Source: Thiohalobacter thiocyanaticus
Lineage (GTDB): Bacteria > Pseudomonadota > Gammaproteobacteria > Thiohalobacterales > Thiohalobacteraceae
Assembly: GCF_002356355.1 (NCBI RefSeq)
Contig: NZ_AP018052.1
Span: 2,542,001 to 2,606,000 of the forward strand
Length of the DNA: 64,000 nt
Reading direction: 5' to 3'
Shown: piece after piece, positions 1 through 64,000 of the stretch
How the letters are laid out: every line of letters begins with the position of its first letter
Position numbering within the stretch: position 1 is the stretch's first letter
Program-made: the position numbers and the translations under genes
Notes under the pieces: model-generated
What the model saw: the letters and a program-made list of their open reading frames with translations, nothing else
What the model was told of the DNA's origin: nothing
The model's database searches: none

Positions 1-631
1 CGGCGGCAAGGGCCTCGAACGACAGAGTGCCCATACCGAAGCCCAGCAACAGCGCCGCGGCCAGCAGACAGGCGTCGGCCCCACGGCTGAACAGCAGCTT
101 CTTGTGCGCCACCATGCGTGCCGGCTGGCGCTGACTGTAATAGGTCAGCAGCCGGTTCAGACCGGTGCCGGTCAGGATGATGGCCAGTGCGAAGGTGAGC
201 AGGTCGCCTGCGATCACCACCAGCATGAAGGCGCCCGCCGTCAACGCCAGCCAGCGGAAGAAGCTGCCGTGGCGGGCATCGCCCAGCAGATACTGGGTAC
301 TGAAACGCGCCACCAGCGCAGTAAGCAGTGCCACCAGTGCCAGGATGGTCAGACTCAGGCTGTCCACCATCACCGAAAAGGTACTCGCCCAGGCGGCGCC
401 ATCCTGCATACTGAACAGGCGATAGGTCGTAACATCGGACGGTTGCGTCAGTGTTGCGAACAACAGGACCACAACCACCAGGATGCCGGACAGGGCCGCG
501 CCCTGGACCAGCCGGCTCATCCGCAGCGGACAGTCATTGGCCAGACGATCCGGCAGCAACCCGACAATGCCGAGCATCAGCGGGGAAACCAGAATCAACA
601 TCCCCGGTGACAACAGGGTATCCCACACCAT
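1..631 (-). CDS. dabB: DabB-like proton-conducting membrane subunit (NuoL/Mrp family), 3' end outside window
   Basis: About 210 N-terminal residues of a very hydrophobic protein of the NADH-quinone oxidoreductase subunit 5/Mrp antiporter superfamily. Several membrane segments are visible, for example around MLILVSPLMLGIVGLL and LTILALVALLTALVA. The stretch LNRLLTYYSQRQPARM followed by HKKLLFSRGAD resembles the DabB branch, the ion-translocating partner of DabA in DAB bicarbonate accumulation, more than NuoL of complex I. The ATG is preceded by GGGGAGG four bases upstream. No other nuo gene is seen upstream, which favours a two-gene dab operon continuing to the left, but DabA itself is not in view. 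Family assignment is from remembered sequence similarity; a short NuoL-like protein of other function remains possible. Confidence 0.72.
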   Translation of the reverse strand, partial: MVWDTLLSPGMLILVSPLMLGIVGLLPDRLANDCPLRMSRLVQGAALSGILVVVVLLFATLTQPSDVTTYRLFSMQDGAAWASTFSVMVDSLSLTILALVALLTALVARFSTQYLLGDARHGSFFRWLALTAGAFMLVVIAGDLLTFALAIILTGTGLNRLLTYYSQRQPARMVAHKKLLFSRGADACLLAAALLLGFGMGTLSFEALAA

Positions 632-944
632 TATGCCTCCCCGGTCCGGTCAGGACCTGCAAAGTCGCATAACACCTTGTGGGATCAAGCTAGCCTACCG
701 GCGGGGAAAAATATAATTGCAATTGGCAATGCATATCATGCGATTTGACTGATGAATAAATTCCATCCCGTATCGATGGAATTCAGCATCGAATATTCAA
801 TTTCCGGTTATATTCATTTCCGTCGCCGCGGCGCCGGCCGGGATCCAGCGGCTGCACAGGCATCCGGATTCCCGCCTGGGCTGAGATAACGGGAGCGGTT
901 GTCTGGCGCGTGCAAGGGCTCAGTGAAGAGGCGGGATACAGGCT
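632..944. other. Intergenic region upstream of the dabB-like gene
   Basis: No open frame here looks coding. The part between about 700 and 800 is distinctly AT-richer than the surroundings and carries two small palindromes: the ATTGC-N5-GCAAT box listed separately and, directly beside it, GCAT-ATC-ATGC. This is the expected place for the dabB promoter; no confident -35/-10 pair could be picked. Confidence 0.5.
716..730 (-). promoter_or_regulatory. Candidate LysR-type operator upstream of dabB-like gene
   Basis: ATTGCAATTGGCAAT is an interrupted palindrome (ATTGC-N5-GCAAT) containing the T-N11-A arrangement typical of LysR-family regulators such as CbbR or CcmR. It lies about 85 bases upstream of the dabB-like start codon. 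CO2-responsive LysR proteins are known regulators of carbon-concentrating genes in autotrophs, so a role in induction at low inorganic carbon is plausible. No lysR gene is in the window, and the motif is short enough to occur by chance. Confidence 0.35.
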
Positions 945-1724
945 TCAGTCACTATGCAGTACAAAGCGGCGGTGGAAACGCGCGGCCACCTCCCACAGTT
1001 CCCCGGTGAGGTAAGCCTTCACCTGCTCGCGCACCGTCACCGGCACCGGACCATAAAAGGCCTCGGCGATGCCGCCGGCGATACAGGCCTGGGTGTCGCT
1101 GTCACCACCCAGCGAGACGGCATTGCGCACGGCCGATTCCCAGTCCGCGGATTCCAGAAAGCAGATGATCGCCTCCGGCACCGAGCCCTGACAGGAAACA
1201 TCGAAGCGATAGATCGGGCGGATCTGTGCCAGGCGGCGGCGAAGATCGTAGCCGGATCTGCGCTCGATCTCGTCGCGGACAGCCGTCTTGTCCATGCCCC
1301 GGCGCGCCAGGAACACGGCCAGCGCCACGGCCTGTGCGCCCCTGATGCCCTCGGGGTGGTCGTGGGTGCAGCGGGCCGAACGTGCGGCCTCGGCCAGCAC
1401 CGTCTCGATTCTGTCACAGGCGTAACCCACCGGGCTCACCCGCATGGCCGAGCCGTTGCCGAAGCTGTGATAGGGGCTGGGATCGGGCGAGAACAGCCAC
1501 TGGTGGAAGTTGCCGCCATAGCCGGCGTCAGGGTAACGCCGGCCATAGTGGCGCAGCGCCTGCGCGTACAGACGATTGTCGAGGATAGCCGCAGCCACGG
1601 CCACGCTCATCACGCTGTCGTCGGTAAAGCGGCTGCCCGGCCCGAACAGGGGAAACTCCGTGGTCTTGATCGGCGCGGCCTCGTAGACCGAACCGATGAT
1701 GTCTCCGGCAATGGCGCCGATCAT
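945..1724 (-). CDS. ADP-ribosylglycohydrolase family protein
   Basis: 259-residue protein of the DraG/ARH fold, which hydrolyses ADP-ribose linkages on proteins or small molecules using two metal ions. Visible hallmarks: GAIAGDIIGSVYE at the N terminus, FTDDS (first metal-binding aspartates), GNGSAMRVSPVG in the middle and GGDSDTQACIAG near the C terminus (second metal-binding cluster). The start at MIGAIAGD is chosen because GGAGGT lies nine bases upstream; an in-frame start 13 codons earlier adds residues outside the fold. It stands alone, with no DraT or other ADP-ribosyltransferase nearby, so the substrate is unknown. A short gap separates it from the divergent cytochrome c peroxidase gene. 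Confidence 0.85.
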   Translation of the reverse strand: MIGAIAGDIIGSVYEAAPIKTTEFPLFGPGSRFTDDSVMSVAVAAAILDNRLYAQALRHYGRRYPDAGYGGNFHQWLFSPDPSPYHSFGNGSAMRVSPVGYACDRIETVLAEAARSARCTHDHPEGIRGAQAVALAVFLARRGMDKTAVRDEIERRSGYDLRRRLAQIRPIYRFDVSCQGSVPEAIICFLESADWESAVRNAVSLGGDSDTQACIAGGIAEAFYGPVPVTVREQVKAYLTGELWEVAARFHRRFVLHSD

Positions 1725-1863
1725 GCTGCCTGCCACCTCCTGTCGGTCCGGCCGGCCGGACAACGCCCCCGTCCTTGCCCTGGATCATGGATTCCCGCGT
1801 CCATAAGCATTAAATTATATGCAAATCTCTGTACATCAATCCCGATCCAGAAGGAGAGTCAAC

Positions 1864-2970
1864 ATGGTCGTTTTCCAGCCCCTTGCCGGCATCCGGCGCA
1901 GACCGCTCGTTGCCGCTGCCGCCCTCGCCGCCCTGCTCGGCACCGGCAGCGCCGCCGCCTACGACTGGAAACCCCTGCCGGAAGAACCGCCCTCCCCGAG
2001 CCACAACCCGACCACGCCGGCCAAGGTCGACCTGGGCCGGAAGCTGTTCTTCGATCCCCGCTATTCGGCCACCGGCACCGTTTCCTGCAACACCTGCCAC
2101 AATGTCATGGAAGGCGGTGACGACGGCCGCCCGACCTCCATGGGCGTGCATGGCAAGACCGGACCGCGCAACTCGCCGACGGTGTGGAACTCGGCCTTCG
2201 CCTCGGTCCAGTTCTGGGACGGCCGGGCGAAGAACCTGGAGGAACAGGCCAAGGGACCGGTGCTGGCCGACGTGGAAATGGGCGTGAAGGAGCTGCAGGT
2301 CGCCCTCAACGTGGTGGCCTCGATCCCGGGCTACCAGGAACTGTTCAAGCAGGCCTTCCCCGAGGACGAGAATCCGGTCACCGTCGACAATGCCGCACGC
2401 GCCGTGGCCGCCTTCGAACGCACCCTGATCACCCCGAACAGCCCCTACGACCGCCACGTCAAGGGCGAGGAAGGCGCCATGAGCGAGCAGCAGATTCGCG
2501 GCATGCGCACCTTCAACGAGGTCGGCTGCACTGCCTGCCACGGCGGTCCGGCCTTCAATGGCCCGCAGCCCGAGCTGCCCGAAGGCAGCGGCTTCTACCA
2601 GAAGTTCCCCCTGTTCGCCGACAGCGCTTATGTGGAGAAATACCAGCTGCTGGCGGATACCGGCCGCCACCAGGTCACCGGCAAGGACGCGGACAAGTAC
2701 ATGTACAAGGTGCCGACCCTGCGCAACATCACCCTCACCGCCCCCTACTTCCACAACGGCGCGGTGAACAGCCTGCGCGAGGCAGTGCTGATCATGGGTG
2801 AGACACAGCTCAACAAGCAGCTGAGCGAACAGCAGGTCGATGACATCCTCGCCTTTCTCGAGGCCCTGACCGGCGAATTCCCGGCCATGCAACTGCCGCG
2901 CCTGCCCTCGCGCAGCGGCGAGTCGGTCATCCGCGACACCGTCACGCCGGTCACGGGCGGCGCACACTGA
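1864..2970 (+). CDS. ccpA: Di-heme cytochrome c peroxidase, periplasmic
   Basis: 368-residue precursor with a classic Sec signal (arginines, then an alanine-rich core ending at GTGSAAA). Two CXXCH haem motifs are present: CNTCH at residues 75-79 and CTACH at 222-226. The blocks around them (FDPRYSATGTVSCNTCHN, VPTLRNITLTAPYFHNG) are those of the bacterial CcpA/MauG family. The enzyme reduces H2O2 to water in the periplasm with electrons from small c-type cytochromes. The ATG follows AGGAGAGTCAAC; an upstream in-frame start lacks a ribosome site and would bury the signal peptide. It appears to be a single-gene unit. Confidence 0.92.
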   Translation: MVVFQPLAGIRRRPLVAAAALAALLGTGSAAAYDWKPLPEEPPSPSHNPTTPAKVDLGRKLFFDPRYSATGTVSCNTCHNVMEGGDDGRPTSMGVHGKTGPRNSPTVWNSAFASVQFWDGRAKNLEEQAKGPVLADVEMGVKELQVALNVVASIPGYQELFKQAFPEDENPVTVDNAARAVAAFERTLITPNSPYDRHVKGEEGAMSEQQIRGMRTFNEVGCTACHGGPAFNGPQPELPEGSGFYQKFPLFADSAYVEKYQLLADTGRHQVTGKDADKYMYKVPTLRNITLTAPYFHNGAVNSLREAVLIMGETQLNKQLSEQQVDDILAFLEALTGEFPAMQLPRLPSRSGESVIRDTVTPVTGGAH

Positions 2971-2998
2971 ACCGCGCGGGTCCGGGGAGGGTACACCC

Positions 2999-3520
2999 CT
3001 ACTCCAGGCGCCGGTAGCGCCAGTACGGGTCGTAGAACGGATCCCAGTAATAGGGGGCGGGATACGGCACATACTGGATTTCCCGGCGTCGGGGCCACAG
3101 ATGGACCTGATCGGCCCGCAGCCGCGGCAGACTGAATTCGGCCTCGCCGATGCGCTGGGTGGCGGTTCCCTCGATGCGGCCGGTGAAGGTGACATGCCGG
3201 CCGCTGCTGTAAATGGCCGGATCGTAGAAGCCACTGGCACAGGCCCGGAAGCGACCGCTGGAGCGATCACTGTCCAGCGGCTCGCCCACCCGGTCCAGGG
3301 CAAGCCCCACCATGTCGAAACAGGTCATTCCATCCTGGGGCACGGCCTGCACCACGAGCCCGCCCCAGCGTACCCGTTGCCCGTCGGAGCGACCGTCACC
3401 GGCCTCGTCCGGCGTAATGTCCCGGTAGGGGCCGCCCGCCGCCAGATCGGGCGGCATGCTCACACAGCCGCTCAACAACAAGGCGATACCCGGCAACACC
3501 GAAAGGAAAAATCGCTGCAT
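2999..3520 (-). CDS. Slp family outer membrane lipoprotein
   Basis: 173-residue precursor with a lipoprotein signal: MQRFFLSVLPGIALLLSGC ends in the lipobox LLSGC. The mature part contains VRWGGLVV and FTGRIEGTATQRIGE, the beta-rich pattern of the Slp/YeaY starvation-lipoprotein family (OB-like domain, outer-membrane inner face). The C terminus is rich in Tyr, Pro and Trp (YVPYPAPYYWDPFYDPYWRY), common in these proteins. The start at MQRFF is chosen because it places the hydrophobic segment correctly; the frame is open 39 codons further upstream. The physiological role of the family is poorly defined. It converges with the preceding cytochrome c peroxidase gene. Confidence 0.8.
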   Translation of the reverse strand: MQRFFLSVLPGIALLLSGCVSMPPDLAAGGPYRDITPDEAGDGRSDGQRVRWGGLVVQAVPQDGMTCFDMVGLALDRVGEPLDSDRSSGRFRACASGFYDPAIYSSGRHVTFTGRIEGTATQRIGEAEFSLPRLRADQVHLWPRRREIQYVPYPAPYYWDPFYDPYWRYRRLE

Positions 3521-3675
3521 GACGGACTCCATCAGCCGTACCGGCGGATCGCCGGCTTGATACAGCAAGTGTAAGACATGCCCCGGGCCTGGCAACAGCG
3601 CAGACTCGCCCCGATCCGACCGGGCTGATATCCTCACGCCCCACCGCAGACAGGCCTCGACACTCCTTCCTGACC

Positions 3676-4851
3676 ATGCAGACAGATGTCGTCATCATCG
3701 GCGCCAGCGCCGCCGGACTCATGTGCGCCGCCGAGGCGGGCAGACGCGGGCGCCGGGTAGTGGTACTCGATCATGCCAACAGGGCCGGGAAGAAGATCCT
3801 CATGTCCGGCGGCGGACGCTGCAACTTCACCAACCTGGACGTCAGCGCCGACAACTACATCTCCGACAACCCGCATTTCTGCAAATCGGCGCTCAGCCGC
3901 TACACCCAGTGGGACTTCATCGCCCTGGTCGACCGTTACGGCATCCCCTGGCACGAGCGGGATCACGGCCAGCTGTTCTGCAATGACAGCGCCCGCGACA
4001 TCCTCGACATGCTGCTGAACGAATGCCGGAAGGCAGGGGTCGAGATCCGGCTGAACTGCGCCATTGATCGCATCGACAAGACCGATGCAGGCTTCACTAT
4101 CGATAGCTCGAAGGGGATGTTCAAGGCCGGGGCCTGCGTCATCGCCACCGGCGGCCTGTCCATCCCGCGGATGTGTGCCAGTCCCTTCGGCTACCAGGTG
4201 GCCGGGCAGTTCGGCCACCGCATTGTCCCGACCCGCCCCGGCCTGGTGCCCTTTACCCTGCAGCCGGGCGACAAGGCGCGCTTCGCCGAACTCGCCGGCA
4301 TCGCCGTGGACAGCCAGGTCAGCAATGCCCGCATCACGTTTCGGGAAAACCTCCTGTTCACCCACCGCGGCCTGAGCGGGCCGGCGATCCTGCAGATGTC
4401 CTCTTACTGGCAGCCGGGCGAGGCGGTCAGCATCAACCTGCTGCCCGATCTGGATGCGGCCGCCTGGCTGAAGACACGGCAGGCAGCACAACCCAACAGT
4501 CACCTGAAAACCGTACTGAGCGAATGGCTACCGAAACGCCTGATCAGTGCCATGCTCGGGACGGAATCGGCCGATCAACCCCTGCAGTCGCTCTCACATC
4601 GCCGGTTCGAGGCCATCGCCGAATCTCTGCAGCACTGGCAGCTCAGACCCAACGGCACCGAAGGCTACCGCACGGCAGAGGTCACCGTGGGCGGCGTGGA
4701 CTGCGACGAACTGTCATCGAAAACCCTGGAATCGAAACGGGTAGCCGGCCTGTATTTCGTCGGCGAGGTGGTGGATGTCACCGGCTGGCTGGGCGGCTAC
4801 AATTTCCAGTGGGCCTGGTCCTCGGGCTGGGCAGCGGGACAGGTCGTCTGA
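3676..4851 (+). CDS. BaiN/YhiN (HI0933) family NAD(P)/FAD-dependent oxidoreductase
   Basis: 391-residue flavoprotein. The N-terminal dinucleotide-binding motif is VIIGASAAGLMCAAEAGRRG, followed by the family-specific NRAGKKILMSGGGRCNFTN. The C terminus has VTVGGVDCDEL and FVGEVVDVTGWLGGYNFQWA, which bind FAD. This matches the HI0933/YhiN family, whose clostridial relative BaiN reduces bile-acid intermediates; the natural substrate in proteobacteria is unknown. Length is typical. It is divergent from the Slp gene with about 155 bases between the two starts. Confidence 0.88.
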   Translation: MQTDVVIIGASAAGLMCAAEAGRRGRRVVVLDHANRAGKKILMSGGGRCNFTNLDVSADNYISDNPHFCKSALSRYTQWDFIALVDRYGIPWHERDHGQLFCNDSARDILDMLLNECRKAGVEIRLNCAIDRIDKTDAGFTIDSSKGMFKAGACVIATGGLSIPRMCASPFGYQVAGQFGHRIVPTRPGLVPFTLQPGDKARFAELAGIAVDSQVSNARITFRENLLFTHRGLSGPAILQMSSYWQPGEAVSINLLPDLDAAAWLKTRQAAQPNSHLKTVLSEWLPKRLISAMLGTESADQPLQSLSHRRFEAIAESLQHWQLRPNGTEGYRTAEVTVGGVDCDELSSKTLESKRVAGLYFVGEVVDVTGWLGGYNFQWAWSSGWAAGQVV

Positions 4852-5304
4852 AGTCAGCGAAAGACTGACAATCCATCTCGAGAGTGACAGGGCGGTTACG
4901 CATCCCATCCACATCAAGCGGGATTTTCCATCCTGTACCATCACGCCCCCTTGCAATCCCGACGCAACACTGCGCGCAACCGCCCCGGCGTCGATCCCGG
5001 CATCGTCATCCATGACTGAGACCGATTGGATGTTAATGTAAGACAACAATCTGCCGATAAATCCACACGGTGCATTATCAAGGTCACGGGAGCCGCTGAG
5101 TGCAGCCGGAATGAGACAGTCTCCCTTGAACAACCCGGCGCGTTTCACACTGGAACAGGCCGCACGACCAGGCTTCCGAGTCCGCATGCAACCCACGCAG
5201 GATAACCACGACAATGAATGGGTATTTCCTGCAGAAAACCTGGCGTAATTATCGTATAGGCGTAAAATTTTGATTCACATTTTGCGTGCCAGCGGGGACA
5301 GGAA
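4852..5304. other. Intergenic region upstream of rpfG
   Basis: About 450 bases with no convincing gene; the open frames on the minus strand overlap the flavoprotein gene and show no family features. The last 70 bases before rpfG are AT-rich (TAATTATCGTATAGGCG and TTTTGATTCACATTTTGCG), a likely promoter area. The rpfG leader GGGGACAGGAAATG also fits a CsrA-type ANGGA site at the ribosome-binding position, which is only a suggestion. Confidence 0.4.
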
Positions 5305-6462
5305 ATGAACACTGTAAGCAGTATTGCCGGTTCTGGCGGGAGAGCCCGCGGTTACAGGAAACCGCGACTGGTTCACCGCCGGCATGACAGCAGCTCGCAG
5401 ACCGGCGAGAAATCACAACACGTCCTCATCCTGGACGACCAGTCCATCGGCAGACGGATCCTCGAAGGGATCGTCCACACCCTCGACGACAAGATCGAGA
5501 TCACCAGCTTCTCCGACCCGAACGAGGCGCTGCAGCAGATTCATGATGTCGCGCCCGATCTGATCCTCACTGATTACCGTATGCCGCAGATGAACGGTGT
5601 TGAGTTCATCAGGCGCGTCAGGAATATCAACAGCTGCTGTGATATCCCGATTGTCATGATTACGGTGGTCGGCGACCGCAGCGTCCGATACGAAGCACTC
5701 AACGCCGGGGCGACGGATTTTCTGACCCGGCCGCTGGATCAATACGAATGCCGCAGCCGCTGCCGCAATCTGCTGACCATCCGCAGACAGCAGACCATCA
5801 TTCAGGATCGGGCAGACTGGCTGCAGACGCAGGTGGAGTTGGCCACCCGCCGGATAATCGCACGGGAACGTGAAACCCTGCTGCGGCTGGCCAAGGCGGG
5901 CGAATACCGGGACGAGGACACCGGCAACCACATTCTGCGCATCGCCAGGTACAGCCGCGCCATCGCCGAGCATCTCGGCCTCTCCAAGGCGGACTGTGAC
6001 GAAATCGAGTACGCCTCGCCGATGCATGATATCGGCAAGATCGGAATCCCCGATCACATCCTGCTCAAATCAGGGAAACTCACCCCACAGGAGTGGGAAT
6101 GGATGAAACAGCATACGGTGATCGGCCATGGCATACTGGCTGACAGCGATTCCCGCTTCATCCAGCTCGGCGCAGTCATCGCGCTCAGCCACCATGAAAA
6201 ATTTGACGGAACCGGCTATCCTTACGGTCTCAGCGGCGAGGATATTCCGCTGGCGGCCCGGATCGTCGCCGTTGCCGACGTATACGATGCGCTCCGATCG
6301 ACCCGCCCCTACAAACCGGCATGGGAGCGGCAGAAAGCGGTCGATTTCATAAACGAGCAGTCCGGGAAGCATTTCGATCCGGTCTGCGTCGAGGCCTTCA
6401 ACAACCAGCTGGAGCTTATCGACGAGATCGAAATGCAGCTGAATGACACCACGGATCAGTGA
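5305..6462 (+). CDS. rpfG: RpfG-like response regulator with HD-GYP c-di-GMP phosphodiesterase domain
   Basis: 385 residues. Residues about 45-165 form a receiver domain (VLILDDQSIGRRILEGI; phospho-acceptor Asp90 in LTDYRMPQMNG; the TxxxDFLTRP switch region). Residues about 190-370 are an HD-GYP domain with MHDIGKIGIPD (His241-Asp242), HHEKFDGTGYPYGL (GYP at 304-306) and VADVYDALRSTRPYKPAW, the full catalytic set for hydrolysing c-di-GMP. The gene ends 25 bases before the hybrid sensor kinase, which in turn converges on a DSF synthase gene, so the assignment as the RpfG output of a DSF system rests on both domains and context. Phosphorylation by the RpfC-like kinase would activate c-di-GMP breakdown. 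Confidence 0.9.
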   Translation: MNTVSSIAGSGGRARGYRKPRLVHRRHDSSSQTGEKSQHVLILDDQSIGRRILEGIVHTLDDKIEITSFSDPNEALQQIHDVAPDLILTDYRMPQMNGVEFIRRVRNINSCCDIPIVMITVVGDRSVRYEALNAGATDFLTRPLDQYECRSRCRNLLTIRRQQTIIQDRADWLQTQVELATRRIIARERETLLRLAKAGEYRDEDTGNHILRIARYSRAIAEHLGLSKADCDEIEYASPMHDIGKIGIPDHILLKSGKLTPQEWEWMKQHTVIGHGILADSDSRFIQLGAVIALSHHEKFDGTGYPYGLSGEDIPLAARIVAVADVYDALRSTRPYKPAWERQKAVDFINEQSGKHFDPVCVEAFNNQLELIDEIEMQLNDTTDQ

Positions 6463-6487
6463 CTCTGAACAAGCGGGCTCGTGATTG

Positions 6488-9067
6488 ATGCCCCCGGAAC
6501 AAACGGACGTCTGGATGCAGTACAATCAATATACAATAAAAACTGCATGGAACAGGGCCAGGAAAACGCTGGCGGCCAGGGAAGACAGCGAACACGAACA
6601 GGCCCTCATCCGCCTCGCCATCGGCGGCATCATCTTCCTCTATTTCATCTCGCCGATGCCATTGCTCTGGGACGAGCATGAATCAAATCTTCTCTTCCCC
6701 AGACTGATCAGCGGCAGCTTCCTCCTGGTATCGCTGGGCATCATTGCCGCCATCCTGATAAGACCCGCGAAATCCACCGCCAGACGCCTGCTGGGCATGG
6801 TCGTCGATCTCGCCACCCTCTCCCTGGTTATGGCCCTGACGGGAGGCTACGGAACACCGCTGTTCGCCATCTATCTGTGGGTGATCGTCGGCAACGGCTT
6901 CCGTTACGGCGAGCGCTATGTGGACATCTCGATGGCACTGAGCCTTGTCGGCTTCTCCGCGGTTCTGCTGTTGAGCGAGTATTGGCAGCAGCACCTGGAC
7001 ATCGGCGTCAGCCTGCTGTTGCTGCTCATCATGCTGCCGCTCTACATCAAGGTACTGCTGCGCAAACTCTACGAGGCGATTCAGAAGGCCAACCAGGCCA
7101 ACGAGGCGAAATCGCGCTTCCTGGCCAATATGAGCCACGAACTCCGCACCCCGCTCAACGGGGTTATCGGGATGAGCGAATTGCTGCAGGATACGCACCT
7201 GGATGACGAGCAGCGCGACCTGGTCAAGACGGTCCACCTCTCGGCAAGGACGCTGCTCGGCCTGATCAACAATGTTCTCGACCTCACCAGGATCGAGGCA
7301 GGCAAGACCAGCATAGAGAAGAACCGCTTCGATCTGCACTCGCTGGTAAACAGCACGGTGCGACTGCTCGAGGTACAGGGCAAACGCAAGGAACTGCTTG
7401 TCTCCGCCCATATCGACCCGCAGATTCCGTTCATGCTCGAGGGAGATGAACTTCACCTCAGGCAGGTACTGGTGAACCTGCTCGGCAACGCCATCAAATT
7501 CACCGATCACGGATCCGTAACGCTGCGCGTCCTGCCGGCGGGCGGAACCAGCTTCAAACCCCGCATACGTTTCGAAATCGAAGATACCGGGATCGGTATT
7601 GCGGAGGACAAACTCGACCACATCTTCGAGAATTTCAGCCAGGCCGATCACTCCGTCACACGACAGTATGGCGGCTCGGGACTGGGAACAACGATCGCCA
7701 AGCAGTTGGTGGAACTCATGGAGGGCACCATCGGCGTCCGGAGCACGCCGGGAGAGGGCTCCACCTTCTGGTTTGAAGTTCCGATGACACTACTGCGCGA
7801 TGAGGTGGAAAGCGACAACGGCAGGCTGGAGTCAATGCGTATCCTGCTGCTCGCCAGCGAGAAGCTGGCTGCGGCAATCCGCCCTGCCCTGCGCGGCTGG
7901 GGGGTCGAGTTCGATTGGGCGACCACCCCTGCGCATGCGCTTTCGCTGATGCTGGAGGCAAGCGAGAGCGAATGCGCCTACGACGTGGCGCTGCTCGACC
8001 AGACCGCACTCAATATGGAGCCGGACCTGTTCGCCAGAGTCATTCGCAGCGACGACTCCATTATGGAGATCGCACTGATCCTCCTTGTGGACAGAGAGCT
8101 CGATCGTGTCGGCATGCACAGGCTTGAATGCGACTATTCCTCCGTCCTGTCGCAGCCGCCGGAGAAAACCTTTCTGTTCAACGCCATCCATGCCGCACGC
8201 AGCGAAGTGCAGCTGGATGAAAACGTCGTCACTCTATCCGACTACCACCGCCAGAACAGCAGCGTCTCCGAACTCAATATCCTCGTTGCCGAAGACAACG
8301 ACATCAACCAGAAGGTTATCAACGGCATCCTCAAGCGCGCGGGACACCATGTCGACATCGTGGACGATGGCGAGAAAGCGCTGGATGCACTAACCGACGG
8401 CCGCCGACACTACGATCTTGCAATCCTCGACATGAACATGCCGCATAGCAGTGGCATCGAAGTGCTGAAGGCATTCCGATTCTACGATACTTCGGGTTCG
8501 GTACCGGTGATCATGGTCACCGCCGATGCCACGCTGGAGACAATGAACAGCTGCCTGGATGCCGGCGCACACGCCTATATCACCAAGCCGATCGACGCCC
8601 ACAATCTTCTGGAGACGATTGCCGGACTGGTCAGGGGCGGTGAGGCAACCACAGGACGCACAGCGGACACTGAACGGCAAGGCAGGACCAGCAGCCTGAC
8701 AAAGAACATCGTTCTCGACCAGGAAGCACTGAACCGTCTCGCCAATCTGGGTTCTGGAATCGACTTCGTGGCAGAACTTATCGATGGCTTCTGCGACGAC
8801 AGTCGCGCACTGCTGCGCCGGGCGGAGCAGGCGATCGAGGAACAGGACTACCTTGATTTTCGCGAGGCGGTACACGCGCTCAAGGGTAGCGCGGTCGAAC
8901 TCGGCGCCATAGAATTCGTGCAGCTCTGCGAAAAGACCGAAACGATCAAGCCCTATGAAATGTCGGGCGCCGCCCCCGCGAACAGCATGAGGCAGCTGCG
9001 CCTCGCCCATGGACACCTGCTCGAGACAATGCAGGGATATCTTACTCAACAACGCGAAATGCGTTGA
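6488..9067 (+). CDS. rpfC: RpfC-like hybrid sensor histidine kinase (DSF receptor)
   Basis: 859-residue inner-membrane hybrid kinase. After a short N terminus there are about five membrane segments (for example [44 protein letters not shown]) with very short loops and no periplasmic sensor domain, as in Xanthomonas RpfC. Then follow the dimerisation domain with [10 protein letters not shown] (phospho-His at 217), an ATPase domain ([25 protein letters not shown]), a receiver ([22 protein letters not shown]) and a C-terminal Hpt domain ([12 protein letters not shown]). The region between kinase and receiver looks like a degenerate receiver. The gene follows rpfG by 25 bases and the pair probably forms one transcript. 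The ATG follows a TTG codon directly; a further in-frame ATG nine codons on is possible. Confidence 0.9.
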
Positions 9068-9123
9068 AACCACCCCATTTTGCGGAATGGAGTGGCCCCA
9101 GAAAACCCCGTGCCGCAAGTCTC

Positions 9124-9987
9124 CTACTTGGCGTTCTGCCGACTGACAAGACGCTCCATCATACGCAGATCACGCTTCCCCAGGCGCAGCGCTGCTTCGA
9201 CCCAGACCGTGGTGATAGCGAGAAGCTCCCTGTAATCCAGGGTATTGCAGATATCCCTGACCTCACGCATGGCACGATATCCGTTGGCAGCCCTGTCGGC
9301 ACGCTTGATGTACTCGAGCACGGCCAACTCACCCTCACCCTTCTCAGCGAGGATATCCACCACCCCCATCTCATACAGTTCCTCGGCAGTGTAGAGTTGC
9401 CCGCTCAGAATCATCTGTTCGGCCCGCCCGGTACCGATTCTCCGCGACAGCAGGCTGTAGGCACCCATCCCCGGGAACAGATTGAACAGGATCTCAGGCA
9501 GTCCCATCCGGGTGCCGCGCTCCGCAATGAGCACGTTGCTCGACAGTGCCGCCTCGAATCCGCCGCCCAGCGCATCGCCCTGCACCAGCGATATCGTGGT
9601 CAGGTCGCGCTCCAGATGGACAATATTCTGGTAGAGAACATTGATGCATGCCTTGGCATAATCGAGCAGGCCATCATGATCACCGGCGGCGATCAGGGAA
9701 CGGAACAGATTGAGATCACCGCCGAGATTGAAGACACCATCGACGTCGGAAGCAAGCACCAGATAACGGTAGTCACGCCCTCCCTCGCTATCCTGCTCCT
9801 GGCGGACGCAGGTGAACCACTGATCGATGTCCTGCAGCAACTCGGGATTGAAGCAGGGACGCGGTGCTGCATGCATAAAGTACCAGCCGACCCTGTACTT
9901 CTCCTCGTAGTGGGTTGTGAGGTGGCGGTAAGGGGTATTCTCGGAAATCTGAAGCGCTGAAACACGATCACTGGCCAGACTGTACAT
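9124..9987 (-). CDS. rpfF: RpfF-like DSF synthase (crotonase fold)
   Basis: 287 residues, close to the 289 of Xanthomonas RpfF. This bifunctional crotonase-fold enzyme makes cis-2-unsaturated fatty-acid signals (DSF family) from hydroxyacyl-ACP by dehydration and thioester cleavage. Both catalytic glutamates are in the expected places: Glu145 in GDALGGGFEAALSS and Glu165 in MGLPEILFNLFPGMGAYS (equivalents of Glu141 and Glu161). The start ATG has CAGGAGAG seven bases upstream; the frame extends 15 codons further but without a ribosome site. The gene converges tail-to-tail with rpfC over 56 bases, the same arrangement as rpfF against rpfGHC in Xanthomonas. No rpfB-like acyl-CoA ligase lies directly beside it. 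Confidence 0.93.
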   Translation of the reverse strand: MYSLASDRVSALQISENTPYRHLTTHYEEKYRVGWYFMHAAPRPCFNPELLQDIDQWFTCVRQEQDSEGGRDYRYLVLASDVDGVFNLGGDLNLFRSLIAAGDHDGLLDYAKACINVLYQNIVHLERDLTTISLVQGDALGGGFEAALSSNVLIAERGTRMGLPEILFNLFPGMGAYSLLSRRIGTGRAEQMILSGQLYTAEELYEMGVVDILAEKGEGELAVLEYIKRADRAANGYRAMREVRDICNTLDYRELLAITTVWVEAALRLGKRDLRMMERLVSRQNAK

Positions 9988-10257
9988 TGGTCTCTCCTGG
10001 GTAACGGTTGATAGTCTACGCAAATGCAACATCCCCTTGCGTATATATCAATGCCGGTGGAAATCCACAAATCCATCTGATCGGAAGCCGCAACCCTGCT
10101 GTAATAACCACTACGGCATTGATTAATAAATATTACACACATCAACAAATTACCCAATCGCACCCAGTTTGACCAGCGCTATAAACCTCACATGCTCCAT
10201 TCTTATGACGGGCGCGTGATTCATGCTAAGCTGCGCGTATGATATGCGGGGCGCTAC

Positions 10258-11628
10258 ATGCGTTCGTTGTTGAGAGTCGTCAGCAGGAGACCTCCGCTGC
10301 CGCCCTCCCAAGGACCCAGGTCACTGAGCAGGCTCAAAGTGCACGGACTCCTGGAAAGCCGCGACTATGCGGAACTTCACAGCATCCTCAACTACCTCGG
10401 CATCGCCGCGTTCGTGATCGACGTTGAGGGCGACGACGTCTATCGTCTTGCCGCCATCAATGAACGCCATGAGCAGTTGACCGGGATGCGGCACGCCGAC
10501 TGCGCGGGGCGGAGGATCGATGAGATCCTCTCTTTGGAGGTAGCCGAGCAGGTCAAGATCAACTATCGTCGCTGCGTACACCAACGCGCCCCCATTGACT
10601 ACGACGAGAGCCTGGAGCTGCCAAACGGCACCAGTTACTGGCGCACCAACCTGGTACCCTATATCGATGCCTCGGGCCGGGTATTCCGCCTGCTGGGCAC
10701 GTCCTTTGAAATCAGTCGCACCGTTCATCTGGAACAGAAAGCCCGCTACCAATCCAGCCTTCTGGATGCCTATCTGGAAGAGTCGCCCGATGGCATCCTG
10801 GTGGTAGATGCCGACAATCACATCAAAAACTGGAACCGGCGCTTTCTGGAAATCTGGAATATCCCGGCCGACGTCATGGATGCCCGTGATGGCGCCCGGG
10901 CACTGGAAATTGTCCGGGCGCAATTGCGGGATCCCGATGAATTCGTCGACCGGATCAGGGAGTTGTACCAGCGCCTGGATCAGGAGGAGAAGGAGCACCG
11001 GATCAGGATGCGCGACGGCCGCATCCTCGAGCGCTATTCCCGGGGTCTCAGGGATCGCGAAGGGACCTGGTGGGGACGGATCTGGTTCTACCGTGACATC
11101 ACCGAGCAGGAACGAATCACGGAGAAACTGGTGCAGCTGTCCCGCACCGATATGCTGACGGATATCGCCAACCGGCGGGCATTCATGGACACACTGGCCG
11201 AGGAATACCAGCGCGCCCGCCGCTACGGGCACCCGTTCACAGTGCTCATGATCGATCTTGATCACTTCAAGGCCGTCAATGACCGCTACGGCCACGAGGG
11301 CGGCGACGCGGCCCTGAAGGCCTTCAGTCAGACGATCAAACCCATGCTGCGCCACACCGATCAGTTCGCACGCATGGGCGGGGAGGAATTCGCCCTCCTG
11401 CTTCCCGAAAGCGGCCTGGATGAGGCAATGCAACTCGCCGAACGCATTGGCCAGGCAGTCGCCGCAATCGAGGTGAACTGTCGACGCGGTTCCTTCGGGA
11501 TAACCGCCAGCATCGGCGTCAGCGCACTGCAGCCGCAGGATGCCGACCCCGAGGAGCCCCTCGGCCGTGCCGACAGGGCGCTCTATACCGCAAAGGAGGC
11601 GGGCAGGAACCGGGTGGCCTGCAACTGA
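10258..11628 (+). CDS. PAS-PAS-GGDEF diguanylate cyclase
   Basis: 456-residue cytoplasmic protein. Two PAS-like domains (about residues 40-160 and 165-285; the second contains SPDGILVVDADNHIKNWNRRF and ends in FYRDITEQERI) precede a GGDEF domain. The active-site loop GGEEF is at 374-378 and the inhibitory RxxD site (RHTD, 365-368) is intact. SRTDMLTDIANRRAF and DLDHFKAVNDRYGHEGGD are the usual substrate-binding blocks. It therefore should make c-di-GMP and be feedback-inhibited. It is divergent from rpfF across a 270-base AT-rich gap, so the two may share a control region. The signal sensed by the PAS domains cannot be told. Confidence 0.9.
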   Translation: MRSLLRVVSRRPPLPPSQGPRSLSRLKVHGLLESRDYAELHSILNYLGIAAFVIDVEGDDVYRLAAINERHEQLTGMRHADCAGRRIDEILSLEVAEQVKINYRRCVHQRAPIDYDESLELPNGTSYWRTNLVPYIDASGRVFRLLGTSFEISRTVHLEQKARYQSSLLDAYLEESPDGILVVDADNHIKNWNRRFLEIWNIPADVMDARDGARALEIVRAQLRDPDEFVDRIRELYQRLDQEEKEHRIRMRDGRILERYSRGLRDREGTWWGRIWFYRDITEQERITEKLVQLSRTDMLTDIANRRAFMDTLAEEYQRARRYGHPFTVLMIDLDHFKAVNDRYGHEGGDAALKAFSQTIKPMLRHTDQFARMGGEEFALLLPESGLDEAMQLAERIGQAVAAIEVNCRRGSFGITASIGVSALQPQDADPEEPLGRADRALYTAKEAGRNRVACN

Positions 11629-11692
11629 GAAGGATTGCCTGTGCTTCTCCCCGCAACGGCCGGTGGCGCAGCCCCGTCCGTCACGCCTCACG

Positions 11693-13654
11693 TCAGCCGC
11701 GCAGGGGATGCGGGGACACCACATTGGGACAGACCGCCCGCACCTCGTCATACAGGGCGGCCGGCGCCCGGACATAGCGTTGGGAGTGATGAAACGGGAT
11801 CAGCGTCCCGACACCGGCGGCGGCTGCGATCTCGCCACAGGCCCGGGCAGTCAGATGGCCGGTGCGCTCGGCCTGGCCCGCCTCCGTCTCGCGAAAGACC
11901 GCCTCGCAGAAAAAGGTATGGGCACCCCGGGCCAGGCGGATCAGTCGTTCGCGATTGGCCGGGTTGTCGGCGAGATCGGTGGCATAGACCAGAGTCTGCC
12001 CCGGCTGGGACAGCAGCAGACGCTCAGCCAGTTCCCCGGCCCGGACGCTGCGGCCAGCGGGCAGCGTGATCGCCGCATCGACCGCGCCCTCGCCGATCCG
12101 GCGCTTGAGGTCGGTCAGCCAGGGCCCCGGCTCGACGCCCAGGGCCAGCAGGCGATCCTTGCGCACCTGCAGGAGCTGCGACGTCTCGTAGGCATAGGCC
12201 AGCACCGGGATACCGTGATCCAGTTTCACGGCCCGGATCCGGAACCCCGACTCGGTGTGCAGGACCCCGTCGTGGACGCACTGCTCGTCCAGTTCCTCCA
12301 CCCGCTCCCGCCCGACCTGCAGACGAAAGCGGCGCAGACGGCTGTCGTCGTGCAGTTCATGGACCTCGAAGTGCGGGCCGCGCTCGCCGATCCGGTCCCA
12401 GCGGATGCCCTGGATCATGCCCTGGATATGCTGGTGCAAGCCAGGAGGACCATACAGGCGGCAGACCGTGGCCACGCCGACACGGGACCGCAGCAGCCGC
12501 AGGAAGCCCATGATGTGATCGGCATGGGCGTGGCTGATGAATACGTCCGTCACCTGATGCACCACCCGCACCGGCAGACGTTCGGATTCCCCCAGATCGA
12601 ACAGCAGGCTGCGGCGTTGATGGCGCAGCCGCAGGTGCAGCAGCGGGTCGCCGAAGATCCCGTTGACCAGCATGGCGGTCCCTGTCCCCAGGGTCGCCAC
12701 CGGTCGCGGCCCGCCGTCGTCGGGCCCGGCGCTGCGGGTGAGCATGTCCGGCGGCGGCCGGTACCAGGCTACGTGCGCGGCGGCGGGTGCAGCCGTCTCC
12801 AGTTCGCCGCGGGCATTGCGCGCGGCGTCGCGGATAACCAGGGCAGCCGCCGCCCCTGACGTCATGGCCAGCTGGGCACGCAACTGCCCGTCCTCGCAGC
12901 CGATGACCTCGCCCAGGGCCAGGGTCCGTTGCGCGGCATCCACCAGGGCCAGCTGTCGGCCACGCCAGGCGGCCGCCGCCCCGGCCGGCGGCGGCGTACC
13001 CACCACCGGCAGCCGCTCCAGTTCGAGGCTGACCTCCCCGGCCGCGGCCAGATACGCCTCCCACTGCCGCGTCCGGTTGCGGGCGCGCATGCGCCGCCCC
13101 GGCCGACGTGCCGAGGCCACGGCGGGCACCACCCGGGGTTGGCAGCCGCTGGCCGCCAACTCCTCGCGCAGCGGCGGGGAACTGACATGATGGGTCACGC
13201 ACAATGCGACCTCGGCCGCGGTCACTTCAAGCAACCCAAGCAGCAGTTCCGCCCCGGCCACCCCACGCACCACGCCGGGGGCATCGATCAGCAGGGTACC
13301 CCCTGTGTCCCGCGCGAGCAGCCGCCCTACGGCAGCGAGCAGCGGCAGGCGGAAACGGCCGGCATCCAGGCTGCATAACGCCTCCATGGCAACCGGCTGC
13401 CAGCCAGTCCCGCACCACTGGCCAAGAGCGACGGCACCGGGCACCCCGAAGGCGGGGCTGCCCGGATCGGCACCGAGGCAGACGCAGTCACGTCCACGCG
13501 CCGCCAGCGCGGCTGCCAGACCCGCGGCCAGGGTGGATTTCCCGCTACCGGGTTCGCCGTACAGCAACACCCGGCGATCGGCCTTCGCCAGCACAGCCTC
13601 CAGCACCGCCTCCGCCGAAGGGGGCAGCAGGGGAATGGCAGTGGCTGAGGTCAT
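11693..13654 (-). CDS. Fusion of Clp1/Grc3-like P-loop domain with RNase Z-like metallo-beta-lactamase domain
   Basis: 653 residues. Residues 1 to about 300 resemble Clp1/Nol9/Grc3 polynucleotide kinases: Walker A GEPGSGKST at 33-41, then LGADPGSPAFGVPGAVALG (the family's DxDPGQ-like block, Asp63), LLIDAPG as Walker B-like strand, and a C-terminal LALGEVIGCEDGQL resembling the Clp1 beta domain. Residues about 335-653 are an RNase Z-type MBL fold: LGTGTAM, LLFDLGES, the metal motif HAHADH at 375-380, YATDLADN, and GHLTARACGEIA with PFHHSQRY, the tRNase Z C-terminal signature. Both halves look complete. A combined 5'-end kinase and 3'-end nuclease role on RNA, probably tRNA, is inference. A THUMP RNA-binding gene lies 145 bases upstream on the same strand. 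The ATG used here gives a start just before the fold; the frame is open 31 codons further. Confidence 0.8.
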   Translation of the reverse strand: MTSATAIPLLPPSAEAVLEAVLAKADRRVLLYGEPGSGKSTLAAGLAAALAARGRDCVCLGADPGSPAFGVPGAVALGQWCGTGWQPVAMEALCSLDAGRFRLPLLAAVGRLLARDTGGTLLIDAPGVVRGVAGAELLLGLLEVTAAEVALCVTHHVSSPPLREELAASGCQPRVVPAVASARRPGRRMRARNRTRQWEAYLAAAGEVSLELERLPVVGTPPPAGAAAAWRGRQLALVDAAQRTLALGEVIGCEDGQLRAQLAMTSGAAAALVIRDAARNARGELETAAPAAAHVAWYRPPPDMLTRSAGPDDGGPRPVATLGTGTAMLVNGIFGDPLLHLRLRHQRRSLLFDLGESERLPVRVVHQVTDVFISHAHADHIMGFLRLLRSRVGVATVCRLYGPPGLHQHIQGMIQGIRWDRIGERGPHFEVHELHDDSRLRRFRLQVGRERVEELDEQCVHDGVLHTESGFRIRAVKLDHGIPVLAYAYETSQLLQVRKDRLLALGVEPGPWLTDLKRRIGEGAVDAAITLPAGRSVRAGELAERLLLSQPGQTLVYATDLADNPANRERLIRLARGAHTFFCEAVFRETEAGQAERTGHLTARACGEIAAAAGVGTLIPFHHSQRYVRAPAALYDEVRAVCPNVVSPHPLRG

Positions 13655-13799
13655 AGGTTCAGATCCCGACCGGCAGCGGACCGATCTTGCTCCTGACTCA
13701 AGTGTACCGGACGATCCGTATGCTGTGACCGGAACAGACCCGGTCATGATGCAGATCCCCCCCGCTGCATTGTGGTTGGCGCCGGTACGCGGACCCGGC

Positions 13800-14336
13800 T
13801 CAGTCGAGTTTCAGCAGCGGATAACGCTGACGATCGGTACGGGACCAGAGGGACAAACCGGCCTGCTGGCCCAGCGTCTCGACGGCCAGGATGTAATCCG
13901 GATCCTCGAAGTCGATCTGTGTCTGCGCCTCGGAGGACGTATTCATAAGGATGTAGTGATCGAGTTGCTGCTCCTGCTCCTGACTCGAAAGCCGTCCCTT
14001 GAAGCCCCGGCGGTGCATGCGGACATGAAAACGCCTGCCTCCCAGTTCGCCAAGCCAGGGCACGATCGCCCGACGGCAGCCTTCTTCGAACCCCTCGACC
14101 GCCTGAAAGGTGAACCGGACAGTCACCGGCATCACCCGGGCCAGCGCCGAGCGCAAGCCCGGGTGCGACTCAAGATGGTCTGCCAGGCTGCGTATAAATC
14201 CTTGTATATCTGGGACCTGCATGAGCAGAACATTGTAGTAGTCAGTCTTGTAGACAGTGCCGAACCTGCTCAGCGCCTGGCGTACCAGGGTGTAAGTTCC
14301 ATCCTGGACGGTAATAACGACATTCCAGTCCTGCAT
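13800..14336 (-). CDS. Stand-alone THUMP domain protein
   Basis: 178 residues, essentially one THUMP domain. Diagnostic blocks are DWNVVITVQDG at the N terminus, ARVMPVTVRFTFQ in the middle, the RRGFKGRLSSQEQEQQLDHYI stretch (rRGfKg followed by the conserved E-x-LD), and FEDPDYILAVETLGQQAGLSLW at the end. THUMP domains bind the 3' acceptor end of tRNA; stand-alone forms act as adaptors for tRNA acetylation in eukaryotes (Tan1/THUMPD1), whereas most bacterial ones are fused to methylase or thiouridine domains. No enzyme domain is attached here. The downstream co-directional gene encodes the P-loop-RNase Z fusion, so a joint role in tRNA end processing is suggested. Confidence 0.78.
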   Translation of the reverse strand: MQDWNVVITVQDGTYTLVRQALSRFGTVYKTDYYNVLLMQVPDIQGFIRSLADHLESHPGLRSALARVMPVTVRFTFQAVEGFEEGCRRAIVPWLGELGGRRFHVRMHRRGFKGRLSSQEQEQQLDHYILMNTSSEAQTQIDFEDPDYILAVETLGQQAGLSLWSRTDRQRYPLLKLD

Positions 14337-14395
14337 GGGAAGCCCCGCTCAATCGCCTGAAATCACGCCAGGGTAACTGTGATGATTTCCCCTTC

Positions 14396-14423
14396 CGTCA
14401 TTCCCGCGAAGCCGGGAATCCAG
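14396..14423. repeat. Short palindromic repeat, GTCATTCCCGCG type
   Basis: CGTCATTCCCGCGAAGCCGG followed by GAATCCAGC: an inverted repeat of the dispersed type also found near 22854, 29671 and 59568. It lies just upstream of the THUMP gene start. Confidence 0.6.
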
Positions 14424-14942
14424 CGGTTTGAGCGACATGGATGCCCGCCACCGAGGCATGACGAATACATCAGAGGTTCCCTGAAGTATAGACAGGTGTG
14501 GCGGGGGACCCTCGAATGTCCTGGCAGAGGACAACCGGCCGGTTATACCGGACGATGTGGCTCGGCTGTATGCTTACCCCCTGCTGAATTATCCTTCTGA
14601 TCGCTCATCGCAACGACATCAGGGATGGGCGTCAGGTATAAAAAGTTCATTACGCATTTCCGAGGCAGGCATGCGACATGTCCAGCCGGCATGCCGACAG
14701 CGTCCGCGCCCGCCATCCCATCACAGACCGGACTCCGGATATCGCGGCGGTGGGCCCCTGGTCTATTCGCTTCACCCGACTGCCGGTCCGCCCTGTACCG
14801 GAATAACGTCGGCCAGCTGCTCTACTCGGCATTGATCTCCGACCTCGAGTTGTCTTCGGGCGAGGTACCACCAGCCCTCTCATTGGAACGAACGCTCTGA
14901 GAGAAAGCCACGCTGATCCACATCGAGTGCAGTCGCAACAAG

Positions 14943-15155
14943 TTAAAAACGAATATGCATCGCCTGTACCGACATAGACTCGAATCACCAATGCGGTTGG
15001 AACAGGCCTCCGGCAAGACAGCGCTCGATAATCGCGATCGAATCGATGGCCGTATTCGACACAAACAGGTCTTTTTCAACGCCGCGTTCATCAATCACGA
15101 GGCGCATCTGGCCAATGAACTCCTCCTGATCGCCGAGAACGGAGAGAACGCCGAA
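14943..15155 (-). pseudogene. Decayed TonB C-terminal-domain fragment
   Basis: One reading frame of 71 codons, with no start codon and an in-frame TGA at codon 57, reads as a TonB C-terminal-like segment: GQMRLVIDERGVEKDLFVSN, then ERCLAGGLFQPHW, the stop, then VQAMHIRF and a final TAA. The order of beta strand (RLVIDERG), helix, FQP turn and terminal strand (MHIRF) matches TonB-C/TolA-type domains. A TAG closes the frame just upstream, and no intact N-terminal part was found in the other frames. The likely explanation is a relic of a TonB-like protein gene inactivated by frameshift and nonsense changes. Confidence 0.45.
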
Positions 15156-15280
15156 CTACGAACAGACTATGCAAAGATGCTCGGCGCTGGGATGGGGTAT
15201 AACAACCCACCGTCATTCACGACATCATCGCTGACATTCGTGAAGTGGAGCATGAGATAAACATTTGATGGGCACAAAAA

Positions 15281-15302
15281 AACCGGCTGCTGAGAGCCGG
15301 TT
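15281..15302 (-). terminator. Rho-independent terminator of tRNA-Ser(GGA)
   Basis: AACCGGCT-N6-AGCCGGTT is a perfect 8-bp stem; read on the minus strand it is followed by a run of seven T residues (plus-strand AAAAAAA just to the left). It begins 12 bases after the tRNA 3' end. Confidence 0.85.
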
Positions 15303-15313
15303 GTTTCGTGATT

Positions 15314-15404
15314 TGGCGGAGAGGGAGGGATTCGAACCCTCGATACGGGATTACCGTATACACACTTTCCAGGCGTGCTCCTTCAACCACTCGGACACCT
15401 CTCC
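15314..15404 (-). tRNA. tRNA-Ser(GGA)
   Basis: Class II tRNA of 91 bases with CCA encoded. The acceptor stem pairs GGAGAGG with CCTCTCC; the D-arm region is GTCCGAGTGGTTGAAGG; the anticodon loop CTGGAAAG gives anticodon GGA; a long variable arm follows; the T arm is GGTTCGAATCC. Serine identity follows from the long variable arm and the anticodon. A terminator lies directly downstream. Confidence 0.95.
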
Positions 15405-15690
15405 GGAGATACGCGCCCGGTTTGCATCGGGACGACGAAAGCGGGGTAGGATAAACTGCCCCGGGAAAATTGTAAACCTGAACATTGCCAGTTCGATCAG
15501 ATAGTTGAGGAAGCTGCGGGATGTGATATGGCGAAATCCCCGCTCCTGCAGCGGGCCTTGAGCAACGGGCGGCCGGCATACCGCTACGATAGCTGGCTTG
15601 CGCCACTGCAGAAACCGACTAACTTTCCTGAAGGCGGGCCGTTGCTGGCCTCAAATGCCGGACACACCACAAATAAACCAGGAGGCAGAC

Positions 15691-16200
15691 ATGCGGCGCT
15701 TGTATTTTCTCGTTCCCGATATCGGGACGGCGAAGGCCATCGTGGATGAGCTGCTCCTGGCCAGGATCGAGGAGCGGCGTATCCATGTACTGGCCCGGGA
15801 AGGCACGCCAATGGAAGATCTGCCCGAGGCGAAGCTGTCCCAGAAAAGCGACCTCGTGCCCGCCCTCGAACGCGGACTCGCCATCGGCGGTGCCGCCGGT
15901 ATTCTTGCCGGGATCGTGGCCGTGAGCTTCCCTCCCGCCGGACTCGTTCTCGGTGGTGGGGCCATTCTGGCTACCGGCCTGACCGGTGCCGGTGTCGGTG
16001 CCCTTATGTCCAGCATGATCGGGGTGGATGTAGCGAATTCGCGGCTGAAGCAGTTTCAGCAGGCCATAGAGTCGGGAAAGCTGCTGATGATGGTCGATAC
16101 CGACAAGGGCCGGGTCGAGGAGATCGAGAACAAAATCAAACAGCATCACCCCGAGGCCGAGGTTCACGGCACCGAGCCGACGATCCCTTCGTTTCCCTGA
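15691..16200 (+). CDS. DUF1269 family membrane-associated protein
   Basis: 169 residues. The N terminus RRLYFLVPDIGTAKAIVDEL and the HVLAREGTPMEDLPEA segment form a small soluble domain. Residues about 65-110 are a glycine/alanine-rich double hydrophobic hairpin (GGAAGILAGIVAVSFPPAG, GGGAILATGLTGAGVGALM), followed by KLLMMVDTDKGRVEEIEN and a polar tail. This is the DUF1269 pattern; function unknown. The ribosome site AGGAGGCAGAC directly precedes the ATG. It sits between a tRNA-Ser gene and the convergent glucan phosphorylase and appears to be transcribed alone. Confidence 0.8.
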   Translation: MRRLYFLVPDIGTAKAIVDELLLARIEERRIHVLAREGTPMEDLPEAKLSQKSDLVPALERGLAIGGAAGILAGIVAVSFPPAGLVLGGGAILATGLTGAGVGALMSSMIGVDVANSRLKQFQQAIESGKLLMMVDTDKGRVEEIENKIKQHHPEAEVHGTEPTIPSFP

Positions 16201-16263
16201 GGAAGCGTATTTTCCCGACCGCCCACCTGCGAGCAAGCGCCGACGTTTGAGTCACTGCGTTGC

Positions 16264-17952
16264 CTAGCGGATATAGGCGTCGCTGGCGTAGCGACGCATC
16301 ATGCGGTGGCTGTTGAAGTAGGACGCGTTCTTGGCGATCACATTCTTCATCAACCGGAGCCAGCCTGCCCGGTCCTGGTAGAACAGCGGCAATACCACCT
16401 GATCGAGCTTCTCATACAGATGGGTGGCGTCATCGCCATCGGCATCACCATTGCCGATGGCCCAGCCGGTAACGCCCTCGATGCGCCCCTCGCTCCACCA
16501 GCCGTCCAGCACGCTCAGATGGGGCACGCCATTGAACGCCGCTTTCATGCCGCTGGTGCCCGAGGCCTCCCAGGGCGGCAGCGGAGTGTTGAGCCAGACA
16601 TCGACGCCCGCGACCAGGGTCGCGGCCACCGCCATGTCGTAGTTGGGTATATAAGCGGTCTGGATCACTCCAGCCAGTTCATGCATGTGGGCGTGGATCG
16701 CCTCGATGGCGCGCTTGCCCTCCTCGTCCCGGGGATGTGCCTTGCCGGCCATCACGATCTGCAGCGGGTGGTTACCGGCAATCGCCTTCAACCGGGCGAT
16801 GTCGCTGAACAGCAACTCAGGACGCTTGTAGGCGGTCATGCGGCGGGCGAAGCCGAGAGTAAAGGCCTCCGGGTCGAGCCCGATGCCGGTCCGGTCCCGG
16901 ACCAGGGCCACAAGATCCCGCCGGGCAGCCTGATGCGCCTGCCAGACCGCCTCGTCCGAGAGGCAGCAATCGGCGCGCACCAGCAACTCCGGTTCGTGAC
17001 TCCATCCTGGCAGGGACCGGTCGTAGAGGCCGGCGAAGGCGACATGGGTCCAGGTCTGGGGATGCACGCCATTGGTCACATAACGCACGTGGTAGCCGGG
17101 AAACAGGTGTTGCGAGGTCTCGGCATGACGGCGGGCGACGCCATTGACATAGTCGCTGCTGTTGAGCGCCAGCCGGGTCATGTTCAGCTGGTCCTCCCCG
17201 GCCAGGCGCCGGAGCGTCTGGCGGTCGATGAAATCCCCCAGCACCCGGTCGACCAGGTCATAGGGAAACTTGTCGTGTCCCGCCTCGACCGGGGTGTGGG
17301 TGGTGAAGTTGCACAGATCACGTACCCGCGGGATGTCGTAGGGGGTTTCGCCAGGCCGTAGATCGTCATTCGGGTAGGCATAGCGATTCATCAGTTCCAG
17401 GCACAGCAGGGCCGCATGGCCCTCGTTCATGTGGTACTGGCGCACCCGGAAACCGAGTGCATGCAGCATGCGCGCCCCGCCGATGCCAAGCACGATCTCC
17501 TGCTTCAGGCGATACGCGGCATCGCCGCCGTAGAGATAATGCGTCAGTTCGCAGTCGTCGGCGGAGTTCTCGCCCAGGTCCGTATCCAGCAGGATCACCG
17601 GCTGGCGGCCGCCCAGGCCGCCTTCCAGCACATACAGCCAGCCGCCGACCCAGACATCCCGCCCCTCGATGGGCACCACCACCCGTGCCTGCAACGGGCG
17701 GGCGCGCTCTGACGGCTCCCAGGGATCGGCCTCTTCCTGCTGGCGGCCGTTCGCGTCCAGCCGCTGGCGGAAATAGCCCTTGCGGCTGGCCAGGCTGACC
17801 GTGACCAGCGGCAGTTCCAGGTCCGCTGCAGAGCGGACCGTGTCGCCGGCGAGTACACCCAGGCCGCCGCTGTAGGTCGGGATGTCGGGTCGCAGCGCGA
17901 CCTCCATCGTCAGATAGGCGATACGTTCAGTGTTAAGGAATTCACGCGGCAT
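16264..17952 (-). CDS. glgP: Alpha-glucan phosphorylase (short bacterial type)
   Basis: 562 residues; splits the terminal alpha-1,4-linked glucose of glycogen or maltodextrin with phosphate to give glucose-1-phosphate, using pyridoxal phosphate. Visible blocks: YLTMEVALRPDIPTYSGGLG (N-terminal phosphorylase motif), YHMNEGHAALLCLE, TNGVHPQTW, ARRMTAYKRPELLF, and EASGTSGMKAAFNGVPHLSV, which contains the PLP lysine. The length is that of the shorter actinobacterial/proteobacterial GlgP type rather than the roughly 800-residue MalP/GlgP of enterics. No other glycogen gene is adjacent. The start matches the conserved beginning of the family. Confidence 0.9.
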   Translation of the reverse strand: MPREFLNTERIAYLTMEVALRPDIPTYSGGLGVLAGDTVRSAADLELPLVTVSLASRKGYFRQRLDANGRQQEEADPWEPSERARPLQARVVVPIEGRDVWVGGWLYVLEGGLGGRQPVILLDTDLGENSADDCELTHYLYGGDAAYRLKQEIVLGIGGARMLHALGFRVRQYHMNEGHAALLCLELMNRYAYPNDDLRPGETPYDIPRVRDLCNFTTHTPVEAGHDKFPYDLVDRVLGDFIDRQTLRRLAGEDQLNMTRLALNSSDYVNGVARRHAETSQHLFPGYHVRYVTNGVHPQTWTHVAFAGLYDRSLPGWSHEPELLVRADCCLSDEAVWQAHQAARRDLVALVRDRTGIGLDPEAFTLGFARRMTAYKRPELLFSDIARLKAIAGNHPLQIVMAGKAHPRDEEGKRAIEAIHAHMHELAGVIQTAYIPNYDMAVAATLVAGVDVWLNTPLPPWEASGTSGMKAAFNGVPHLSVLDGWWSEGRIEGVTGWAIGNGDADGDDATHLYEKLDQVVLPLFYQDRAGWLRLMKNVIAKNASYFNSHRMMRRYASDAYIR

Positions 17953-18091
17953 GGGTGCTGCCTCTACTCCCGCTGGCTGGCCACAGGCGCTTATAAGCGG
18001 TTCCTGTCATGCAGTAAGTATAGAGCTTGTTATGTTCGCACTTTCGGCGCTGTCGTCTGCGTGGTCGAACACAGGGTTCTCACCAGGGCCG

Positions 18092-18149
18092 CTCTCTCCG
18101 CCATATAAAAAGGGCCCCGGTTGGGGCCCTTTTTATATGGCGGAGAGAG
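18092..18149. repeat. 27-bp perfect inverted repeat overlapping the tRNA-Ser 3' end; acts as terminator
   Basis: Left arm 18092-18118 and right arm 18123-18149 are exact reverse complements separated by GGTT. The core GGGGCCC followed by TTTTTATATGG is a strong terminator for the minus-strand tRNA. The arms extend beyond the core: the last 12 bases of the right arm are the tRNA 3' end (through CCA), and the left arm contains its reverse complement. The transcript could therefore pair its trailer with the tRNA 3' strand of the acceptor stem. Confidence 0.9.
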
Positions 18150-18230
18150 AGGGATTCGAACCCTCGATGGAGCTTTTAACCCCATACTCCCTTAGCAGGG
18201 GAGCGCCTTCAGCCGCTCGGCCATCTCTCC
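18138..18230 (-). tRNA. tRNA-Ser(GCT)
   Basis: Class II tRNA of 93 bases with encoded CCA. The acceptor stem pairs GGAGAGA with TCTCTCC; the anticodon loop CTGCTAAG gives GCT; there is a long variable arm (GGGAGTATGGGGTTAAAAGC region) and T arm GGTTCGAATCC. It lies downstream of csrA on the same strand, the usual gammaproteobacterial position. Its 3' terminus is part of a perfect inverted repeat described separately. Confidence 0.95.
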
Positions 18231-18306
18231 GGGTTGGAAGATGCGTAGGATACCGGCGCGGCCGGTCGAGGTAAAGTATGTAACTCTGGAATCAAGGGCT
18301 TCCGGA

Positions 18307-18507
18307 TCAGTCGCCCTTGGCGGTAGCGACGGGTTCCTCGCCGTTTTCCTTCTGGATGCGCTCGTAGATCTCCTCGCGGTGAACGGCGACGTCCTTGGGC
18401 GCATTCACCCCGATCCGAACCTGATTACCCTTCACCCCCAGAACGGTCACGGTCACTTCGTCACCGATCATCAGGGTTTCGCCAACCCGGCGAGTCAGAA
18501 TCAACAT
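18307..18507 (-). CDS. csrA: Carbon storage regulator CsrA
   Basis: 66 residues: [18 protein letters not shown], then [19 protein letters not shown] and [12 protein letters not shown], the canonical CsrA/RsmA sequence with the RNA-contacting Leu4 and Arg44-region residues. It is a dimeric RNA-binding protein that represses or stabilises mRNAs with ANGGA sites near the ribosome-binding site, controlling carbon flow, motility and biofilm. It lies between lysC and tRNA-Ser(GCT), as in many gammaproteobacteria. AAGGAG lies upstream of the ATG. The C-terminal tail ([12 protein letters not shown]) is a little longer than in E. coli. Confidence 0.97.
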
Positions 18508-18726
18508 GTGTTATCTCCTTAACACTTTCAATTACGAGCAACTCAAAAGAACCCGGTGCGGCCGGTAGCGCCAACATCCCACTGGTGCATGCACGTCAGC
18601 ACACACTCTATGTCGGCACGGGCATCGGAAACTATAGTCAATTTTCCGTCCCCAGCCATTTATAGATTTCTATTTATTTCAGAATGTTGGCAACCCAAGC
18701 GCTGAGCGGCGACATTTTTCCGCGGC

Positions 18727-19956
<1,230 letters not shown>

Positions 19957-20069
19957 GCGTGTAAACCCGATTGTCTGGCCCCGGGCGGGGCACGAAAGGC
20001 GTGAATTAAACTACAAATCGCGGCGGGATGAAACGCCCGATGGGATTTTCGGGCATGAAAACAATAAAC

Positions 20070-20153
20070 GTCATTGCGAGGAACGAAGTGACGCGGCAAT
20101 CTCTAACCGGCTGATTATGCGGGACGAGATTGCCACGCTACGCTCGCAATGAC
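20070..20153. repeat. Palindromic repeat, GTCATTGCGAG type, copy 1
   Basis: Begins CGTCATTGCGAGGAACGAAG and ends GCCACGCTACGCTCGCAATGAC; the ends are inverted repeats with a central loop. Related copies lie near 26642 and 47529. It sits between the alaS stop and the lysC start. Confidence 0.8.
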
Positions 20154-20162
20154 AGAGACCGC

Positions 20163-22805
<2,643 letters not shown>

Positions 22806-22853
22806 GCCGCTCATTCCCACAACCGTATGAATCGCGGTTGTCATGCCTGTGAT

Positions 22854-22924
22854 CGTCATCCCGGTGCAGGCCGGGATCCAGATACCGCTGCGGCCACTGG
22901 ATCCCGGCCTGCACCGGGATGACG
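22854..22924. repeat. Palindromic repeat between recX and alaS
   Basis: CGTCATCCCGGTGCAGGCCG at the left and CGGCCTGCACCGGGATGACG at the right are inverted copies around a loop of about 30 bases. It resembles the GTCATTCCCGCG-type dispersed repeats elsewhere in the window. It lies upstream of the alaS start codon. Confidence 0.8.
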
Positions 22925-22994
22925 GGTAATGTGTCGGGCCTGGACACAAGCCCGCTGGATCCGGCTCAAAGCTTACCTGATGCGGGACCGCGCG

Positions 22995-23486
22995 TCACCG
23001 GTCCGCCGGGTCGTTCTCCAGCGCGACGCGGCATTGCTCGGCGTCGAAACCGCGGTTGTTGAGAAACCGCAGCTGCCGGGCCTGCTCCCGGAAATCGGCC
23101 GGGGCCGCCGCCCCGAAGCGCTTGTGCCGGGCGGCGCGGGCGGCGGCGAACCAGTCCACCTCCAGCGCTCCCAGCGCCGCCGCGATCAGGCCGTCGTCAA
23201 TGCCGCGCTCGCGCAGTTCCTGACGGATACGCACCGGGCCGTAGCCGCGCTGCTCGCGGCCGCGGGCATAGTGCTCGGCAAAGCGCGCCTCGCTCTGCAG
23301 CCCCTGCGCAGTCAGCTCCGCCAGCACCGGTTCAACCTCGTCAGAACCGTAGCCGCGCTGCTCCAGCTTGCGCAGCAGTTCCCGGCGACTGTGCTCGCGC
23401 CGGGCCAGCAGTTCGACCAGCTTGTGCTCGATCTCGACCGAACGGTCTCCCGGTTCCGGCATTTCGGCTTCGTCCTGTTCCGACAT
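22995..23486 (-). CDS. recX: Regulatory protein RecX
   Basis: 163 residues. RecX binds RecA filaments and limits their extension and strand-exchange activity. The three-helix repeats are visible: LLARREHSRRELLRKLEQRG, then RFAEHYARGREQRGYGPVRIRQELRERGI, and FRNRG-like FLNNRGFDAEQCRVAL at the end. The start at MSEQDEAEMPE is chosen since residues before it look like leader DNA; an ATG five codons upstream is also possible. It is downstream of recA on the same strand, the usual arrangement, with about 190 bases of mainly repeat sequence in between. Confidence 0.92.
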   Translation of the reverse strand: MSEQDEAEMPEPGDRSVEIEHKLVELLARREHSRRELLRKLEQRGYGSDEVEPVLAELTAQGLQSEARFAEHYARGREQRGYGPVRIRQELRERGIDDGLIAAALGALEVDWFAAARAARHKRFGAAAPADFREQARQLRFLNNRGFDAEQCRVALENDPADR

Positions 23487-23578
23487 GATTCCGGGTCCCA
23501 TAAAGACATTACCCGGCCGAAGCCGGGCAATATCCGTTACGCGAAGTCTTTGGACTTGTCTAGTGCGGTGATAATAAC

Positions 23579-23659
23579 GCGGAGGGCGCAGAGGCACAGA
23601 GGCGCAAAGGTTTTTTCAATATATTGATCTTTCTTTGCGTCTCCGCGCCTCTGCGTTCA
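23579..23659. repeat. Palindromic repeat, CGCAGAGGC type, copy 1
   Basis: Left part GCAGAGGCACAGAGGCGCAAAG and right part CTTTGCGTCTCCGCGCCTCTGC are imperfect inverted copies around an AT-rich loop (TTTTTTCAATATATTGATC). It occupies most of the recA-recX gap; another copy follows lon near 59490. Confidence 0.75.
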
Positions 23660-23673
23660 TGCCACCGTCGCGA

Positions 23674-24723
23674 CTAGTTCAGCGCCTCCGGCTCGGGCGC
23701 CTCGTCCATGGCCTCCTCGGCACTGGACTTGGGCTTGACCAGCAGTCTGGCCCGCAGCTGCTGATCGATGTCGTTGGCGATGTCCGGGTTTTCCTTGAGG
23801 AAGTTGCGCACGTTCTCCTTGCCCTGGCCGATGCGTTCGCCCTGGTAGGAGTACCAGGCGCCGGACTTCTCGACCAGGCCCTCGGCCACGCCCATGTCGA
23901 TGATCTCGCCCTCGCGCGAGATGCCCTCGCCGTAAAGGATCTCGAACTCGACCTGCTTGAAGGGCGGGGCCATCTTGTTCTTGACCACCTTGACGCGGGT
24001 CTGGTTGCCGACGATCTCGTCGCCCTTCTTGATGGCACCGATGCGGCGGATGTCCAGGCGCACCGAGGAGTAGAACTTGAGGGCGTTGCCGCCGGTGGTG
24101 GTCTCGGGATTGCCGAACATGACGCCGATCTTCATGCGGATCTGGTTGATGAAGATGACCAGGGTGTTGGAGCGCTTGATGTTGCCGGTGAGCTTGCGCA
24201 GGGCCTGGGACATCAGGCGCGCCTGCAGGCCGACGTGGGAGTCGCCCATCTCGCCCTCGATCTCGGCCTTGGGGGTGAGCGCGGCGACCGAGTCGACCAC
24301 CACCACGTCCACGGCGCCGGAGCGCACCAGCATGTCGGCGATCTCCAGCGCCTGTTCGCCGGTGTCGGGCTGGGAGACCAGCAGGTCGTCGACGTTCACG
24401 CCCAGCTTCTCGGCATAGGTGGGATCCAGCGCATGCTCGGCGTCGACGAAGGCGGCGGTGCCGCCGGTCTTCTGGCATTCGGCGATCGCCTGCAGGGTGA
24501 GCGTGGTCTTGCCGGAGGATTCCGGCCCGTAGATCTCGACCACGCGGCCGGCGGGCAGGCCGCCGATGCCCAGGGCCACGTCCAGTCCCAGCGAGCCGGT
24601 GGAGATGGCCTCGACATCGCGCACGGCGCCGACGTCGCCCATCCGCATCACGGCACCCTTGCCGAACTGTTTTTCGATCTGGTTGAGAGCGGCACTCAGG
24701 GCCTTGCGCTTGTTGTCGTCCAT
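23674..24723 (-). CDS. recA: Recombinase RecA
   Basis: 349 residues, the usual length. ATP-dependent strand-exchange protein and co-protease for LexA. The Walker A is [13 protein letters not shown], followed by the [17 protein letters not shown] block, the L1/L2 loop regions ([33 protein letters not shown]), and an acidic C terminus. GGAG lies eight bases before the ATG. The promoter with an embedded LexA site is listed separately. It is first in the recA-recX order. Confidence 0.98.
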
Positions 24724-24779
24724 AGGGGTCTCCAGGCTGTGCTGTCAGGGGTGTTCGGGCCGTGCCCTTGTGGTTGTTT

Positions 24780-24808
24780 GTTATACTGGATGTTTATCCA
24801 GTTGTCCA
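24780..24808 (-). promoter_or_regulatory. recA promoter with LexA (SOS) box
   Basis: On the minus strand, TGGACA (-35) and TATAAC (-10) are separated by exactly 17 bases, and that spacer contains CTG-N10-CAG within ACTGGATAAACATCCAGT, the gammaproteobacterial LexA consensus. The -10 lies about 60 bases from the recA start codon. Occlusion of polymerase by LexA and release on DNA damage follow from known SOS logic. Confidence 0.88.
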
Positions 24809-24851
24809 GAGGGGCGGGCGCTTCCCCCATCCTACAACATCCCTCACCCGG

Positions 24852-25031
24852 GTAGGATGGGTGGAGCACAGCGCAACCCATCGCGGACCGCCCGGTCGAT
24901 GGGTTACGGCGCTGCGCGCCTGTACCCATCCTACAAATTCCCGCCCGGGTAGGATGGGTGGAGCGCAGCGCAGCCCATCGCGGAGCGGCCAGACGATGGG
25001 TTACGGCGCTCCGCGCCTGCACCCATCCTAC
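24852..25031. repeat. Two tandem GTAGGATGGGTGGAG-type palindromic repeats
   Basis: Two adjacent copies (about 24852-24934 and 24949-25031), each starting GTAGGATGGGTGGAGC and ending CACCCATCCTAC or TACCCATCCTAC with an internal CCCATCG/CGATGGG match. A partial third copy runs on toward 25075. Together they fill the gap between thpR and the recA promoter. Nothing else is seen in this stretch of about 350 bases. Confidence 0.85.
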
Positions 25032-25070
25032 AATCCCCCCGATGGAACGGGTGAGGTGCAGCGCAACCCA

Positions 25071-25622
25071 TCACGCAGCGGCCAGCGGCCAGGTCGCCAG
25101 CACCCGGTAGCCGCTGCCGTCGCCGGGGGACTCCACCAGGGCGAAGCTGCGCACCGCCCAGTCGATGGGCACGAATTCCGCCGGGGCCCGGCAGCGTCCG
25201 GCCTTGCGCGCCAGGGTGACGTGCGGCGCGAAAGGCCGGGTCTCCGGCGTGCCGCCGCAGTCGGCCAGGGCCGCGTTCAGCTGCCGGTACAGATCGACCA
25301 GCGCCGGCGGCGGCGCGGTCGGTCCCAGCCAGGCGATGCGGGCACGGCGGAAGTGGCCGAAGCGGTCCAGGCACAACTCAAAGGCCGGGCAGCGGATGGC
25401 CGCGGCCGCCTGAATCATGCAGTCGCGCCGTGCGGCCGGGGTCTGGCCCAGGAACACCAGGGTCAGGTGCAGGTTGCCCCGCGGGACCCGCCGGCCGCTG
25501 TCCCGGGCCGCGGCCGCGGCCGCGGCATCGAGCCGCTCGCGCACCCCGCCGTCCGGCCACAGGGCGAAGAACAGCCGCTGCGTCGCGTCAGTCGTGATGT
25601 CCGAGGGCTGCGAGAAGGCCAT
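25071..25622 (-). CDS. thpR: RNA 2',3'-cyclic phosphodiesterase (2H family)
   Basis: 183 residues with the two HxTx motifs of 2H phosphoesterases: GNLHLTLVFLG and FAPHVTLARKA. The start RLFFALWPDGG is typical of ThpR/LigT. These enzymes open 2',3'-cyclic phosphates on RNA and can also ligate tRNA halves in vitro. The start overlaps the end of the upstream cinA-type gene by 35 bases, so translation is probably coupled. Linkage of thpR with the cinA-recA neighbourhood is common in proteobacteria. Confidence 0.9.
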   Translation of the reverse strand: MAFSQPSDITTDATQRLFFALWPDGGVRERLDAAAAAAARDSGRRVPRGNLHLTLVFLGQTPAARRDCMIQAAAAIRCPAFELCLDRFGHFRRARIAWLGPTAPPPALVDLYRQLNAALADCGGTPETRPFAPHVTLARKAGRCRAPAEFVPIDWAVRSFALVESPGDGSGYRVLATWPLAAA

Positions 25623-26103
25623 AGAGTGCCCGCTCCACCGCCTGGCGGCGTACCGCTTCGCGGTCGCCCGGCAGTTTCAGGGTTTCGGCGCGGGGCGCCT
25701 GGTGGAGCCGGTTCCAGGCGAAGCAGACAGTGCCGACCGGCTTGTCCTCGGTGCCGCCCTCGGGGCCGGCGATGCCACTGATGGCCACGGCCAGCTGCGC
25801 CCGGCTGTGCGCGAGGGCGCCGGCGGCCATCTCCCGGACCGTCGCCTCGCTCACCGCGCCCTGCGCCTCCAGCGTCGCCGGACTCACGCCCAGCAGGTCC
25901 TGCTTGGCGGCGTTGGTATAGGTGACGAAGCCCCGGTCGAACCAGTGCGAACTGCCGGGGGTGTCGGTGATGACCTTGGCCAGCCAGCCACCGGTGCAGG
26001 ACTCGGCCACGGTCAGCATCACCCCGGCCTCGGTCGCCGCCCGGCCGAGCGCCCGGCTCAGGTCCGACAGCCGCGCTTCATTGCTATTGGTGCTCTGGGT
26101 CAT
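25588..26103 (-). CDS. pncC: Nicotinamide-nucleotide amidohydrolase, CinA C-terminal type
   Basis: 171 residues corresponding to the CinA C-terminal (PncC) domain alone: VAESCTGGWLAKVITDTPGSSHWFDRGFVTYTNAAK, ALAHSRAQLAVAISGIAGPEGGTEDKPVGTVCFAW. The enzyme deamidates nicotinamide mononucleotide to recycle pyridine nucleotide. The N-terminal MoeA-like domain of full CinA is absent, as in many gammaproteobacteria. It overlaps thpR and precedes recA on the same strand. Confidence 0.92.
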   Translation of the reverse strand: MTQSTNSNEARLSDLSRALGRAATEAGVMLTVAESCTGGWLAKVITDTPGSSHWFDRGFVTYTNAAKQDLLGVSPATLEAQGAVSEATVREMAAGALAHSRAQLAVAISGIAGPEGGTEDKPVGTVCFAWNRLHQAPRAETLKLPGDREAVRRQAVERALYGLLAALGHHD

Positions 26104-26114
26104 GGATCAGCCTT

Positions 26115-26299
26115 GTAGGTCGGGTTGGCCCGGAGGGCATAACCCGACATATGCGGCAGCACCGCCGGGGTGTCAGGTTACGCTGCGCCAACCCGACCTA
26201 CAACATACCCCGCCCGGGTAGGATGGGTGGAGCGCAGCGCAACCCATCGAGGCCGGTCGGTCGATGGGTTACGGTGCTCCGCGCCTGCACCCATCCTAC
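26115..26299. repeat. Adjacent GTAGGTCGGGTT-type and GTAGGATGGGTG-type repeats
   Basis: First element about 26115-26201: GTAGGTCGGGTTGGCCCG at the left and GCCAACCCGACCTAC at the right. Second about 26218-26299: GTAGGATGGGTGGAGCGCAG at the left and TGCACCCATCCTAC at the right. Both are imperfect palindromes and together fill the gap between the PilZ stop and the pncC start. Confidence 0.85.
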
Positions 26300-26316
26300 T
26301 GCCCACCTTCTATCGG

Positions 26317-26619
26317 TCAGGATTTGTGCTCGAGGATGCGCACGCCGAGATTGTAGCCCTGGCCGTTGGCCGCGGGCTCCACCCGCACCACCTCGACCGC
26401 GGCATACAGCGGCGGCACCAGGGCCTTCTCCGGGACGATGCGCACCTCCAGCCGCGTGCCGGGGGCGAATTCCCGGTCGGTGTCGATGGACAGCCCCTGA
26501 CTGCTCAGGTCCTGGGCATGGCCGTAGAAGGTCTCGCCGCTGGCCAGGTCCTTGCACTGGATCCGGGTGTCCAGCGCCATGCGCCGGAAGTCGCGTTTCT
26601 CGTCATAGTCTCGCCGCAT
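26317..26619 (-). CDS. PilZ domain protein
   Basis: 100 residues, a single PilZ domain: the N-terminal arginine motif (EKRDFRRM), the DLSSQGLSIDTD block (D/N-x-S-x-x-G) and FAPGTRLEVRI. These residues bind c-di-GMP, so the protein is a likely small receptor of that messenger. The RxxxR is present. An in-frame GTG two codons upstream of the chosen ATG is an alternative; GAGGAG lies upstream of both. The gene sits between pncC and the divergent mutS, an unusual insertion in this conserved neighbourhood. Confidence 0.85.
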   Translation of the reverse strand: MRRDYDEKRDFRRMALDTRIQCKDLASGETFYGHAQDLSSQGLSIDTDREFAPGTRLEVRIVPEKALVPPLYAAVEVVRVEPAANGQGYNLGVRILEHKS

Positions 26620-26641
26620 GGGCACTGCTCTCCTCGGGATA

Positions 26642-26720
26642 CGTCATTGCGAGCACAGCGCGGCAATCTCCAACCGGCTGATTCTGCATTATGAGATTGC
26701 CGCGCTGTGCTCGCAATGAC
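26642..26720. repeat. Palindromic repeat, GTCATTGCGAG type, copy 2
   Basis: Starts GTCATTGCGAGCACAGCGCG and ends CGCGCTGTGCTCGCAATGAC, an almost perfect inverted repeat with a central CGGCTGATTCTGCATTATG loop similar to the other copies. It separates the divergent PilZ and mutS genes. Confidence 0.85.
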
Positions 26721-26808
26721 GGAAAAAACGAGCCATCCCGCCGGCGCAAGGGAGCGGGTACCGCCGTGAGTGTGGCCTTGCCGGGACGAGGGACGTAAAC
26801 TTCGCGCC

Positions 26809-29385
26809 ATGACCGGGACCGCTCCAGCCAATGCCGCCCACACTCCAATGATGCAGCAGTACCTGCGCATCAAGGCCGGGCACCCCGACATCCTGGTCTT
26901 CTACCGCATGGGCGACTTCTACGAACTCTTCTATGATGACGCCCGCCGCGCCGCCGCCCTGCTCGACATCACCCTGACCCGACGCGGCCAGTCGGCCGGC
27001 GAGCCTATCCCCATGGCCGGCGTGCCGGTGCACAGCGTGGAGCAGTACCTGGGCCGGCTGCTCAAGCTGGGCGAGTCCGTGGCCATCTGCGAACAGGTCG
27101 GCGACCCGGCCAAGAGCAAGGGTCCGGTGGAGCGCAAGGTGGTGCGCATCGTTACCCCGGGCACGCTGACCGACGAGGCCCTGCTGGACGAGCGCCGCGA
27201 CAACCTGCTGGCTGCCGTGGCGGTCGATGGCGAGGGCGACTACGGCCTGGCCGCGCTGGACCTGGCCAGCGGCCGCTTCACGGTGCAGGAACTGGCCGGC
27301 GAGGAGGCCCTGGCCGGCGAACTGGAGCGCCTGGCGCCGAGTGAGCTGCTGCTGCCGGAGGGCGCGGCCCTGCCCGCCTGGCTGAATGATCGCCCCGGCA
27401 GCCGCCAGCGCCCGGCCTGGCTGTTCGACACCGAGGCCGCCTATCGCCGGCTGACCGAGCAGTTCGGCACCCGGGATCTCACCGGCTTCGGCTGTCAGGG
27501 CCTGCCGCTGGCGGTGGGCGCGGCCGGCTGTCTGCTGGGCTATGTGCAGGAGACCCAGCGCGCGGCCCTGCCGCATCTGCGCGGCCTGGCCCACGAACGG
27601 CGCGAGGACGCCATCATTCTGGACGCCGCCAGCCGCCGCAACCTGGAACTCGACAGCGCGCCTTCGGGCGAGCGCCGCCACACCCTGCTCGGGGTGCTGG
27701 ACACCGCCGCCACCAGCATGGGCAGCCGGCTGCTGCGGCGCTGGCTGCACCGGCCGTTGCGCGACACCGCCCGCCTGCATCAGCGTCATCAGTGCGTGGA
27801 CGCGCTGCTCGATAACTGCAATTACGCCGCCTACCAGGACAGCCTGCGCGGTATCAGCGACATGGAGCGTATCCTCTCGCGCGTGGCGTTGAAATCGGCG
27901 CGGCCGCGCGACCTGGCCGGGCTGCGCGACAGCCTCGGCCAGCTGCCCGCACTGCGCGAGCAGCTGCGCGCCAGCGACGATCCGCTGGTGACCGAACTGC
28001 GCCAGCGCATCGGCGAGCATCCGCAGCTGCACAAGCTGCTGCGCCGCGCCATCATCGAATCGCCGCCGGTACTGATCCGCGACGGCGGCGTCATCGCCGC
28101 CGGCTACGACAGCGAGCTGGACGAGTTGCGCGGCCTGAGCGAGCATGCCGACCAGTTTCTGCTGGAACTGGAAAACCGCGAGCGCGAACGCACCGGCATC
28201 AGCACCCTGAAGGTGCGCTACAACCGGGTGCACGGCTATTACATCGAGGTGAGCAGAGCCCAGTCCGATCAGGTCCCGGCCGACTACCAGCGCCGCCAGA
28301 CGCTCAAGGGCGCCGAGCGCTACATCACCCCGGAGTTGAAGCAGTTCGAGGACAAGGTGCTGAGCGCACGCGAACGCGCCCTGGCGCGGGAGAAGGCGCT
28401 CTACGACAGCCTGCTGGAGCAGCTGTGCGAGCATCTGGCCACGCTGCAGGGCTGTGCCGAGGGCCTGGCCGAACTGGACGTGCTGGCCACCCTGGCCGAA
28501 CGCGCCGATGCCCTGGACCTGCGCCGGCCCAGCCTGTCCCCCACCCCGGGCCTGTCGATCCGCGCCGGCCGCCACCCGGTGGTGGAACAGGTGATGGACA
28601 GGCCTTTCGTGCCCAACGATGTCGAGTTCGACGACGCGCGCCGGATGCTCATCATCACCGGCCCCAACATGGGCGGCAAATCCACCTTCATGCGCCAGAC
28701 CGCGCTGATCGTGCTGCTGGCGCACATCGGCAGCTTCGTGCCGGCGCAAGCGGCCGTGATCGGGCCGATCGACCGCATCTTCACCCGCATCGGCGCCTCG
28801 GACGATCTGGCCGGCGGGCGCTCCACCTTCATGGTGGAGATGACCGAGACCGCCAACATCCTGCACAACGCCAGCGAGCAGAGCCTGGTACTGATGGACG
28901 AGATCGGCCGCGGCACCAGCACCTACGACGGCCTGTCGCTGGCCTGGGCCTGTGCGGCGGACCTGGCGCAGCGCATCCGCGCCTTCACCCTGTTCGCCAC
29001 CCACTACTTCGAACTCACCCAGCTGCCGGAGCACTACCCCGGCATCGCCAATGTGCACCTGGACGCCATGGAACACGGCGAGCGCATCGTCTTTCTGCAC
29101 GCGGTCAAGGAGGGCCCGGCCGATCGCAGCTACGGCCTGCACGTGGCCGCGCTCGCCGGCATCCCGCAGCCGGTGCTGCGCCAGGCCCGGGAGCGACTGC
29201 GCGAACTGGAAGCCCAGCCGATCGAACCGGCCACCGCCGGCGCGGCCGACGGCCCCCAGCTGGGGCTGTTCTCCACCCCGGCCGACCATCCCCTGCTGGA
29301 GGCCCTGGAGGGCATCGAGCCCGACGAGCTCACCCCGCGCCAGGCCCTGGATGTGCTGTACAAGCTCAAGGGCCTGCTGGACTGA
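26809..29385 (+). CDS. mutS: DNA mismatch repair protein MutS
   Basis: 858 residues. The mismatch-reading Phe-x-Glu motif is in [16 protein letters not shown]; the C-terminal ATPase has [14 protein letters not shown] (Walker A), [16 protein letters not shown] (Walker B and signature) and [13 protein letters not shown]. It binds mismatches and loops and recruits MutL. The start ATGACCGGGACC is chosen because residues before it derive from non-conserved leader; the protein then begins with the usual [10 protein letters not shown] within 20 residues. In Pseudomonas mutS is followed by fdxA; here the wsp operon lies between them. Confidence 0.97.
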
Positions 29386-29542
29386 CGCCGCTGCGCCCGA
29401 CCCGCCACGAAACCGTCACATCAGCCGCCGTTCTCGCGCCTCACGTCACCCCTTAACCCTCTGAAATCAATACCATTCTCCAGCCGGCTGCCTTTTCTCC
29501 CCGCATGGCACCCATTTTGCTATTCAAATAAGAAACTTAGGT

Positions 29543-29624
29543 GTAGGTCGGGTTGGCGCCAGCGTAACCCGACAGGTACCGCTGATGTTGTCGGATTACG
29601 CCCTTACGGGCCAACCCGACCTGC
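29543..29624. repeat. GTAGGTCGGGTT-type palindromic repeat
   Basis: Left end GTAGGTCGGGTTGGCGCC and right end GGGCCAACCCGACCTGC; imperfect inverted repeat. Same family as copies near 26115, 37005, 46469 and 56835. Confidence 0.8.
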
Positions 29625-29670
29625 CAACTCGGACATGAGGGCCCTTGCATCAGCCGGTTTTCGGTCTCTC

Positions 29671-29740
29671 CGTCATCCCCGCGAAAGCGGGGATCCATGC
29701 GCGGCCGAACCGACAAACGCTGGCCCCCTGCCGTCGCGGG
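29671..29740. repeat. GTCATCCCCGCG-type palindromic repeat
   Basis: CGTCATCCCCGCGAAAGCGG followed by GGATCCATGC, with a partner GTCGCGGGATGACGC about 30 bases further on. It lies about 80 bases before wspA. Confidence 0.65.
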
Positions 29741-29821
29741 ATGACGCGGCACAAACAAGTGCCACTCAAACCGGATACAACAACAGCCCGGGGTCGCCCC
29801 CATCGGCAACAAGGACGCGTC

Positions 29822-31840
29822 ATGCAACTGAACAAGATTTCGTTGAAGGCCATCACCATCGGCACCATCCTGCTGGTTGGCGCCACCACCGTGGCACTGG
29901 CCCTGTACTCCGGCAACCGCTACCGCGCGGCCGCCCTGACGGAACAGACCGACCTGAGTGAGCGCAAGCTGCAGACCCATGCCAGCCAGTTGCTGCAGCA
30001 ACTCGAGCGCAACGCCCGTCTGGTCGGCCATGCGCTGGGCAATGATCCGGCGTTTCAGCACATCCTGGTCAACAGCGGCATGGGCAGCCGCCGGCTGGCC
30101 GCCTATCTGGAGCAGTCAATCCACGACCTGGGGCAGACCACCGGCCTGGAGGGCTACCGGGTCGGCGTCTATTCCGCCGACGGCGAGCCGCTGGCCGGCA
30201 GCGGTGAACTGGCCATGGACGGCGCCCTCGATCCCGAGACCCTGCAGGCCCGTCGGGGGGCGGGAGACAGCGGCCAGCTGCGTCTGACGCCGACCGGGCC
30301 GGTACTGAGCCTGACACTGCCGGCCGGCACCCCGCAACGCAGCGCCTGGCTGGAAATCCAGGCCGGACTGGACACCGCCGTGCAGCAGCTGGAGGCCGCA
30401 CTGGGACAGCCGCTGCTGCTCGCCACCCGCACCGGCAAGCCGCTGTACCGCTCTCCCGACTGGCAGTCCGGCAGGCAGGGCGAGCGCATCAGTGTGCAGC
30501 ACGTGCTGCAGGATGCCGCGGGCAGCCCCCTGCTCACCCTCAGTGCCCAGCAGCCGCAGGAACGACTGGTGGCCAACATGCTCGACGTGCGCAACCAGAC
30601 CGCCGTGGCCTACGTGGTGCTGTTCGGCGGCGCGCTGCTGATCGCGCTGGGCATCTTCAACCGCTTCCTGTTCGCCCCGGTCAATGCCCTGATCCAGGAC
30701 ATGCGCCGCGGCGCCGACGGCGATCTGGACAGCCAGGTGCGCGAGGACCAGCTGCGCGAATTCAGCCTGCTGGGCCAGGCCTTCAACCGCATGACCCGCA
30801 AGATGAAGGAGAACCTGGAGCGCGAGCGCCAGGCCGCCGAGGACCTGACCGGCAAGGTGGAACTCATTCAGGAAGTCGTCGAGATGGCCGCCCGCGGCGA
30901 CCTCACCGGCCAGCTGATGATCTATCGCGACGACGACATCATTTCGGAACTGGCCAGCGGCGTACAGGGCATGCTGGACAGTCTCAACAGCCTGGTCGCC
31001 CGCATCCAGCAGGCCGGCATCCAGGTGACCTCCTCGGTGACCGAGATCGCCGCCACCGCCAAGCAGCAGGAGGCCACGGTGAACGAACAGGCCGCCACCA
31101 CCAACGAGATCCGCGCCACCGTGACCCAGATCTCGGCCACTTCCAACGAACTCGTCAACACCATGCACGAGGTCACCGACGTCGCGCTCAAGACCGCCGA
31201 GCAGGCCAACGCCGGGCGCAGTTCGCTCACCCGCATGGAGGAGACCATGCGCCACATGCTGGAGGCGACCAACACCATCAATTCCAAGCTGGCGGTGCTG
31301 AGCGAGAAGGCCGCCAACATCAACACCGTGGTGACCACCATCAACAAGGTCTCCGACCAGACCAACCTGCTGTCGCTCAACGCCGCCATCGAGGCGGAAA
31401 AGGCTGGCGAGTATGGCGTGGGCTTTTCCGTGGTGGCCACCGAGATCCGCCGCCTGGCCGACCAGACCGCCGTGGCGACCTGGGACATCGAACAGATGGT
31501 CAAGGAGATGCAGTCGGCGGTCTCGGCCGGCGTGATGGGCATGGAGAAGTTCTCCACCGAGGTGCGCACCGGCGTGGACGATGTGCGCAACGTCAGTTCG
31601 CAACTCGGACGCATCATCGAGGAGGTGGAGAATCTCATCCCGCGTTACGAGGAGGTGCACGAGGGCATGCAGTCGCAGGCCCAGGGTGCGAACCAGATCA
31701 ACGATGCCATGGTGCAGCTGGCCGAGACCTCGCAGCAGACGGCCGAGTCGCTGCGCCAGTCCAACGGCGCCATCCAGCAACTCAACGAGGCGGCGCGCCG
31801 GCTGCAGGAAGGCGTCTCGCACATCAGGCTCAATGCCTGA
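29822..31840 (+). CDS. wspA: WspA-like methyl-accepting receptor
   Basis: 672-residue membrane receptor. A first membrane segment at about residues 8-28 (TIGTILLVGATTVALAL) and a second near 260-285 (AYVVLFGGALLIALGIF) bracket a periplasmic domain. A HAMP-like linker and a long signalling coiled coil follow. The hairpin tip VSDQTNLLSLNAAIEAEKAG, then EYGVGFSVVATEIRRLADQT and DIEQMVKEMQSAVSAGVMGM, is characteristic of WspA rather than of flagellar chemoreceptors. It is the surface-contact sensor of the Wsp pathway and heads the operon wspABCDEFR. The ATG was chosen to put the first membrane helix at the N terminus. No C-terminal CheR-docking pentapeptide is present. Confidence 0.9.
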   Translation: MQLNKISLKAITIGTILLVGATTVALALYSGNRYRAAALTEQTDLSERKLQTHASQLLQQLERNARLVGHALGNDPAFQHILVNSGMGSRRLAAYLEQSIHDLGQTTGLEGYRVGVYSADGEPLAGSGELAMDGALDPETLQARRGAGDSGQLRLTPTGPVLSLTLPAGTPQRSAWLEIQAGLDTAVQQLEAALGQPLLLATRTGKPLYRSPDWQSGRQGERISVQHVLQDAAGSPLLTLSAQQPQERLVANMLDVRNQTAVAYVVLFGGALLIALGIFNRFLFAPVNALIQDMRRGADGDLDSQVREDQLREFSLLGQAFNRMTRKMKENLERERQAAEDLTGKVELIQEVVEMAARGDLTGQLMIYRDDDIISELASGVQGMLDSLNSLVARIQQAGIQVTSSVTEIAATAKQQEATVNEQAATTNEIRATVTQISATSNELVNTMHEVTDVALKTAEQANAGRSSLTRMEETMRHMLEATNTINSKLAVLSEKAANINTVVTTINKVSDQTNLLSLNAAIEAEKAGEYGVGFSVVATEIRRLADQTAVATWDIEQMVKEMQSAVSAGVMGMEKFSTEVRTGVDDVRNVSSQLGRIIEEVENLIPRYEEVHEGMQSQAQGANQINDAMVQLAETSQQTAESLRQSNGAIQQLNEAARRLQEGVSHIRLNA

Positions 31841-31858
31841 GCGGGAGCGGCAACCGCC

Positions 31859-32323
31859 ATGCTTCATGTGCTGTTTCATCTCGACGCCCAGCGCTACGCC
31901 CTGGACACCGGGCGGCTGATCGAGATCGTGCCCTTCGTGGAACTGCGTCCACTGCCGCGGGCACCGGCATACGTGGCCGGCCTGTTCGACTACCGCGGCC
32001 GCACGGTGCCGGTCATCGACCTGACCGCCTTGACGCTGGGTCGGTCCAGCCGGGTCCTGCACAGCACCCGCATCCTGGTCATCGACCATCCGCTCACGGC
32101 CGGCGGCAGCCGGCCGCTGGGCCTGCTGGCCGAACAGGTCGTGGAAACCCTCACGCTGGCGCCGGAGGCCTTCACCGACACCGGGGTGGAGATCCCCGAT
32201 GCCCATTATCTCGGCCGGGTGGCCCGCGATGAACGCGGTCTGCTTCAGGCCGTGGAGGCGGATGCGCTGCTCACCCCCGAGGTGGAAGCGCTGCTGTTCC
32301 GGGACGTGGCCGCATGCAGCTGA
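31859..32323 (+). CDS. wspB: WspB, CheW-like coupling protein
   Basis: 154 residues, one CheW domain: MLHVLFHLDAQRYALDT at the start, YVAGLFDYRGRTVPVIDL (the usual GxxxxRGxxxPVIDL block) and ALLTPEVEALLFRD at the end. It couples the WspA receptor to the kinase WspE. It begins 18 bases after wspA and overlaps wspC by 10 bases. Assignment as WspB rather than a general CheW comes from operon position. Confidence 0.88.
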   Translation: MLHVLFHLDAQRYALDTGRLIEIVPFVELRPLPRAPAYVAGLFDYRGRTVPVIDLTALTLGRSSRVLHSTRILVIDHPLTAGGSRPLGLLAEQVVETLTLAPEAFTDTGVEIPDAHYLGRVARDERGLLQAVEADALLTPEVEALLFRDVAACS

Positions 32324-33585
32324 CCCGGATCGAGCAACTGCTGCAGGACACCATGGGGCTGAATGCCGCCTCCATCGGCTCCAGCGCCATCCAGCGTGCC
32401 GTGCGCGAGCGCATGCGGCGCACCCACATCGACGACAGCGAACGCTATCAGCAGCGCCTGGAAAGCAGCCCGGAGGAAATGCGCGAGCTGATCGAACTGG
32501 TGGTCATCCCCGAGACCTGGTTCTTCCGCAACTGGCACCCGTTCCAGGCCCTGAAGCGGCACCTGGAGCAGCACTGGCTGCCGCGCGCGGGCGAGCGCAG
32601 GCTGCGCCTGCTCAGCCTGCCCTGCTCGACCGGCGAGGAACCCTACACCCTGGCCATGGTGCTGGCCGACCTGGGGCTGGCCCCGGACCAGACCGAGGTG
32701 CACGGCGTGGACATCAGTCGGTACAACATCGATACCGCGCGCCTGGGCATCTACCGCCAGAACTCCTTCCGCGGCGACCATCTCGATTACCGTGACACCT
32801 GGTTCCGCCAGACCGATGACCGCTACCACCTGCACCCCGACATCCGCGACCGGGTCCGGTTCGAGCAGGGCAATCTGCTCGATCCGGAATTCAGCCGCGA
32901 CCGCGCACCCTACGACGTGATCTTCTGCCGCAACCTGCTCATCTATTTCGACCGCCCGACCCAGGCGCAGGCCATCGACATCCTGGAAGGACTGCTCGGC
33001 CGCGACGGCCTGCTGTTCGTCGGCCATGCCGAGACCGGGGTGCTCGCCGGTCGCGGCTTCCGGTCACTGAACCTGCCGCAGAGTTTCGGTTTTCACCGCG
33101 AGCTCGGAACGGCCGGCGCCGCAGTCCCGGACGCACCCCGGCTGCGCCAGTCGCGCCGGTCACGGCGCACGCCGATCAGGCCGCGCCGCCAGCCGCGGCC
33201 GCACTGGATCGACCAGCGGGAGCAGGCCGTGGCCGCGCCGCCGCAGAGCGCGGCCGACCCGGGCGTGGAGCAACTCGAACAGGCCACCCGGCTGGCCGAC
33301 GACGGCCACCTGGTCGAGGCGGCCGAGTTGTGCGAGCAGCTGCTGGAGGCCCAGGGCGCCCAGGCCCAGGCCCTGTATCTGCTGGGACTGATCCGTGATG
33401 CCGCCGGCGAGCCCGAGGAAGCCGAGCGTCTGCTGCGCCAGGCCATCTACCTGGATCCGGCGCACTGTCCCGCCATGCTGCACCTGGCCCTGGTGCTGCA
33501 GCGCCGCGGCGAGGCCCGGGCGGCGCAACGCATGCAGGAACGCCTTGAACGCTGCCAGCAACGCGAGGCTGCCAATACACGATGA
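32314..33585 (+). CDS. wspC: WspC, CheR-type receptor methyltransferase with TPR tail
   Basis: 423 residues. Residues about 1-270 are a CheR methyltransferase (VVIPETWFFRNWHPF, the SAM site LSLPCSTGEEPYTLAM, DVIFCRNLLIYFDRPTQ, GLLFVGHAE). A proline/arginine-rich linker leads into TPR-like repeats (about 330-420: QALYLLGLIRDAAGEPEEAERLLRQ, CPAMLHLALVLQRRGEA). The SAM-dependent enzyme methylates glutamates of WspA to sensitise it. It overlaps wspB by 10 bases and wspD by 4 (ATGA), indicating translational coupling. Confidence 0.92.
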   Translation: MQLTRIEQLLQDTMGLNAASIGSSAIQRAVRERMRRTHIDDSERYQQRLESSPEEMRELIELVVIPETWFFRNWHPFQALKRHLEQHWLPRAGERRLRLLSLPCSTGEEPYTLAMVLADLGLAPDQTEVHGVDISRYNIDTARLGIYRQNSFRGDHLDYRDTWFRQTDDRYHLHPDIRDRVRFEQGNLLDPEFSRDRAPYDVIFCRNLLIYFDRPTQAQAIDILEGLLGRDGLLFVGHAETGVLAGRGFRSLNLPQSFGFHRELGTAGAAVPDAPRLRQSRRSRRTPIRPRRQPRPHWIDQREQAVAAPPQSAADPGVEQLEQATRLADDGHLVEAAELCEQLLEAQGAQAQALYLLGLIRDAAGEPEEAERLLRQAIYLDPAHCPAMLHLALVLQRRGEARAAQRMQERLERCQQREAANTR

Positions 33586-34271
33586 ACACGCGTGCCGACA
33601 GGGAATTCACCATCGACGACTGCTGGAACCGCATCGGCATCTGGCGCCGTGGGGGCGAGCCCTGCCCACGGCTGGCCGAGCTCATGCACTGTCACAACTG
33701 CGAGGTCTATTCCCGCGCTGGCCGACGCATGCTGGAACGCCCGCTGGCCGAGTCGGTGCGCGCCGAGTTCACCCGCAGCTATGCCGAGCCGCCGGCGGCG
33801 GCACAGCGGCACAACCGCAGTGCCCTCATCTTCCGGCTGGGCGACGAATGGCTGGGCCTGAACGGCCGCAGCGTCGACGAGATCACCGGCGCCCGTCCGG
33901 TGCAGCGACTGCCGAACGTACCCGGCAACCTGGTCAAGGGACTGGTCAACCTGCGCGGCGAGTTGCAGCTGTGCGTCTCGCTCGGCGGACTGCTGGGGCT
34001 GGAGCGCGGCGACCACACCCCGCGCATGGGCAGCGTCGGCATCGGCGATCGCATGATCCAGGTCCAGCGCGACGGTAAGCGTTATGTGTTCCCGGTCACC
34101 GAAGTGCACGGGCTGCATCGCTATCATGACAGTGAACTGCACAGCCCGCCGGCGACGCTGAGCAAGGCCCGCGGCACCTACACCCGCGGCGTCCTGAGCT
34201 GGCGCGAGGTCCAGGTAGGGATCCTCGACGACGACCTGATCTTCCACAGCCTGGAACGGAGCCTGCGATGA
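33582..34271 (+). CDS. wspD: WspD, CheW-like protein with Cys-rich N terminus
   Basis: 229 residues. The N terminus carries a cysteine pattern DDCWNRIG, GEPCPRL, MHCHNCEVYS typical of WspD. A CheW domain follows (SALIFRLGDEWLGLNG, GNLVKGLVNLRGELQLCVSLGGLLG). It is the second scaffold protein of the Wsp signalling complex. ATGA overlaps join it to wspC upstream and to wspE downstream. Confidence 0.9.
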   Translation: MNTRADREFTIDDCWNRIGIWRRGGEPCPRLAELMHCHNCEVYSRAGRRMLERPLAESVRAEFTRSYAEPPAAAQRHNRSALIFRLGDEWLGLNGRSVDEITGARPVQRLPNVPGNLVKGLVNLRGELQLCVSLGGLLGLERGDHTPRMGSVGIGDRMIQVQRDGKRYVFPVTEVHGLHRYHDSELHSPPATLSKARGTYTRGVLSWREVQVGILDDDLIFHSLERSLR

Positions 34272-36979
34272 GCGGCCAGTCGATCAACCCGGTGATGCTG
34301 GAACTGTTCCGCACGGAACTGGAAAGCCATACCCGGGCGCTGGGCGAGGGCCTGCTGCAGCTGGAGGAGAATCCCGCGGCCAGCGCCCCGCTGGAGGGCC
34401 TGATGCGCGCCGCCCATTCCATCAAGGGCGCGGCCCGGATCGTGGATATCACGCCGGCGGTACGGCTGGCGCATGCCATGGAGGATGTGTTCGTCACTGC
34501 CCAGCAGGGGCGTCGCGCCCCCGCCGCCGCACACATCGATGCCCTGCTGCGGGCCACCGACCTGGTGCGCGGCATCGCCGCCCATGCCGATGACCCGGCC
34601 TGGCTGCAGCAGCAGGAGGCGGCCATCGACGCCATCGTACAGTCCCTGGGCGGTGAGGCCGCGGCGGCAACGGATCCGCCCACCGGCGCACAGCCCACCG
34701 CGCCGGTCACCCCCGGGTCCGCCGCTTCCGGCGGCGCGGCGCAAGCGGCAGACGCCGCGCCGGACGCGAACCTCGAGCCCGCCATGCTGGAGTTGTTCCG
34801 CGGCGAGGCCGGGGCCCAGCTGGCCATGCTGATGGACGGACTGCTGCAGCTGGAATCCGCACCCGGCGACAGTGTCGCCCACGAGCAGTTGATGCGCGCG
34901 GCCCATTCGCTCAAGGGCGCGGCCCGCATGGTCGGCATCGACACCGGAGTGCGGCTGGCGCACGCCATGGAGGATATCTTCGTTGCCGCCCAGCAGGGCG
35001 GGCTGGAACCCAGTCCCGAGGCGATAGACGTGCTGCTGCAGAGCACCGACATGCTGCAGCGCCTGAGCCAGAGTCCCGACATCGGTGACTGGTGCCGCCA
35101 GCATGCCGGCGAGGTCGACCGGCTGGGCGGCCTGCTGGCCGACGTCCTGGCCGGGCGCGAGGTTCAGCCCCCGGCTCCGACCGCCCCCAGCACGGAACCC
35201 ACCCAGCCGGCCGCCGGCAGCGGCGCAACTCACGCCGCGGACAGTGCCATCCGGGTCTCCAGCGAAAGCCTCAACCGGCTGATGGGTCTGGCCGGCGAGG
35301 TTCAGGTCGAGGCGCGCTGGCTGCGGCCCTTCGCCGACGGCCTGCAGCACATCAAGCAGTATCAGTCGGAACTGATCGGGCTGCTGGACCGACTGCGCGA
35401 CTACATGGACTCGCCCCGGGTCGACGATTTCGGCCGCAACCTGTTCAACGACGCCCTGCGCCGGGCCGGCGACTGCCGGCATCTGCTCAGCGATCGCCTG
35501 GGTGAACTGGAGGAATACGACCGCCGCACCCACAACCTGGCCGGCCGGCTCAGCCGCGAGGTGGTGGCCAGCCGGATGCGGCCCTTCGCCGACGGCGTGC
35601 ATGGCTTCCAGCGCATGGTGCGCGACATCAGCCGCGCGCTGGGCAAGCAGGTGCGGCTGGACATCCGCGGGCTGGAGACCCGGGTCGACCGCGACATCCT
35701 GGAAAAGATCGAGGCGCCGCTCAATCACCTGCTGCGCAACGCCCTGGATCACGGCATCGAGACGCCGGAGGCGCGCGCCGCGGCCGGCAAGCCGGAACAG
35801 GCGCGGCTGCGTCTGGAGGCGATACACAGTGCCGGGATGCTGTCGATCATCGTCGAGGACGACGGCCGCGGCATGGACCTGGAGCTGCTGCGGCAGAAGG
35901 TGGTGGACAAGCAGCTGGTCAGCGCGGAAATGGCGAAGGATCTGAGCGAATCCGAGTTGATGGAGTTCATCTTCCTGCCCGGCTTCTCCACCCGCAGCGA
36001 GGTCACCGAGATCTCCGGGCGCGGCGTCGGTCTGGACGTGGTGCACAGCGTGGTCCAGGAGATGCACGGCCTGGTCAACGCGGTCTCGCACCCGGGCCGG
36101 GGCATGCGCTTCCACATGCAGCTGCCGCTCACGCTTTCCGTCATGCGCTCGCTGCTGGTGGAGATCGCCGGCGAACCCTATGCCGTGCCGCTGGCCCAGA
36201 TCAACCGCACGCTCAAGCTCGACCGCGGCCAGATCCAGGTCCTGGAGGGGCGCCAGTACTTCACCCTGGGCAATCATCACATCGGCCTGGTGGCGGCCAA
36301 CCAGCTGCTGGGCCTGCCCGAGGGGCCGCCGGATGAAGACGAGGCCTGCATCGTCGTGCTGGGCGAGCGCCTGGACCGCTACGGCTTCGTGGTCGACCGG
36401 TTCCTGGGCGAACGGACGCTGGTGGTCAACCCGCTGGATCAGCGCCTGGGCAAGCTCAAGGACATCGCCGCCTGCTCCATACTGGAAGACGGCCGTCCCT
36501 GTCTGATCCTGGATGTGGACGATCTGCTGCGCTCGGCCGACCTGGTGATCGCCGGCGGGCGTCTGGACCGGATCGAACAGGCCCGTTCGCACCAGGCGGT
36601 CAAGACCGGCAAGCGCATCCTGGTGGTGGACGACTCCATCACCGTGCGCGAGGTCGAGCGCAACATGCTCGCCAATATCGGCTACCAGGTCGAGGTGGCC
36701 GTCGACGGCATGGACGGCTGGAACGCCGTGCGCATGGGTGATTATGACCTGGTCATCAGCGACATCGACATGCCGCGCATGAACGGTTTCGAGTTCGTCA
36801 GCCAGATCAAGCAGGACCCGAACCTGAAACATACCCCGGTGATGATCGTCTCCTACAAGGACCGCGACGAGGACCGCACCCGCGGGCTGGAGGTCGGTGC
36901 CGACTATTACCTGACCAAGGGCAGTTTCCAGGACGCCACCCTGATCGATGCCGTGCAGGACCTGATCGGGGAGCCGTGA
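34268..36979 (+). CDS. wspE: WspE, CheA-type hybrid kinase with two Hpt domains
   Basis: 903 residues. Two N-terminal Hpt domains in tandem, each with the phospho-His motif (AAHSIKGAAR, His50; AAHSLKGAARMVG, His213), are separated by a Pro/Ala-rich linker. Then come the dimerisation and ATPase part (HLLRNALDHGIETPEAR, VEDDGRGMDLE, FLPGFSTRSEVTEISGRGVG), a CheW-like regulatory domain, and a C-terminal receiver (ILVVDDSITVREVERNML, LVISDIDMPRMNGFEF). The kinase phosphorylates WspR and WspF. It is longer than the Pseudomonas protein by about the length of one Hpt domain. ATGA overlap with wspD. Confidence 0.93.
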   Translation: MSGQSINPVMLELFRTELESHTRALGEGLLQLEENPAASAPLEGLMRAAHSIKGAARIVDITPAVRLAHAMEDVFVTAQQGRRAPAAAHIDALLRATDLVRGIAAHADDPAWLQQQEAAIDAIVQSLGGEAAAATDPPTGAQPTAPVTPGSAASGGAAQAADAAPDANLEPAMLELFRGEAGAQLAMLMDGLLQLESAPGDSVAHEQLMRAAHSLKGAARMVGIDTGVRLAHAMEDIFVAAQQGGLEPSPEAIDVLLQSTDMLQRLSQSPDIGDWCRQHAGEVDRLGGLLADVLAGREVQPPAPTAPSTEPTQPAAGSGATHAADSAIRVSSESLNRLMGLAGEVQVEARWLRPFADGLQHIKQYQSELIGLLDRLRDYMDSPRVDDFGRNLFNDALRRAGDCRHLLSDRLGELEEYDRRTHNLAGRLSREVVASRMRPFADGVHGFQRMVRDISRALGKQVRLDIRGLETRVDRDILEKIEAPLNHLLRNALDHGIETPEARAAAGKPEQARLRLEAIHSAGMLSIIVEDDGRGMDLELLRQKVVDKQLVSAEMAKDLSESELMEFIFLPGFSTRSEVTEISGRGVGLDVVHSVVQEMHGLVNAVSHPGRGMRFHMQLPLTLSVMRSLLVEIAGEPYAVPLAQINRTLKLDRGQIQVLEGRQYFTLGNHHIGLVAANQLLGLPEGPPDEDEACIVVLGERLDRYGFVVDRFLGERTLVVNPLDQRLGKLKDIAACSILEDGRPCLILDVDDLLRSADLVIAGGRLDRIEQARSHQAVKTGKRILVVDDSITVREVERNMLANIGYQVEVAVDGMDGWNAVRMGDYDLVISDIDMPRMNGFEFVSQIKQDPNLKHTPVMIVSYKDRDEDRTRGLEVGADYYLTKGSFQDATLIDAVQDLIGEP

Positions 36980-37004
36980 GCGTGTTTTATTCGGGTCTGC
37001 AGAC

Positions 37005-37085
37005 GTAGGTCGGGTTAGCCCGCTGGGCGTAACCCGACGCTGGCCGCCATGCCTGTCGGGTTACGCTGCCGCTGACCCGACCTGC
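37005..37085. repeat. GTAGGTCGGGTT-type palindromic repeat inside the wsp operon
   Basis: Left end GTAGGTCGGGTTAGCCCG, right end GTTACGCTGCCGCTGACCCG running into ACCTGC. It lies between the wspE stop and the wspF start, in the only large gap of the operon (about 160 bases). The other junctions overlap or are under 35 bases. Confidence 0.85.
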
Positions 37086-37140
37086 ATATGATTTGTTTTT
37101 TTGAGTTGCTTTTTTGCTGTTTAAACGGAGTTAACCGCAC

Positions 37141-38175
37141 ATGCTGCGTATCGCCATCGTCAACGACATGCCGCTTGCCCGCCAGGTGCTGCAGCAGCTG
37201 ATCCTGGCCAGCGGTCGCTACCGCATCGCCTGGGTGGCCGAGGACGGCGCCCAGGCCGTGGAACTGGCCGAACAGGACAAACCCGACATCATCCTGATGG
37301 ATCTGATCATGCCGGAACTGGACGGCGTGGAGGCCACCCGGCGGATCATGCAGCGGGCCGCCTGCGCCATCGTCATCGTCACCTCCAGCGTGAACACCAA
37401 CGCCGCACGGGTGTTCGAGGCCATGGGCGCGGGCGCCCTGGACGCGATCAACACCCCGGTACTGGGGCTGTCGGGCGAACAGGAGGGCCGGGAGCAGTTG
37501 CTCTACAAGCTCGACACCATCGCCCGGCTGGTCGAGGCCACGCGGCGGGTCCAGCCGCTGGACCGGCCGCAGCCGCCACCGCCGGCCGTACCGCACCGGG
37601 GCGAGTACCTGGTCGCCATCGGCGCCTCCACCGGGGGGCCGGCCGCCATCCGCACCATCCTGTCGGCCTTCCCGGACGGGTTCCCGGCCGCCTTCGTCAT
37701 CATCCAGCACGTGGACGAGCAGTTCGCGCCCAGCTTCGCCCGCTGGCTGGACGAGGAAGTGGCCCTGCCGGTGCGTCTGGCCCGCCAGGGCGACCCGGTC
37801 CGGGTCGGCCAGGTGCTGGTCGCCGGCGGCGGCGAGGCCCATCTGGTGATGGACGAGCGGCAGCGCCTGGGCTACGCCCGGGAGCCGGAAAACTACCCCT
37901 ACCGCCCGTCGGTTAACGTTTTTTTCGAATCCATGGCTCAATTTTGGACGCATCATGCCGTTGGTATCTTATTGACAGGGATGGGCCGCGACGGCGGCGC
38001 CGGGCTGCTGGCCCTGAAACAGGCCGGCTGTCATACTATCGCGCAGGATCGTGAGACCAGCGCCATCTATGGCATGCCCAAAACCGCCGCCGACCTGCAG
38101 GCAACCAGTGAAATCCTGCCGTTGAATCAGATTGCCGTCGCCATTGAAGAGGCGATCAGCCGCAACAAGGGATAG
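37141..38175 (+). CDS. wspF: WspF, CheB-type receptor methylesterase
   Basis: 344 residues. An N-terminal receiver (RIAIVNDMPLARQVLQQLI, phospho-Asp in IILMDLIMPELDG) precedes a CheB catalytic domain with Ser in VAIGASTGGPAAIRTIL, His in VIIQHVDEQFAPSFARWL and Asp in LLTGMGRDGGAGLL. It removes methyl groups from WspA and resets the pathway; loss of WspF in Pseudomonas locks Wsp on and causes wrinkled colonies. A repeat of about 80 bases separates it from wspE. Confidence 0.93.
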   Translation: MLRIAIVNDMPLARQVLQQLILASGRYRIAWVAEDGAQAVELAEQDKPDIILMDLIMPELDGVEATRRIMQRAACAIVIVTSSVNTNAARVFEAMGAGALDAINTPVLGLSGEQEGREQLLYKLDTIARLVEATRRVQPLDRPQPPPPAVPHRGEYLVAIGASTGGPAAIRTILSAFPDGFPAAFVIIQHVDEQFAPSFARWLDEEVALPVRLARQGDPVRVGQVLVAGGGEAHLVMDERQRLGYAREPENYPYRPSVNVFFESMAQFWTHHAVGILLTGMGRDGGAGLLALKQAGCHTIAQDRETSAIYGMPKTAADLQATSEILPLNQIAVAIEEAISRNKG

Positions 38176-38206
38176 CATCACACAGCTCATGAAGGAATCC
38201 GCACTC

Positions 38207-39241
38207 ATGCAGCCGCAGGCCAGCGAGACCGACACGGATCAGCCGTGCGTGGTGCTGCTGGTCGACGACCAGGAGATGGTGGCCGAGGGCATCCGCCGCA
38301 TGGTGGAGGATGAACCGGGCATCGAGCTGCACTATTGCCAGGACCCGCGCAACGCCATCCAGATGGCCACTGAGCTCAAGGTCACGACCATCCTCCAGGA
38401 CCTGGTCATGCCCGAGATCGACGGCATCATGCTGGTGCGCTTCTACCGCGCCAACCCGGTCACCCAGGACATCCCCGTGATCGTGCTCTCCAGCAAGGAG
38501 GATCCGTCCATCAAGAGCGACGCCTTCAGCTGCGGCGCCAACGACTACCTGGTCAAGCTGCCGGACAAGATCGAACTGGTGGCCCGGGTCCGCGCCCACT
38601 CGCGCAGCTACCTGCTGCAGAAGGAGCGCGACGCGGCCTATCACGCCCTGCGCGAGATCCAGCGCCAGCTCGAGGAAAGCAACACCCAGCTCGAGGAAAG
38701 CAACCGCGAGCTGCAGCGCCTGTCCTCGCTGGACGGCCTGACCGGCATCGCCAACCGCCGCCAGTTCGACAAGATGCTGGACAAGGAATGGCAGCGGGCC
38801 CTGCGCAACTGCACCGGCCTGGCGCTGGTCATGATCGACATCGACTACTTCAAGCTCTACAACGACACCCACGGCCATCAGCTCGGCGACGACTGCCTCA
38901 AGGTCGTGGCGCGCGAACTCGATCATGTCGTGCACCGTCCCTCCGACCTGGTGGCCCGCTACGGTGGCGAGGAATTCGCAGTGATCCTGCCCGACACCGA
39001 CGAGGAAGGCGCGCTGCAGGTGGCCGAGAAGATGCAGCAGGTCATCCACGACCTCAACATCGAGCACGAGGCCTCGAAGGTCTCCGACCGCATCACGCTC
39101 AGCATCGGCATCGCCACCGCCAGTCCGCGCGGCGGCCTGCCCGACGACCTGCTCAAGCAGGCCGATGCCGCCCTCTACGAGGCCAAGAGCCAGGGCCGCA
39201 ACCGCATCGTGGTCAAGTCCGACATCCCCGTCGCGGGCTGA
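38207..39241 (+). CDS. wspR: WspR, response-regulator diguanylate cyclase
   Basis: 344 residues. A receiver domain (VVLLVDDQEMVAEGIRRMV; Asp in TILQDLVMPEIDG; LSSKEDPSIKSDAF; ANDYLVKLPD, all close to Pseudomonas WspR) is joined by a helical stalk to a GGDEF domain (SSLDGLTGIANRRQFD, DIDYFKLYNDTHGHQLGD, active loop GGEEF, inhibitory site RPSD). It makes c-di-GMP when phosphorylated by WspE. The stalk contains a 21-bp tandem duplication (LEESNTQ/LEESNRE), see findings. The ATG used has AAGGA ten bases upstream; another in-frame ATG six codons earlier is possible. Confidence 0.93.
   Translation: MQPQASETDTDQPCVVLLVDDQEMVAEGIRRMVEDEPGIELHYCQDPRNAIQMATELKVTTILQDLVMPEIDGIMLVRFYRANPVTQDIPVIVLSSKEDPSIKSDAFSCGANDYLVKLPDKIELVARVRAHSRSYLLQKERDAAYHALREIQRQLEESNTQLEESNRELQRLSSLDGLTGIANRRQFDKMLDKEWQRALRNCTGLALVMIDIDYFKLYNDTHGHQLGDDCLKVVARELDHVVHRPSDLVARYGGEEFAVILPDTDEEGALQVAEKMQQVIHDLNIEHEASKVSDRITLSIGIATASPRGGLPDDLLKQADAALYEAKSQGRNRIVVKSDIPVAG
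38666..38707 (+). repeat. 21-bp tandem duplication in wspR stalk
   Basis: Two units that both begin CAGCTCGAGGAAAGCAAC and differ only in the last codon (ACC versus CGC). Each encodes one heptad, QLEESNT and QLEESNR. Confidence 0.9.
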
Positions 39242-39326
39242 CCCGGCCGCCCGGCCGGTCTCGCCAAACCCTGCGTAATCCCCTATCATTACGGGCCGTT
39301 GACCGGAACTGATTACGGAGCCCGTT

Positions 39327-39650
39327 ATGACCTTTGTCGTGGTTGAGAACTGTATCAAGTGCAAGTACACGGACTGTGTCGAGGTCTGCCCGGTCGACTG
39401 CTTCCACGAAGGCCCCAACTTCCTGGTCATCGATCCGGAGGAATGCATCGACTGCACCCTGTGCGAGCCCGAATGCCCGGCCGAGGCGATCTTCGCCGAG
39501 GACGACATCCCCGAGGGCCAGGAGCATTTCCTCGAACTCAACGCTGAACTGGCGCAGAACTGGCCGGTGCTCACCCAGAAGAAGGACGCGCCGGACGACG
39601 CCGACGAATGGAACGGCAAGCCGGACAAGCTGAAGCTGCTGGAAAAGTAG
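39327..39650 (+). CDS. fdxA: 7Fe-type ferredoxin FdxA
   Basis: 107 residues starting [29 protein letters not shown], then [21 protein letters not shown]: the seven-iron ferredoxin pattern with one [3Fe-4S] and one [4Fe-4S] cluster (second motif CxxCxxCxxxCP). GGAG lies upstream of the ATG. In Pseudomonas and relatives fdxA directly follows mutS; here it follows wspR by about 85 bases. The C-terminal extension after about residue 60 is normal for FdxA. Confidence 0.96.
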
Positions 39651-39676
39651 AAGACGGCGTGGGATGTCGTCGTCAG

Positions 39677-39810
39677 GTGCAGGCTGGGCTGAACGCAGTA
39701 AAGCCCAACCTGCGGACTGCCTGAAGGCGCAGGATGGGTGAAGGCGTTTGCGCCGCAACCCATCGTTTGCCGCCACTGCGATGGGTTGCGCTGCGCTTCA
39801 CCCACCCTAC
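39677..39810. repeat. Degenerate and intact palindromic repeats between fdxA and addB
   Basis: A short degenerate element (GCAGGCTGGGCTG opposite AAGCCCAACCTGC) is followed by an 80-base copy of the GTAGGATGGGTG family, from AGGATGGGTGAAGGCG near 39731 to CTTCACCCACCCTAC at 39810. Nothing else in the gap. Confidence 0.7.
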
Positions 39811-39835
39811 CGGACTACCAGACCGCGGTCGGCAC

Positions 39836-42709
39836 ATGCACACATCACCTGTATCCACGGTCCAGCGCCACCCCTGGCACACCGACCTGCTGGCCGCGGC
39901 CGCCCACGCCATCCTGGAACGCTGGCACGAACACCTGCCGGATCTGTCGCGGCTCAACGTCATCCTGCCGCAGCCGCTGGCGGCCTCCGACCTGCGCCGC
40001 CGTCTGCTCGCGGCCCTGCCCGCCGGCGGCCCGGGCAGCCTGCTCGGCCCGCGCCTGCTCACCCTGTCCGACTACCTCGACACCCACCTGGATGCCCCGC
40101 AGCCGGTCTGGAGCCGGGAGGCCGGGCTGCTGGCCCTGGTCGAGGCCCTGCGCGGTCACGAGGCGCTGTTCGGCGACGAGGATACCTGGCGCCTGGCCGA
40201 ACACCTGCTGGAGTTGTTCCAGGAGTTGACCCTGAACCGGGTCGAACTGGCGGATGCGGACGGCTTTCACCGGCGTCTGGGGCAGGCCTACCGCATCGCC
40301 GGCCGCCCCCCGCCGGCACTGGAACGCGAGGCCGGGATCGTCCACCGTCTGTGGCGGGCCTGGCATGAGCAGCTTGCCGCGCTCCGGGTCGAGGATCCGG
40401 CCCGGGCCAGGCTGCAGTGCCTGATACAGGCCGCTGTACCGGCCGCCGGTGAACTCGGGCTGGTGCTGGTAGGCGAACCGGAGCTCAACAGCGCCGAACG
40501 CGCCTGGCTGGCGCAGCGCCTGCAGCACCCGGACTGCCTGTGGCTGCGCCAGGACGGGAACACCGCCCTGGACGCGCTCTGCCCCGGCATCGACATCGTT
40601 GCCGACCCCACACCGCCCGCGGCCCGCTGTCTGGACAGCATTTATGCCGACACCGGGACCGCACCGGAGCTGCGCCGGCGCGCACTGGAGTTCGCCGCGG
40701 CGCATCCGGCAAGCCCGCTGCAGGGGCAGCTGGCGGTATTCGGTGCCGATTCGGCCGAGCAGGAGGCGCGCGCCATTGAACTGCGCATCCGCCAGTGGCT
40801 GCTGGAGGGCCGGCGCCGCCTGGGCATCGTCACCGAGGACCGGCGCCTGGCGCGGCGGGTGCGCGCCCTGCTGGAGCGCGCCGGGGTGACGCTCAACGAT
40901 ACCGGCGGCTGGGCCCTGTCCACCACCAGCGCGGCCACCGTGGTGGAGCGCTGGCTGGAATCGGTGGAGCAGGACTTCGAACACCGGCCGCTGCTGGATT
41001 TCCTCAAATCCCCCTTCGCCAGCGGCGCCGACCGCGAACAGCACCTGCTGCAGGTCTACCGGCTGGAGCAGGATGTCATCCTGCAGGGCCGCATCGCCCG
41101 CGGCATCCCCCGCTACCGCCGGCAGCTGGGCACCCGTCAGGAACTGCTGGGCGACTGGCCGGCCGCCGAGTACCAGGGCCTGTTCGCCCTGCTCGACCGG
41201 CTGGAGTCAGCCGCCGCGGGCCTGCGCGAATGCCTGACCGGCAGACATCCCGCCGAACGACTCCTGCAGGCCCTGCGCGACAGTCTGGACGAACTGGGCG
41301 TGTGGCGCGCCCTGGAACAGGATCCGGCGGGCGAACGCATCCTGCGGGTGTGGGAGCGGCTGCACAGCGCGGTGAACCTGACCCCGCTGGAACTCGACTG
41401 GACCGAGTTCCGCACCTGGTTCGGCCGCAGCCTGGAGACGGCCCACTTCACGCCGCCCGGCACCGGCGGCCCGGTGCGGCTGCTGTCGCTGGAGCAGAGC
41501 CAGGGCCTGCGCTTCGACGGGCTGATCCTGGCCGCCTGCGATGCCCGGCATCTGCCCGGCGGTCCGCCCACCGGCCCCTTCTTCAACGACCGGGTACGGC
41601 GCGAACTGGGCCTGCCGGTGTGGCGCGAACGCCTGGACCGGCGCTTCGCCCTGTTCCGCTGCCTGCTCGGCGCTGCCGGGCAGGTCCTGCTCACCCACCG
41701 GCGCGAGGATCAGGGCGAGCCGGTCCTGCCCAGCCCCTGGCTGGAACTGCTGCAGGGCTTCCACCGCCTGGCCTGGAATGACGACCTGGAAGACACCGGG
41801 CTGGCCGCCGCGCTCGACCAGCCCGCCAGCCGGGTCCGCCCCGCCGCCCCGCCGCCGCTGCCCGAACCGCCGGACCGTCCGCGCCCGATCCTGCCCGCGG
41901 GCCTGCGCCCGCCCCGGGTCAGCGCCAGCAGCCACCAGCGCCTGATCGACTGTCCCTATGCCTGGTTTGCCGCGGACGGCCTGGGCCTGAAACCGCCCGA
42001 GGCCATCCGCGAGGCACTGCAGAAACAGGATTACGGCGAGCGCGTGCACAGATGTCTGGAGGCCTTCCACGGCCGGGTGCGGGGCCTGCCCGGCCCCTTC
42101 GCGGAAACCCTGACCGAAGCCAACCGGGAGGCAGCCACTGCCCTGCTCAACCGCATCAGCGAGGCGGTGTTCGCCCGCGATCTGGAAGACAACTTCCAGC
42201 ACCGCGGCTGGCTCAAACGCTGGCAGGTACGCATCCCGGAATACATCGACTGGCAGATCCGGCAGGCCCGCGGCTGGCAGGTCGAGTCAGTGGAGCAGCG
42301 CATCGAGCGGACGCTGGACCCGGAACTGACCCTGCGCGGCCGCCTCGACCGTATCGACCGCGGCGCCGAGGGACTGGCCATCCTCGACTACAAGACCGGC
42401 TACACCCCGGACCAGGAACAGGTCGAGGCCGGCGAGGCCGTGCAGCTGCCCTTCTATCGGCTGCTGCTGGATCAGCCGGTGAGACGCAGCAGCTACCTGC
42501 CGCTGGACGACAGGGGCAGGAAAATCCAGGACCGCATTGCATTGGAAACCGAGGATCTGGATCACCTCAGCCGGGCGGTACAGGCGCGCCTGGAGACAGT
42601 GACGGCGGAAATCGACGCCGGCGCCGGCCTGCCGGCCTGGGGTGACGAGGCAACCTGCCGCCGCTGCGACCTGGATGGCCTGTGCCGCAAGGCGGTATGG
42701 GATGAGTAG
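39836..42709 (+). CDS. AddB-like PD-(D/E)XK nuclease with inactivated helicase fold
   Basis: 957 residues. The N-terminal two thirds follow the superfamily I helicase layout (VNLTPLELDWTEFR, VRLLSLEQSQGLRFDGLILAACD) but have no Walker A, as expected of AddB-type subunits. The C terminus is a RecB-family nuclease: LRGRLDRIDRGAEGLAILDYKTG gives the catalytic Asp and Asp-Tyr-Lys. Cys in DCPYAWF together with CRRCDLDGLC suggests the AddB iron-sulfur staple. It pairs with the downstream AddA-like helicase-nuclease 350 bases away. The ATG chosen lies just after a repeat. RecBCD-type genes are not seen. Confidence 0.82.
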   Translation: MHTSPVSTVQRHPWHTDLLAAAAHAILERWHEHLPDLSRLNVILPQPLAASDLRRRLLAALPAGGPGSLLGPRLLTLSDYLDTHLDAPQPVWSREAGLLALVEALRGHEALFGDEDTWRLAEHLLELFQELTLNRVELADADGFHRRLGQAYRIAGRPPPALEREAGIVHRLWRAWHEQLAALRVEDPARARLQCLIQAAVPAAGELGLVLVGEPELNSAERAWLAQRLQHPDCLWLRQDGNTALDALCPGIDIVADPTPPAARCLDSIYADTGTAPELRRRALEFAAAHPASPLQGQLAVFGADSAEQEARAIELRIRQWLLEGRRRLGIVTEDRRLARRVRALLERAGVTLNDTGGWALSTTSAATVVERWLESVEQDFEHRPLLDFLKSPFASGADREQHLLQVYRLEQDVILQGRIARGIPRYRRQLGTRQELLGDWPAAEYQGLFALLDRLESAAAGLRECLTGRHPAERLLQALRDSLDELGVWRALEQDPAGERILRVWERLHSAVNLTPLELDWTEFRTWFGRSLETAHFTPPGTGGPVRLLSLEQSQGLRFDGLILAACDARHLPGGPPTGPFFNDRVRRELGLPVWRERLDRRFALFRCLLGAAGQVLLTHRREDQGEPVLPSPWLELLQGFHRLAWNDDLEDTGLAAALDQPASRVRPAAPPPLPEPPDRPRPILPAGLRPPRVSASSHQRLIDCPYAWFAADGLGLKPPEAIREALQKQDYGERVHRCLEAFHGRVRGLPGPFAETLTEANREAATALLNRISEAVFARDLEDNFQHRGWLKRWQVRIPEYIDWQIRQARGWQVESVEQRIERTLDPELTLRGRLDRIDRGAEGLAILDYKTGYTPDQEQVEAGEAVQLPFYRLLLDQPVRRSSYLPLDDRGRKIQDRIALETEDLDHLSRAVQARLETVTAEIDAGAGLPAWGDEATCRRCDLDGLCRKAVWDE

Positions 42710-43058
42710 ACACCGACTATAAAGAAAAAGGGCGGCCGCATGGCCGCCCTTCCCACGGGCATCCCTGTCCCCTTACTTCCCTGTAATCCTGTCCGTCCCG
42801 GACCTGTCCCTGTTGCTTCCCCTGGCTTGCACAGTTGTCCCTGTACTGTGTTTCGCCATGAAACAAGCGAATTCCGTGCCAAAGCTGGCGTACCATCCCA
42901 GGAATAATACTTTGTTTACTGTTTTCAATATATTTTAATCGAATCAGCTGTTGTCGGCAGCAGCGATCGCTGCCCTCACGCGGCGGAAATACGCCGCTGC
43001 CGCCGACATTCCGCCGCCGAGTTTACCGGCCTGCGGGGCTGACGTATGCTCTGCCGCC
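42710..43058. other. Intergenic region between addB-like and addA-like genes
   Basis: Contains near its left end a strong hairpin (AAGGGCGGCC-GCAT-GGCCGCCCTT, about 42728-42751) preceded by an A-rich run, so it has a terminator-like form when read on the minus strand, although no minus-strand gene lies nearby. Around 42905-42940 the sequence is AT-rich (TAATACTTTGTTTACTGTTTTC), a likely promoter for the addA-like gene. No small gene is evident. Confidence 0.45.
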
Positions 43059-46000
43059 ATGAACTCCCCTCTGGATGCGACCCGGCCGGCGGCCAACGCC
43101 ACCGTCCATGCCTCGGCCGGCACCGGCAAGACCTGGCTGCTGGTCACCCGGCTGATGCGGCTGCTGCTGGCGGGGGTGGAGCCGGGCCGGGTCCTGGCGG
43201 TGACCTTCACCCGCAAGGCCGCCGCCGAGATGCTGGAGCGGCTCACCGAACGCCTGCGTCTGCTGGCCACGGTGCCGGACGCGGACCTCGATCCGCTGCT
43301 GGAACAGATGGGCGTGGCACCTGAGCCGGAACTCCGCCGGCAGGCCCGCCGGCTCTATGAGACCCTGCTGCGCGCCGACTTCAACCTGCGCGCCACCACC
43401 TTCCATTCGGTCTGCCAGGAGATCCTGCAGCGCTTCCCGCTGGAGGCCGGGGTCCCGCCGGGCTTCGAACTGCTGGAGGCCGAAGGCGACGCCCGCGACG
43501 CCGCCTGGGATGCCCTCTATGCCGAGGCCACCGCCGCGCCCGAGGGCGACATCGGACGGGCACTGGATACCCTGATGGACGGCTGCGGCGGTCTGGGCAG
43601 CGTGCAGACGGCGCTGGGCAGTTTTCTCGCCCACCGCATCGACTGGTGGGCCTACACCGACGGCCGGGACGACCCGGTCGCCTGGGCCGGGGAGCGGCTG
43701 CGCGAACAACTCGATATCGATCCGGACACCGATCCGGAACAGGTCTTCTTCAATGACCTGACCTGTCAGCGGCTGCAGCAGTTCCGTGACCTGCTGCTGC
43801 TGCATCCGACCGATACCCACACCCGGCAGGCCGCGGCCATCGATGCCGCCCTGAACACCGGCACACCGGCACCGACGCGCATCGAGGCCCTGTGGCCGGC
43901 GCTGCTGACGCAGAAAGGCGAACCGCTCAGCCGCAAGGCCAGCAAGACGCTGGAAAAGAAACTCGGCGCTGACGGCATGGAACGGCTGCTGGGACTGCAT
44001 ACCCGGCTGTGCGAGCAGTTCCTCGACCTGCTCGACGCCCGCCAGCGCCGCACCAACTGGGAGCTCAATCGCGCCTGGTATCATGCCGGCGCCCGGCTGC
44101 TGGAACAGTTCCAGGCCATCAAACGCAACCAGCGTCAGCTGGATTTCAGCGACCTGGAATGGCATGCCTATCAGTTATTGAACCGCAGCGAGCAGGCGCA
44201 CTGGGTACAGTACAAGCTCGACAATCGCATCGATCACCTGCTGGTCGACGAGTTCCAGGACACCAACCCCACCCAGTGGCGCCTGCTGCTGCCGCTGCTG
44301 GAGGAACTGGCCGCCGGCAGCGAGCGGGCGCGCAGCGTGTTCCTGGTCGGTGACGAAAAGCAGTCCATCTACCGTTTCCGCCGCGCCGATTCGCGCCTGC
44401 TCGGCGCGGCCAGCGAATGGCTGGAACAACATCTCGCCAGCCGCCGCCACAGCCTGACGCACTCCCGGCGTTCGGCCGCGGCCATCATCGACTGCGTGAA
44501 CCGGGTCTTCGCCCAGCCCGAACTGCACAGCCGCATGCCGCACTTCGAACCGCACGGCACCTTTCATCCCCATCTGTGGGGCCGGGTCGAACTGCTGCCC
44601 CTGATCCAGGCCGAGGCCGCACCTGAAGCCGAACCGGTGCCGGCACCCACCGGGTTGCGCGATCCGCTGCGCCAGCCGCGGGAACTGCCGCTGGATGATC
44701 GCTACTACCGCGAAGGCCGCCAGACCGCCGAGCGCATCCAGGCGCTCATCGCCGGCGGCTGCCTGCTGGAGGAAGGCGACCGGGCCCGCCCCGTGCGCTA
44801 CGGCGACATCCTGATCCTGCTGCGCAGCCGCACCCATGCCGCCGACTACGAACGCGCCCTGCGCGACGCCGGCATCCCCTGCCTGGGCACCTCCCGCGGC
44901 GCCCTGCTCGACAGCCTGGAGGCGCGCGACCTGGAGGCGCTGCTGCAGACCCTGATCGCGCCGCACAACAACCTGGCCCTGGCCCAGGTGCTGCGCTCGC
45001 CCCTGTTTGCCGCCACGGATGCCGACCTGGTCCGCCTGGCCGGACTGAAGCAGGGCGACTGGATGGCCCGGCTGAGTGCACTGGCCGATGATCCGGCCAC
45101 GCCGGAAGCCCTGCGCCGGGCCGCCGACTGCCTGCCGCGCTGGGACGAACGGGTCGGACGGCTGCCGGTGCATGACCTGCTGGACCGGGTCTTCTTCGAG
45201 GGGGACGTGCTGGCGCGCTACGCCGCGGCCACGCCGGCGGCGCTGCGGCCGCAGGTACTGGCCAACCTGCAGCGATTCCTGGAACTGGCGCTGGAAATCG
45301 ACAGCGGCCGCTACCCCAGCCTGCCGCGCTTCCTGCAGCAGCTGAGCCGCCTGCGCGAACGCAGCGACGAGGCCCCGGACGACGCCCCGCCGGCGGCGGG
45401 CGACCGGGTGCGGATGCTCACCATCCACGGCGCCAAGGGCCTGGAGGCACCGGTGGTACTGCTGCTGGATGCCGCCGCGGCGGAACGCGACCGCAGCGCC
45501 TGGCAGGCGCTGGTGGACTGGCCGGCAAGCGACGCGCGCCCCCGCTATTTCCTGCTCAACCCGGGCCAGGCGCGGCGCGACCGCATCAGCCGCGACTGGC
45601 AGGCGGCCCAGCAGCAGGCCGAGGCGCGCGAGGACGCCAACCTGCTGTACGTGGCCCTGACCCGGGCGCGGCAGCTGCTGATCGTCTCCGGCACCGCCCC
45701 GGCCCGGGGCAGCGGCAGCGGCTGGCACGACCTGATCCGCACCGGGCTGGCACCGGAGACGCAAGCCCTCGACACGCCGCTGGTGCTGGAGACCGGCGTG
45801 GCGCCGGCTGCGGCGGCGAATGTTGCAACGCCGGCAGCGGCCGAAGCACCGGCCCCGGATCCGCGCCTGGCCCGACCGCTGGAATTTGCCCTGCCGCGCG
45901 ACCGGCTGGCGCCGAGCCGCCGCAACGAGACCATCGCCGACAGCGAGGGTTTCGATGCCGACGGCCGCCTGCGCGGCCAGGCGGTGCACCTGTTGCTGGA

Positions 46001-46445
46001 GTGGCTGAGCGCGCCGGCCCCGATCAGCGCAGGGGTCGCCCTGCAGCGGCTGGCCGCCTGGGCGGGCCGGGATGCCATGCAGGACGACCTGCAGGCCTGG
46101 CTGGCCGAGGCCCGCGCCCTGCTCGCCCACCCCGGACTGGCCGACCTGTTCGACCCGGCCCGCTATGAAATGGCCTGGAAGGAGGTGCCGCTGCAGTACC
46201 TGGACGACGGCGTCCTGGTGGAGGGCATCGTCGATCGGCTGGTGCGCCGGGCCGACCGGCTGCTGCTCATCGATTACAAGACCCATCGGCTGGGCACCGC
46301 GCCGGCCGCGCAGCATGCCGCGTCCTTCCAGGGCCAGATGCGTTACTATGCCGCCGGCGCGCGGCGCCTGTGGCCGCAACTGCCCATTGAATGCGGTATC
46401 CTCTACACCCATTCGCGCGAGTTGGTGCTGCTGGATATCGATTGA
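43059..46445 (+). CDS. AddA-like UvrD-family helicase/exonuclease
   Basis: 1128 residues. Superfamily I helicase motifs: ASAGTGKTWLLVTRLMRLL (Walker A), AVTFTRKAAAEMLERL (motif Ia), LLVDEFQDTNPTQW (motif II), FLVGDEKQSIYRFRRAD (motif III), MLTIHGAKGLEAPVVLLLD (motif V) and LLYVALTRARQLLIV (motif VI). The C terminus is a RecB-type nuclease (VEGIVDRLVRRADRLLLIDYKTHR). With the upstream AddB-like protein it should form a double-strand-break end-resection complex. The ATG lies 24 residues before Walker A, usual for the family. Confidence 0.9.
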   Translation: MNSPLDATRPAANATVHASAGTGKTWLLVTRLMRLLLAGVEPGRVLAVTFTRKAAAEMLERLTERLRLLATVPDADLDPLLEQMGVAPEPELRRQARRLYETLLRADFNLRATTFHSVCQEILQRFPLEAGVPPGFELLEAEGDARDAAWDALYAEATAAPEGDIGRALDTLMDGCGGLGSVQTALGSFLAHRIDWWAYTDGRDDPVAWAGERLREQLDIDPDTDPEQVFFNDLTCQRLQQFRDLLLLHPTDTHTRQAAAIDAALNTGTPAPTRIEALWPALLTQKGEPLSRKASKTLEKKLGADGMERLLGLHTRLCEQFLDLLDARQRRTNWELNRAWYHAGARLLEQFQAIKRNQRQLDFSDLEWHAYQLLNRSEQAHWVQYKLDNRIDHLLVDEFQDTNPTQWRLLLPLLEELAAGSERARSVFLVGDEKQSIYRFRRADSRLLGAASEWLEQHLASRRHSLTHSRRSAAAIIDCVNRVFAQPELHSRMPHFEPHGTFHPHLWGRVELLPLIQAEAAPEAEPVPAPTGLRDPLRQPRELPLDDRYYREGRQTAERIQALIAGGCLLEEGDRARPVRYGDILILLRSRTHAADYERALRDAGIPCLGTSRGALLDSLEARDLEALLQTLIAPHNNLALAQVLRSPLFAATDADLVRLAGLKQGDWMARLSALADDPATPEALRRAADCLPRWDERVGRLPVHDLLDRVFFEGDVLARYAAATPAALRPQVLANLQRFLELALEIDSGRYPSLPRFLQQLSRLRERSDEAPDDAPPAAGDRVRMLTIHGAKGLEAPVVLLLDAAAAERDRSAWQALVDWPASDARPRYFLLNPGQARRDRISRDWQAAQQQAEAREDANLLYVALTRARQLLIVSGTAPARGSGSGWHDLIRTGLAPETQALDTPLVLETGVAPAAAANVATPAAAEAPAPDPRLARPLEFALPRDRLAPSRRNETIADSEGFDADGRLRGQAVHLLLEWLSAPAPISAGVALQRLAAWAGRDAMQDDLQAWLAEARALLAHPGLADLFDPARYEMAWKEVPLQYLDDGVLVEGIVDRLVRRADRLLLIDYKTHRLGTAPAAQHAASFQGQMRYYAAGARRLWPQLPIECGILYTHSRELVLLDID

Positions 46446-46468
46446 TACCTGCATATCCTGCGAACCTC

Positions 46469-46552
46469 GTAGGTCGGGTTAGCCCGAAGGGCGTAACCCG
46501 ACGTTCACGGCGCAGCATCTCTGTCGGGTTACGCTTCGCCAACCCGACCTAC
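46469..46552. repeat. GTAGGTCGGGTT-type palindromic repeat
   Basis: Left end GTAGGTCGGGTTAGCCCG with AAGGGCGTAACCCGACG, right end TCGCCAACCCGACCTAC. It separates addA-like from cnoX. Confidence 0.85.
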
Positions 46553-46596
46553 ATGCATCCATGCAATGATTCAGTAAGAGTATTGAAGGAGCCCCC

Positions 46597-47460
46597 ATGA
46601 GCGACCATCCGAACGTAGTGGATGTCACCCTCGACACCTTCGAACAGGTCGTCATCGAAAACTCCCGCCGGGTCCCGGTGCTGGTCGATTTCTGGGCCGA
46701 GTGGTGCGGCCCTTGCCAGATGCAGCTACCGGTGCTGCTGCAGCTGGCCGAGGAATACGCCGGCCGCTTCCTGCTGGCCAAGGTCGACACCGAGGCCGAG
46801 CGCGGACTGGCCGAGTATTTCCAGATCCGCAGCATCCCCACCATGAAGCTGTTCCGCGACGGCCAGGTGGTCGAGGAGATCCTCGGCGCCCAGCCCGAGT
46901 CCGCCCTGCGCGCACTGCTGGACCGCTACCTGCCGCGCCCCTCCGACGCGGTGCGCGAGCAGGCGCTGGCCAGGGCCGAGGCCGGCCAGGGCGAGGAGGC
47001 CCTGGGCATGCTGCAGATCGCCGCCGCCGACGACCCCGACAACAGCCGCATCCAGCTCGACATCGCCCGCATCGCCATGCGCATCGGCCGGCTGGAGGAG
47101 GCGCGCAAGGCCCTGGCCAGCCTGCCGCTGGCAATCCAGGAAGAAGACGAAACCAAGCGTCTGTTCGCGCAGCTGGAACTGGCACGGGCGGCGGAGGATG
47201 CGCCGGATACCTCAGCGCTCGAACAGCAGGTCGCCGACGACGGCGCCAACCTGCAGGCGCGCGAACAGCTGGCCGCCCGCCACGCCCTGGCCGGCGACTA
47301 CGAGGCCGCCATGCAGCAATACCTGGAGATCCTCAAGCGGGACAAGAACTACAACGAGGGCATCGCCCGGCGCGGTCTGATCGACATCTTCGAGATCCTC
47401 GGCAACCAGGGCGAACTGGTCAGCCGCTACCGGCGGCAGATGTCCAATTACCTGTTATGA
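46597..47460 (+). CDS. cnoX: CnoX/YbbN-type thioredoxin-TPR co-chaperone
   Basis: 287 residues. The N-terminal thioredoxin domain has the active site FWAEWCGPCQMQLPVLLQL and cis-Pro in IRSIPTMKLF; the C-terminal half (from about 120) is helical TPR-like repeats (ALARAEAGQGEEALGMLQIA, LEEARKALASLP, ALAGDYEAAMQQYLEIL). The family protects proteins under oxidative stress and hands them to chaperones. Here both active-site cysteines are present, unlike E. coli CnoX. AAGGAG precedes the ATG. It converges with dsbC across a repeat. Confidence 0.9.
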   Translation: MSDHPNVVDVTLDTFEQVVIENSRRVPVLVDFWAEWCGPCQMQLPVLLQLAEEYAGRFLLAKVDTEAERGLAEYFQIRSIPTMKLFRDGQVVEEILGAQPESALRALLDRYLPRPSDAVREQALARAEAGQGEEALGMLQIAAADDPDNSRIQLDIARIAMRIGRLEEARKALASLPLAIQEEDETKRLFAQLELARAAEDAPDTSALEQQVADDGANLQAREQLAARHALAGDYEAAMQQYLEILKRDKNYNEGIARRGLIDIFEILGNQGELVSRYRRQMSNYLL

Positions 47461-47528
47461 GATACAAGATTCAGGATACAAGATACAAGTCAAACCCGAA
47501 TGGCGCTTAGTTAAGCCACATAACACCC

Positions 47529-47612
47529 GTCATTGCGAGGAACGAAGTGACGTGGCAATCTCCAATCAATTGATTCTGCAGTATGAGATTGCCACGCTGC
47601 GCTCGCAATGAC
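47529..47612. repeat. Palindromic repeat, GTCATTGCGAG type, copy 3
   Basis: Starts GTCATTGCGAGGAACGAAG and ends GCCACGCTGCGCTCGCAATGAC. It lies between the convergent cnoX and dsbC genes. Confidence 0.85.
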
Positions 47613-47676
47613 AGCCAACCAAGTGCCATTCAAGTCAAACCCCTTTGATCCTTGCACCTTGTCTCTTGCGTCTACA

Positions 47677-48411
47677 TCATCGCAAGGGCTTGCCGTCCAG
47701 CGCGGCAGCCAGCTTCTCCGCCGGCACATAGCCGGGGATGATGCTGCCGTCCTCCATGACGATGGCGGGAGTGCCGCGCAGGCCGAAACCACGCACCAGT
47801 TCCATGTGTGCGTCGACCGGGTTGTCGCAGTGCGCGGTCGCCACGGGCCTGTCGTTCTTGGCGTCGGTCAGGGCCTGCTGACGGTCATCGGCGCACCAGA
47901 CCGAGATGGCCTTGCGCCAGGACGGCGTGCCGGGACCACTGCGGGGGAAGAACAGGTAGCGCACCGTGATGCCGCGCGCGTTGAGCTCATCGACCTCCTG
48001 GTGCAGTTTGCGACAGTAGCCGCAGTCGATGTCGGTGAACACGGTCACGGTGTGCTCGGGCTTGTCGGCGGCGAAGATCACCATCCGCTCCTCGCCGATG
48101 CGCTGCAGTTCGGCCTGGATCAGTTCGCCCCGGCGCTGTTCGGTCACGTTCTCGCCGGTCTCGGTATTGAGAAAGGCGCCCTGCAACAGGAAGCGACCAT
48201 CGGCGCTGACATAGAAGATCTGCGCCCCATAGGCGACCTCGTACAGGCCCGCGATCGGCCCCTCCCTGACCGCGTCCGGACTGCGCCCGGGCTGGAAGTC
48301 CTCCAGCGCCTGGCTGACCTTCTCCGGCAGTTCCAGCGCCAGTGCGGGTACGCTGACAAGACTCGCCAGCAGGGCCGTGAGTCCGGCCACAATTCGTTTC
48401 AAATCAGACAT
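47677..48411 (-). CDS. dsbC: Thiol:disulfide interchange protein DsbC
   Basis: 244 residues with a signal peptide (MSDLKRIVAGLTALLASLVSVPALA). An N-terminal dimerisation domain precedes the thioredoxin-fold domain with active site FTDIDCGYCRKLHQEV (CGYC), a second cysteine pair (WCADD and HCDNP) and cis-Pro in LRGTPAIVMEDG. It is a periplasmic disulfide isomerase kept reduced by DsbD. It lies just downstream of xerD on the same strand, an order conserved in gammaproteobacteria. Confidence 0.94.
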   Translation of the reverse strand: MSDLKRIVAGLTALLASLVSVPALALELPEKVSQALEDFQPGRSPDAVREGPIAGLYEVAYGAQIFYVSADGRFLLQGAFLNTETGENVTEQRRGELIQAELQRIGEERMVIFAADKPEHTVTVFTDIDCGYCRKLHQEVDELNARGITVRYLFFPRSGPGTPSWRKAISVWCADDRQQALTDAKNDRPVATAHCDNPVDAHMELVRGFGLRGTPAIVMEDGSIIPGYVPAEKLAAALDGKPLR

Positions 48412-48517
48412 AAATCACAATCTCTGCAATGGTCGGGAAAGGCGTCTGCCCAGTGGGTTCGCCAGTATAGACGCCGGATGGGACGGAAAGTTTACACATT
48501 TCAACCGCACACCGCGA

Positions 48518-49438
48518 TCAGCCGCGCGGGTGATGCTCGCCATGCAACTGCTGCAGCCGGGCCCGGGCCACGTGGGTGTAGATCTGGGTGGTGGACAGGT
48601 CGCTGTGGCCCAGCAGCAGCTGCACCACGCGCAGGTCGGCACCGTGATTGAGCAGATGGGTGGCGAAGGCGTGGCGCAGGGTGTGGGGCGAGATGGGACT
48701 GCGGATGCCGGCCGCAAGGGCATAACGCTTGATCCGGTGCCAGCAGGCCTGGCGGGTCAGGGGCGCACCACCGCGGCCGGGAAACAGGTAATCGCTGACC
48801 CGGCCGCGCAGCAGTGCCGGCCGCGACTGCCCGAGATAACGCTCGACCCAGCCGGCGGCCTCCTCGCCCAGCGGCACCAGCCGTTCCTTGTTGCCCTTGC
48901 CGGTGACCCGCACCACCCCCTGGCGCAGGTTGAGTTGCGGCAGCGTGAGCGCAATCAGTTCGCTCACCCGCAGGCCGCAGGCATAGACCAGTTCCAGCAG
49001 GGTGCGGTCGCGCAGCCCCAGGGCAGTGCGGGTGTCCGGTGCATCCAGCAGGGCCTCCACCTCGGCCTCGGTCAGCGCCTTGGGCAGGGGCCGGCCCAGC
49101 TTGGGCGAGTCGATGCGCGCAGTGGGATCGTCCCGGCGCCGACCCTCGCGCACCTGGAAGCGGTAGAAGCGGCGCAGGCTGGACAGGCCGCGAGCGGCGC
49201 TGCGCGCCTTGGCATTGCCGGCGCGGTGGGCCAGGTAGGCCAGCAGGTCGGCCTGGCCGGCCTGCCGCAGGCTGCAGCCGCGTCCGGCCAGCCAGCGGGC
49301 AAACTGGCTCAGGTCGCTGCGGTAGGCGGCAAGGGTATGCTCGCTCAGACCCGCCTCCATCCACAGGCGGTCGAGAAAGCCCTCGATCTCCTGACGATCG
49401 GATTCCGGCAGCGCTGGGAGGGTATCCGGTGAAATCAC
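48518..49438 (-). CDS. xerD: Tyrosine recombinase XerD
   Basis: 306 residues. The N-terminal SAM-like core-binding domain (FLDRLWMEAGLSEHTLAAYRSDLSQFARWL) is followed by the catalytic domain with Arg in ELVYACGLRVSELIAL, His-x-x-Arg in SPHTLRHAFATHLLNHGADL, His in LLGHSDLSTTQIYTH and Tyr in that last motif. XerD resolves chromosome dimers at dif with XerC and FtsK. The start is uncertain: a GTG giving VISPDTLPALPESD is chosen because the frame further upstream runs into the divergent ligase gene. It overlaps nothing and precedes dsbC. Confidence 0.93.
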   Translation of the reverse strand: MISPDTLPALPESDRQEIEGFLDRLWMEAGLSEHTLAAYRSDLSQFARWLAGRGCSLRQAGQADLLAYLAHRAGNAKARSAARGLSSLRRFYRFQVREGRRRDDPTARIDSPKLGRPLPKALTEAEVEALLDAPDTRTALGLRDRTLLELVYACGLRVSELIALTLPQLNLRQGVVRVTGKGNKERLVPLGEEAAGWVERYLGQSRPALLRGRVSDYLFPGRGGAPLTRQACWHRIKRYALAAGIRSPISPHTLRHAFATHLLNHGADLRVVQLLLGHSDLSTTQIYTHVARARLQQLHGEHHPRG

Positions 49439-49486
49439 CCGGTTACTATGGCATCGTGGCCGTAAACCTGTCCATTGTCCGTACCC

Positions 49487-52294
<2,808 letters not shown>

Positions 52295-52301
52295 CGAGGG
52301 T

Positions 52302-52778
52302 TCAGGTGGTGCCGTCGTGACTGTAATAATCGCGGCGGGCCCCGTCCTGCAGGCGGAGAAAATCCTCGCCGCTGACCTCGATCAGCGCTTCATGATCGCC
52401 CGCCTCGAGGAAGACCCGGGCCAGGCTGGCGAGGTTTTCGTCGACGAAGGTTTCCAGGCCGTAGGCCGGACCGACCGGTGGAATGGCGCCGGCGGCGCAA
52501 TCCGGAAACAACCGGTCCAACCCGGACTCGTCCGCCAGGCCGAAGCCGCGGTCGAGCTTTGCGTTCAGGGTTTCCAGGCGCAGCCAGTGGCTGGCCGGGA
52601 TCACCACCATGGCCGGGCCCCGCTCATCCCGCACCACCACGGCCTTGGCGATGTGGTCCTCGGGGACGTGCGCGACGGCTGCCGTGTCGTGACTGGAAGC
52701 GGTGGCGGGATGCCGGAGCGTGCGCCAGGCAACACCGTGACGCTCCAGGTGCGCCTTCAGGGTCTGCGCCAGGGCCAC
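52302..52778 (-). CDS. YbaK/ProX-type aminoacyl-tRNA deacylase
   Basis: 158 residues of the YbaK/aminoacyl-tRNA editing fold: ASSHDTAAVAHVPEDHIAKAVVV, MVVIPASHWLRLETL, and CAAGAIPPVGPAYGLETFVDE (the family's GxxxPxG loop). Such proteins hydrolyse mischarged tRNA (Cys- or Ala-tRNA-Pro). The exact specificity cannot be read here. It follows the HPF-CSD gene by five bases and so is probably co-transcribed with it; it converges with the acyl-AMP ligase gene. Confidence 0.85.
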   Translation of the reverse strand: MALAQTLKAHLERHGVAWRTLRHPATASSHDTAAVAHVPEDHIAKAVVVRDERGPAMVVIPASHWLRLETLNAKLDRGFGLADESGLDRLFPDCAAGAIPPVGPAYGLETFVDENLASLARVFLEAGDHEALIEVSGEDFLRLQDGARRDYYSHDGTT

Positions 52779-52783
52779 CGGGC

Positions 52784-53344
52784 TTACCCCACGATATGAT
52801 GCTTGCCGATGGCGTGCACGCTGCTCGCCTGCGGCCCGTCGTCGCCCATTTCCTCGTCGAAGCGGACCTCGTCCCCCGGCTCGAGCTGATCGAAATCCCC
52901 ATTGACCAGGCTGTTGCGATGAAAATAGATATCCCTGCCGTCGGCGGTCTCGATGCGGCCGTGATCCCGGTCCAGTAGGCGGATGCGCCCGTGCGGCGGC
53001 GCCTCGTGATACTTAACGTGGCGCTTTTGCTTGTGGTTCAGCGCCTCGAGCTGGCGCCGGGCGGCATTGAAGGCATCGCGGAGCGCGACATAGACGTCCT
53101 CATGGGCGTGATTCTGACCGGGGTCGCGGCTGGCCACCAACTCGTGCCCGGGCAGGGTCAGGTCAACCCGCACCCGGTAGGTATTGCCCTTGTGGTGGTG
53201 ACGGTGCTGCGCCTCCACCGCCACCCGGCAACTGGTGATGCTGGTGTGGAACTGTTCCAGCTTGTCGACCTTTTCCCGAACTGCCGCTTCCACGGCATCC
53301 GAGGGATCCATATTGCGAAAAGTGAGTTCCAGCGGAATCTGCAT
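52784..53344 (-). CDS. HPF/RaiA ribosome-associated domain fused to a cold-shock domain
   Basis: 186 residues. The N-terminal part (MQIPLELTFRNMDPSDAVEAAVREKVDKLEQF, then RVRVDLTLPGHELVASRD and DVYVALRDAFNAARRQLEAL) is an S30AE/HPF domain, which binds the 30S decoding site and hibernates ribosomes. The C-terminal part (about 120-186: GRIRLLDRDHGRIETADGRDIYFHRNSL, GDEVRF, ASSVHAIG) is a cold-shock nucleic-acid-binding domain with an FHRNS motif (RNP2-like). GGGGAGG precedes the ATG by seven bases. It is just upstream of a tRNA deacylase gene, so both act on translation. Confidence 0.86.
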   Translation of the reverse strand: MQIPLELTFRNMDPSDAVEAAVREKVDKLEQFHTSITSCRVAVEAQHRHHHKGNTYRVRVDLTLPGHELVASRDPGQNHAHEDVYVALRDAFNAARRQLEALNHKQKRHVKYHEAPPHGRIRLLDRDHGRIETADGRDIYFHRNSLVNGDFDQLEPGDEVRFDEEMGDDGPQASSVHAIGKHHIVG

Positions 53345-53449
53345 GGGCACCTCCCCGGCGCTGATGTTCTTCCCTGTCTTTGAATCTAGTACAGATCCCG
53401 CGCCACGGGTAATGACCGAAATCAAGGCCGGGACGAATCCCCGGCCTGT

Positions 53450-54130
53450 TCACTCCAGTTCGATCACCCCGCTGACGCTGACTGTGACCTCGCCCTCTCC
53501 GCCTTCCAGGGCCGGCGGCGCCGCCGCCTCGGCCATGGCCTGCATCCGCAGCAGCGGCTGCGGCTGGCCGCCGCCAGCGGCGTTCACACTGGCCTCGACC
53601 AGGTGGTAGGTTTCAGCGCCGAAACGCTGACGGATCTGACCGGCCCGCTGCTGAAAGCGCTCGATCGCCTGATCGATCAGGCGCGTCTCGACCGCCTCGC
53701 GGGTGGCAGCGGCGATGAAAAAGCCGGTGTGCTTGATCTGCAGCCGCTGCTGCAGGGTGCCGATCAGCTGCCCCAGCGCGGCGAAGTCACGGCCTTCCAG
53801 GCGCAGTTCCTGCAGCCCGCGCCAGCGTTCCGGCCGGTCCTTGCGATAGACGGGCGTGATGCGGTAGCTGCCGGTACTGACCGTGACGCCTTCGATGTCG
53901 CGACTCTGCTCCAGCGCCCAGCGCATGCTCCGGTTGATGCTGTCGGCCACCTCATCGGCCGAAGCCGCCTCGGTTTCGGCGGCCAGTACTGCCTGCATGC
54001 GGTCGTTGGCGACGCGTTCGCTCACCTCCACCTGGAAGCGGATGCGGTTGTAGTGGTCGTCCTCGGCAGCGGCAAGCGGCAGGGCCAGGGCGGCGAACAG
54101 GAGGGGGAACCCGCGAAGCAAAGGCGTCAT
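53450..54130 (-). CDS. SIMPL/DUF541 domain periplasmic protein
   Basis: 226-residue precursor with a signal peptide (LRGFPLLFAALALPLAAA). The mature part contains VSERVANDRMQAVLAAETEA, SRDIEGVTVSTGSYRITPVYRK and EAVETRLIDQAIERFQQRAGQI, the SIMPL (DUF541) pattern of a periplasmic or outer-membrane-associated protein of unknown function (E. coli YggE family). No partner gene is evident; it is divergent from mobA. Confidence 0.8.
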   Translation of the reverse strand: MTPLLRGFPLLFAALALPLAAAEDDHYNRIRFQVEVSERVANDRMQAVLAAETEAASADEVADSINRSMRWALEQSRDIEGVTVSTGSYRITPVYRKDRPERWRGLQELRLEGRDFAALGQLIGTLQQRLQIKHTGFFIAAATREAVETRLIDQAIERFQQRAGQIRQRFGAETYHLVEASVNAAGGGQPQPLLRMQAMAEAAAPPALEGGEGEVTVSVSGVIELE

Positions 54131-54254
54131 GGAAGGTCTCCGGAAGCGATGAATGGATGCGTGGGATTCTACCCCCGTCCGCCCGCGGAAATGAAACAGC
54201 GCACAGTGCTAGAATCCCCTTGATGCAACCGTACCAGCTGCCCTGTCCTCAACC

Positions 54255-54857
54255 ATGTCCGCCACCGCCACTGTGTGTCATGATCTCACCGGCCTGATTC
54301 TGGCCGGCGGCCGGGCCACCCGGCTGGGCGGGCGGGACAAGGGGTTGATCGAGGTGGGCGGCCACGCCCTGGTCGATTACGCCATCGCCGTCCTGCGCCA
54401 GTTCACACCGCGCATCCTGATCAGCGCCAACCGCCACCGGGCCGACTACGCCCGCCGCGGCTGGCCGGTACTGGCCGACGCGCTGGTCGATTACCCCGGC
54501 CCGCTGGCTGGCATCCTGACTGCGCTGGAACAGCTGGAAACAGAGCGCCTGCTGGTCATGCCCTGCGATACCCCGCTGGCATCGCCGGCACTGTTTGACC
54601 GGCTCGTCGCCGCCCAGGACAGTCAGGGCGGCATCGCCTGCCTGGCCCGCGACAGCGGACGGCTGCAGCCGACCTTCTGCCTGCTCAAACGCGAAGTGGC
54701 GCCGTCGCTGCGCCGGTTCCTGGACGCAGGCGAGCGCAAGACGCAGACCTGGCTGCAGTCGCTGACGCCGGTGATCGTGGACTGCAGCGACCACCCGGAC
54801 TGGTTCGCCAACGTCAACACGCCGGAGGATCTGCGGCGCATCGAGGCTATGCTGTGA
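54255..54857 (+). CDS. mobA: Molybdenum cofactor guanylyltransferase MobA
   Basis: 200 residues. The nucleotide-binding start LTGLILAGGRATRLGGRDKGL and the LVMPCDTPLASP block (Mg-binding Asp) are those of MobA. It attaches GMP to molybdopterin to give the bis-MGD cofactor used by DMSO-reductase-family enzymes. It is followed by mobB and moeA on the same strand, but a 118-base inverted repeat separates it from mobB. Confidence 0.93.
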   Translation: MSATATVCHDLTGLILAGGRATRLGGRDKGLIEVGGHALVDYAIAVLRQFTPRILISANRHRADYARRGWPVLADALVDYPGPLAGILTALEQLETERLLVMPCDTPLASPALFDRLVAAQDSQGGIACLARDSGRLQPTFCLLKREVAPSLRRFLDAGERKTQTWLQSLTPVIVDCSDHPDWFANVNTPEDLRRIEAML

Positions 54858-54975
54858 ATGGCCACGCAATCCACGAAAACCACAAAAATGCCTTGTGTAT
54901 GCATTGCCAGGCGCATAGCGCCATGGCAATGCAAGCAATAACCCCTTTAGTGGGTTTCGTGGATTGCGTGGCCAT
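54858..54975. repeat. Long inverted repeat between mobA and mobB
   Basis: Arms ATGGCCACGCAATCCACGAA (left, running to 54883) and its near-exact reverse complement (54950-54975, one mismatch in 26). A second nested palindrome sits in the middle (TGCATTGCCAGGCGC against GCGCCATGGCAATGCA). It starts directly after the mobA stop codon. Its sequence differs from the other repeat families in the window. Confidence 0.9.
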
Positions 54976-54990
54976 CAAGGGGTTGCAGTG

Positions 54991-55512
54991 ATGCAAGAGT
55001 TGTTCAACCGACCGCCGGTGCTGGGCTTCGCCGCCTGGAGCGGCACCGGCAAGACCACCCTGCTGGAACAGTTGCTGCCACGGCTGCGCGCACAGGGCTT
55101 GCGCATCGGTCTGATCAAGCACGCCCACCATGACTTCGATATCGACCACCCCGGCAAGGACAGCCACCGGCTGCGCCAGGCCGGTGCCGGCCAGCTGCTG
55201 ATCGCCTCCCGCCGGCGCTGGGCGCTGATGACGGAAACCCCGGAACAGGACGAGGCCGACCTCACCCAACTCATCGGGCAGCTGGACCGCGACGCACTGG
55301 ACCTGATCCTGGTCGAGGGCTTTCGCCATGAACGCTTTCCCAAGCTGGAACTGCATCGCGCGGCCACCGGCAAACCCTTGCTTTATCCCGACGACGACTC
55401 GATCATGGCCGTGCTGAGCGATGCCGTGGTGGACACGACACTGCCGCAGCTGGACATCAACGACATCCCGGCCATCACTGCCTTCATTCTCGACTACGTC
55501 CGTTCAACCTGA
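54991..55512 (+). CDS. mobB: Molybdopterin-guanine dinucleotide biosynthesis adaptor MobB
   Basis: 173 residues: LGFAAWSGTGKTTLLEQLLPRL carries the Walker A, then IGLIKHAHHDFDIDHPGKDSHRLRQAGA and LDLILVEGFRHERFPKLELHR, all MobB hallmarks. The GTP-binding protein assists MobA. Its start follows a long inverted repeat; the chosen ATG leaves the P-loop about 15 residues in, as usual. It is followed by moeA after 10 bases. Confidence 0.93.
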   Translation: MQELFNRPPVLGFAAWSGTGKTTLLEQLLPRLRAQGLRIGLIKHAHHDFDIDHPGKDSHRLRQAGAGQLLIASRRRWALMTETPEQDEADLTQLIGQLDRDALDLILVEGFRHERFPKLELHRAATGKPLLYPDDDSIMAVLSDAVVDTTLPQLDINDIPAITAFILDYVRST

Positions 55513-55522
55513 TGGATTCGCC

Positions 55523-56779
55523 ATGACAGCCAGTAACCAGGACCCCTGTGCCGCCCCCGAACAGAAACTGCTGCCGGTCGCCGAGGCCCGGAGCCGCATC
55601 CTCGACGCCGTCGCGCCCATCGAGGGTGACGAGATGCTGCCGCTGCGCAGCGCCCTCGGCCGCATCCTGGCCGAGCCGGTGCGCGCCGGCATTGACGTGC
55701 CTGCCTTCGCCAATTCGGCCATGGACGGCTATGCCGTGCGCGGTGCCGACCTCGCTGCCGACACTGCCTGCGCATTCGAGTTGATCGGCCAGGCCATGGC
55801 CGGCACCCCCTTCGATGGTAGCGTAGGCCCGGGCCAGGCCGTGCGCATCATGACCGGGGCGGTGATACCCGAGGGGGCCGACACCGTGATCATGCAGGAG
55901 CAGGTCAAAGTCGACGGCAGGCGCGTGCGCATCGGTCCGGGGCAGAAGGCCGGTGCCAATGTCCGCCACGCCGGCGAGGACATCCGTGCCGGCGAGACGG
56001 TGCTGGAGGCCGGCATCCGGCTGCTGCCGCCGCAGCTGGGCGTGATCGCCTCGCTGGGCCAGGCCGAAGTGCGGGTCCGGCGCCGGCTGCGGGTGGCCTT
56101 CTTCTCCACCGGCGACGAACTGGTCGGGCTGGGCCAGCCGCTGGGACCGGGCCGGATCTACGACAGCAACCGCTACACCCTGCACGCCATGCTGACCCGG
56201 CTGGGCGCGGAGGTGATCGATCTGGGCGTGATACCCGACAGCCGCGATGCGGTGCGCATGGCCTTCGCCGACGCCGCCGCCCAGGCCGACGCAGTCATCA
56301 CCTCCGGCGGGGTCTCGGTGGGCGAGGCCGACTATGTCAAGGAGACCCTGGAGGCCATGGGCGAAATCGACTTCTGGCGCATCGCCATGAAGCCCGGCAA
56401 ACCGCTGGCCATCGGCCGCCTGGGCGCAGCGCGCTTCTTCGGCCTGCCCGGCAACCCGGTCTCGGTCATGGCCACCTTCTACCAGTTCACCCAGCCGGCG
56501 CTGGAGAAGATGATGGGCACCACCCCGGCGCCGCCGCCGCTGTTGCAGGCACGCGTCGCCGTAGCGCTGAAGAAAAGCCCCGGCCGGCTGGAGTTCCAGC
56601 GCGGCTTCATGGAGGCGACCGCCAACGGTGAGTTGCATGTCCGCCCCACCGGCGGCCAGGGCTCGCACCTGATGACGTCCATGAGCCGGGCCAACTGCTT
56701 CATCATTCTACCGGCCGAATCGGGCGGCGCCGAGGCCGGCGCGATGGTGCAGATCCAGCCCTTTGCCGGGTTGGTATAA
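55523..56779 (+). CDS. moeA: Molybdopterin molybdenumtransferase MoeA
   Basis: 418 residues. Family blocks: VPAFANSAMDGYAVRGADL near the N terminus, IMTGAVIPEGADTVIMQE, VITSGGVSVGEADYVKETLE and FGLPGNPVSVMATFYQF. It inserts molybdate into adenylylated molybdopterin. Together with mobA and mobB it forms a Mo-cofactor finishing cluster; no molybdoenzyme gene is in the window. The start is ten bases after the mobB stop. Confidence 0.95.
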   Translation: MTASNQDPCAAPEQKLLPVAEARSRILDAVAPIEGDEMLPLRSALGRILAEPVRAGIDVPAFANSAMDGYAVRGADLAADTACAFELIGQAMAGTPFDGSVGPGQAVRIMTGAVIPEGADTVIMQEQVKVDGRRVRIGPGQKAGANVRHAGEDIRAGETVLEAGIRLLPPQLGVIASLGQAEVRVRRRLRVAFFSTGDELVGLGQPLGPGRIYDSNRYTLHAMLTRLGAEVIDLGVIPDSRDAVRMAFADAAAQADAVITSGGVSVGEADYVKETLEAMGEIDFWRIAMKPGKPLAIGRLGAARFFGLPGNPVSVMATFYQFTQPALEKMMGTTPAPPPLLQARVAVALKKSPGRLEFQRGFMEATANGELHVRPTGGQGSHLMTSMSRANCFIILPAESGGAEAGAMVQIQPFAGLV

Positions 56780-56834
56780 GGCTGTTTACGGCCACGGAAG
56801 CACACGGAACAATCATGAATCCATCGCCAAACCC

Positions 56835-56960
56835 GTAGGTCGGATTAGCCCGAAGGGCGTAATCCGACACCCGGACCGCCCTGCTGTCGGGTTAGGCTGC
56901 GCTAACCCGACCTACAAGACTATGTTTTCCCGTCATTCCGGCACAGGCCGGGCTGACGAC
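56835..56960. repeat. GTAGGTCGGATT-type repeat plus a partial GTCATTCCGG element
   Basis: About 56835-56915 is a palindromic element (GTAGGTCGGATTAGCCCG to GCTAACCCGACCTAC); directly after it CGTCATTCCGGCACAGGCCG is a half copy of the other common family. They fill most of the moeA-lon gap. Confidence 0.8.
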
Positions 56961-57056
56961 AATGGGCAGGGCAACCGCAATCATGCAATGATCGGGTTGA
57001 AACAGCCCGCATTCCGTCCCATGTTTGCGATCTATCATCGACGACGGGAACAACCA

Positions 57057-59468
57057 ATGACAAGCCCCTCCGACGACGCCGAACGCATCATCACCTCGCA
57101 GCCGCCCCCGGAACCGGGCTCGGACCTGGCCCTGCCGGGCGAGGTCATGCCCAACACCCTGCACCTGCTGCCGCTGACCGAACGGCCCTTCTTTCCGGCC
57201 CAGAGCGTGCCGGTACTGATGAACGACACGCCCTGGGTGGACACCATCAAGGCCATCGGCGATACCGCCCATCAGCTGGCCGGGCTGGTGGTGGTCGATA
57301 CCCGCGACGCCGACCAGGCGCAGCCCGAGGATTTCCGCCTCATCGGCACCGCCGTGCGCATGCATCATCCCATGCGCAATTCGGGCAAGCTCCAGTTCAT
57401 CGCCGAGGGCCTGCAGCGCTTCCGCATCCTGGACTGGATATCGAAGCAGCCGCCCTACCTGGTGCGGGTGGAATTCCCCGACGACGTGCTCGATGAGGAG
57501 GAGCAACTCAAGGCCTACGGCATTGCCATCATCAACACCCTCAAGGAACTGGTGCCGCTCAATCCGCTCTACAGCGAGGAACTCAAGTTCTTCCTCAACC
57601 GCTTCAATCCCAACGAGCCCTCGGCGCTGACCGACTTCGCCGCCAGCCTGACCACCGCCTCGCGCGACGAACTGCAGGAGGTGCTGGAGACGCTTGACGT
57701 GCTGGAACGGATGAAGAAGGTCCTGGTGCTGATCAAGAAGGAACTGGAGGTCGCCCGCCTGCAGGTCGAGATCCGCGAACAGGTCGAGGAGAAGTTGAGC
57801 GAGCAGCAGCGCAAGTTCTTCCTGCGCGAGCAACTCAAGGCGATCCAGAAGGAACTCGGCATCTCCAAGGACGATCGGACCGCCGACAGTGAACGCTTCA
57901 AACAGCGGCTGGAGAACCTGGCGATGCCGGAGGCGGTGCAGCGGCGCATCGACGACGAACTGCAGAAGTTCTCGGTACTGGAATCCGGCTCGCCCGAATA
58001 CGCCGTCACCCGCAACTACCTCGACTGGATGACGAGCATGCCCTGGGGCCGCTACTCCGAGGACAACCTCGACCTGGACCATGCCCGGGACATCCTGGCG
58101 CGTGACCATGACGGGCTGGAAGACGTCAAGGACCGCATCATCGAGTTTCTCGCCGTCGGCAACCTCAAGGGCGAGGTGGCCGGCTCCATCCTGCTGCTGG
58201 TCGGCCCGCCCGGCGTGGGCAAGACCTCCATCGGCCGCTCGGTGGCCGATGCCCTGGGTCGGCGCTTCTACCGCTTCAGCCTGGGCGGGATGCGCGACGA
58301 GGCCGAGATCAAGGGCCACCGCCGCACCTACATCGGCGCCATGCCGGGCAAGTTCGCCCAGGCACTCAAGGAGGCCGGGGTGGTCAACCCGGTGATCATG
58401 CTGGACGAGATCGACAAGATCGGCGCCTCCTTCCACGGCGATCCGGCCTCGGCCCTGCTGGAGGTGCTGGATCCGGAGCAGAACAGCGAGTTCCTGGATC
58501 ACTACCTGGACGTACGGCTGGATCTGTCGAAGACCCTGTTCATCTGCACCGCCAACCAGCTCGACACCATCCCCTCCCCGCTGCTCGACCGCATGGAGGT
58601 GATCCGGCTGTCGGGCTACATCACCGAAGAGAAGGTGCTGATCGCGAAGCACCACCTGTGGCCGCGGCAGCTGGACAAGGCCGGCATCCCGCGCACCCGA
58701 CTGCGGATCACCGACGCGGCCATCCGCCGCGTCATCGAGGGCTATGCCCGCGAGGCGGGCGTGCGCAACCTGGAGAAGCAGCTGCGCAAGCTGATCCGCA
58801 AGACCGCAGTGCAGTTCGTGGGCAGAAAATCAAAGGGTAAGGCGAAACCGGTGCGCATCGGCACGCAGCAGGTGGAGGCGTTGCTGGGCAAGCCGGTGTT
58901 CGCCCGCGAACGGCCCTTTGCCGGCGTGGGCATCGTCACCGGCCTGGCGTGGACCGCCCTGGGCGGCGCCACGCTCAACATCGAGGCCACCCTGGTGCAC
59001 AGCAGGAACCGCGGCTTCAAGCTCACCGGCCAGCTGGGCGAAGTCATGCGCGAGTCCGCCGACATCGCCTACAGCTACGTCGCCAGTCACCTGCAGGAAT
59101 TCGGCGGGCGCCGGGACTTCTTCGACGAGGCCTTCGTCCACCTGCACGTGCCCGAGGGCGCCACCCCCAAGGACGGGCCCTCGGCCGGCATCACCATGGC
59201 CACCGCCCTGCTGTCCCTGGCCCGCGGCCAGCGCATCAAACGGCCGGTCGCCATGACCGGCGAGCTGACCCTGACCGGGCGGGTACTGCCGGTGGGCGGC
59301 ATCCGCGAGAAGGTCATCGCCGCGCGGCGCAACCGGGTGTTCGAGGTGATCCTGCCCGAGGCCAACCGGCGCGACTACGAGGAACTGCCCGGGCACATCA
59401 CCGAGAAGATGACGGCGCATTTCGCCGCACGTTATCAGGATGTGGTTAGGCTGGTGTTTCCGGAATGA
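57057..59468 (+). CDS. lon: Lon family ATP-dependent protease
   Basis: 803 residues. N-terminal LAN domain (LHLLPLTERPFFPAQSVPVLM), coiled-coil helices (EREQVEEKL-like REQVEEKLSEQQRKFFLREQ), AAA+ domain with GPPGVGKTSIGRSVADALG and IMLDEIDKIG, then the serine/lysine protease domain: catalytic Ser in TPKDGPSAGITMATAL and Lys in GGIREKVIAARR. The gene is not beside clpX or hupB, where the housekeeping lon normally lies, so it may be a second, AsrA-like Lon; the sequence alone does not settle this. The ATG is chosen because the protein then begins just before the LAN domain; the frame is open almost 100 codons upstream through a repeat. Confidence 0.9.
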   Translation: MTSPSDDAERIITSQPPPEPGSDLALPGEVMPNTLHLLPLTERPFFPAQSVPVLMNDTPWVDTIKAIGDTAHQLAGLVVVDTRDADQAQPEDFRLIGTAVRMHHPMRNSGKLQFIAEGLQRFRILDWISKQPPYLVRVEFPDDVLDEEEQLKAYGIAIINTLKELVPLNPLYSEELKFFLNRFNPNEPSALTDFAASLTTASRDELQEVLETLDVLERMKKVLVLIKKELEVARLQVEIREQVEEKLSEQQRKFFLREQLKAIQKELGISKDDRTADSERFKQRLENLAMPEAVQRRIDDELQKFSVLESGSPEYAVTRNYLDWMTSMPWGRYSEDNLDLDHARDILARDHDGLEDVKDRIIEFLAVGNLKGEVAGSILLLVGPPGVGKTSIGRSVADALGRRFYRFSLGGMRDEAEIKGHRRTYIGAMPGKFAQALKEAGVVNPVIMLDEIDKIGASFHGDPASALLEVLDPEQNSEFLDHYLDVRLDLSKTLFICTANQLDTIPSPLLDRMEVIRLSGYITEEKVLIAKHHLWPRQLDKAGIPRTRLRITDAAIRRVIEGYAREAGVRNLEKQLRKLIRKTAVQFVGRKSKGKAKPVRIGTQQVEALLGKPVFARERPFAGVGIVTGLAWTALGGATLNIEATLVHSRNRGFKLTGQLGEVMRESADIAYSYVASHLQEFGGRRDFFDEAFVHLHVPEGATPKDGPSAGITMATALLSLARGQRIKRPVAMTGELTLTGRVLPVGGIREKVIAARRNRVFEVILPEANRRDYEELPGHITEKMTAHFAARYQDVVRLVFPE

Positions 59469-59489
59469 ATATTACTACAGGGGGTGGGA

Positions 59490-59706
59490 ACGCAGAGGAC
59501 GCGGAGGCGCAGAGGCGCTGAGAAATATCGAAAAAATCAAACCTGCTGAATGCCTGACAGATCTTACGTCATCCCCGCGAAGGCGGGGATCCAGGAGCCA
59601 CTGTGGTCAATAGATTCCCGCCTTCGCGGGAATGACGGCTGAAGTGAATGCCGTTCATTGTGTGGCAATCATTCTTTCCTTTGCGTCTCTGCGCCCTCTG
59701 CGTCAG
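59490..59706. repeat. Nested repeats downstream of lon
   Basis: Outer arms of the CGCAGAGGC family (ACGCAGAGGACGCGGAGGCG at about 59490 and TTTGCGTCTCTGCGCCCTCT ending about 59706) are separated by an internal palindromic element of the GTCATCCCCGCG family (59568-59638: GTCATCCCCGCGAAGGCGGG, TTCCCGCCTTCGCGGGAATG). The first CGCAGAGGC copy, near 23600, has only about 20 bases between its arms. Confidence 0.75.
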
Positions 59707-59728
59707 TGGCGTAGAAGCCTGAACAGGC

Positions 59729-60106
59729 TCAACCCTGCTGCTGGTTCTGCTGCTGTTCCTCGATTTCCTTGCGCACCTGATCCATGTCCAACTCCTTGGC
59801 CTTGCCGATGAGCTCGTCCAGGGCGCTGCCGGGCAGCATGCCGGGCTGGGAGAAGATGATCACGCGCTCGCGGAAGATCATCAGGGTGGGAATGGAGCGG
59901 ATCTGGAAGTAGGCCGCCAGTTCCTGCTGCGCCTCGGTGTCGACCTTGGCGAAAACGATGTCCGGATATTTCTCCGAGGCCTCCTCGAAGATGGGGGCGA
60001 AGTTCTTGCATGGGCCGCACCACTCGGCCCAGAAATCGATGAGCACGAAATCGTTGTCGGTGATGATCTGCTCGAAATTCTCTTTGGTCAGTTCGACGGT
60101 AGCCAA
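59729..60106 (-). CDS. Thioredoxin-like protein with glutamine-rich tail
   Basis: 125 residues, one thioredoxin fold: FWAEWCGPCKNFAPIFEEA (CGPC) and FQIRSIPTLMIFRERVIIF (cis-Pro). The C-terminal tail beyond the fold is polar (IEEQQQNQQQG). The start codon is TTG, with GGAG seven bases upstream; no ATG or GTG is better placed. It is a cytoplasmic dithiol reductase by family, distinct from cnoX in this window, and stands alone between lon and the GGDEF gene. Confidence 0.85.
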   Translation of the reverse strand: MATVELTKENFEQIITDNDFVLIDFWAEWCGPCKNFAPIFEEASEKYPDIVFAKVDTEAQQELAAYFQIRSIPTLMIFRERVIIFSQPGMLPGSALDELIGKAKELDMDQVRKEIEEQQQNQQQG

Positions 60107-60227
60107 AACGGTTCTCCAGTCGGGGTAGGTTTGATCTCCAGTATAACGGCCCGTCCGGCCGGATGCCCAGGAATGCCGGCGGAATCCCGGCCGGATACGG
60201 GGAAATCAGGGAAAAACCGCGGGATTT

Positions 60228-61682
60228 TCAGTCGCTCGGGTCGCCGTTGTGGCCGCCGGCGCTCTTGCGGCCCTGGCTCTGGTAGGTCATATCCAGCTCG
60301 ATGCGGTTGCGGCCCAGGCTCTTGGCGCGATAGAGCGCCTTGTCCACCCGCTCGATGAAACCGCTGGAGGTCTCGCCGGGCTTGTACAGCGCCAGGCCGG
60401 CGGAGAAGGTCGGCACCGGATGCACCTCGCCATTGGCCTGCCAGCGGGTTTCCTTGCAGCGTTCGGCCACCTTGTGCAGGGCCCGGCTGGCACCGTCGAT
60501 GTCGGTGTTGGGCAGCAGCACGGCGAATTCCTCGCCGCCATAGCGCGCCACCAGGTCGTGATGGCGGAAGATGGACAGGATGTTCTTGGAATAGACCCGC
60601 AGTACCTCGTCGCCGGCGGCATGACCGTGCTCGTCATTGACCTCCTTGAAGTGGTCCAGATCGATCAGGGCCAGGGTCAGGGGGAAGCCGTAGCGCTGGA
60701 CGCGGGCGACCTCGTCTTCCAGCCGGCGCAGGAAGGCGCGGCGGTTGGACAGGCCGGTCAACTCGTCGGTCAGGCTCAGCATGCGCACGCGGGAGAGTTC
60801 GTCGCTGAGCTGGCGGCTGTCGGATTCAAGCACCCGCAGGTACTGGTGGGTATGGTCCAGCTTCTCGGCCAGTTCCCGATTGCCGGCGATCAGTTTTTCC
60901 ACCTCGCGCAGCAGGGTCCAGCGCAGATCCTCCAGCTGCTGGATACCTTCCGACTGTTTGAGCTCGCCCGCCACCACCTCCAGCAGTACGCCGAATTCCT
61001 GGTTCTGATTGATGGACTCGAGCACATGCTGGGCCAGCCCGGCCTGCAGTTCATCGAAGCCGCGCCGGCGCAGGCTGTCACGCTGCTCTTCGGTCAGGTC
61101 GGGCTCCGGGAGTTCGGCGTTGTCCGCCGCCGGGGTCTCGCGCCGCAGCACGGCCCGGGGACTGGCGTCTTCGTGGCCGGGCGCCTCGGGCTCTGCCGGC
61201 GGGGGCGGCGGCGGCGCTTCCGCCTGCGCCCGCCCGGCTGTGGCCTGCCCCGCCCCGGCCGCCGCGGACGGGGCCTCGATACCGAAGGCCTCCAGCAGTG
61301 GGCGCACCGCCTGGCCCAGCACGGCGGGATCGATATCAGCGGGATGCGGCGCCTGCTCGGGCAGCCGTTCAATGCTCAGGCGCAGTGCCTGCAGTTCGGC
61401 ATGTGACAGGGGTGGCTGGAGCTGGTTCTGCAGCAGGCGCAGCTGGACCTGCAGCGGGTGACCGGCGGGCAGCATCCGGATCCAGGCGTCGAGCAGGCCG
61501 GCAGCAATGGCGGCATAGGCCGTCTGCACGTCGCAGTTCTCGCCCTGCAGGTCGCGCAGCATGGACTCGACCTGGTTGTAGATCAGCGCCCCCGCCTCGC
61601 TCTGGCGCAGGGCCGCGATCAGACGCAGGATCTTGGTGCCCGCCCCGGTCACTGTGGTTGGTTTTTCCTCTGCACCGGCCAT
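60228..61682 (-). CDS. GGDEF diguanylate cyclase with helical N-terminal region
   Basis: 484 residues. The first roughly 310 residues have no recognised sensor: an N-terminal helical part (about 1-140), a Pro/Ala-rich linker (EAPPPPPPAEPEAPG) and a predicted coiled coil (REVEKLIAGNRELAEKLDHT to LESDSRQLSDELSRV). A GGDEF domain follows: SLTDELTGLSNRRAFLRRL, DLDHFKEVNDEHGHAAGDE, active loop GGEEF at 382-386, inhibitory RHHD at 373-376. It should make c-di-GMP. No membrane segment is visible. The ATG is used; a GTG two codons upstream is an alternative. Confidence 0.88.
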   Translation of the reverse strand: MAGAEEKPTTVTGAGTKILRLIAALRQSEAGALIYNQVESMLRDLQGENCDVQTAYAAIAAGLLDAWIRMLPAGHPLQVQLRLLQNQLQPPLSHAELQALRLSIERLPEQAPHPADIDPAVLGQAVRPLLEAFGIEAPSAAAGAGQATAGRAQAEAPPPPPPAEPEAPGHEDASPRAVLRRETPAADNAELPEPDLTEEQRDSLRRRGFDELQAGLAQHVLESINQNQEFGVLLEVVAGELKQSEGIQQLEDLRWTLLREVEKLIAGNRELAEKLDHTHQYLRVLESDSRQLSDELSRVRMLSLTDELTGLSNRRAFLRRLEDEVARVQRYGFPLTLALIDLDHFKEVNDEHGHAAGDEVLRVYSKNILSIFRHHDLVARYGGEEFAVLLPNTDIDGASRALHKVAERCKETRWQANGEVHPVPTFSAGLALYKPGETSSGFIERVDKALYRAKSLGRNRIELDMTYQSQGRKSAGGHNGDPSD

Positions 61683-61688
61683 GATCAC

Positions 61689-62259
61689 GGTCCCCGTTCA
61701 TCACGTCCATGTGCATTTGCTGGGCGCATGCCGCCCGAAAAGAACAAGCGAGGGTATCCGGAGATGAGGTTTGGTATGCCGCGGTATAGACTGCGTGATC
61801 TACTGATTCTATATACCGTTTATTATTCGGCTTCCAGTCTCTGCACTGGTCCTGCATCACCCGCCTGTAATCTGACGATCTGCAGGAATAGCCCCTTTTC
61901 CCGAAGACCGCAGTTGTGGGTAAGTTACCCTGATCACCATCAAACGACAACGCGCGCTCAGAGCGTCTGGAAAACTTTACATTACGCCTGTTAAGTTTTT
62001 GCTATGACCGGGGCGGGCACAGTGTGGGAGAGTTTCTGACAAAAACTAAATTATTTTTATTTATATCAGAATGTTAAGTTTTAAAAATCCGTGGAAGTCA
62101 ATACGAATATTCTAATGATATGATTTTTATGTAAGAAATAACTTACAGATTGCCATAAATTATTTTGATCACCTGGATTGAATTTTCCTTGTTTCCACGG
62201 GCAATCCGTGCCGTATTTTTGGCACATCTGCGGCGCCCGGCAACTGTCCAGACGCCTGT
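61689..62259. other. Intergenic region with an AT-rich block
   Basis: About 570 bases with no convincing gene. The part from about 61990 to 62200 is strikingly AT-rich for this genome (AACTAAATTATTTTTATTTA, GATATGATTTTTATGTAAG), with several TTAAGTTTT motifs. It lies upstream of the GGDEF gene and downstream of the HDOD gene. A promoter or protein-binding (H-NS-like) region is possible; no specific site is claimed. Confidence 0.45.
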
Positions 62260-63180
62260 TCAGGTCCCGGCAAGCGTGCCGGCCATACCGTCCAGTTCGC
62301 CGCCCTGCTCGATCAAGGACGCGGTCAACGCCTCCAGGACATCGGGTTCCACACCGATTCGTGTCAGGCTGGCAGTCGGCAGTTCCCCGTCAGGGGCGTC
62401 ACCTATGTCATGACGTTTGAGCAGATGGTCGGTCAGCAGCACCAGATGCGAATACACGGCATGCTCACCGGCGTAGTCCGGATTGTGGTGTTCGCACACC
62501 GTGATCTGGATCTCGGCCGGCAGTTCCCAGGAGCGCATCAGCCAGCCGCCGAGACGGGCATGGCCCAGTTCGAAGGCATCCCGTGCCTGCCCCATGCCCA
62601 GCATGCACCGTTCCAGTGCGGTGACCGAGGCATCCGGCTGGGCCGCGGCGAGCTTGTTGAGCAGTTTGAACTCGGGTGGGAACAGATGGCCCAGCAGCAG
62701 AAATCCGAAGTTGTGCAGCAGCCCGGCCAGGTAGGCCATGCCGGGTTCGGGACGCAGTTCACGCGGCATCCGCCGCACGATGGCCTGGGCCAGCGCCGCG
62801 CTGTAGACCGCGTGGCGCCAGAAAGCGTGCAGGCCCAGCGGGCCGTCGACCGGATTGCGGAAGGAGCGGCCGGTGGCCAGCCCCAGGGCCATGTTCATGA
62901 CCAGATCGAAGCCCAGGACCCGGGTGATGGCATCCTGGATGGAGTTGATACGGCCGCGGTAGCCATGCAGCGGCGAGGTGGCATAGCGCACCACCTGGGC
63001 GGCCAGGCTGGGGTCGAGTTCCACGATCGCCGCCAGGTCACTGATGTCGGCGTCGGGGTTGTGGCGCAGCTCGAGCACCCGACGCGCCATTTCCGGCATG
63101 GGCGGCAGTTCGTAGACGCATTCGATGCGACGGCAGATGTCGCCGTGGCGCGCAGTATTGGTCGCGGTCTCTGACAGCAT
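62260..63180 (-). CDS. HDOD domain protein
   Basis: 306 residues. The central part is an HDOD domain (a degenerate HD fold without phosphodiesterase activity): CVYELPPMPEMARRVLELRHNPDADISDLAAIVELDPSL, VVRYATSPLHGYRGRINSI, RVLGFDLVMNMALGLATG, LAGLLHNFGFLLLGHLFP and EHHNPDYAGEHAVYSHLVLL. HDOD proteins act as signalling adaptors, sometimes together with diguanylate cyclases. The start ATG gives MLSETATNTARHGD; the frame is open about 48 codons upstream in less typical sequence. It is adjacent to the GGDEF gene on the same strand but 570 bases away. Confidence 0.87.
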   Translation of the reverse strand: MLSETATNTARHGDICRRIECVYELPPMPEMARRVLELRHNPDADISDLAAIVELDPSLAAQVVRYATSPLHGYRGRINSIQDAITRVLGFDLVMNMALGLATGRSFRNPVDGPLGLHAFWRHAVYSAALAQAIVRRMPRELRPEPGMAYLAGLLHNFGFLLLGHLFPPEFKLLNKLAAAQPDASVTALERCMLGMGQARDAFELGHARLGGWLMRSWELPAEIQITVCEHHNPDYAGEHAVYSHLVLLTDHLLKRHDIGDAPDGELPTASLTRIGVEPDVLEALTASLIEQGGELDGMAGTLAGT

Positions 63181-63415
63181 GGCGATTCTCGATTCAGGCA
63201 ACCCTGAGGCAACTCGGAAAATGGATGGCACCACCGGACCGAAGCAATATGCGTTCCAGTCGCGCTCGGGTTCCCTGTGCCTGTCTCGACTAGCGTCATG
63301 CTGGCAGAGCGCCTTGAAGCCCAAAGCGGAACTGGATCACATTCGGGGAGACACGTCATGCCGGGCATGACGTTTTTTTGACTGGATTGGCAAATTCCAG
63401 CGGAACCTGCCGCTG
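63181..63415. other. Intergenic region between HDOD and VWA genes
   Basis: About 235 bases. A short AT-rich spot and the hairpin GACACGTCATGCCGGGCATG with TTTTTTTG after it (around 63352-63380) are visible; on the plus strand this looks like a weak terminator, but both neighbours are on the minus strand. No gene is seen. Confidence 0.35.
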
Positions 63416-64000
63416 TCAGTTGAGCTGAACCCGCTGGCCCCAGGGCACCCCGGCCTTGCCCTTGACCAGCCACAACACCGGGTAGACCGGCTCCTGCCGG
63501 GGGAATTCACCCTCGGCATCGGTGAAGTAGATCAGCAGATCGGGGGCGCGGTCGCGCCGGGCGGCGTAGTCGAACACTGGGGTGAAGCGGGTGCCGCCAC
63601 CGCCCTTGAACTCCCGCGGCAGCTTGAACTCCTCCCAGGGCTCGTATACCCAGGGGCCGTCTCCGGCCAGTTCGGAATCGCACACCAGCAGGGTGACCCG
63701 CGCCCGCACCTGGCCCTTGATGGCATCGATCTCGGAGACGAACTCGGCCATCTCCTCGGGATTGATGGAGCCGCTGGTATCGAGGGCCACCACCACGTCG
63801 ATCTGCGAGGTGCGCAGGCTGGGCAGGATGGCCGCCCCCTCCCGGCGCGAGGGGCGGGAATAGTTGTAATCGTCGCGCGCCACCGAGGACATGTATTTGG
63901 CCAGCAGCATGCGCCAGGGCAGCTTGGGGGCGAGCAGGTGATCGACCAGCCGCGCCATGCCGGGGCTGAGCTTGCCGGCCTGCAGGGCCTGCTGGGCCGC
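63416..64000 (-). CDS. VWA-like (DUF2201) protein, 5' part outside window
   Basis: The last 194 residues of a protein that continues to the right. They form a von Willebrand factor A-like domain: VVVALDTSGSINPEEMAEFV has the MIDAS DxSGS motif, and LLIYFTDAEGEFP is a later strand with a metal-binding Asp. The stretch RDDYNYSRPSRR before it matches the linker of DUF2201 proteins, which carry an N-terminal metallopeptidase-like domain and usually lie next to a MoxR AAA ATPase gene. That partner would be outside the window. Confidence 0.82.
   Translation of the reverse strand, partial: AAQQALQAGKLSPGMARLVDHLLAPKLPWRMLLAKYMSSVARDDYNYSRPSRREGAAILPSLRTSQIDVVVALDTSGSINPEEMAEFVSEIDAIKGQVRARVTLLVCDSELAGDGPWVYEPWEEFKLPREFKGGGGTRFTPVFDYAARRDRAPDLLIYFTDAEGEFPRQEPVYPVLWLVKGKAGVPWGQRVQLN

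Follow-up and report, generated by a model that had tools for sequence, protein, structure and literature searches.

A Clp1-type kinase joined to a divergent RNase Z defines a conserved proteobacterial protein family genomically associated with RtcA, RtcB, archease, and a THUMP protein

A single gene in the 64,000-nt window of the Thiohalobacter thiocyanaticus genome analyzed here encodes a predicted Clp1-type polynucleotide kinase followed by an RNase Z-like domain. By its sequence relatives, this kinase-RNase Z fusion is an old, conserved proteobacterial family, and it is genomically associated with RtcA, RtcB, archease, and a THUMP-domain protein, direct adjacency being observed in a minority of genomes. 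The fusion is probably an RNA end-processing enzyme of Rtc-type RNA repair, acting most likely on broken tRNA or tRNA-like RNA. The substrates and logic of this repair in bacteria are still debated, and the fusion offers a concrete handle on how bacteria decide between rejoining and discarding broken RNA.

Gene Structure and Genomic Context of the Fusion

The fusion gene (Table 1) is a frame of 653 codons that opens with the ATG at 13654 on the minus strand. An earlier reading made from the letters alone (the sequence-only reading) had placed it exactly and left the strand unstated; every motif that it quoted is present in the sequence. A second in-frame ATG, preceded by a G-rich stretch, lies upstream at 13747 and would give a protein of 684 aa. 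In the alignment, orthologues begin close to residues 1-9 of the 653-aa form, so the shorter start is preferred, if not proven. Both domains lie in one open frame and each is intact according to its Pfam profile match.

Table 1: Features of the window and arrangements at related loci (window coordinates unless a locus is named; motif positions are residue numbers).
Feature	Position	Strand	Remarks
Clp1-type kinase/RNase Z fusion gene	11693..13654	-	653 aa + stop
Predicted Clp1-type polynucleotide kinase half, residues 9-283	12806..13630	-	CLP1_P, fold, invariant residues
RNase Z half, residues 325-648	11711..12682	-	NF002558, fold, invariant residues
Kinase-half motifs			Walker A GEPGSGKST; DPG 63-65; clasp-like DAPG 124-127; lid RxxxRTxxW 190-198
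RNase Z-half motifs			HAHADH 375-380; H480; flexible-arm GP motif 507-517; D560; GHLTA 599-603; FHHSQRY 621-627
THUMP-domain protein	13800..14336	-	178 aa; immediately upstream of the fusion, same strand
Hybrid sensor kinase	6485..9067	+	receiver and Hpt parts
Crotonase-family protein	9124..10032	-	MHxxPRPCF-like start; Pfam ECH_1 confirmed
PAS-PAS-GGDEF protein	10258..11628	+	convergent with the fusion gene
tRNA-Ser genes, GGA and GCT anticodons	15314..15404 and 18138..18230	-	upstream of the THUMP-fusion pair, same strand
L031			rtcA-THUMP-fusion, one strand
L034			rtcA-fusion, 35-nt gap
L045			fusion-rtcA, 60-nt gap
L063			rtcA and fusion divergent
L032			rtcA ~0.4 kb upstream of fusion
L050, L059			archease-rtcB upstream of fusion
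L094 (Photobacterium proteolyticum)	8701..9894		RtcB-family gene of another type directly upstream of fusion
L163			archease-rtcB, then fragment matching fusion kinase residues 158-236 at contig end
L162			THUMP-rtcA-archease-rtcB and fusion within 16 kb

The hybrid sensor kinase and crotonase-family genes beside the fusion resemble an RpfC/RpfF pair of quorum sensing. A terminator-like hairpin follows the first of the two tRNA-Ser genes.

The N-Terminal Half Belongs to the Clp1/Grc3/Nol9 Kinase Family

The Pfam profile CLP1_P scored 50.3 bits on the fusion protein (cut-off 26.6), and CLP1_P together with a lactamase domain was matched in all 73 aligned full-length fusions. When the kinase profile was compared with PDB sequences, most matches were generic AAA P-loops (midasin, p97), Grc3 (2.4e-8) and Clp1 (1.1e-6) being matched as well; because these generic P-loops dominate the search, fold comparison was used to assign the half. 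An AlphaFold2 model built from the 73 aligned fusions had a mean pLDDT of 91.7 and a pTM of 0.70, the relative placing of the halves being less sure, and the Z scores of both halves in structure comparisons were far above the values of unrelated folds. Residues 9-283 aligned with human CLP1 in the TSEN complex (8hmy_E; Z 27.2, rmsd 2.8, 262 residues) and with C. elegans Clp1 (Z 26.9), and also resembled Grc3 of Las1-Grc3 complexes (8puw, Z 22.6). Profile and predicted fold thus place the N-terminal half in the Clp1/Grc3/Nol9 polynucleotide kinase family, in agreement with the Clp1-type assignment made earlier from motifs.

The likely catalytic residues, whose roles are given here from motif order and not from residue superposition, are invariant in 73/73 fusions: K39 of Walker A, D63 of the DPG motif, D124 of the clasp-like DxPG, and R194 and W198 of the lid.

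The C-Terminal Half Is a Divergent RNase Z

On the same protein, the Pfam profile Lactamase_B_2 scored 47.1 bits (cut-off 27). NF002558 (PRK02126, “ribonuclease Z”) covered positions 7-336 of its 345 and reached 282.6 bits against a cut-off of 315, and TIGR02651, the canonical RNase Z equivalog, gave 110.4 bits, below its cut-off of 292.95. The first six metal ligands (H375, H377, D379, H380, H480, and D560) are invariant in all 73 fusions; wherever the alignment extends to H600 and H622 (72/72 rows), both are conserved, and the one further row comes from a draft contig with a frameshift. Of the two outcomes that would have spoken against the earlier reading, neither was seen: the N-terminal half did match Clp1, and the Walker lysine and these ligands were not substituted across orthologues. 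In the structure comparison, residues 325-648 matched Bacillus subtilis RNase Z bound to pre-tRNA (4gcw_A) with Z 27.8 and rmsd 2.4, 280 residues being aligned to this tRNA-bound form versus 243 to 1y44_A.

The flexible arm (exosite) with its GP motif is present as LGVEPGPWLTDLK, with G510 found in 73/73; its consensus, LGxxPGPWLxxLK, is in place when aligned with canonical RNase Z of the same class. Canonical RNase Z has near its N-terminus a loop, GTSxGxPTxxRN, that contributes to recognition of the tRNA acceptor end with its CCA; LVNGxFGDPxLxL takes its place both in the fusions and in the stand-alone PRK02126-type proteins. Since the canonical acceptor-reading loop is replaced, the RNase Z half likely has an altered substrate, and by sequence it is a member of a divergent RNase Z subfamily. 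The half had been described as a complete RNase Z: ligands, flexible arm, and fold are indeed kept, but the replaced loop and the missed TIGR02651 cut-off argue against completeness in the canonical sense.

In a tree of RNase Z halves, a branch with support 87/98 set off the 35 sampled fusions and another (91/84) the 11 stand-alone PRK02126-type proteins, while canonical RNase Z lay apart from both (100/100). As the bootstrap of this tree is not fully settled, a single origin of the fusion is favored rather than proven. Stand-alone PRK02126-type proteins (L010, L012, and L176-L186) do not have the substrate loop of canonical RNase Z, and they co-occur with RtcB and RtcA; annotating them as ordinary ribonuclease Z may mislead. 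For the fusion, the automatic label “ribonuclease Z” conceals a second domain.

The Fusion Is Conserved across Proteobacteria

The kinase half alone was scanned against ~85,000 species genomes, and the best 80 of 129 relatives were kept. Both halves were found at 76 of these best 80 loci (one split by a frameshift). At three of the other four, the contig ends within the kinase half or shortly past it, and the fourth (L085) is truncated; frameshifts in draft contigs were seen at L071 and L043. The sole apparent exception to the fusion is L085:398-1069, in a Methylobacter MAG, where the first 223 kinase-half residues stand alone and are followed by 6.7 kb of contig. Whole-length identity to the T. 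thiocyanaticus protein was 44-58% for 72 of the 73 aligned fusions. These whole-length orthologues, and the 76/80 loci with both halves, exclude a chance or assembly join; the single chain noticed in the window represents an orthologous, family-wide fusion.

Hosts belong to the Gammaproteobacteria (Methylobacter, Litchfieldella, Thiodiazotropha, Photobacterium, Nitrococcus, and many MAGs), Betaproteobacteria (Nitrosomonas), Zetaproteobacteria, and Desulfobacterota. CLP1_P occurred in four of 398 independently sampled Pseudomonadota genomes, each time in the fused form, which suggests that Clp1-type kinases of Pseudomonadota occur mainly as this fusion. A phage or plasmid origin was rejected, as viral contigs, plasmids, and phages yielded RNase Z-like matches only and no fusion. 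A known defense system was rejected as well, PADLOC giving weak P-loop matches only.

Association with RtcA, RtcB, and Archease

Co-occurrence was analyzed in 274 evenly drawn genomes of the class, mostly one or two per family, nine of which carry a complete copy of the fusion. The long, archease-associated type of RtcB was present in 8/9 fusion genomes versus 49/265 others (p=1.7e-5) and RtcA in 5/9 versus 18/265 (p=2.7e-4), p-values that, like those below, ignore kinship beyond the even sampling over families. The association is incomplete, with 4/9 fusion genomes lacking RtcA and 1/9 lacking the long RtcB. For the stand-alone PRK02126-type RNase Z, long RtcB was found in 10/13 genomes (p=1.3e-5) and RtcA in 6/13 (p=2e-4). 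In T. thiocyanaticus itself, archease-rtcB lies at 2.366 Mb and rtcA at 1.489 Mb. The order around the former (L174, 2.363-2.371 Mb) is a pcm-like methyltransferase gene of the protein-isoaspartate type, archease, and rtcB; pcm relatives also occur near the fusion at L026, L054, L059, and L089.

Physical clustering was observed at several loci (Table 1). RTC was the commonest Pfam family among 108 immediate neighbors of the fusion, though it occurred four times only. Rough binomials put the chance of such adjacency at 2e-7 for the four immediate neighbors and at 1e-5 for six within 10 kb. Among the best 80 loci, rtcA or rtcB was within 10 kb at about nine, and most fusion genes are outside any conserved operon. 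One universal operon was rejected as the immediate neighbors are diverse. A locus related to that of Photobacterium proteolyticum, in P. alginatilyticum (L098), has no such RtcB-family gene directly upstream of the fusion.

The THUMP Neighbor

The gap between the 178-aa THUMP gene and the fusion is 145 nt, and a terminator scan found no terminator between the two. THUMP proteins read the tRNA acceptor end. The Pfam THUMP profile scored 20.5 bits on this neighbor, just under its 20.6 cut-off, and was matched in 6/9 of its orthologues (best E 4e-6); the fold matches at Z 14.2 to 10.1 were all THUMP RNA-modifying enzymes. Relatives were found in 9 of the 274 class genomes, with RtcA in eight of these nine (p=6e-9), and in 4/9 fusion genomes versus 5/265 others (p=6e-5). 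THUMP and rtcA are side by side in G006, G062, and G094, and the order THUMP-archease-rtcB occurs in G029. At L165, L166, and L164, the 178-aa protein adjoins rtcA or archease-rtcB in genomes where no fusion was found. Because this adjacency holds even there, the THUMP protein appears to accompany Rtc RNA repair in general.

A Putative Role in Rtc-Type RNA Repair

Clp1-type kinases convert a 5'-OH into a 5'-phosphate that RtcB cannot use, and RtcA produces the cyclic phosphate. RNase Z cleavage gives a 3'-OH and a 5'-phosphate, so the kinase cannot act on its partner's product. The halves would then not work in series at one cut, and the link between them should lie in a common substrate or pathway; it is more likely that they act on two ends of one RNA. 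The sequence-only reading had envisaged one chain that processes or repairs both ends of a cut RNA. The co-occurrence and adjacency with RtcB, archease, RtcA, and THUMP, which that reading did not have before it, speak for this idea.

RtcB ligates a 5'-OH end to one that carries a 2',3'-cyclic phosphate or a 3'-phosphate (PMC3973293), and the bacterial Clp1 of Thermus scotoductus has RNA kinase activity (PMC6777427). In metazoa, phosphorylation by CLP1 takes away the substrate of RtcB, a competition described in a 2026 review, and silencing of CLP1 in insect cells leads to more RTCB ligation (PMC13247085).

We consider the following model, in which the two activities, tRNA as the substrate, and the sequence of steps with what each achieves are inferred, the choice of tRNA drawing on what is known of the RNase Z and THUMP families. 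A nuclease or stress would break a tRNA so that one side ends in a 2',3'-cyclic phosphate (or 3'-phosphate) and the other in a 5'-OH, ends that RtcA, RtcB, and archease could cyclise and rejoin. The Clp1-type half, with ATP, would phosphorylate the 5'-OH, withdrawing that end from RtcB and restoring the 5'-phosphate of a mature or decay-ready RNA. The RNase Z half would hold the same RNA by its flexible arm and trim the 3' side to a 3'-OH, and the neighboring THUMP protein may aid recognition of the acceptor end. The fusion would thereby choose between rejoining and remodelling or discarding; it may divert broken tRNAs from ligation or restore the acceptor end.

Restoration of the acceptor end as the whole function, that is, repair and not diversion, seems possible but rather unlikely to us. 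The RNase Z half would remove a damaged or wrong 3' end for the CCA-adding enzyme while the kinase restores the 5' phosphate. The adjacency of the 5' and 3' ends on one acceptor stem would explain two activities in one chain, the GP motif of the flexible arm is retained, and the adjacent THUMP gene belongs to a family that reads this end; taken by itself, however, this reading would leave unexplained the link to RtcA and RtcB, enzymes of internal breaks with 3'-phosphate and 5'-OH ends. The fusion could also serve as the cell's housekeeping tRNase Z, the kinase being accessory, as its own genome has no second protein that resembles RNase Z over the full length. This is improbable: all own tRNA genes checked (30 loci) encode CCA, so the fusion would be dispensable for ordinary 3' trailer cutting, and the canonical substrate loop is missing from it. 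RNase Z itself appears dispensable in 238 of the 274 class genomes, since no match was found there at the threshold used, and two genomes (G131 and G245) have a canonical RNase Z along with the sister stand-alone form. The same 30 loci argue that the RNase Z is not there to serve tRNA genes lacking CCA, an explanation that was rejected.

The match to Grc3 brings to mind rRNA or mRNA processing by a nuclease-kinase machine of the Las1-Grc3 kind. Las1 generates 5'-OH ends that Grc3 phosphorylates next, whereas RNase Z leaves a 5'-phosphate, so the coupling differs; the genomic partners, moreover, are of the RNA-repair and tRNA type, and we regard such a machine as very improbable. There is equally little to recommend a kinase-dead P-loop half that regulates the nuclease in an ATP-dependent manner or offers it a platform for binding RNA. 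It would fit the best CLP1_P stretch in the T. thiocyanaticus copy, which spans just the Walker A/DPG segment, but one orthologue aligns with CLP1_P over positions 1-187 of 188, and none of the 73 proteins varies at the Walker lysine, the acidic residue, the clasp, or the lid arginine. We therefore retain an end-processing role in Rtc-type repair as the preferred explanation.

Going further, we tentatively propose, at somewhat less than even confidence, that Proteobacteria have an unrecorded tRNA repair-or-discard pathway composed of archease-RtcB, RtcA, the THUMP protein, and the Clp1-RNase Z chain, the latter blocking ligation by 5'-OH phosphorylation and 3' trimming. If true, its parts would be ones best known from archaeal and eukaryotic tRNA maturation, and it would parallel the CLP1-RTCB competition proposed for metazoan tRNA splicing.

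Comparison with Known Systems

Our literature search returned nothing joining RNase Z with Clp1, or either with THUMP; an earlier mention in Burroughs and Aravind 2016 (RNA repair) is possible. The main text of the 2019 Clp1 survey mentions no RNase Z or lactamase domain (PMC6777427). Both domain families are known already; no paper in the literature searched described the conserved chain, its spread, its sister relation to PRK02126, or its ties with RtcB, RtcA, archease, and THUMP.

The kinase half shares with Thermus scotoductus Ts-Clp1 and Pyrococcus Clp1 a CLP1_P P-loop with Walker A, DPG, clasp, and lid, the Clp1 fold, and an unmatched eukaryotic N-terminal Clp1 domain, but these described proteins are stand-alone, whereas the fusion adds an RNase Z after the kinase. 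With B. subtilis RNase Z and Escherichia coli RNase BN/ZiPD, the C-terminal half has in common HxHxDH, the other metal ligands, the GP flexible arm, and the fold; it differs by the LVNGxFGDPxLxL loop, the low TIGR02651 score, and the attached kinase domain. Closest is the stand-alone NF002558/PRK02126 subfamily, a probable sister clade of the fused RNase Z half with the same replaced loop and the same tracking of RtcB and RtcA, but without the kinase. The RtcA/RtcB/archease repair and tRNA-ligase operons encode RNA-end enzymes found in the same genomes as the fusion, and sometimes in the same operon, although those described have neither a kinase-nuclease fusion nor a THUMP protein (PMC7790460, PMC9650030, PMC3973293). 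Finally, Las1-Grc3 and TSEN-CLP1 likewise pair a Clp1-family kinase with an RNA endonuclease, but they are eukaryotic two- or multi-chain complexes whose unrelated nucleases make 5'-OH ends.

Follow-up and report, generated by a model that had tools for sequence, protein, structure and literature searches.

The window, a 64,000-nucleotide stretch of the Thiohalobacter thiocyanaticus genome, encodes a stand-alone THUMP protein of 178 amino acids that is probably a tRNA-end recognition adaptor working with RNA-end processing and repair enzymes. Genes for the trimming, healing and sealing of RNA ends recurrently adjoin members of its family, which suggests that the protein probably brings tRNA to these enzymes. 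An earlier note on this DNA had proposed an RNA-end role for the free THUMP gene together with its immediate neighbor, a Clp1-RNase Z fusion; the broader link held up, since the family recurs beside and co-occurs with RtcA, archease, RtcB, RNase Z and Clp1 genes, whereas the exact pair turned out not to be the usual arrangement.

The gene layout described in that note was confirmed, with both open reading frames on the same strand and the free THUMP gene upstream of the fusion (Table 1). At its longest the fusion frame starts at 13747, with its stop at 11693; homologs align from the ATG at 13654, so that the gap to the THUMP gene is 145 bases. Scanning this gap for a sigma-70-like promoter or terminator found none, a result that is uninformative at chance expectations of 0.3 and 1.3 in 3.2 kb, and the two genes probably form one transcription unit in this genome.

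Table 1. Features of the THUMP-fusion locus, in window positions
Feature	Position	Strand	Basis
Fusion gene, Clp1-like P-loop kinase fold plus RNase Z (metallo-beta-lactamase fold), 653 aa	11693..13654	-	domain profiles, alignment, model
RNase Z half of fusion, model residues 325-650	11705..12682	-	alignment and model
Clp1-like half of fusion, model residues 10-283	12806..13627	-	alignment and model
Gap between THUMP gene and fusion, 145 bases	13655..13799	-	homolog-supported fusion start
Stand-alone ferredoxin-like plus THUMP protein, 178 aa, without catalytic domain	13800..14336	-	ORF, Pfam, model, structural matches

By sequence the THUMP assignment is marginal: Pfam PF02926 scores 20.5 bits, just short of its 20.6 cut-off (21.7 bits in another search), the family matches Pfam THUMP at E<=0.01 in 32 of 79 homologs, and a search of solved structures with the sequence alone returned chance matches only. 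The structural prediction makes a ferredoxin-like plus THUMP fold firm, as the AlphaFold2 model (pLDDT 95.4) has its best Foldseek/VIA matches, over the full length, to proteins of just this architecture, among them CDAT8 (3g8q, Z 14.6), TrmN (3tma, Z 12.9), ThiI-RNA (4kr7, Z 11.4) and THUMPD1 (2dir, Z 9.9). The two domains use up all 178 residues, leaving no room for a catalytic domain. Homologs in 5 of 76 relatives (own genome counted) and at 78 loci in other genomes indicate that the gene is real; the motif FHVRMHRRGFKG is largely retained in the family, and R106, R110 and G111 are invariant across the 79 aligned rows. Within its own genome the gene is the sole Pfam-THUMP match. A plasmid or phage origin of the protein was rejected, with no match in either a plasmid or a phage collection.

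For the fusion, the CLP1_P domain scores 50.2 bits, above its cut-off of 26.6, while the RNase Z subfamily NF002558 (282 bits, cut-off 315) and TIGR02651 (110 bits, cut-off 293) stay below theirs; in the model, the two halves match Clp1 at a Z of about 25 and RNase Z at about 26. With Clp1 motifs defined as in PMC6777427, G33, G38 and K39 of the Walker A motif (GxxxxGK[S/T]) are invariant in 13 homologs and S40 is nearly so, the catalytic Asp of Walker B (D63) is likewise invariant, and the Lid RxxxxR is represented by invariant R190 and R194 at a spacing of four instead of five. The alignment places DPGS where the Walker B DhhQ would stand and PGV in place of the xGW of the clasp [T/S/L]xGW; because the Walker B Gln and the clasp Trp are both absent, we do not assume kinase activity for this half. 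In the RNase Z half, H375-x-H377-x-D379-H380, H480, D560, H600 and H622 are invariant in the 13 homologs, and we take this HxHxDH motif with H480, D560 and H622 to be metal ligands, in keeping with their role in the family.

We rejected the THUMP-fusion pair as a fixed operon: among 274 sampled gammaproteobacterial genomes, four carry both genes and only two of these keep them close. The counterparts are adjacent in the window's own genome, 1.2 kb apart in another, 8.4 kb apart on opposite strands in a third, and on different contigs in the fourth. In this survey a fusion was defined as a CLP1_P match over cut-off in an open frame of 650-740 aa; three genomes whose strong CLP1_P matches lie in shorter frames (G131, G181 and G245) form a count of their own, and short P-loop matches that passed the cut-off in frames of less than 300 aa were left out. 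At the other loci of the family, the THUMP gene adjoins the fusion on the same strand in 2 of 78 cases (L084, with RtcA, THUMP and fusion genes in a row, and L113), and a third (L053) has it 1.2 kb off. Neighborhood conservation across genomes, one of the checks named in the earlier note, gives a divided answer: the exact pair is usually apart, which the note had named as refuting its proposal, the RNA-end module is not. In G181, Clp1 and RNase Z are encoded by separate adjoining genes.

Considering RNA-end genes more broadly, we observed RtcA, archease/RtcB, RNase Z or Clp1 genes near THUMP at 11 of the 78 loci within 250 bases and at 16 within 8 kb. Density peaks at immediate adjacency, where the 12 genes found within 250 bases at those 11 loci correspond to 31 per 100 kb, roughly 100 times the density at 2-8 kb in the same loci (2 genes, about 0.3 per 100 kb). 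Family members that adjoin rtcA or archease-rtcB show several arrangements: THUMP-RtcA on the same strand (G006, G062, G094, L051, L084) or convergent (L101, L102, L120), THUMP-archease-RtcB (G029), THUMP-RtcA-archease-RtcB (G062/L089) and RtcB-THUMP (L097). Archease/RtcB genes also lie 0.7-1.9 kb downstream at L107 and L114, RNase Z adjoins THUMP at L119, L123 and L087, and L058 has a lone Clp1 gene 347 bases upstream. In the window genome the corresponding genes are not adjoining, with rtcA at 1.489 Mb, archease-rtcB at 2.366 Mb and THUMP at 2.556 Mb. On the THUMP tree, where branch support is weak, the adjacency label needs 12 changes, and the starred branches alone force 3. Contig ends truncate many of the loci, 70 of 78 having 1 kb or more on either side, and since the search profiles were built from few sequences (two for RtcA, three for RtcB, one for archease, three for the fusion), they may miss distant relatives; for a set of examples, Pfam/NCBIfam confirmed the genes as archease, RNase Z, RtcA or RtcB. 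The THUMP loci of Nitrosomonas, most Geobacter and cyanobacteria have other neighbors. Recurrent ones, named by eye, are a CapA-like gene (Nitrosomonas and others), an HPF-like gene (some deltaproteobacteria) and an R3H/AAA-like gene (Geobacteraceae).

Co-occurrence across genomes follows the same lines. Among the 274 genomes, scored as THUMP-positive at E<1e-20 (the weaker G076 and G201 being left out as other long proteins), RtcA is found in eight of nine THUMP genomes vs 24 overall (p 8.8e-9), long, archease-type RtcB in eight vs 57 (p 1.7e-5), PRK02126 RNase Z in six vs 23 (p 1.3e-5) and the fusion in four vs 9 (p 6.4e-5), with all p-values nominal because the genomes are related. PRK02126-type RNase Z in turn goes with RtcA (11 of 24, nominal p 1.4e-7). 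The one THUMP genome without both RtcA and RtcB (G155) carries its THUMP gene as a fragment at a contig end. In 50 further THUMP genomes outside this sample, chosen without RtcA in view, RtcA is present in 32; seven of the 18 lacking it are alphaproteobacterial loci (L097, L099, L107, L111, L114, L119, L123). The association of RNA-end genes with THUMP also holds in genomes without adjacency.

These patterns weigh against a rather unlikely alternative in which THUMP would serve as an accessory for tRNA binding or modification in general and its neighbors would reflect loose RNA-gene clustering and horizontal transfer with no shared pathway. Such an accessory would fit the 62 of 78 loci that have no RNA-end gene within the available flanks, the existence of other recurrent neighbors, and the closeness of THUMP and fusion in only half of the sampled genomes having both, but it does not account well for the sharp peak at immediate adjacency or for the same genes co-occurring where they are not adjoining.

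We consider it quite improbable that the locus serves ordinary tRNA 3′ maturation, in which THUMP would deliver tRNA precursors to RNase Z while the kinase cleans up 5′ ends. In its favor, the fusion gives the genome's one strong match to RNase Z (3.5e-32; second best 1.4e-9), its RNase Z motifs are intact, and two alphaproteobacterial loci (L119, L123) pair RNase Z with THUMP without a Clp1 part. Yet of 20 tRNAs predicted within 512 kb of the window genome, 18 have an encoded CCA (the other two being doubtful predictions, one without assigned identity), so that those 18 do not require a cut at the discriminator base, and PRK02126-type RNase Z occurs in just 23 of the 274 genomes, with an association with RtcA that maturation would not predict. 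The self-contained tRNA maturation unit suggested in the earlier note is unlikely on the same tRNA evidence and because rtcA and archease-rtcB lie elsewhere in the genome. A Tan1-like partnership with the bacterial tRNA acetyltransferase TmcA (ac4C) is very improbable and was set aside: the domain layout does resemble that described for archaeal Tan1 in PMC9957541, and TmcA is present in the window genome and in six of nine THUMP genomes vs 74 of 274 overall (p 0.013), but this association is far weaker than that with RtcA, three THUMP genomes (G029, G094, G193) lack TmcA, and no TmcA homolog appears in the scanned THUMP or fusion loci, the sole match being the query's own locus.

Returning to the tRNA-end adaptor, the THUMP domain of the 178-aa protein would grip a tRNA, nicked or not, by its 3′ (CCA) end, in the manner of the THUMP domains in ThiI and archaeal Trm11. 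The protein would in this way present the bound RNA, presumably broken or misprocessed tRNA, to separate catalytic proteins. RtcA would then convert a 3′-phosphate to a 2′,3′-cyclic phosphate and archease/RtcB would seal it to a 5′-OH, while RNase Z would trim 3′ ends and the Clp1-like protein would act as a 5′-OH kinase; in the window genome the fusion would be the partner next door, with rtcA and archease-rtcB supplied from elsewhere. The chemistry is not simple, and this counts against the adaptor: RtcB needs a 5′-OH, so a 5′ kinase would block it, and RNase Z leaves 3′-OH ends, which to our knowledge neither RtcA nor RtcB uses. A more tentative proposal, which we would put forward only as a possibility, is that this unnamed free-THUMP family supplies the subunit that recognizes tRNA within a modular system for RNA-end repair in bacteria, with a two-branch hand-over. 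THUMP would check that the tRNA 3′ end is intact and then pass nicked tRNA on, in one branch to RtcA/archease-RtcB, which would heal and seal it, and in the other to RNase Z and the Clp1-like kinase, which would trim it and divert it from sealing; the window's fusion would serve as the nuclease-kinase machine of the second branch. Capture of the tRNA CCA end by THUMP domains is described in PMC9957541, and PMC7790460 has rtcBA induced by broken tRNAs and implicated in their repair.

Many bacteria have RtcA and RtcB, and how these enzymes find RNA is not settled; a tRNA-end adaptor, if true, would give substrate choice, would extend the idea of a stand-alone THUMP adaptor (Tan1) from modification to repair, and would place a rare Clp1-like protein of bacteria and an unusual subfamily of RNase Z in the same pathway. 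The literature we searched showed no link between THUMP proteins and Rtc enzymes; an earlier mention is possible in Burroughs and Aravind 2016, reportedly a survey of RNA repair gene neighborhoods.

Compared with known systems, the window protein is closest in layout to Tan1/THUMPD1 and archaeal Tan1, the adaptors of Kre33/NAT10, which in PMC9957541 are likewise ferredoxin-like plus THUMP proteins without a catalytic domain, and differs in its family's Rtc/RNase Z/Clp1 context in place of the acetyltransferase TmcA. ThiI, whose THUMP captures the tRNA CCA end according to the same paper, shares the fold (Z 10-15) along with TrmN/Trm14/Trm11, CDAT8 and RlmL/RlmM, but all of these have a catalytic domain on the same polypeptide, whereas the window protein ends after THUMP. 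With bacterial Rtc repair (rtcBA; rsr-yrlBA-rtcBA; archease-rtcB) the family has in common RtcA and archease-type RtcB, as neighbors and co-occurring genes; the operons described in PMC7790460 carry RtcR, Rsr/Ro60 and Y RNAs, and that paper makes no mention of a THUMP protein. Relative to bacterial Clp1 of Thermus scotoductus, the fusion's N-terminal half keeps the CLP1_P domain, the Clp1 fold, Walker A and the catalytic Asp, and is set apart by the absence of the clasp Trp and Walker B Gln and by the attached RNase Z; the main text of Saito 2019 (PMC6777427) contains none of the terms 'RNase Z', 'lactamase' or 'fusion'. Finally, the C-terminal half resembles RNase Z/RNase BN (NF002558, the PRK02126 subfamily) in its match to B. 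subtilis RNase Z-tRNA complexes (Z 26) and in its retained metal ligands, but falls short of the subfamily cut-off and is joined to a Clp1-like half.

While the exact pairing of the THUMP gene with the Clp1-RNase Z fusion is seldom kept, the THUMP gene recurrently adjoins genes for RtcA, archease, RtcB, RNase Z or Clp1 (RNA-end genes), and this wider neighbourhood is our main result; the RNA-end module proposed in the earlier note is supported in this broader form and not as a fixed two-gene unit. The THUMP alignment search yielded 78 loci, 16 of which had at least one RNA-end gene in the available flanks. Within 250 bases of THUMP lay 12 such genes, spread over 11 of the 78 loci (31 per 100 kb), versus 2 at a distance of 2-8 kb in the same loci, a near/far contrast of about hundredfold. 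Marking adjacency to an RNA-end gene on a 79-protein THUMP tree takes 12 changes (only 3 forced given poorly supported branches), so the adjacency is not the habit of a single THUMP clade.

Features and gene arrangements in the window, in comparison genomes (G) and at loci carrying homologues (L)
Source	Feature	Position	Arrangement
Window	THUMP ORF, 178 aa	13800-14336 (-)	
Window	Fusion ORF, 653 aa	ATG 13654, stop 11693 (-)	145 bases downstream of THUMP
Window	tRNA-Ser genes (GGA, GCT), CCA encoded in both	15314-15404, 18138-18230	1-4 kb from THUMP
G193	THUMP, fusion		1.2 kb apart, same strand, one intervening ORF
G062	THUMP, fusion		8.4 kb apart, opposite strands
G046	THUMP, fusion		different contigs
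G062	Second THUMP-family fragment, 37 residues	C16:36779-36889	1.6 kb from fusion
G062	RNA-end genes		THUMP-RtcA-archease-RtcB
G029	RNA-end genes		THUMP-archease-RtcB
G006, G094, L051	RNA-end gene		THUMP-RtcA
L097	RNA-end gene		RtcB-THUMP
L107, L114	RNA-end genes		archease downstream of THUMP; RtcB too in L107
L101, L102, L120	RNA-end genes		RtcA faces THUMP; RNase Z behind RtcA in L101 and L102
L119, L123	RNA-end gene		RNase Z precedes THUMP, gap <40 bases
L087	RNA-end gene		RNase Z faces THUMP
L058	Lone Clp1-like gene		347 bases upstream of THUMP
G055 (L026), genome without THUMP	RtcA, fusion	7821-11022	RtcA then fusion directly, same strand
G181, gammaproteobacterium	Clp1-like gene, PRK02126-type RNase Z gene	C29:14233-16231	neighbouring separate genes, a split form of the fusion

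Other neighbours were also observed. The gene after THUMP, same strand, is CapA-like in L080, L091, L092, L103, L105, L110 (Nitrosomonas), G046 and L061, while in the deltaproteobacterial L064, L068, L098, L100 and L112 a ribosome-hibernation-factor-like gene follows THUMP within about 120 bases. Both identities were assigned by eye, the CapA-family phosphoesterase from L024 and the gene cluster joined to it (cluster 1), the hibernation factor from cluster 4.

For the strict pair, the 76 relatives included 5 genomes with the THUMP gene, 8 with the full-length fusion and 3 with both (G000, G046, G062), and the two occurred together in 4 of 274 gammaproteobacterial genomes (the window's own, G193, G062 and G046). 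Beyond these genomes, close arrangements were found at L084, where RtcA, THUMP and fusion are consecutive on one strand with gaps of about 60 and 50 bases, and in the deltaproteobacterial L113, where 58 bases separate THUMP from the fusion that follows. The short THUMP fragment in G062 is possibly the relic of a copy formerly beside the fusion.

In the window's genome, a single contig of 3.23 Mb in which the window spans 2,542,001-2,606,000, the THUMP protein is the sole match to the Pfam THUMP profile, scoring at the edge of the cut-off. Its structure model, built from 79 homologues, is confident along the entire chain (pLDDT 95.4, pTM 0.90), and its whole-length structural matches are proteins combining ferredoxin-like and THUMP domains: CDAT8 is best (Z 14.6, 147 residues, 2.5 A), with TrmN, Trm14, Trm11 and a ThiI-RNA complex (Z 11.4) among the others; THUMPD1, as an isolated THUMP domain, scored Z 9.9. 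This fold fills all 178 residues of the model, which leaves no space for a catalytic domain and bears out the description of the gene as stand-alone. The ORF positions likewise agree with its placement upstream of the fusion on the same strand; orientation and spacing no more than hint at co-transcription across the gap.

Across the 274 gammaproteobacterial genomes, with THUMP counted at E<1e-20 and long archease-type RtcB at E<1e-160, THUMP occurred in 9, RtcA in 24 and both in 8 (0.8 expected; Fisher p 8.8e-9, these p-values treating genomes as independent, which does not quite hold). THUMP was also found jointly with PRK02126-type RNase Z (NF002558 subfamily; 6 of its 23 genomes, p 1.3e-5), long archease-type RtcB (8 of 57, p 1.7e-5) and the fusion (4 of 9, p 6.4e-5). 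Irrespective of THUMP, 11 of the 23 PRK02126-type genomes carried RtcA (p 1.4e-7) and 19 archease-type RtcB (p 3e-11). The acetyltransferase TmcA (its homologue in eukaryotes works with Tan1, a THUMP adaptor) was only weakly associated with THUMP (6/9 vs 74/274, p 0.013), and its distribution in these genomes was not significantly linked to that of RtcA, RNase Z or RtcB. Among 50 further THUMP genomes outside Gammaproteobacteria, chosen because RtcA was not in view at the locus, 32 encoded RtcA elsewhere, the RtcA baseline being that of the gammaproteobacterial sample. The 18 lacking it include seven alphaproteobacterial loci (L097, L099, L107, L111, L114, L119, L123), in five of which THUMP lies close to a gene for RtcB, archease or RNase Z instead.

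The N-terminal half of the fusion matched CLP1_P (50 bits) and the second half RNase Z; starting the frame at 13747 instead would lengthen it by 31 residues absent from homologues. In a model from 13 homologues (pLDDT 80, pTM 0.52), in which the mutual placement of the halves is uncertain, residues 10-283 align with Clp1 of C. elegans, yeast and human (Z 23-25) and residues 325-650 with tRNA-bound B. subtilis RNase Z (Z 26). The homologue alignment shows no variation in the Walker A motif, the catalytic aspartate, two lid-like arginines or the metal ligands of RNase Z, but the glutamine of Walker B and the clasp tryptophan that mark Clp1, as defined in PMC6777427, were not found in it. All 12 gammaproteobacterial genomes counted with a real CLP1_P protein had a PRK02126-type RNase Z. 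The window's genome has no other strong RNase Z, yet the fusion is unlikely to serve mainly for the standard cleavage ahead of CCA addition, since 18 of the 20 tRNAs predicted across 512 kb of this genome already encode CCA.

Since the THUMP protein is enzyme-free and encoded with exactly these RNA-end enzymes, it is best read as a putative tRNA-recognising partner for RtcA, archease, RtcB and related enzymes, a link to RtcB or the phosphate cyclase for which we found no description in open-licence PubMed Central papers. The window's THUMP neighbours a nuclease-kinase fusion, not a ligase, and on one reading the two would form a trimming or diversion branch: 5′-phosphorylation by the fusion would block RtcB, because RtcB needs a 5′-OH, and the RNase Z half would reset the RNA 3′ end. 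We are least sure of this final step in the proposed mechanism. Among known systems, bacterial rtcBA is reported to be induced by, and implicated in repairing, tRNAs broken to 2′,3′-cyclic phosphates, ends of the kind that RtcA makes (PMC7790460), and operons of archease and RtcB genes are described from diverse bacteria and archaea (PMC3973293).
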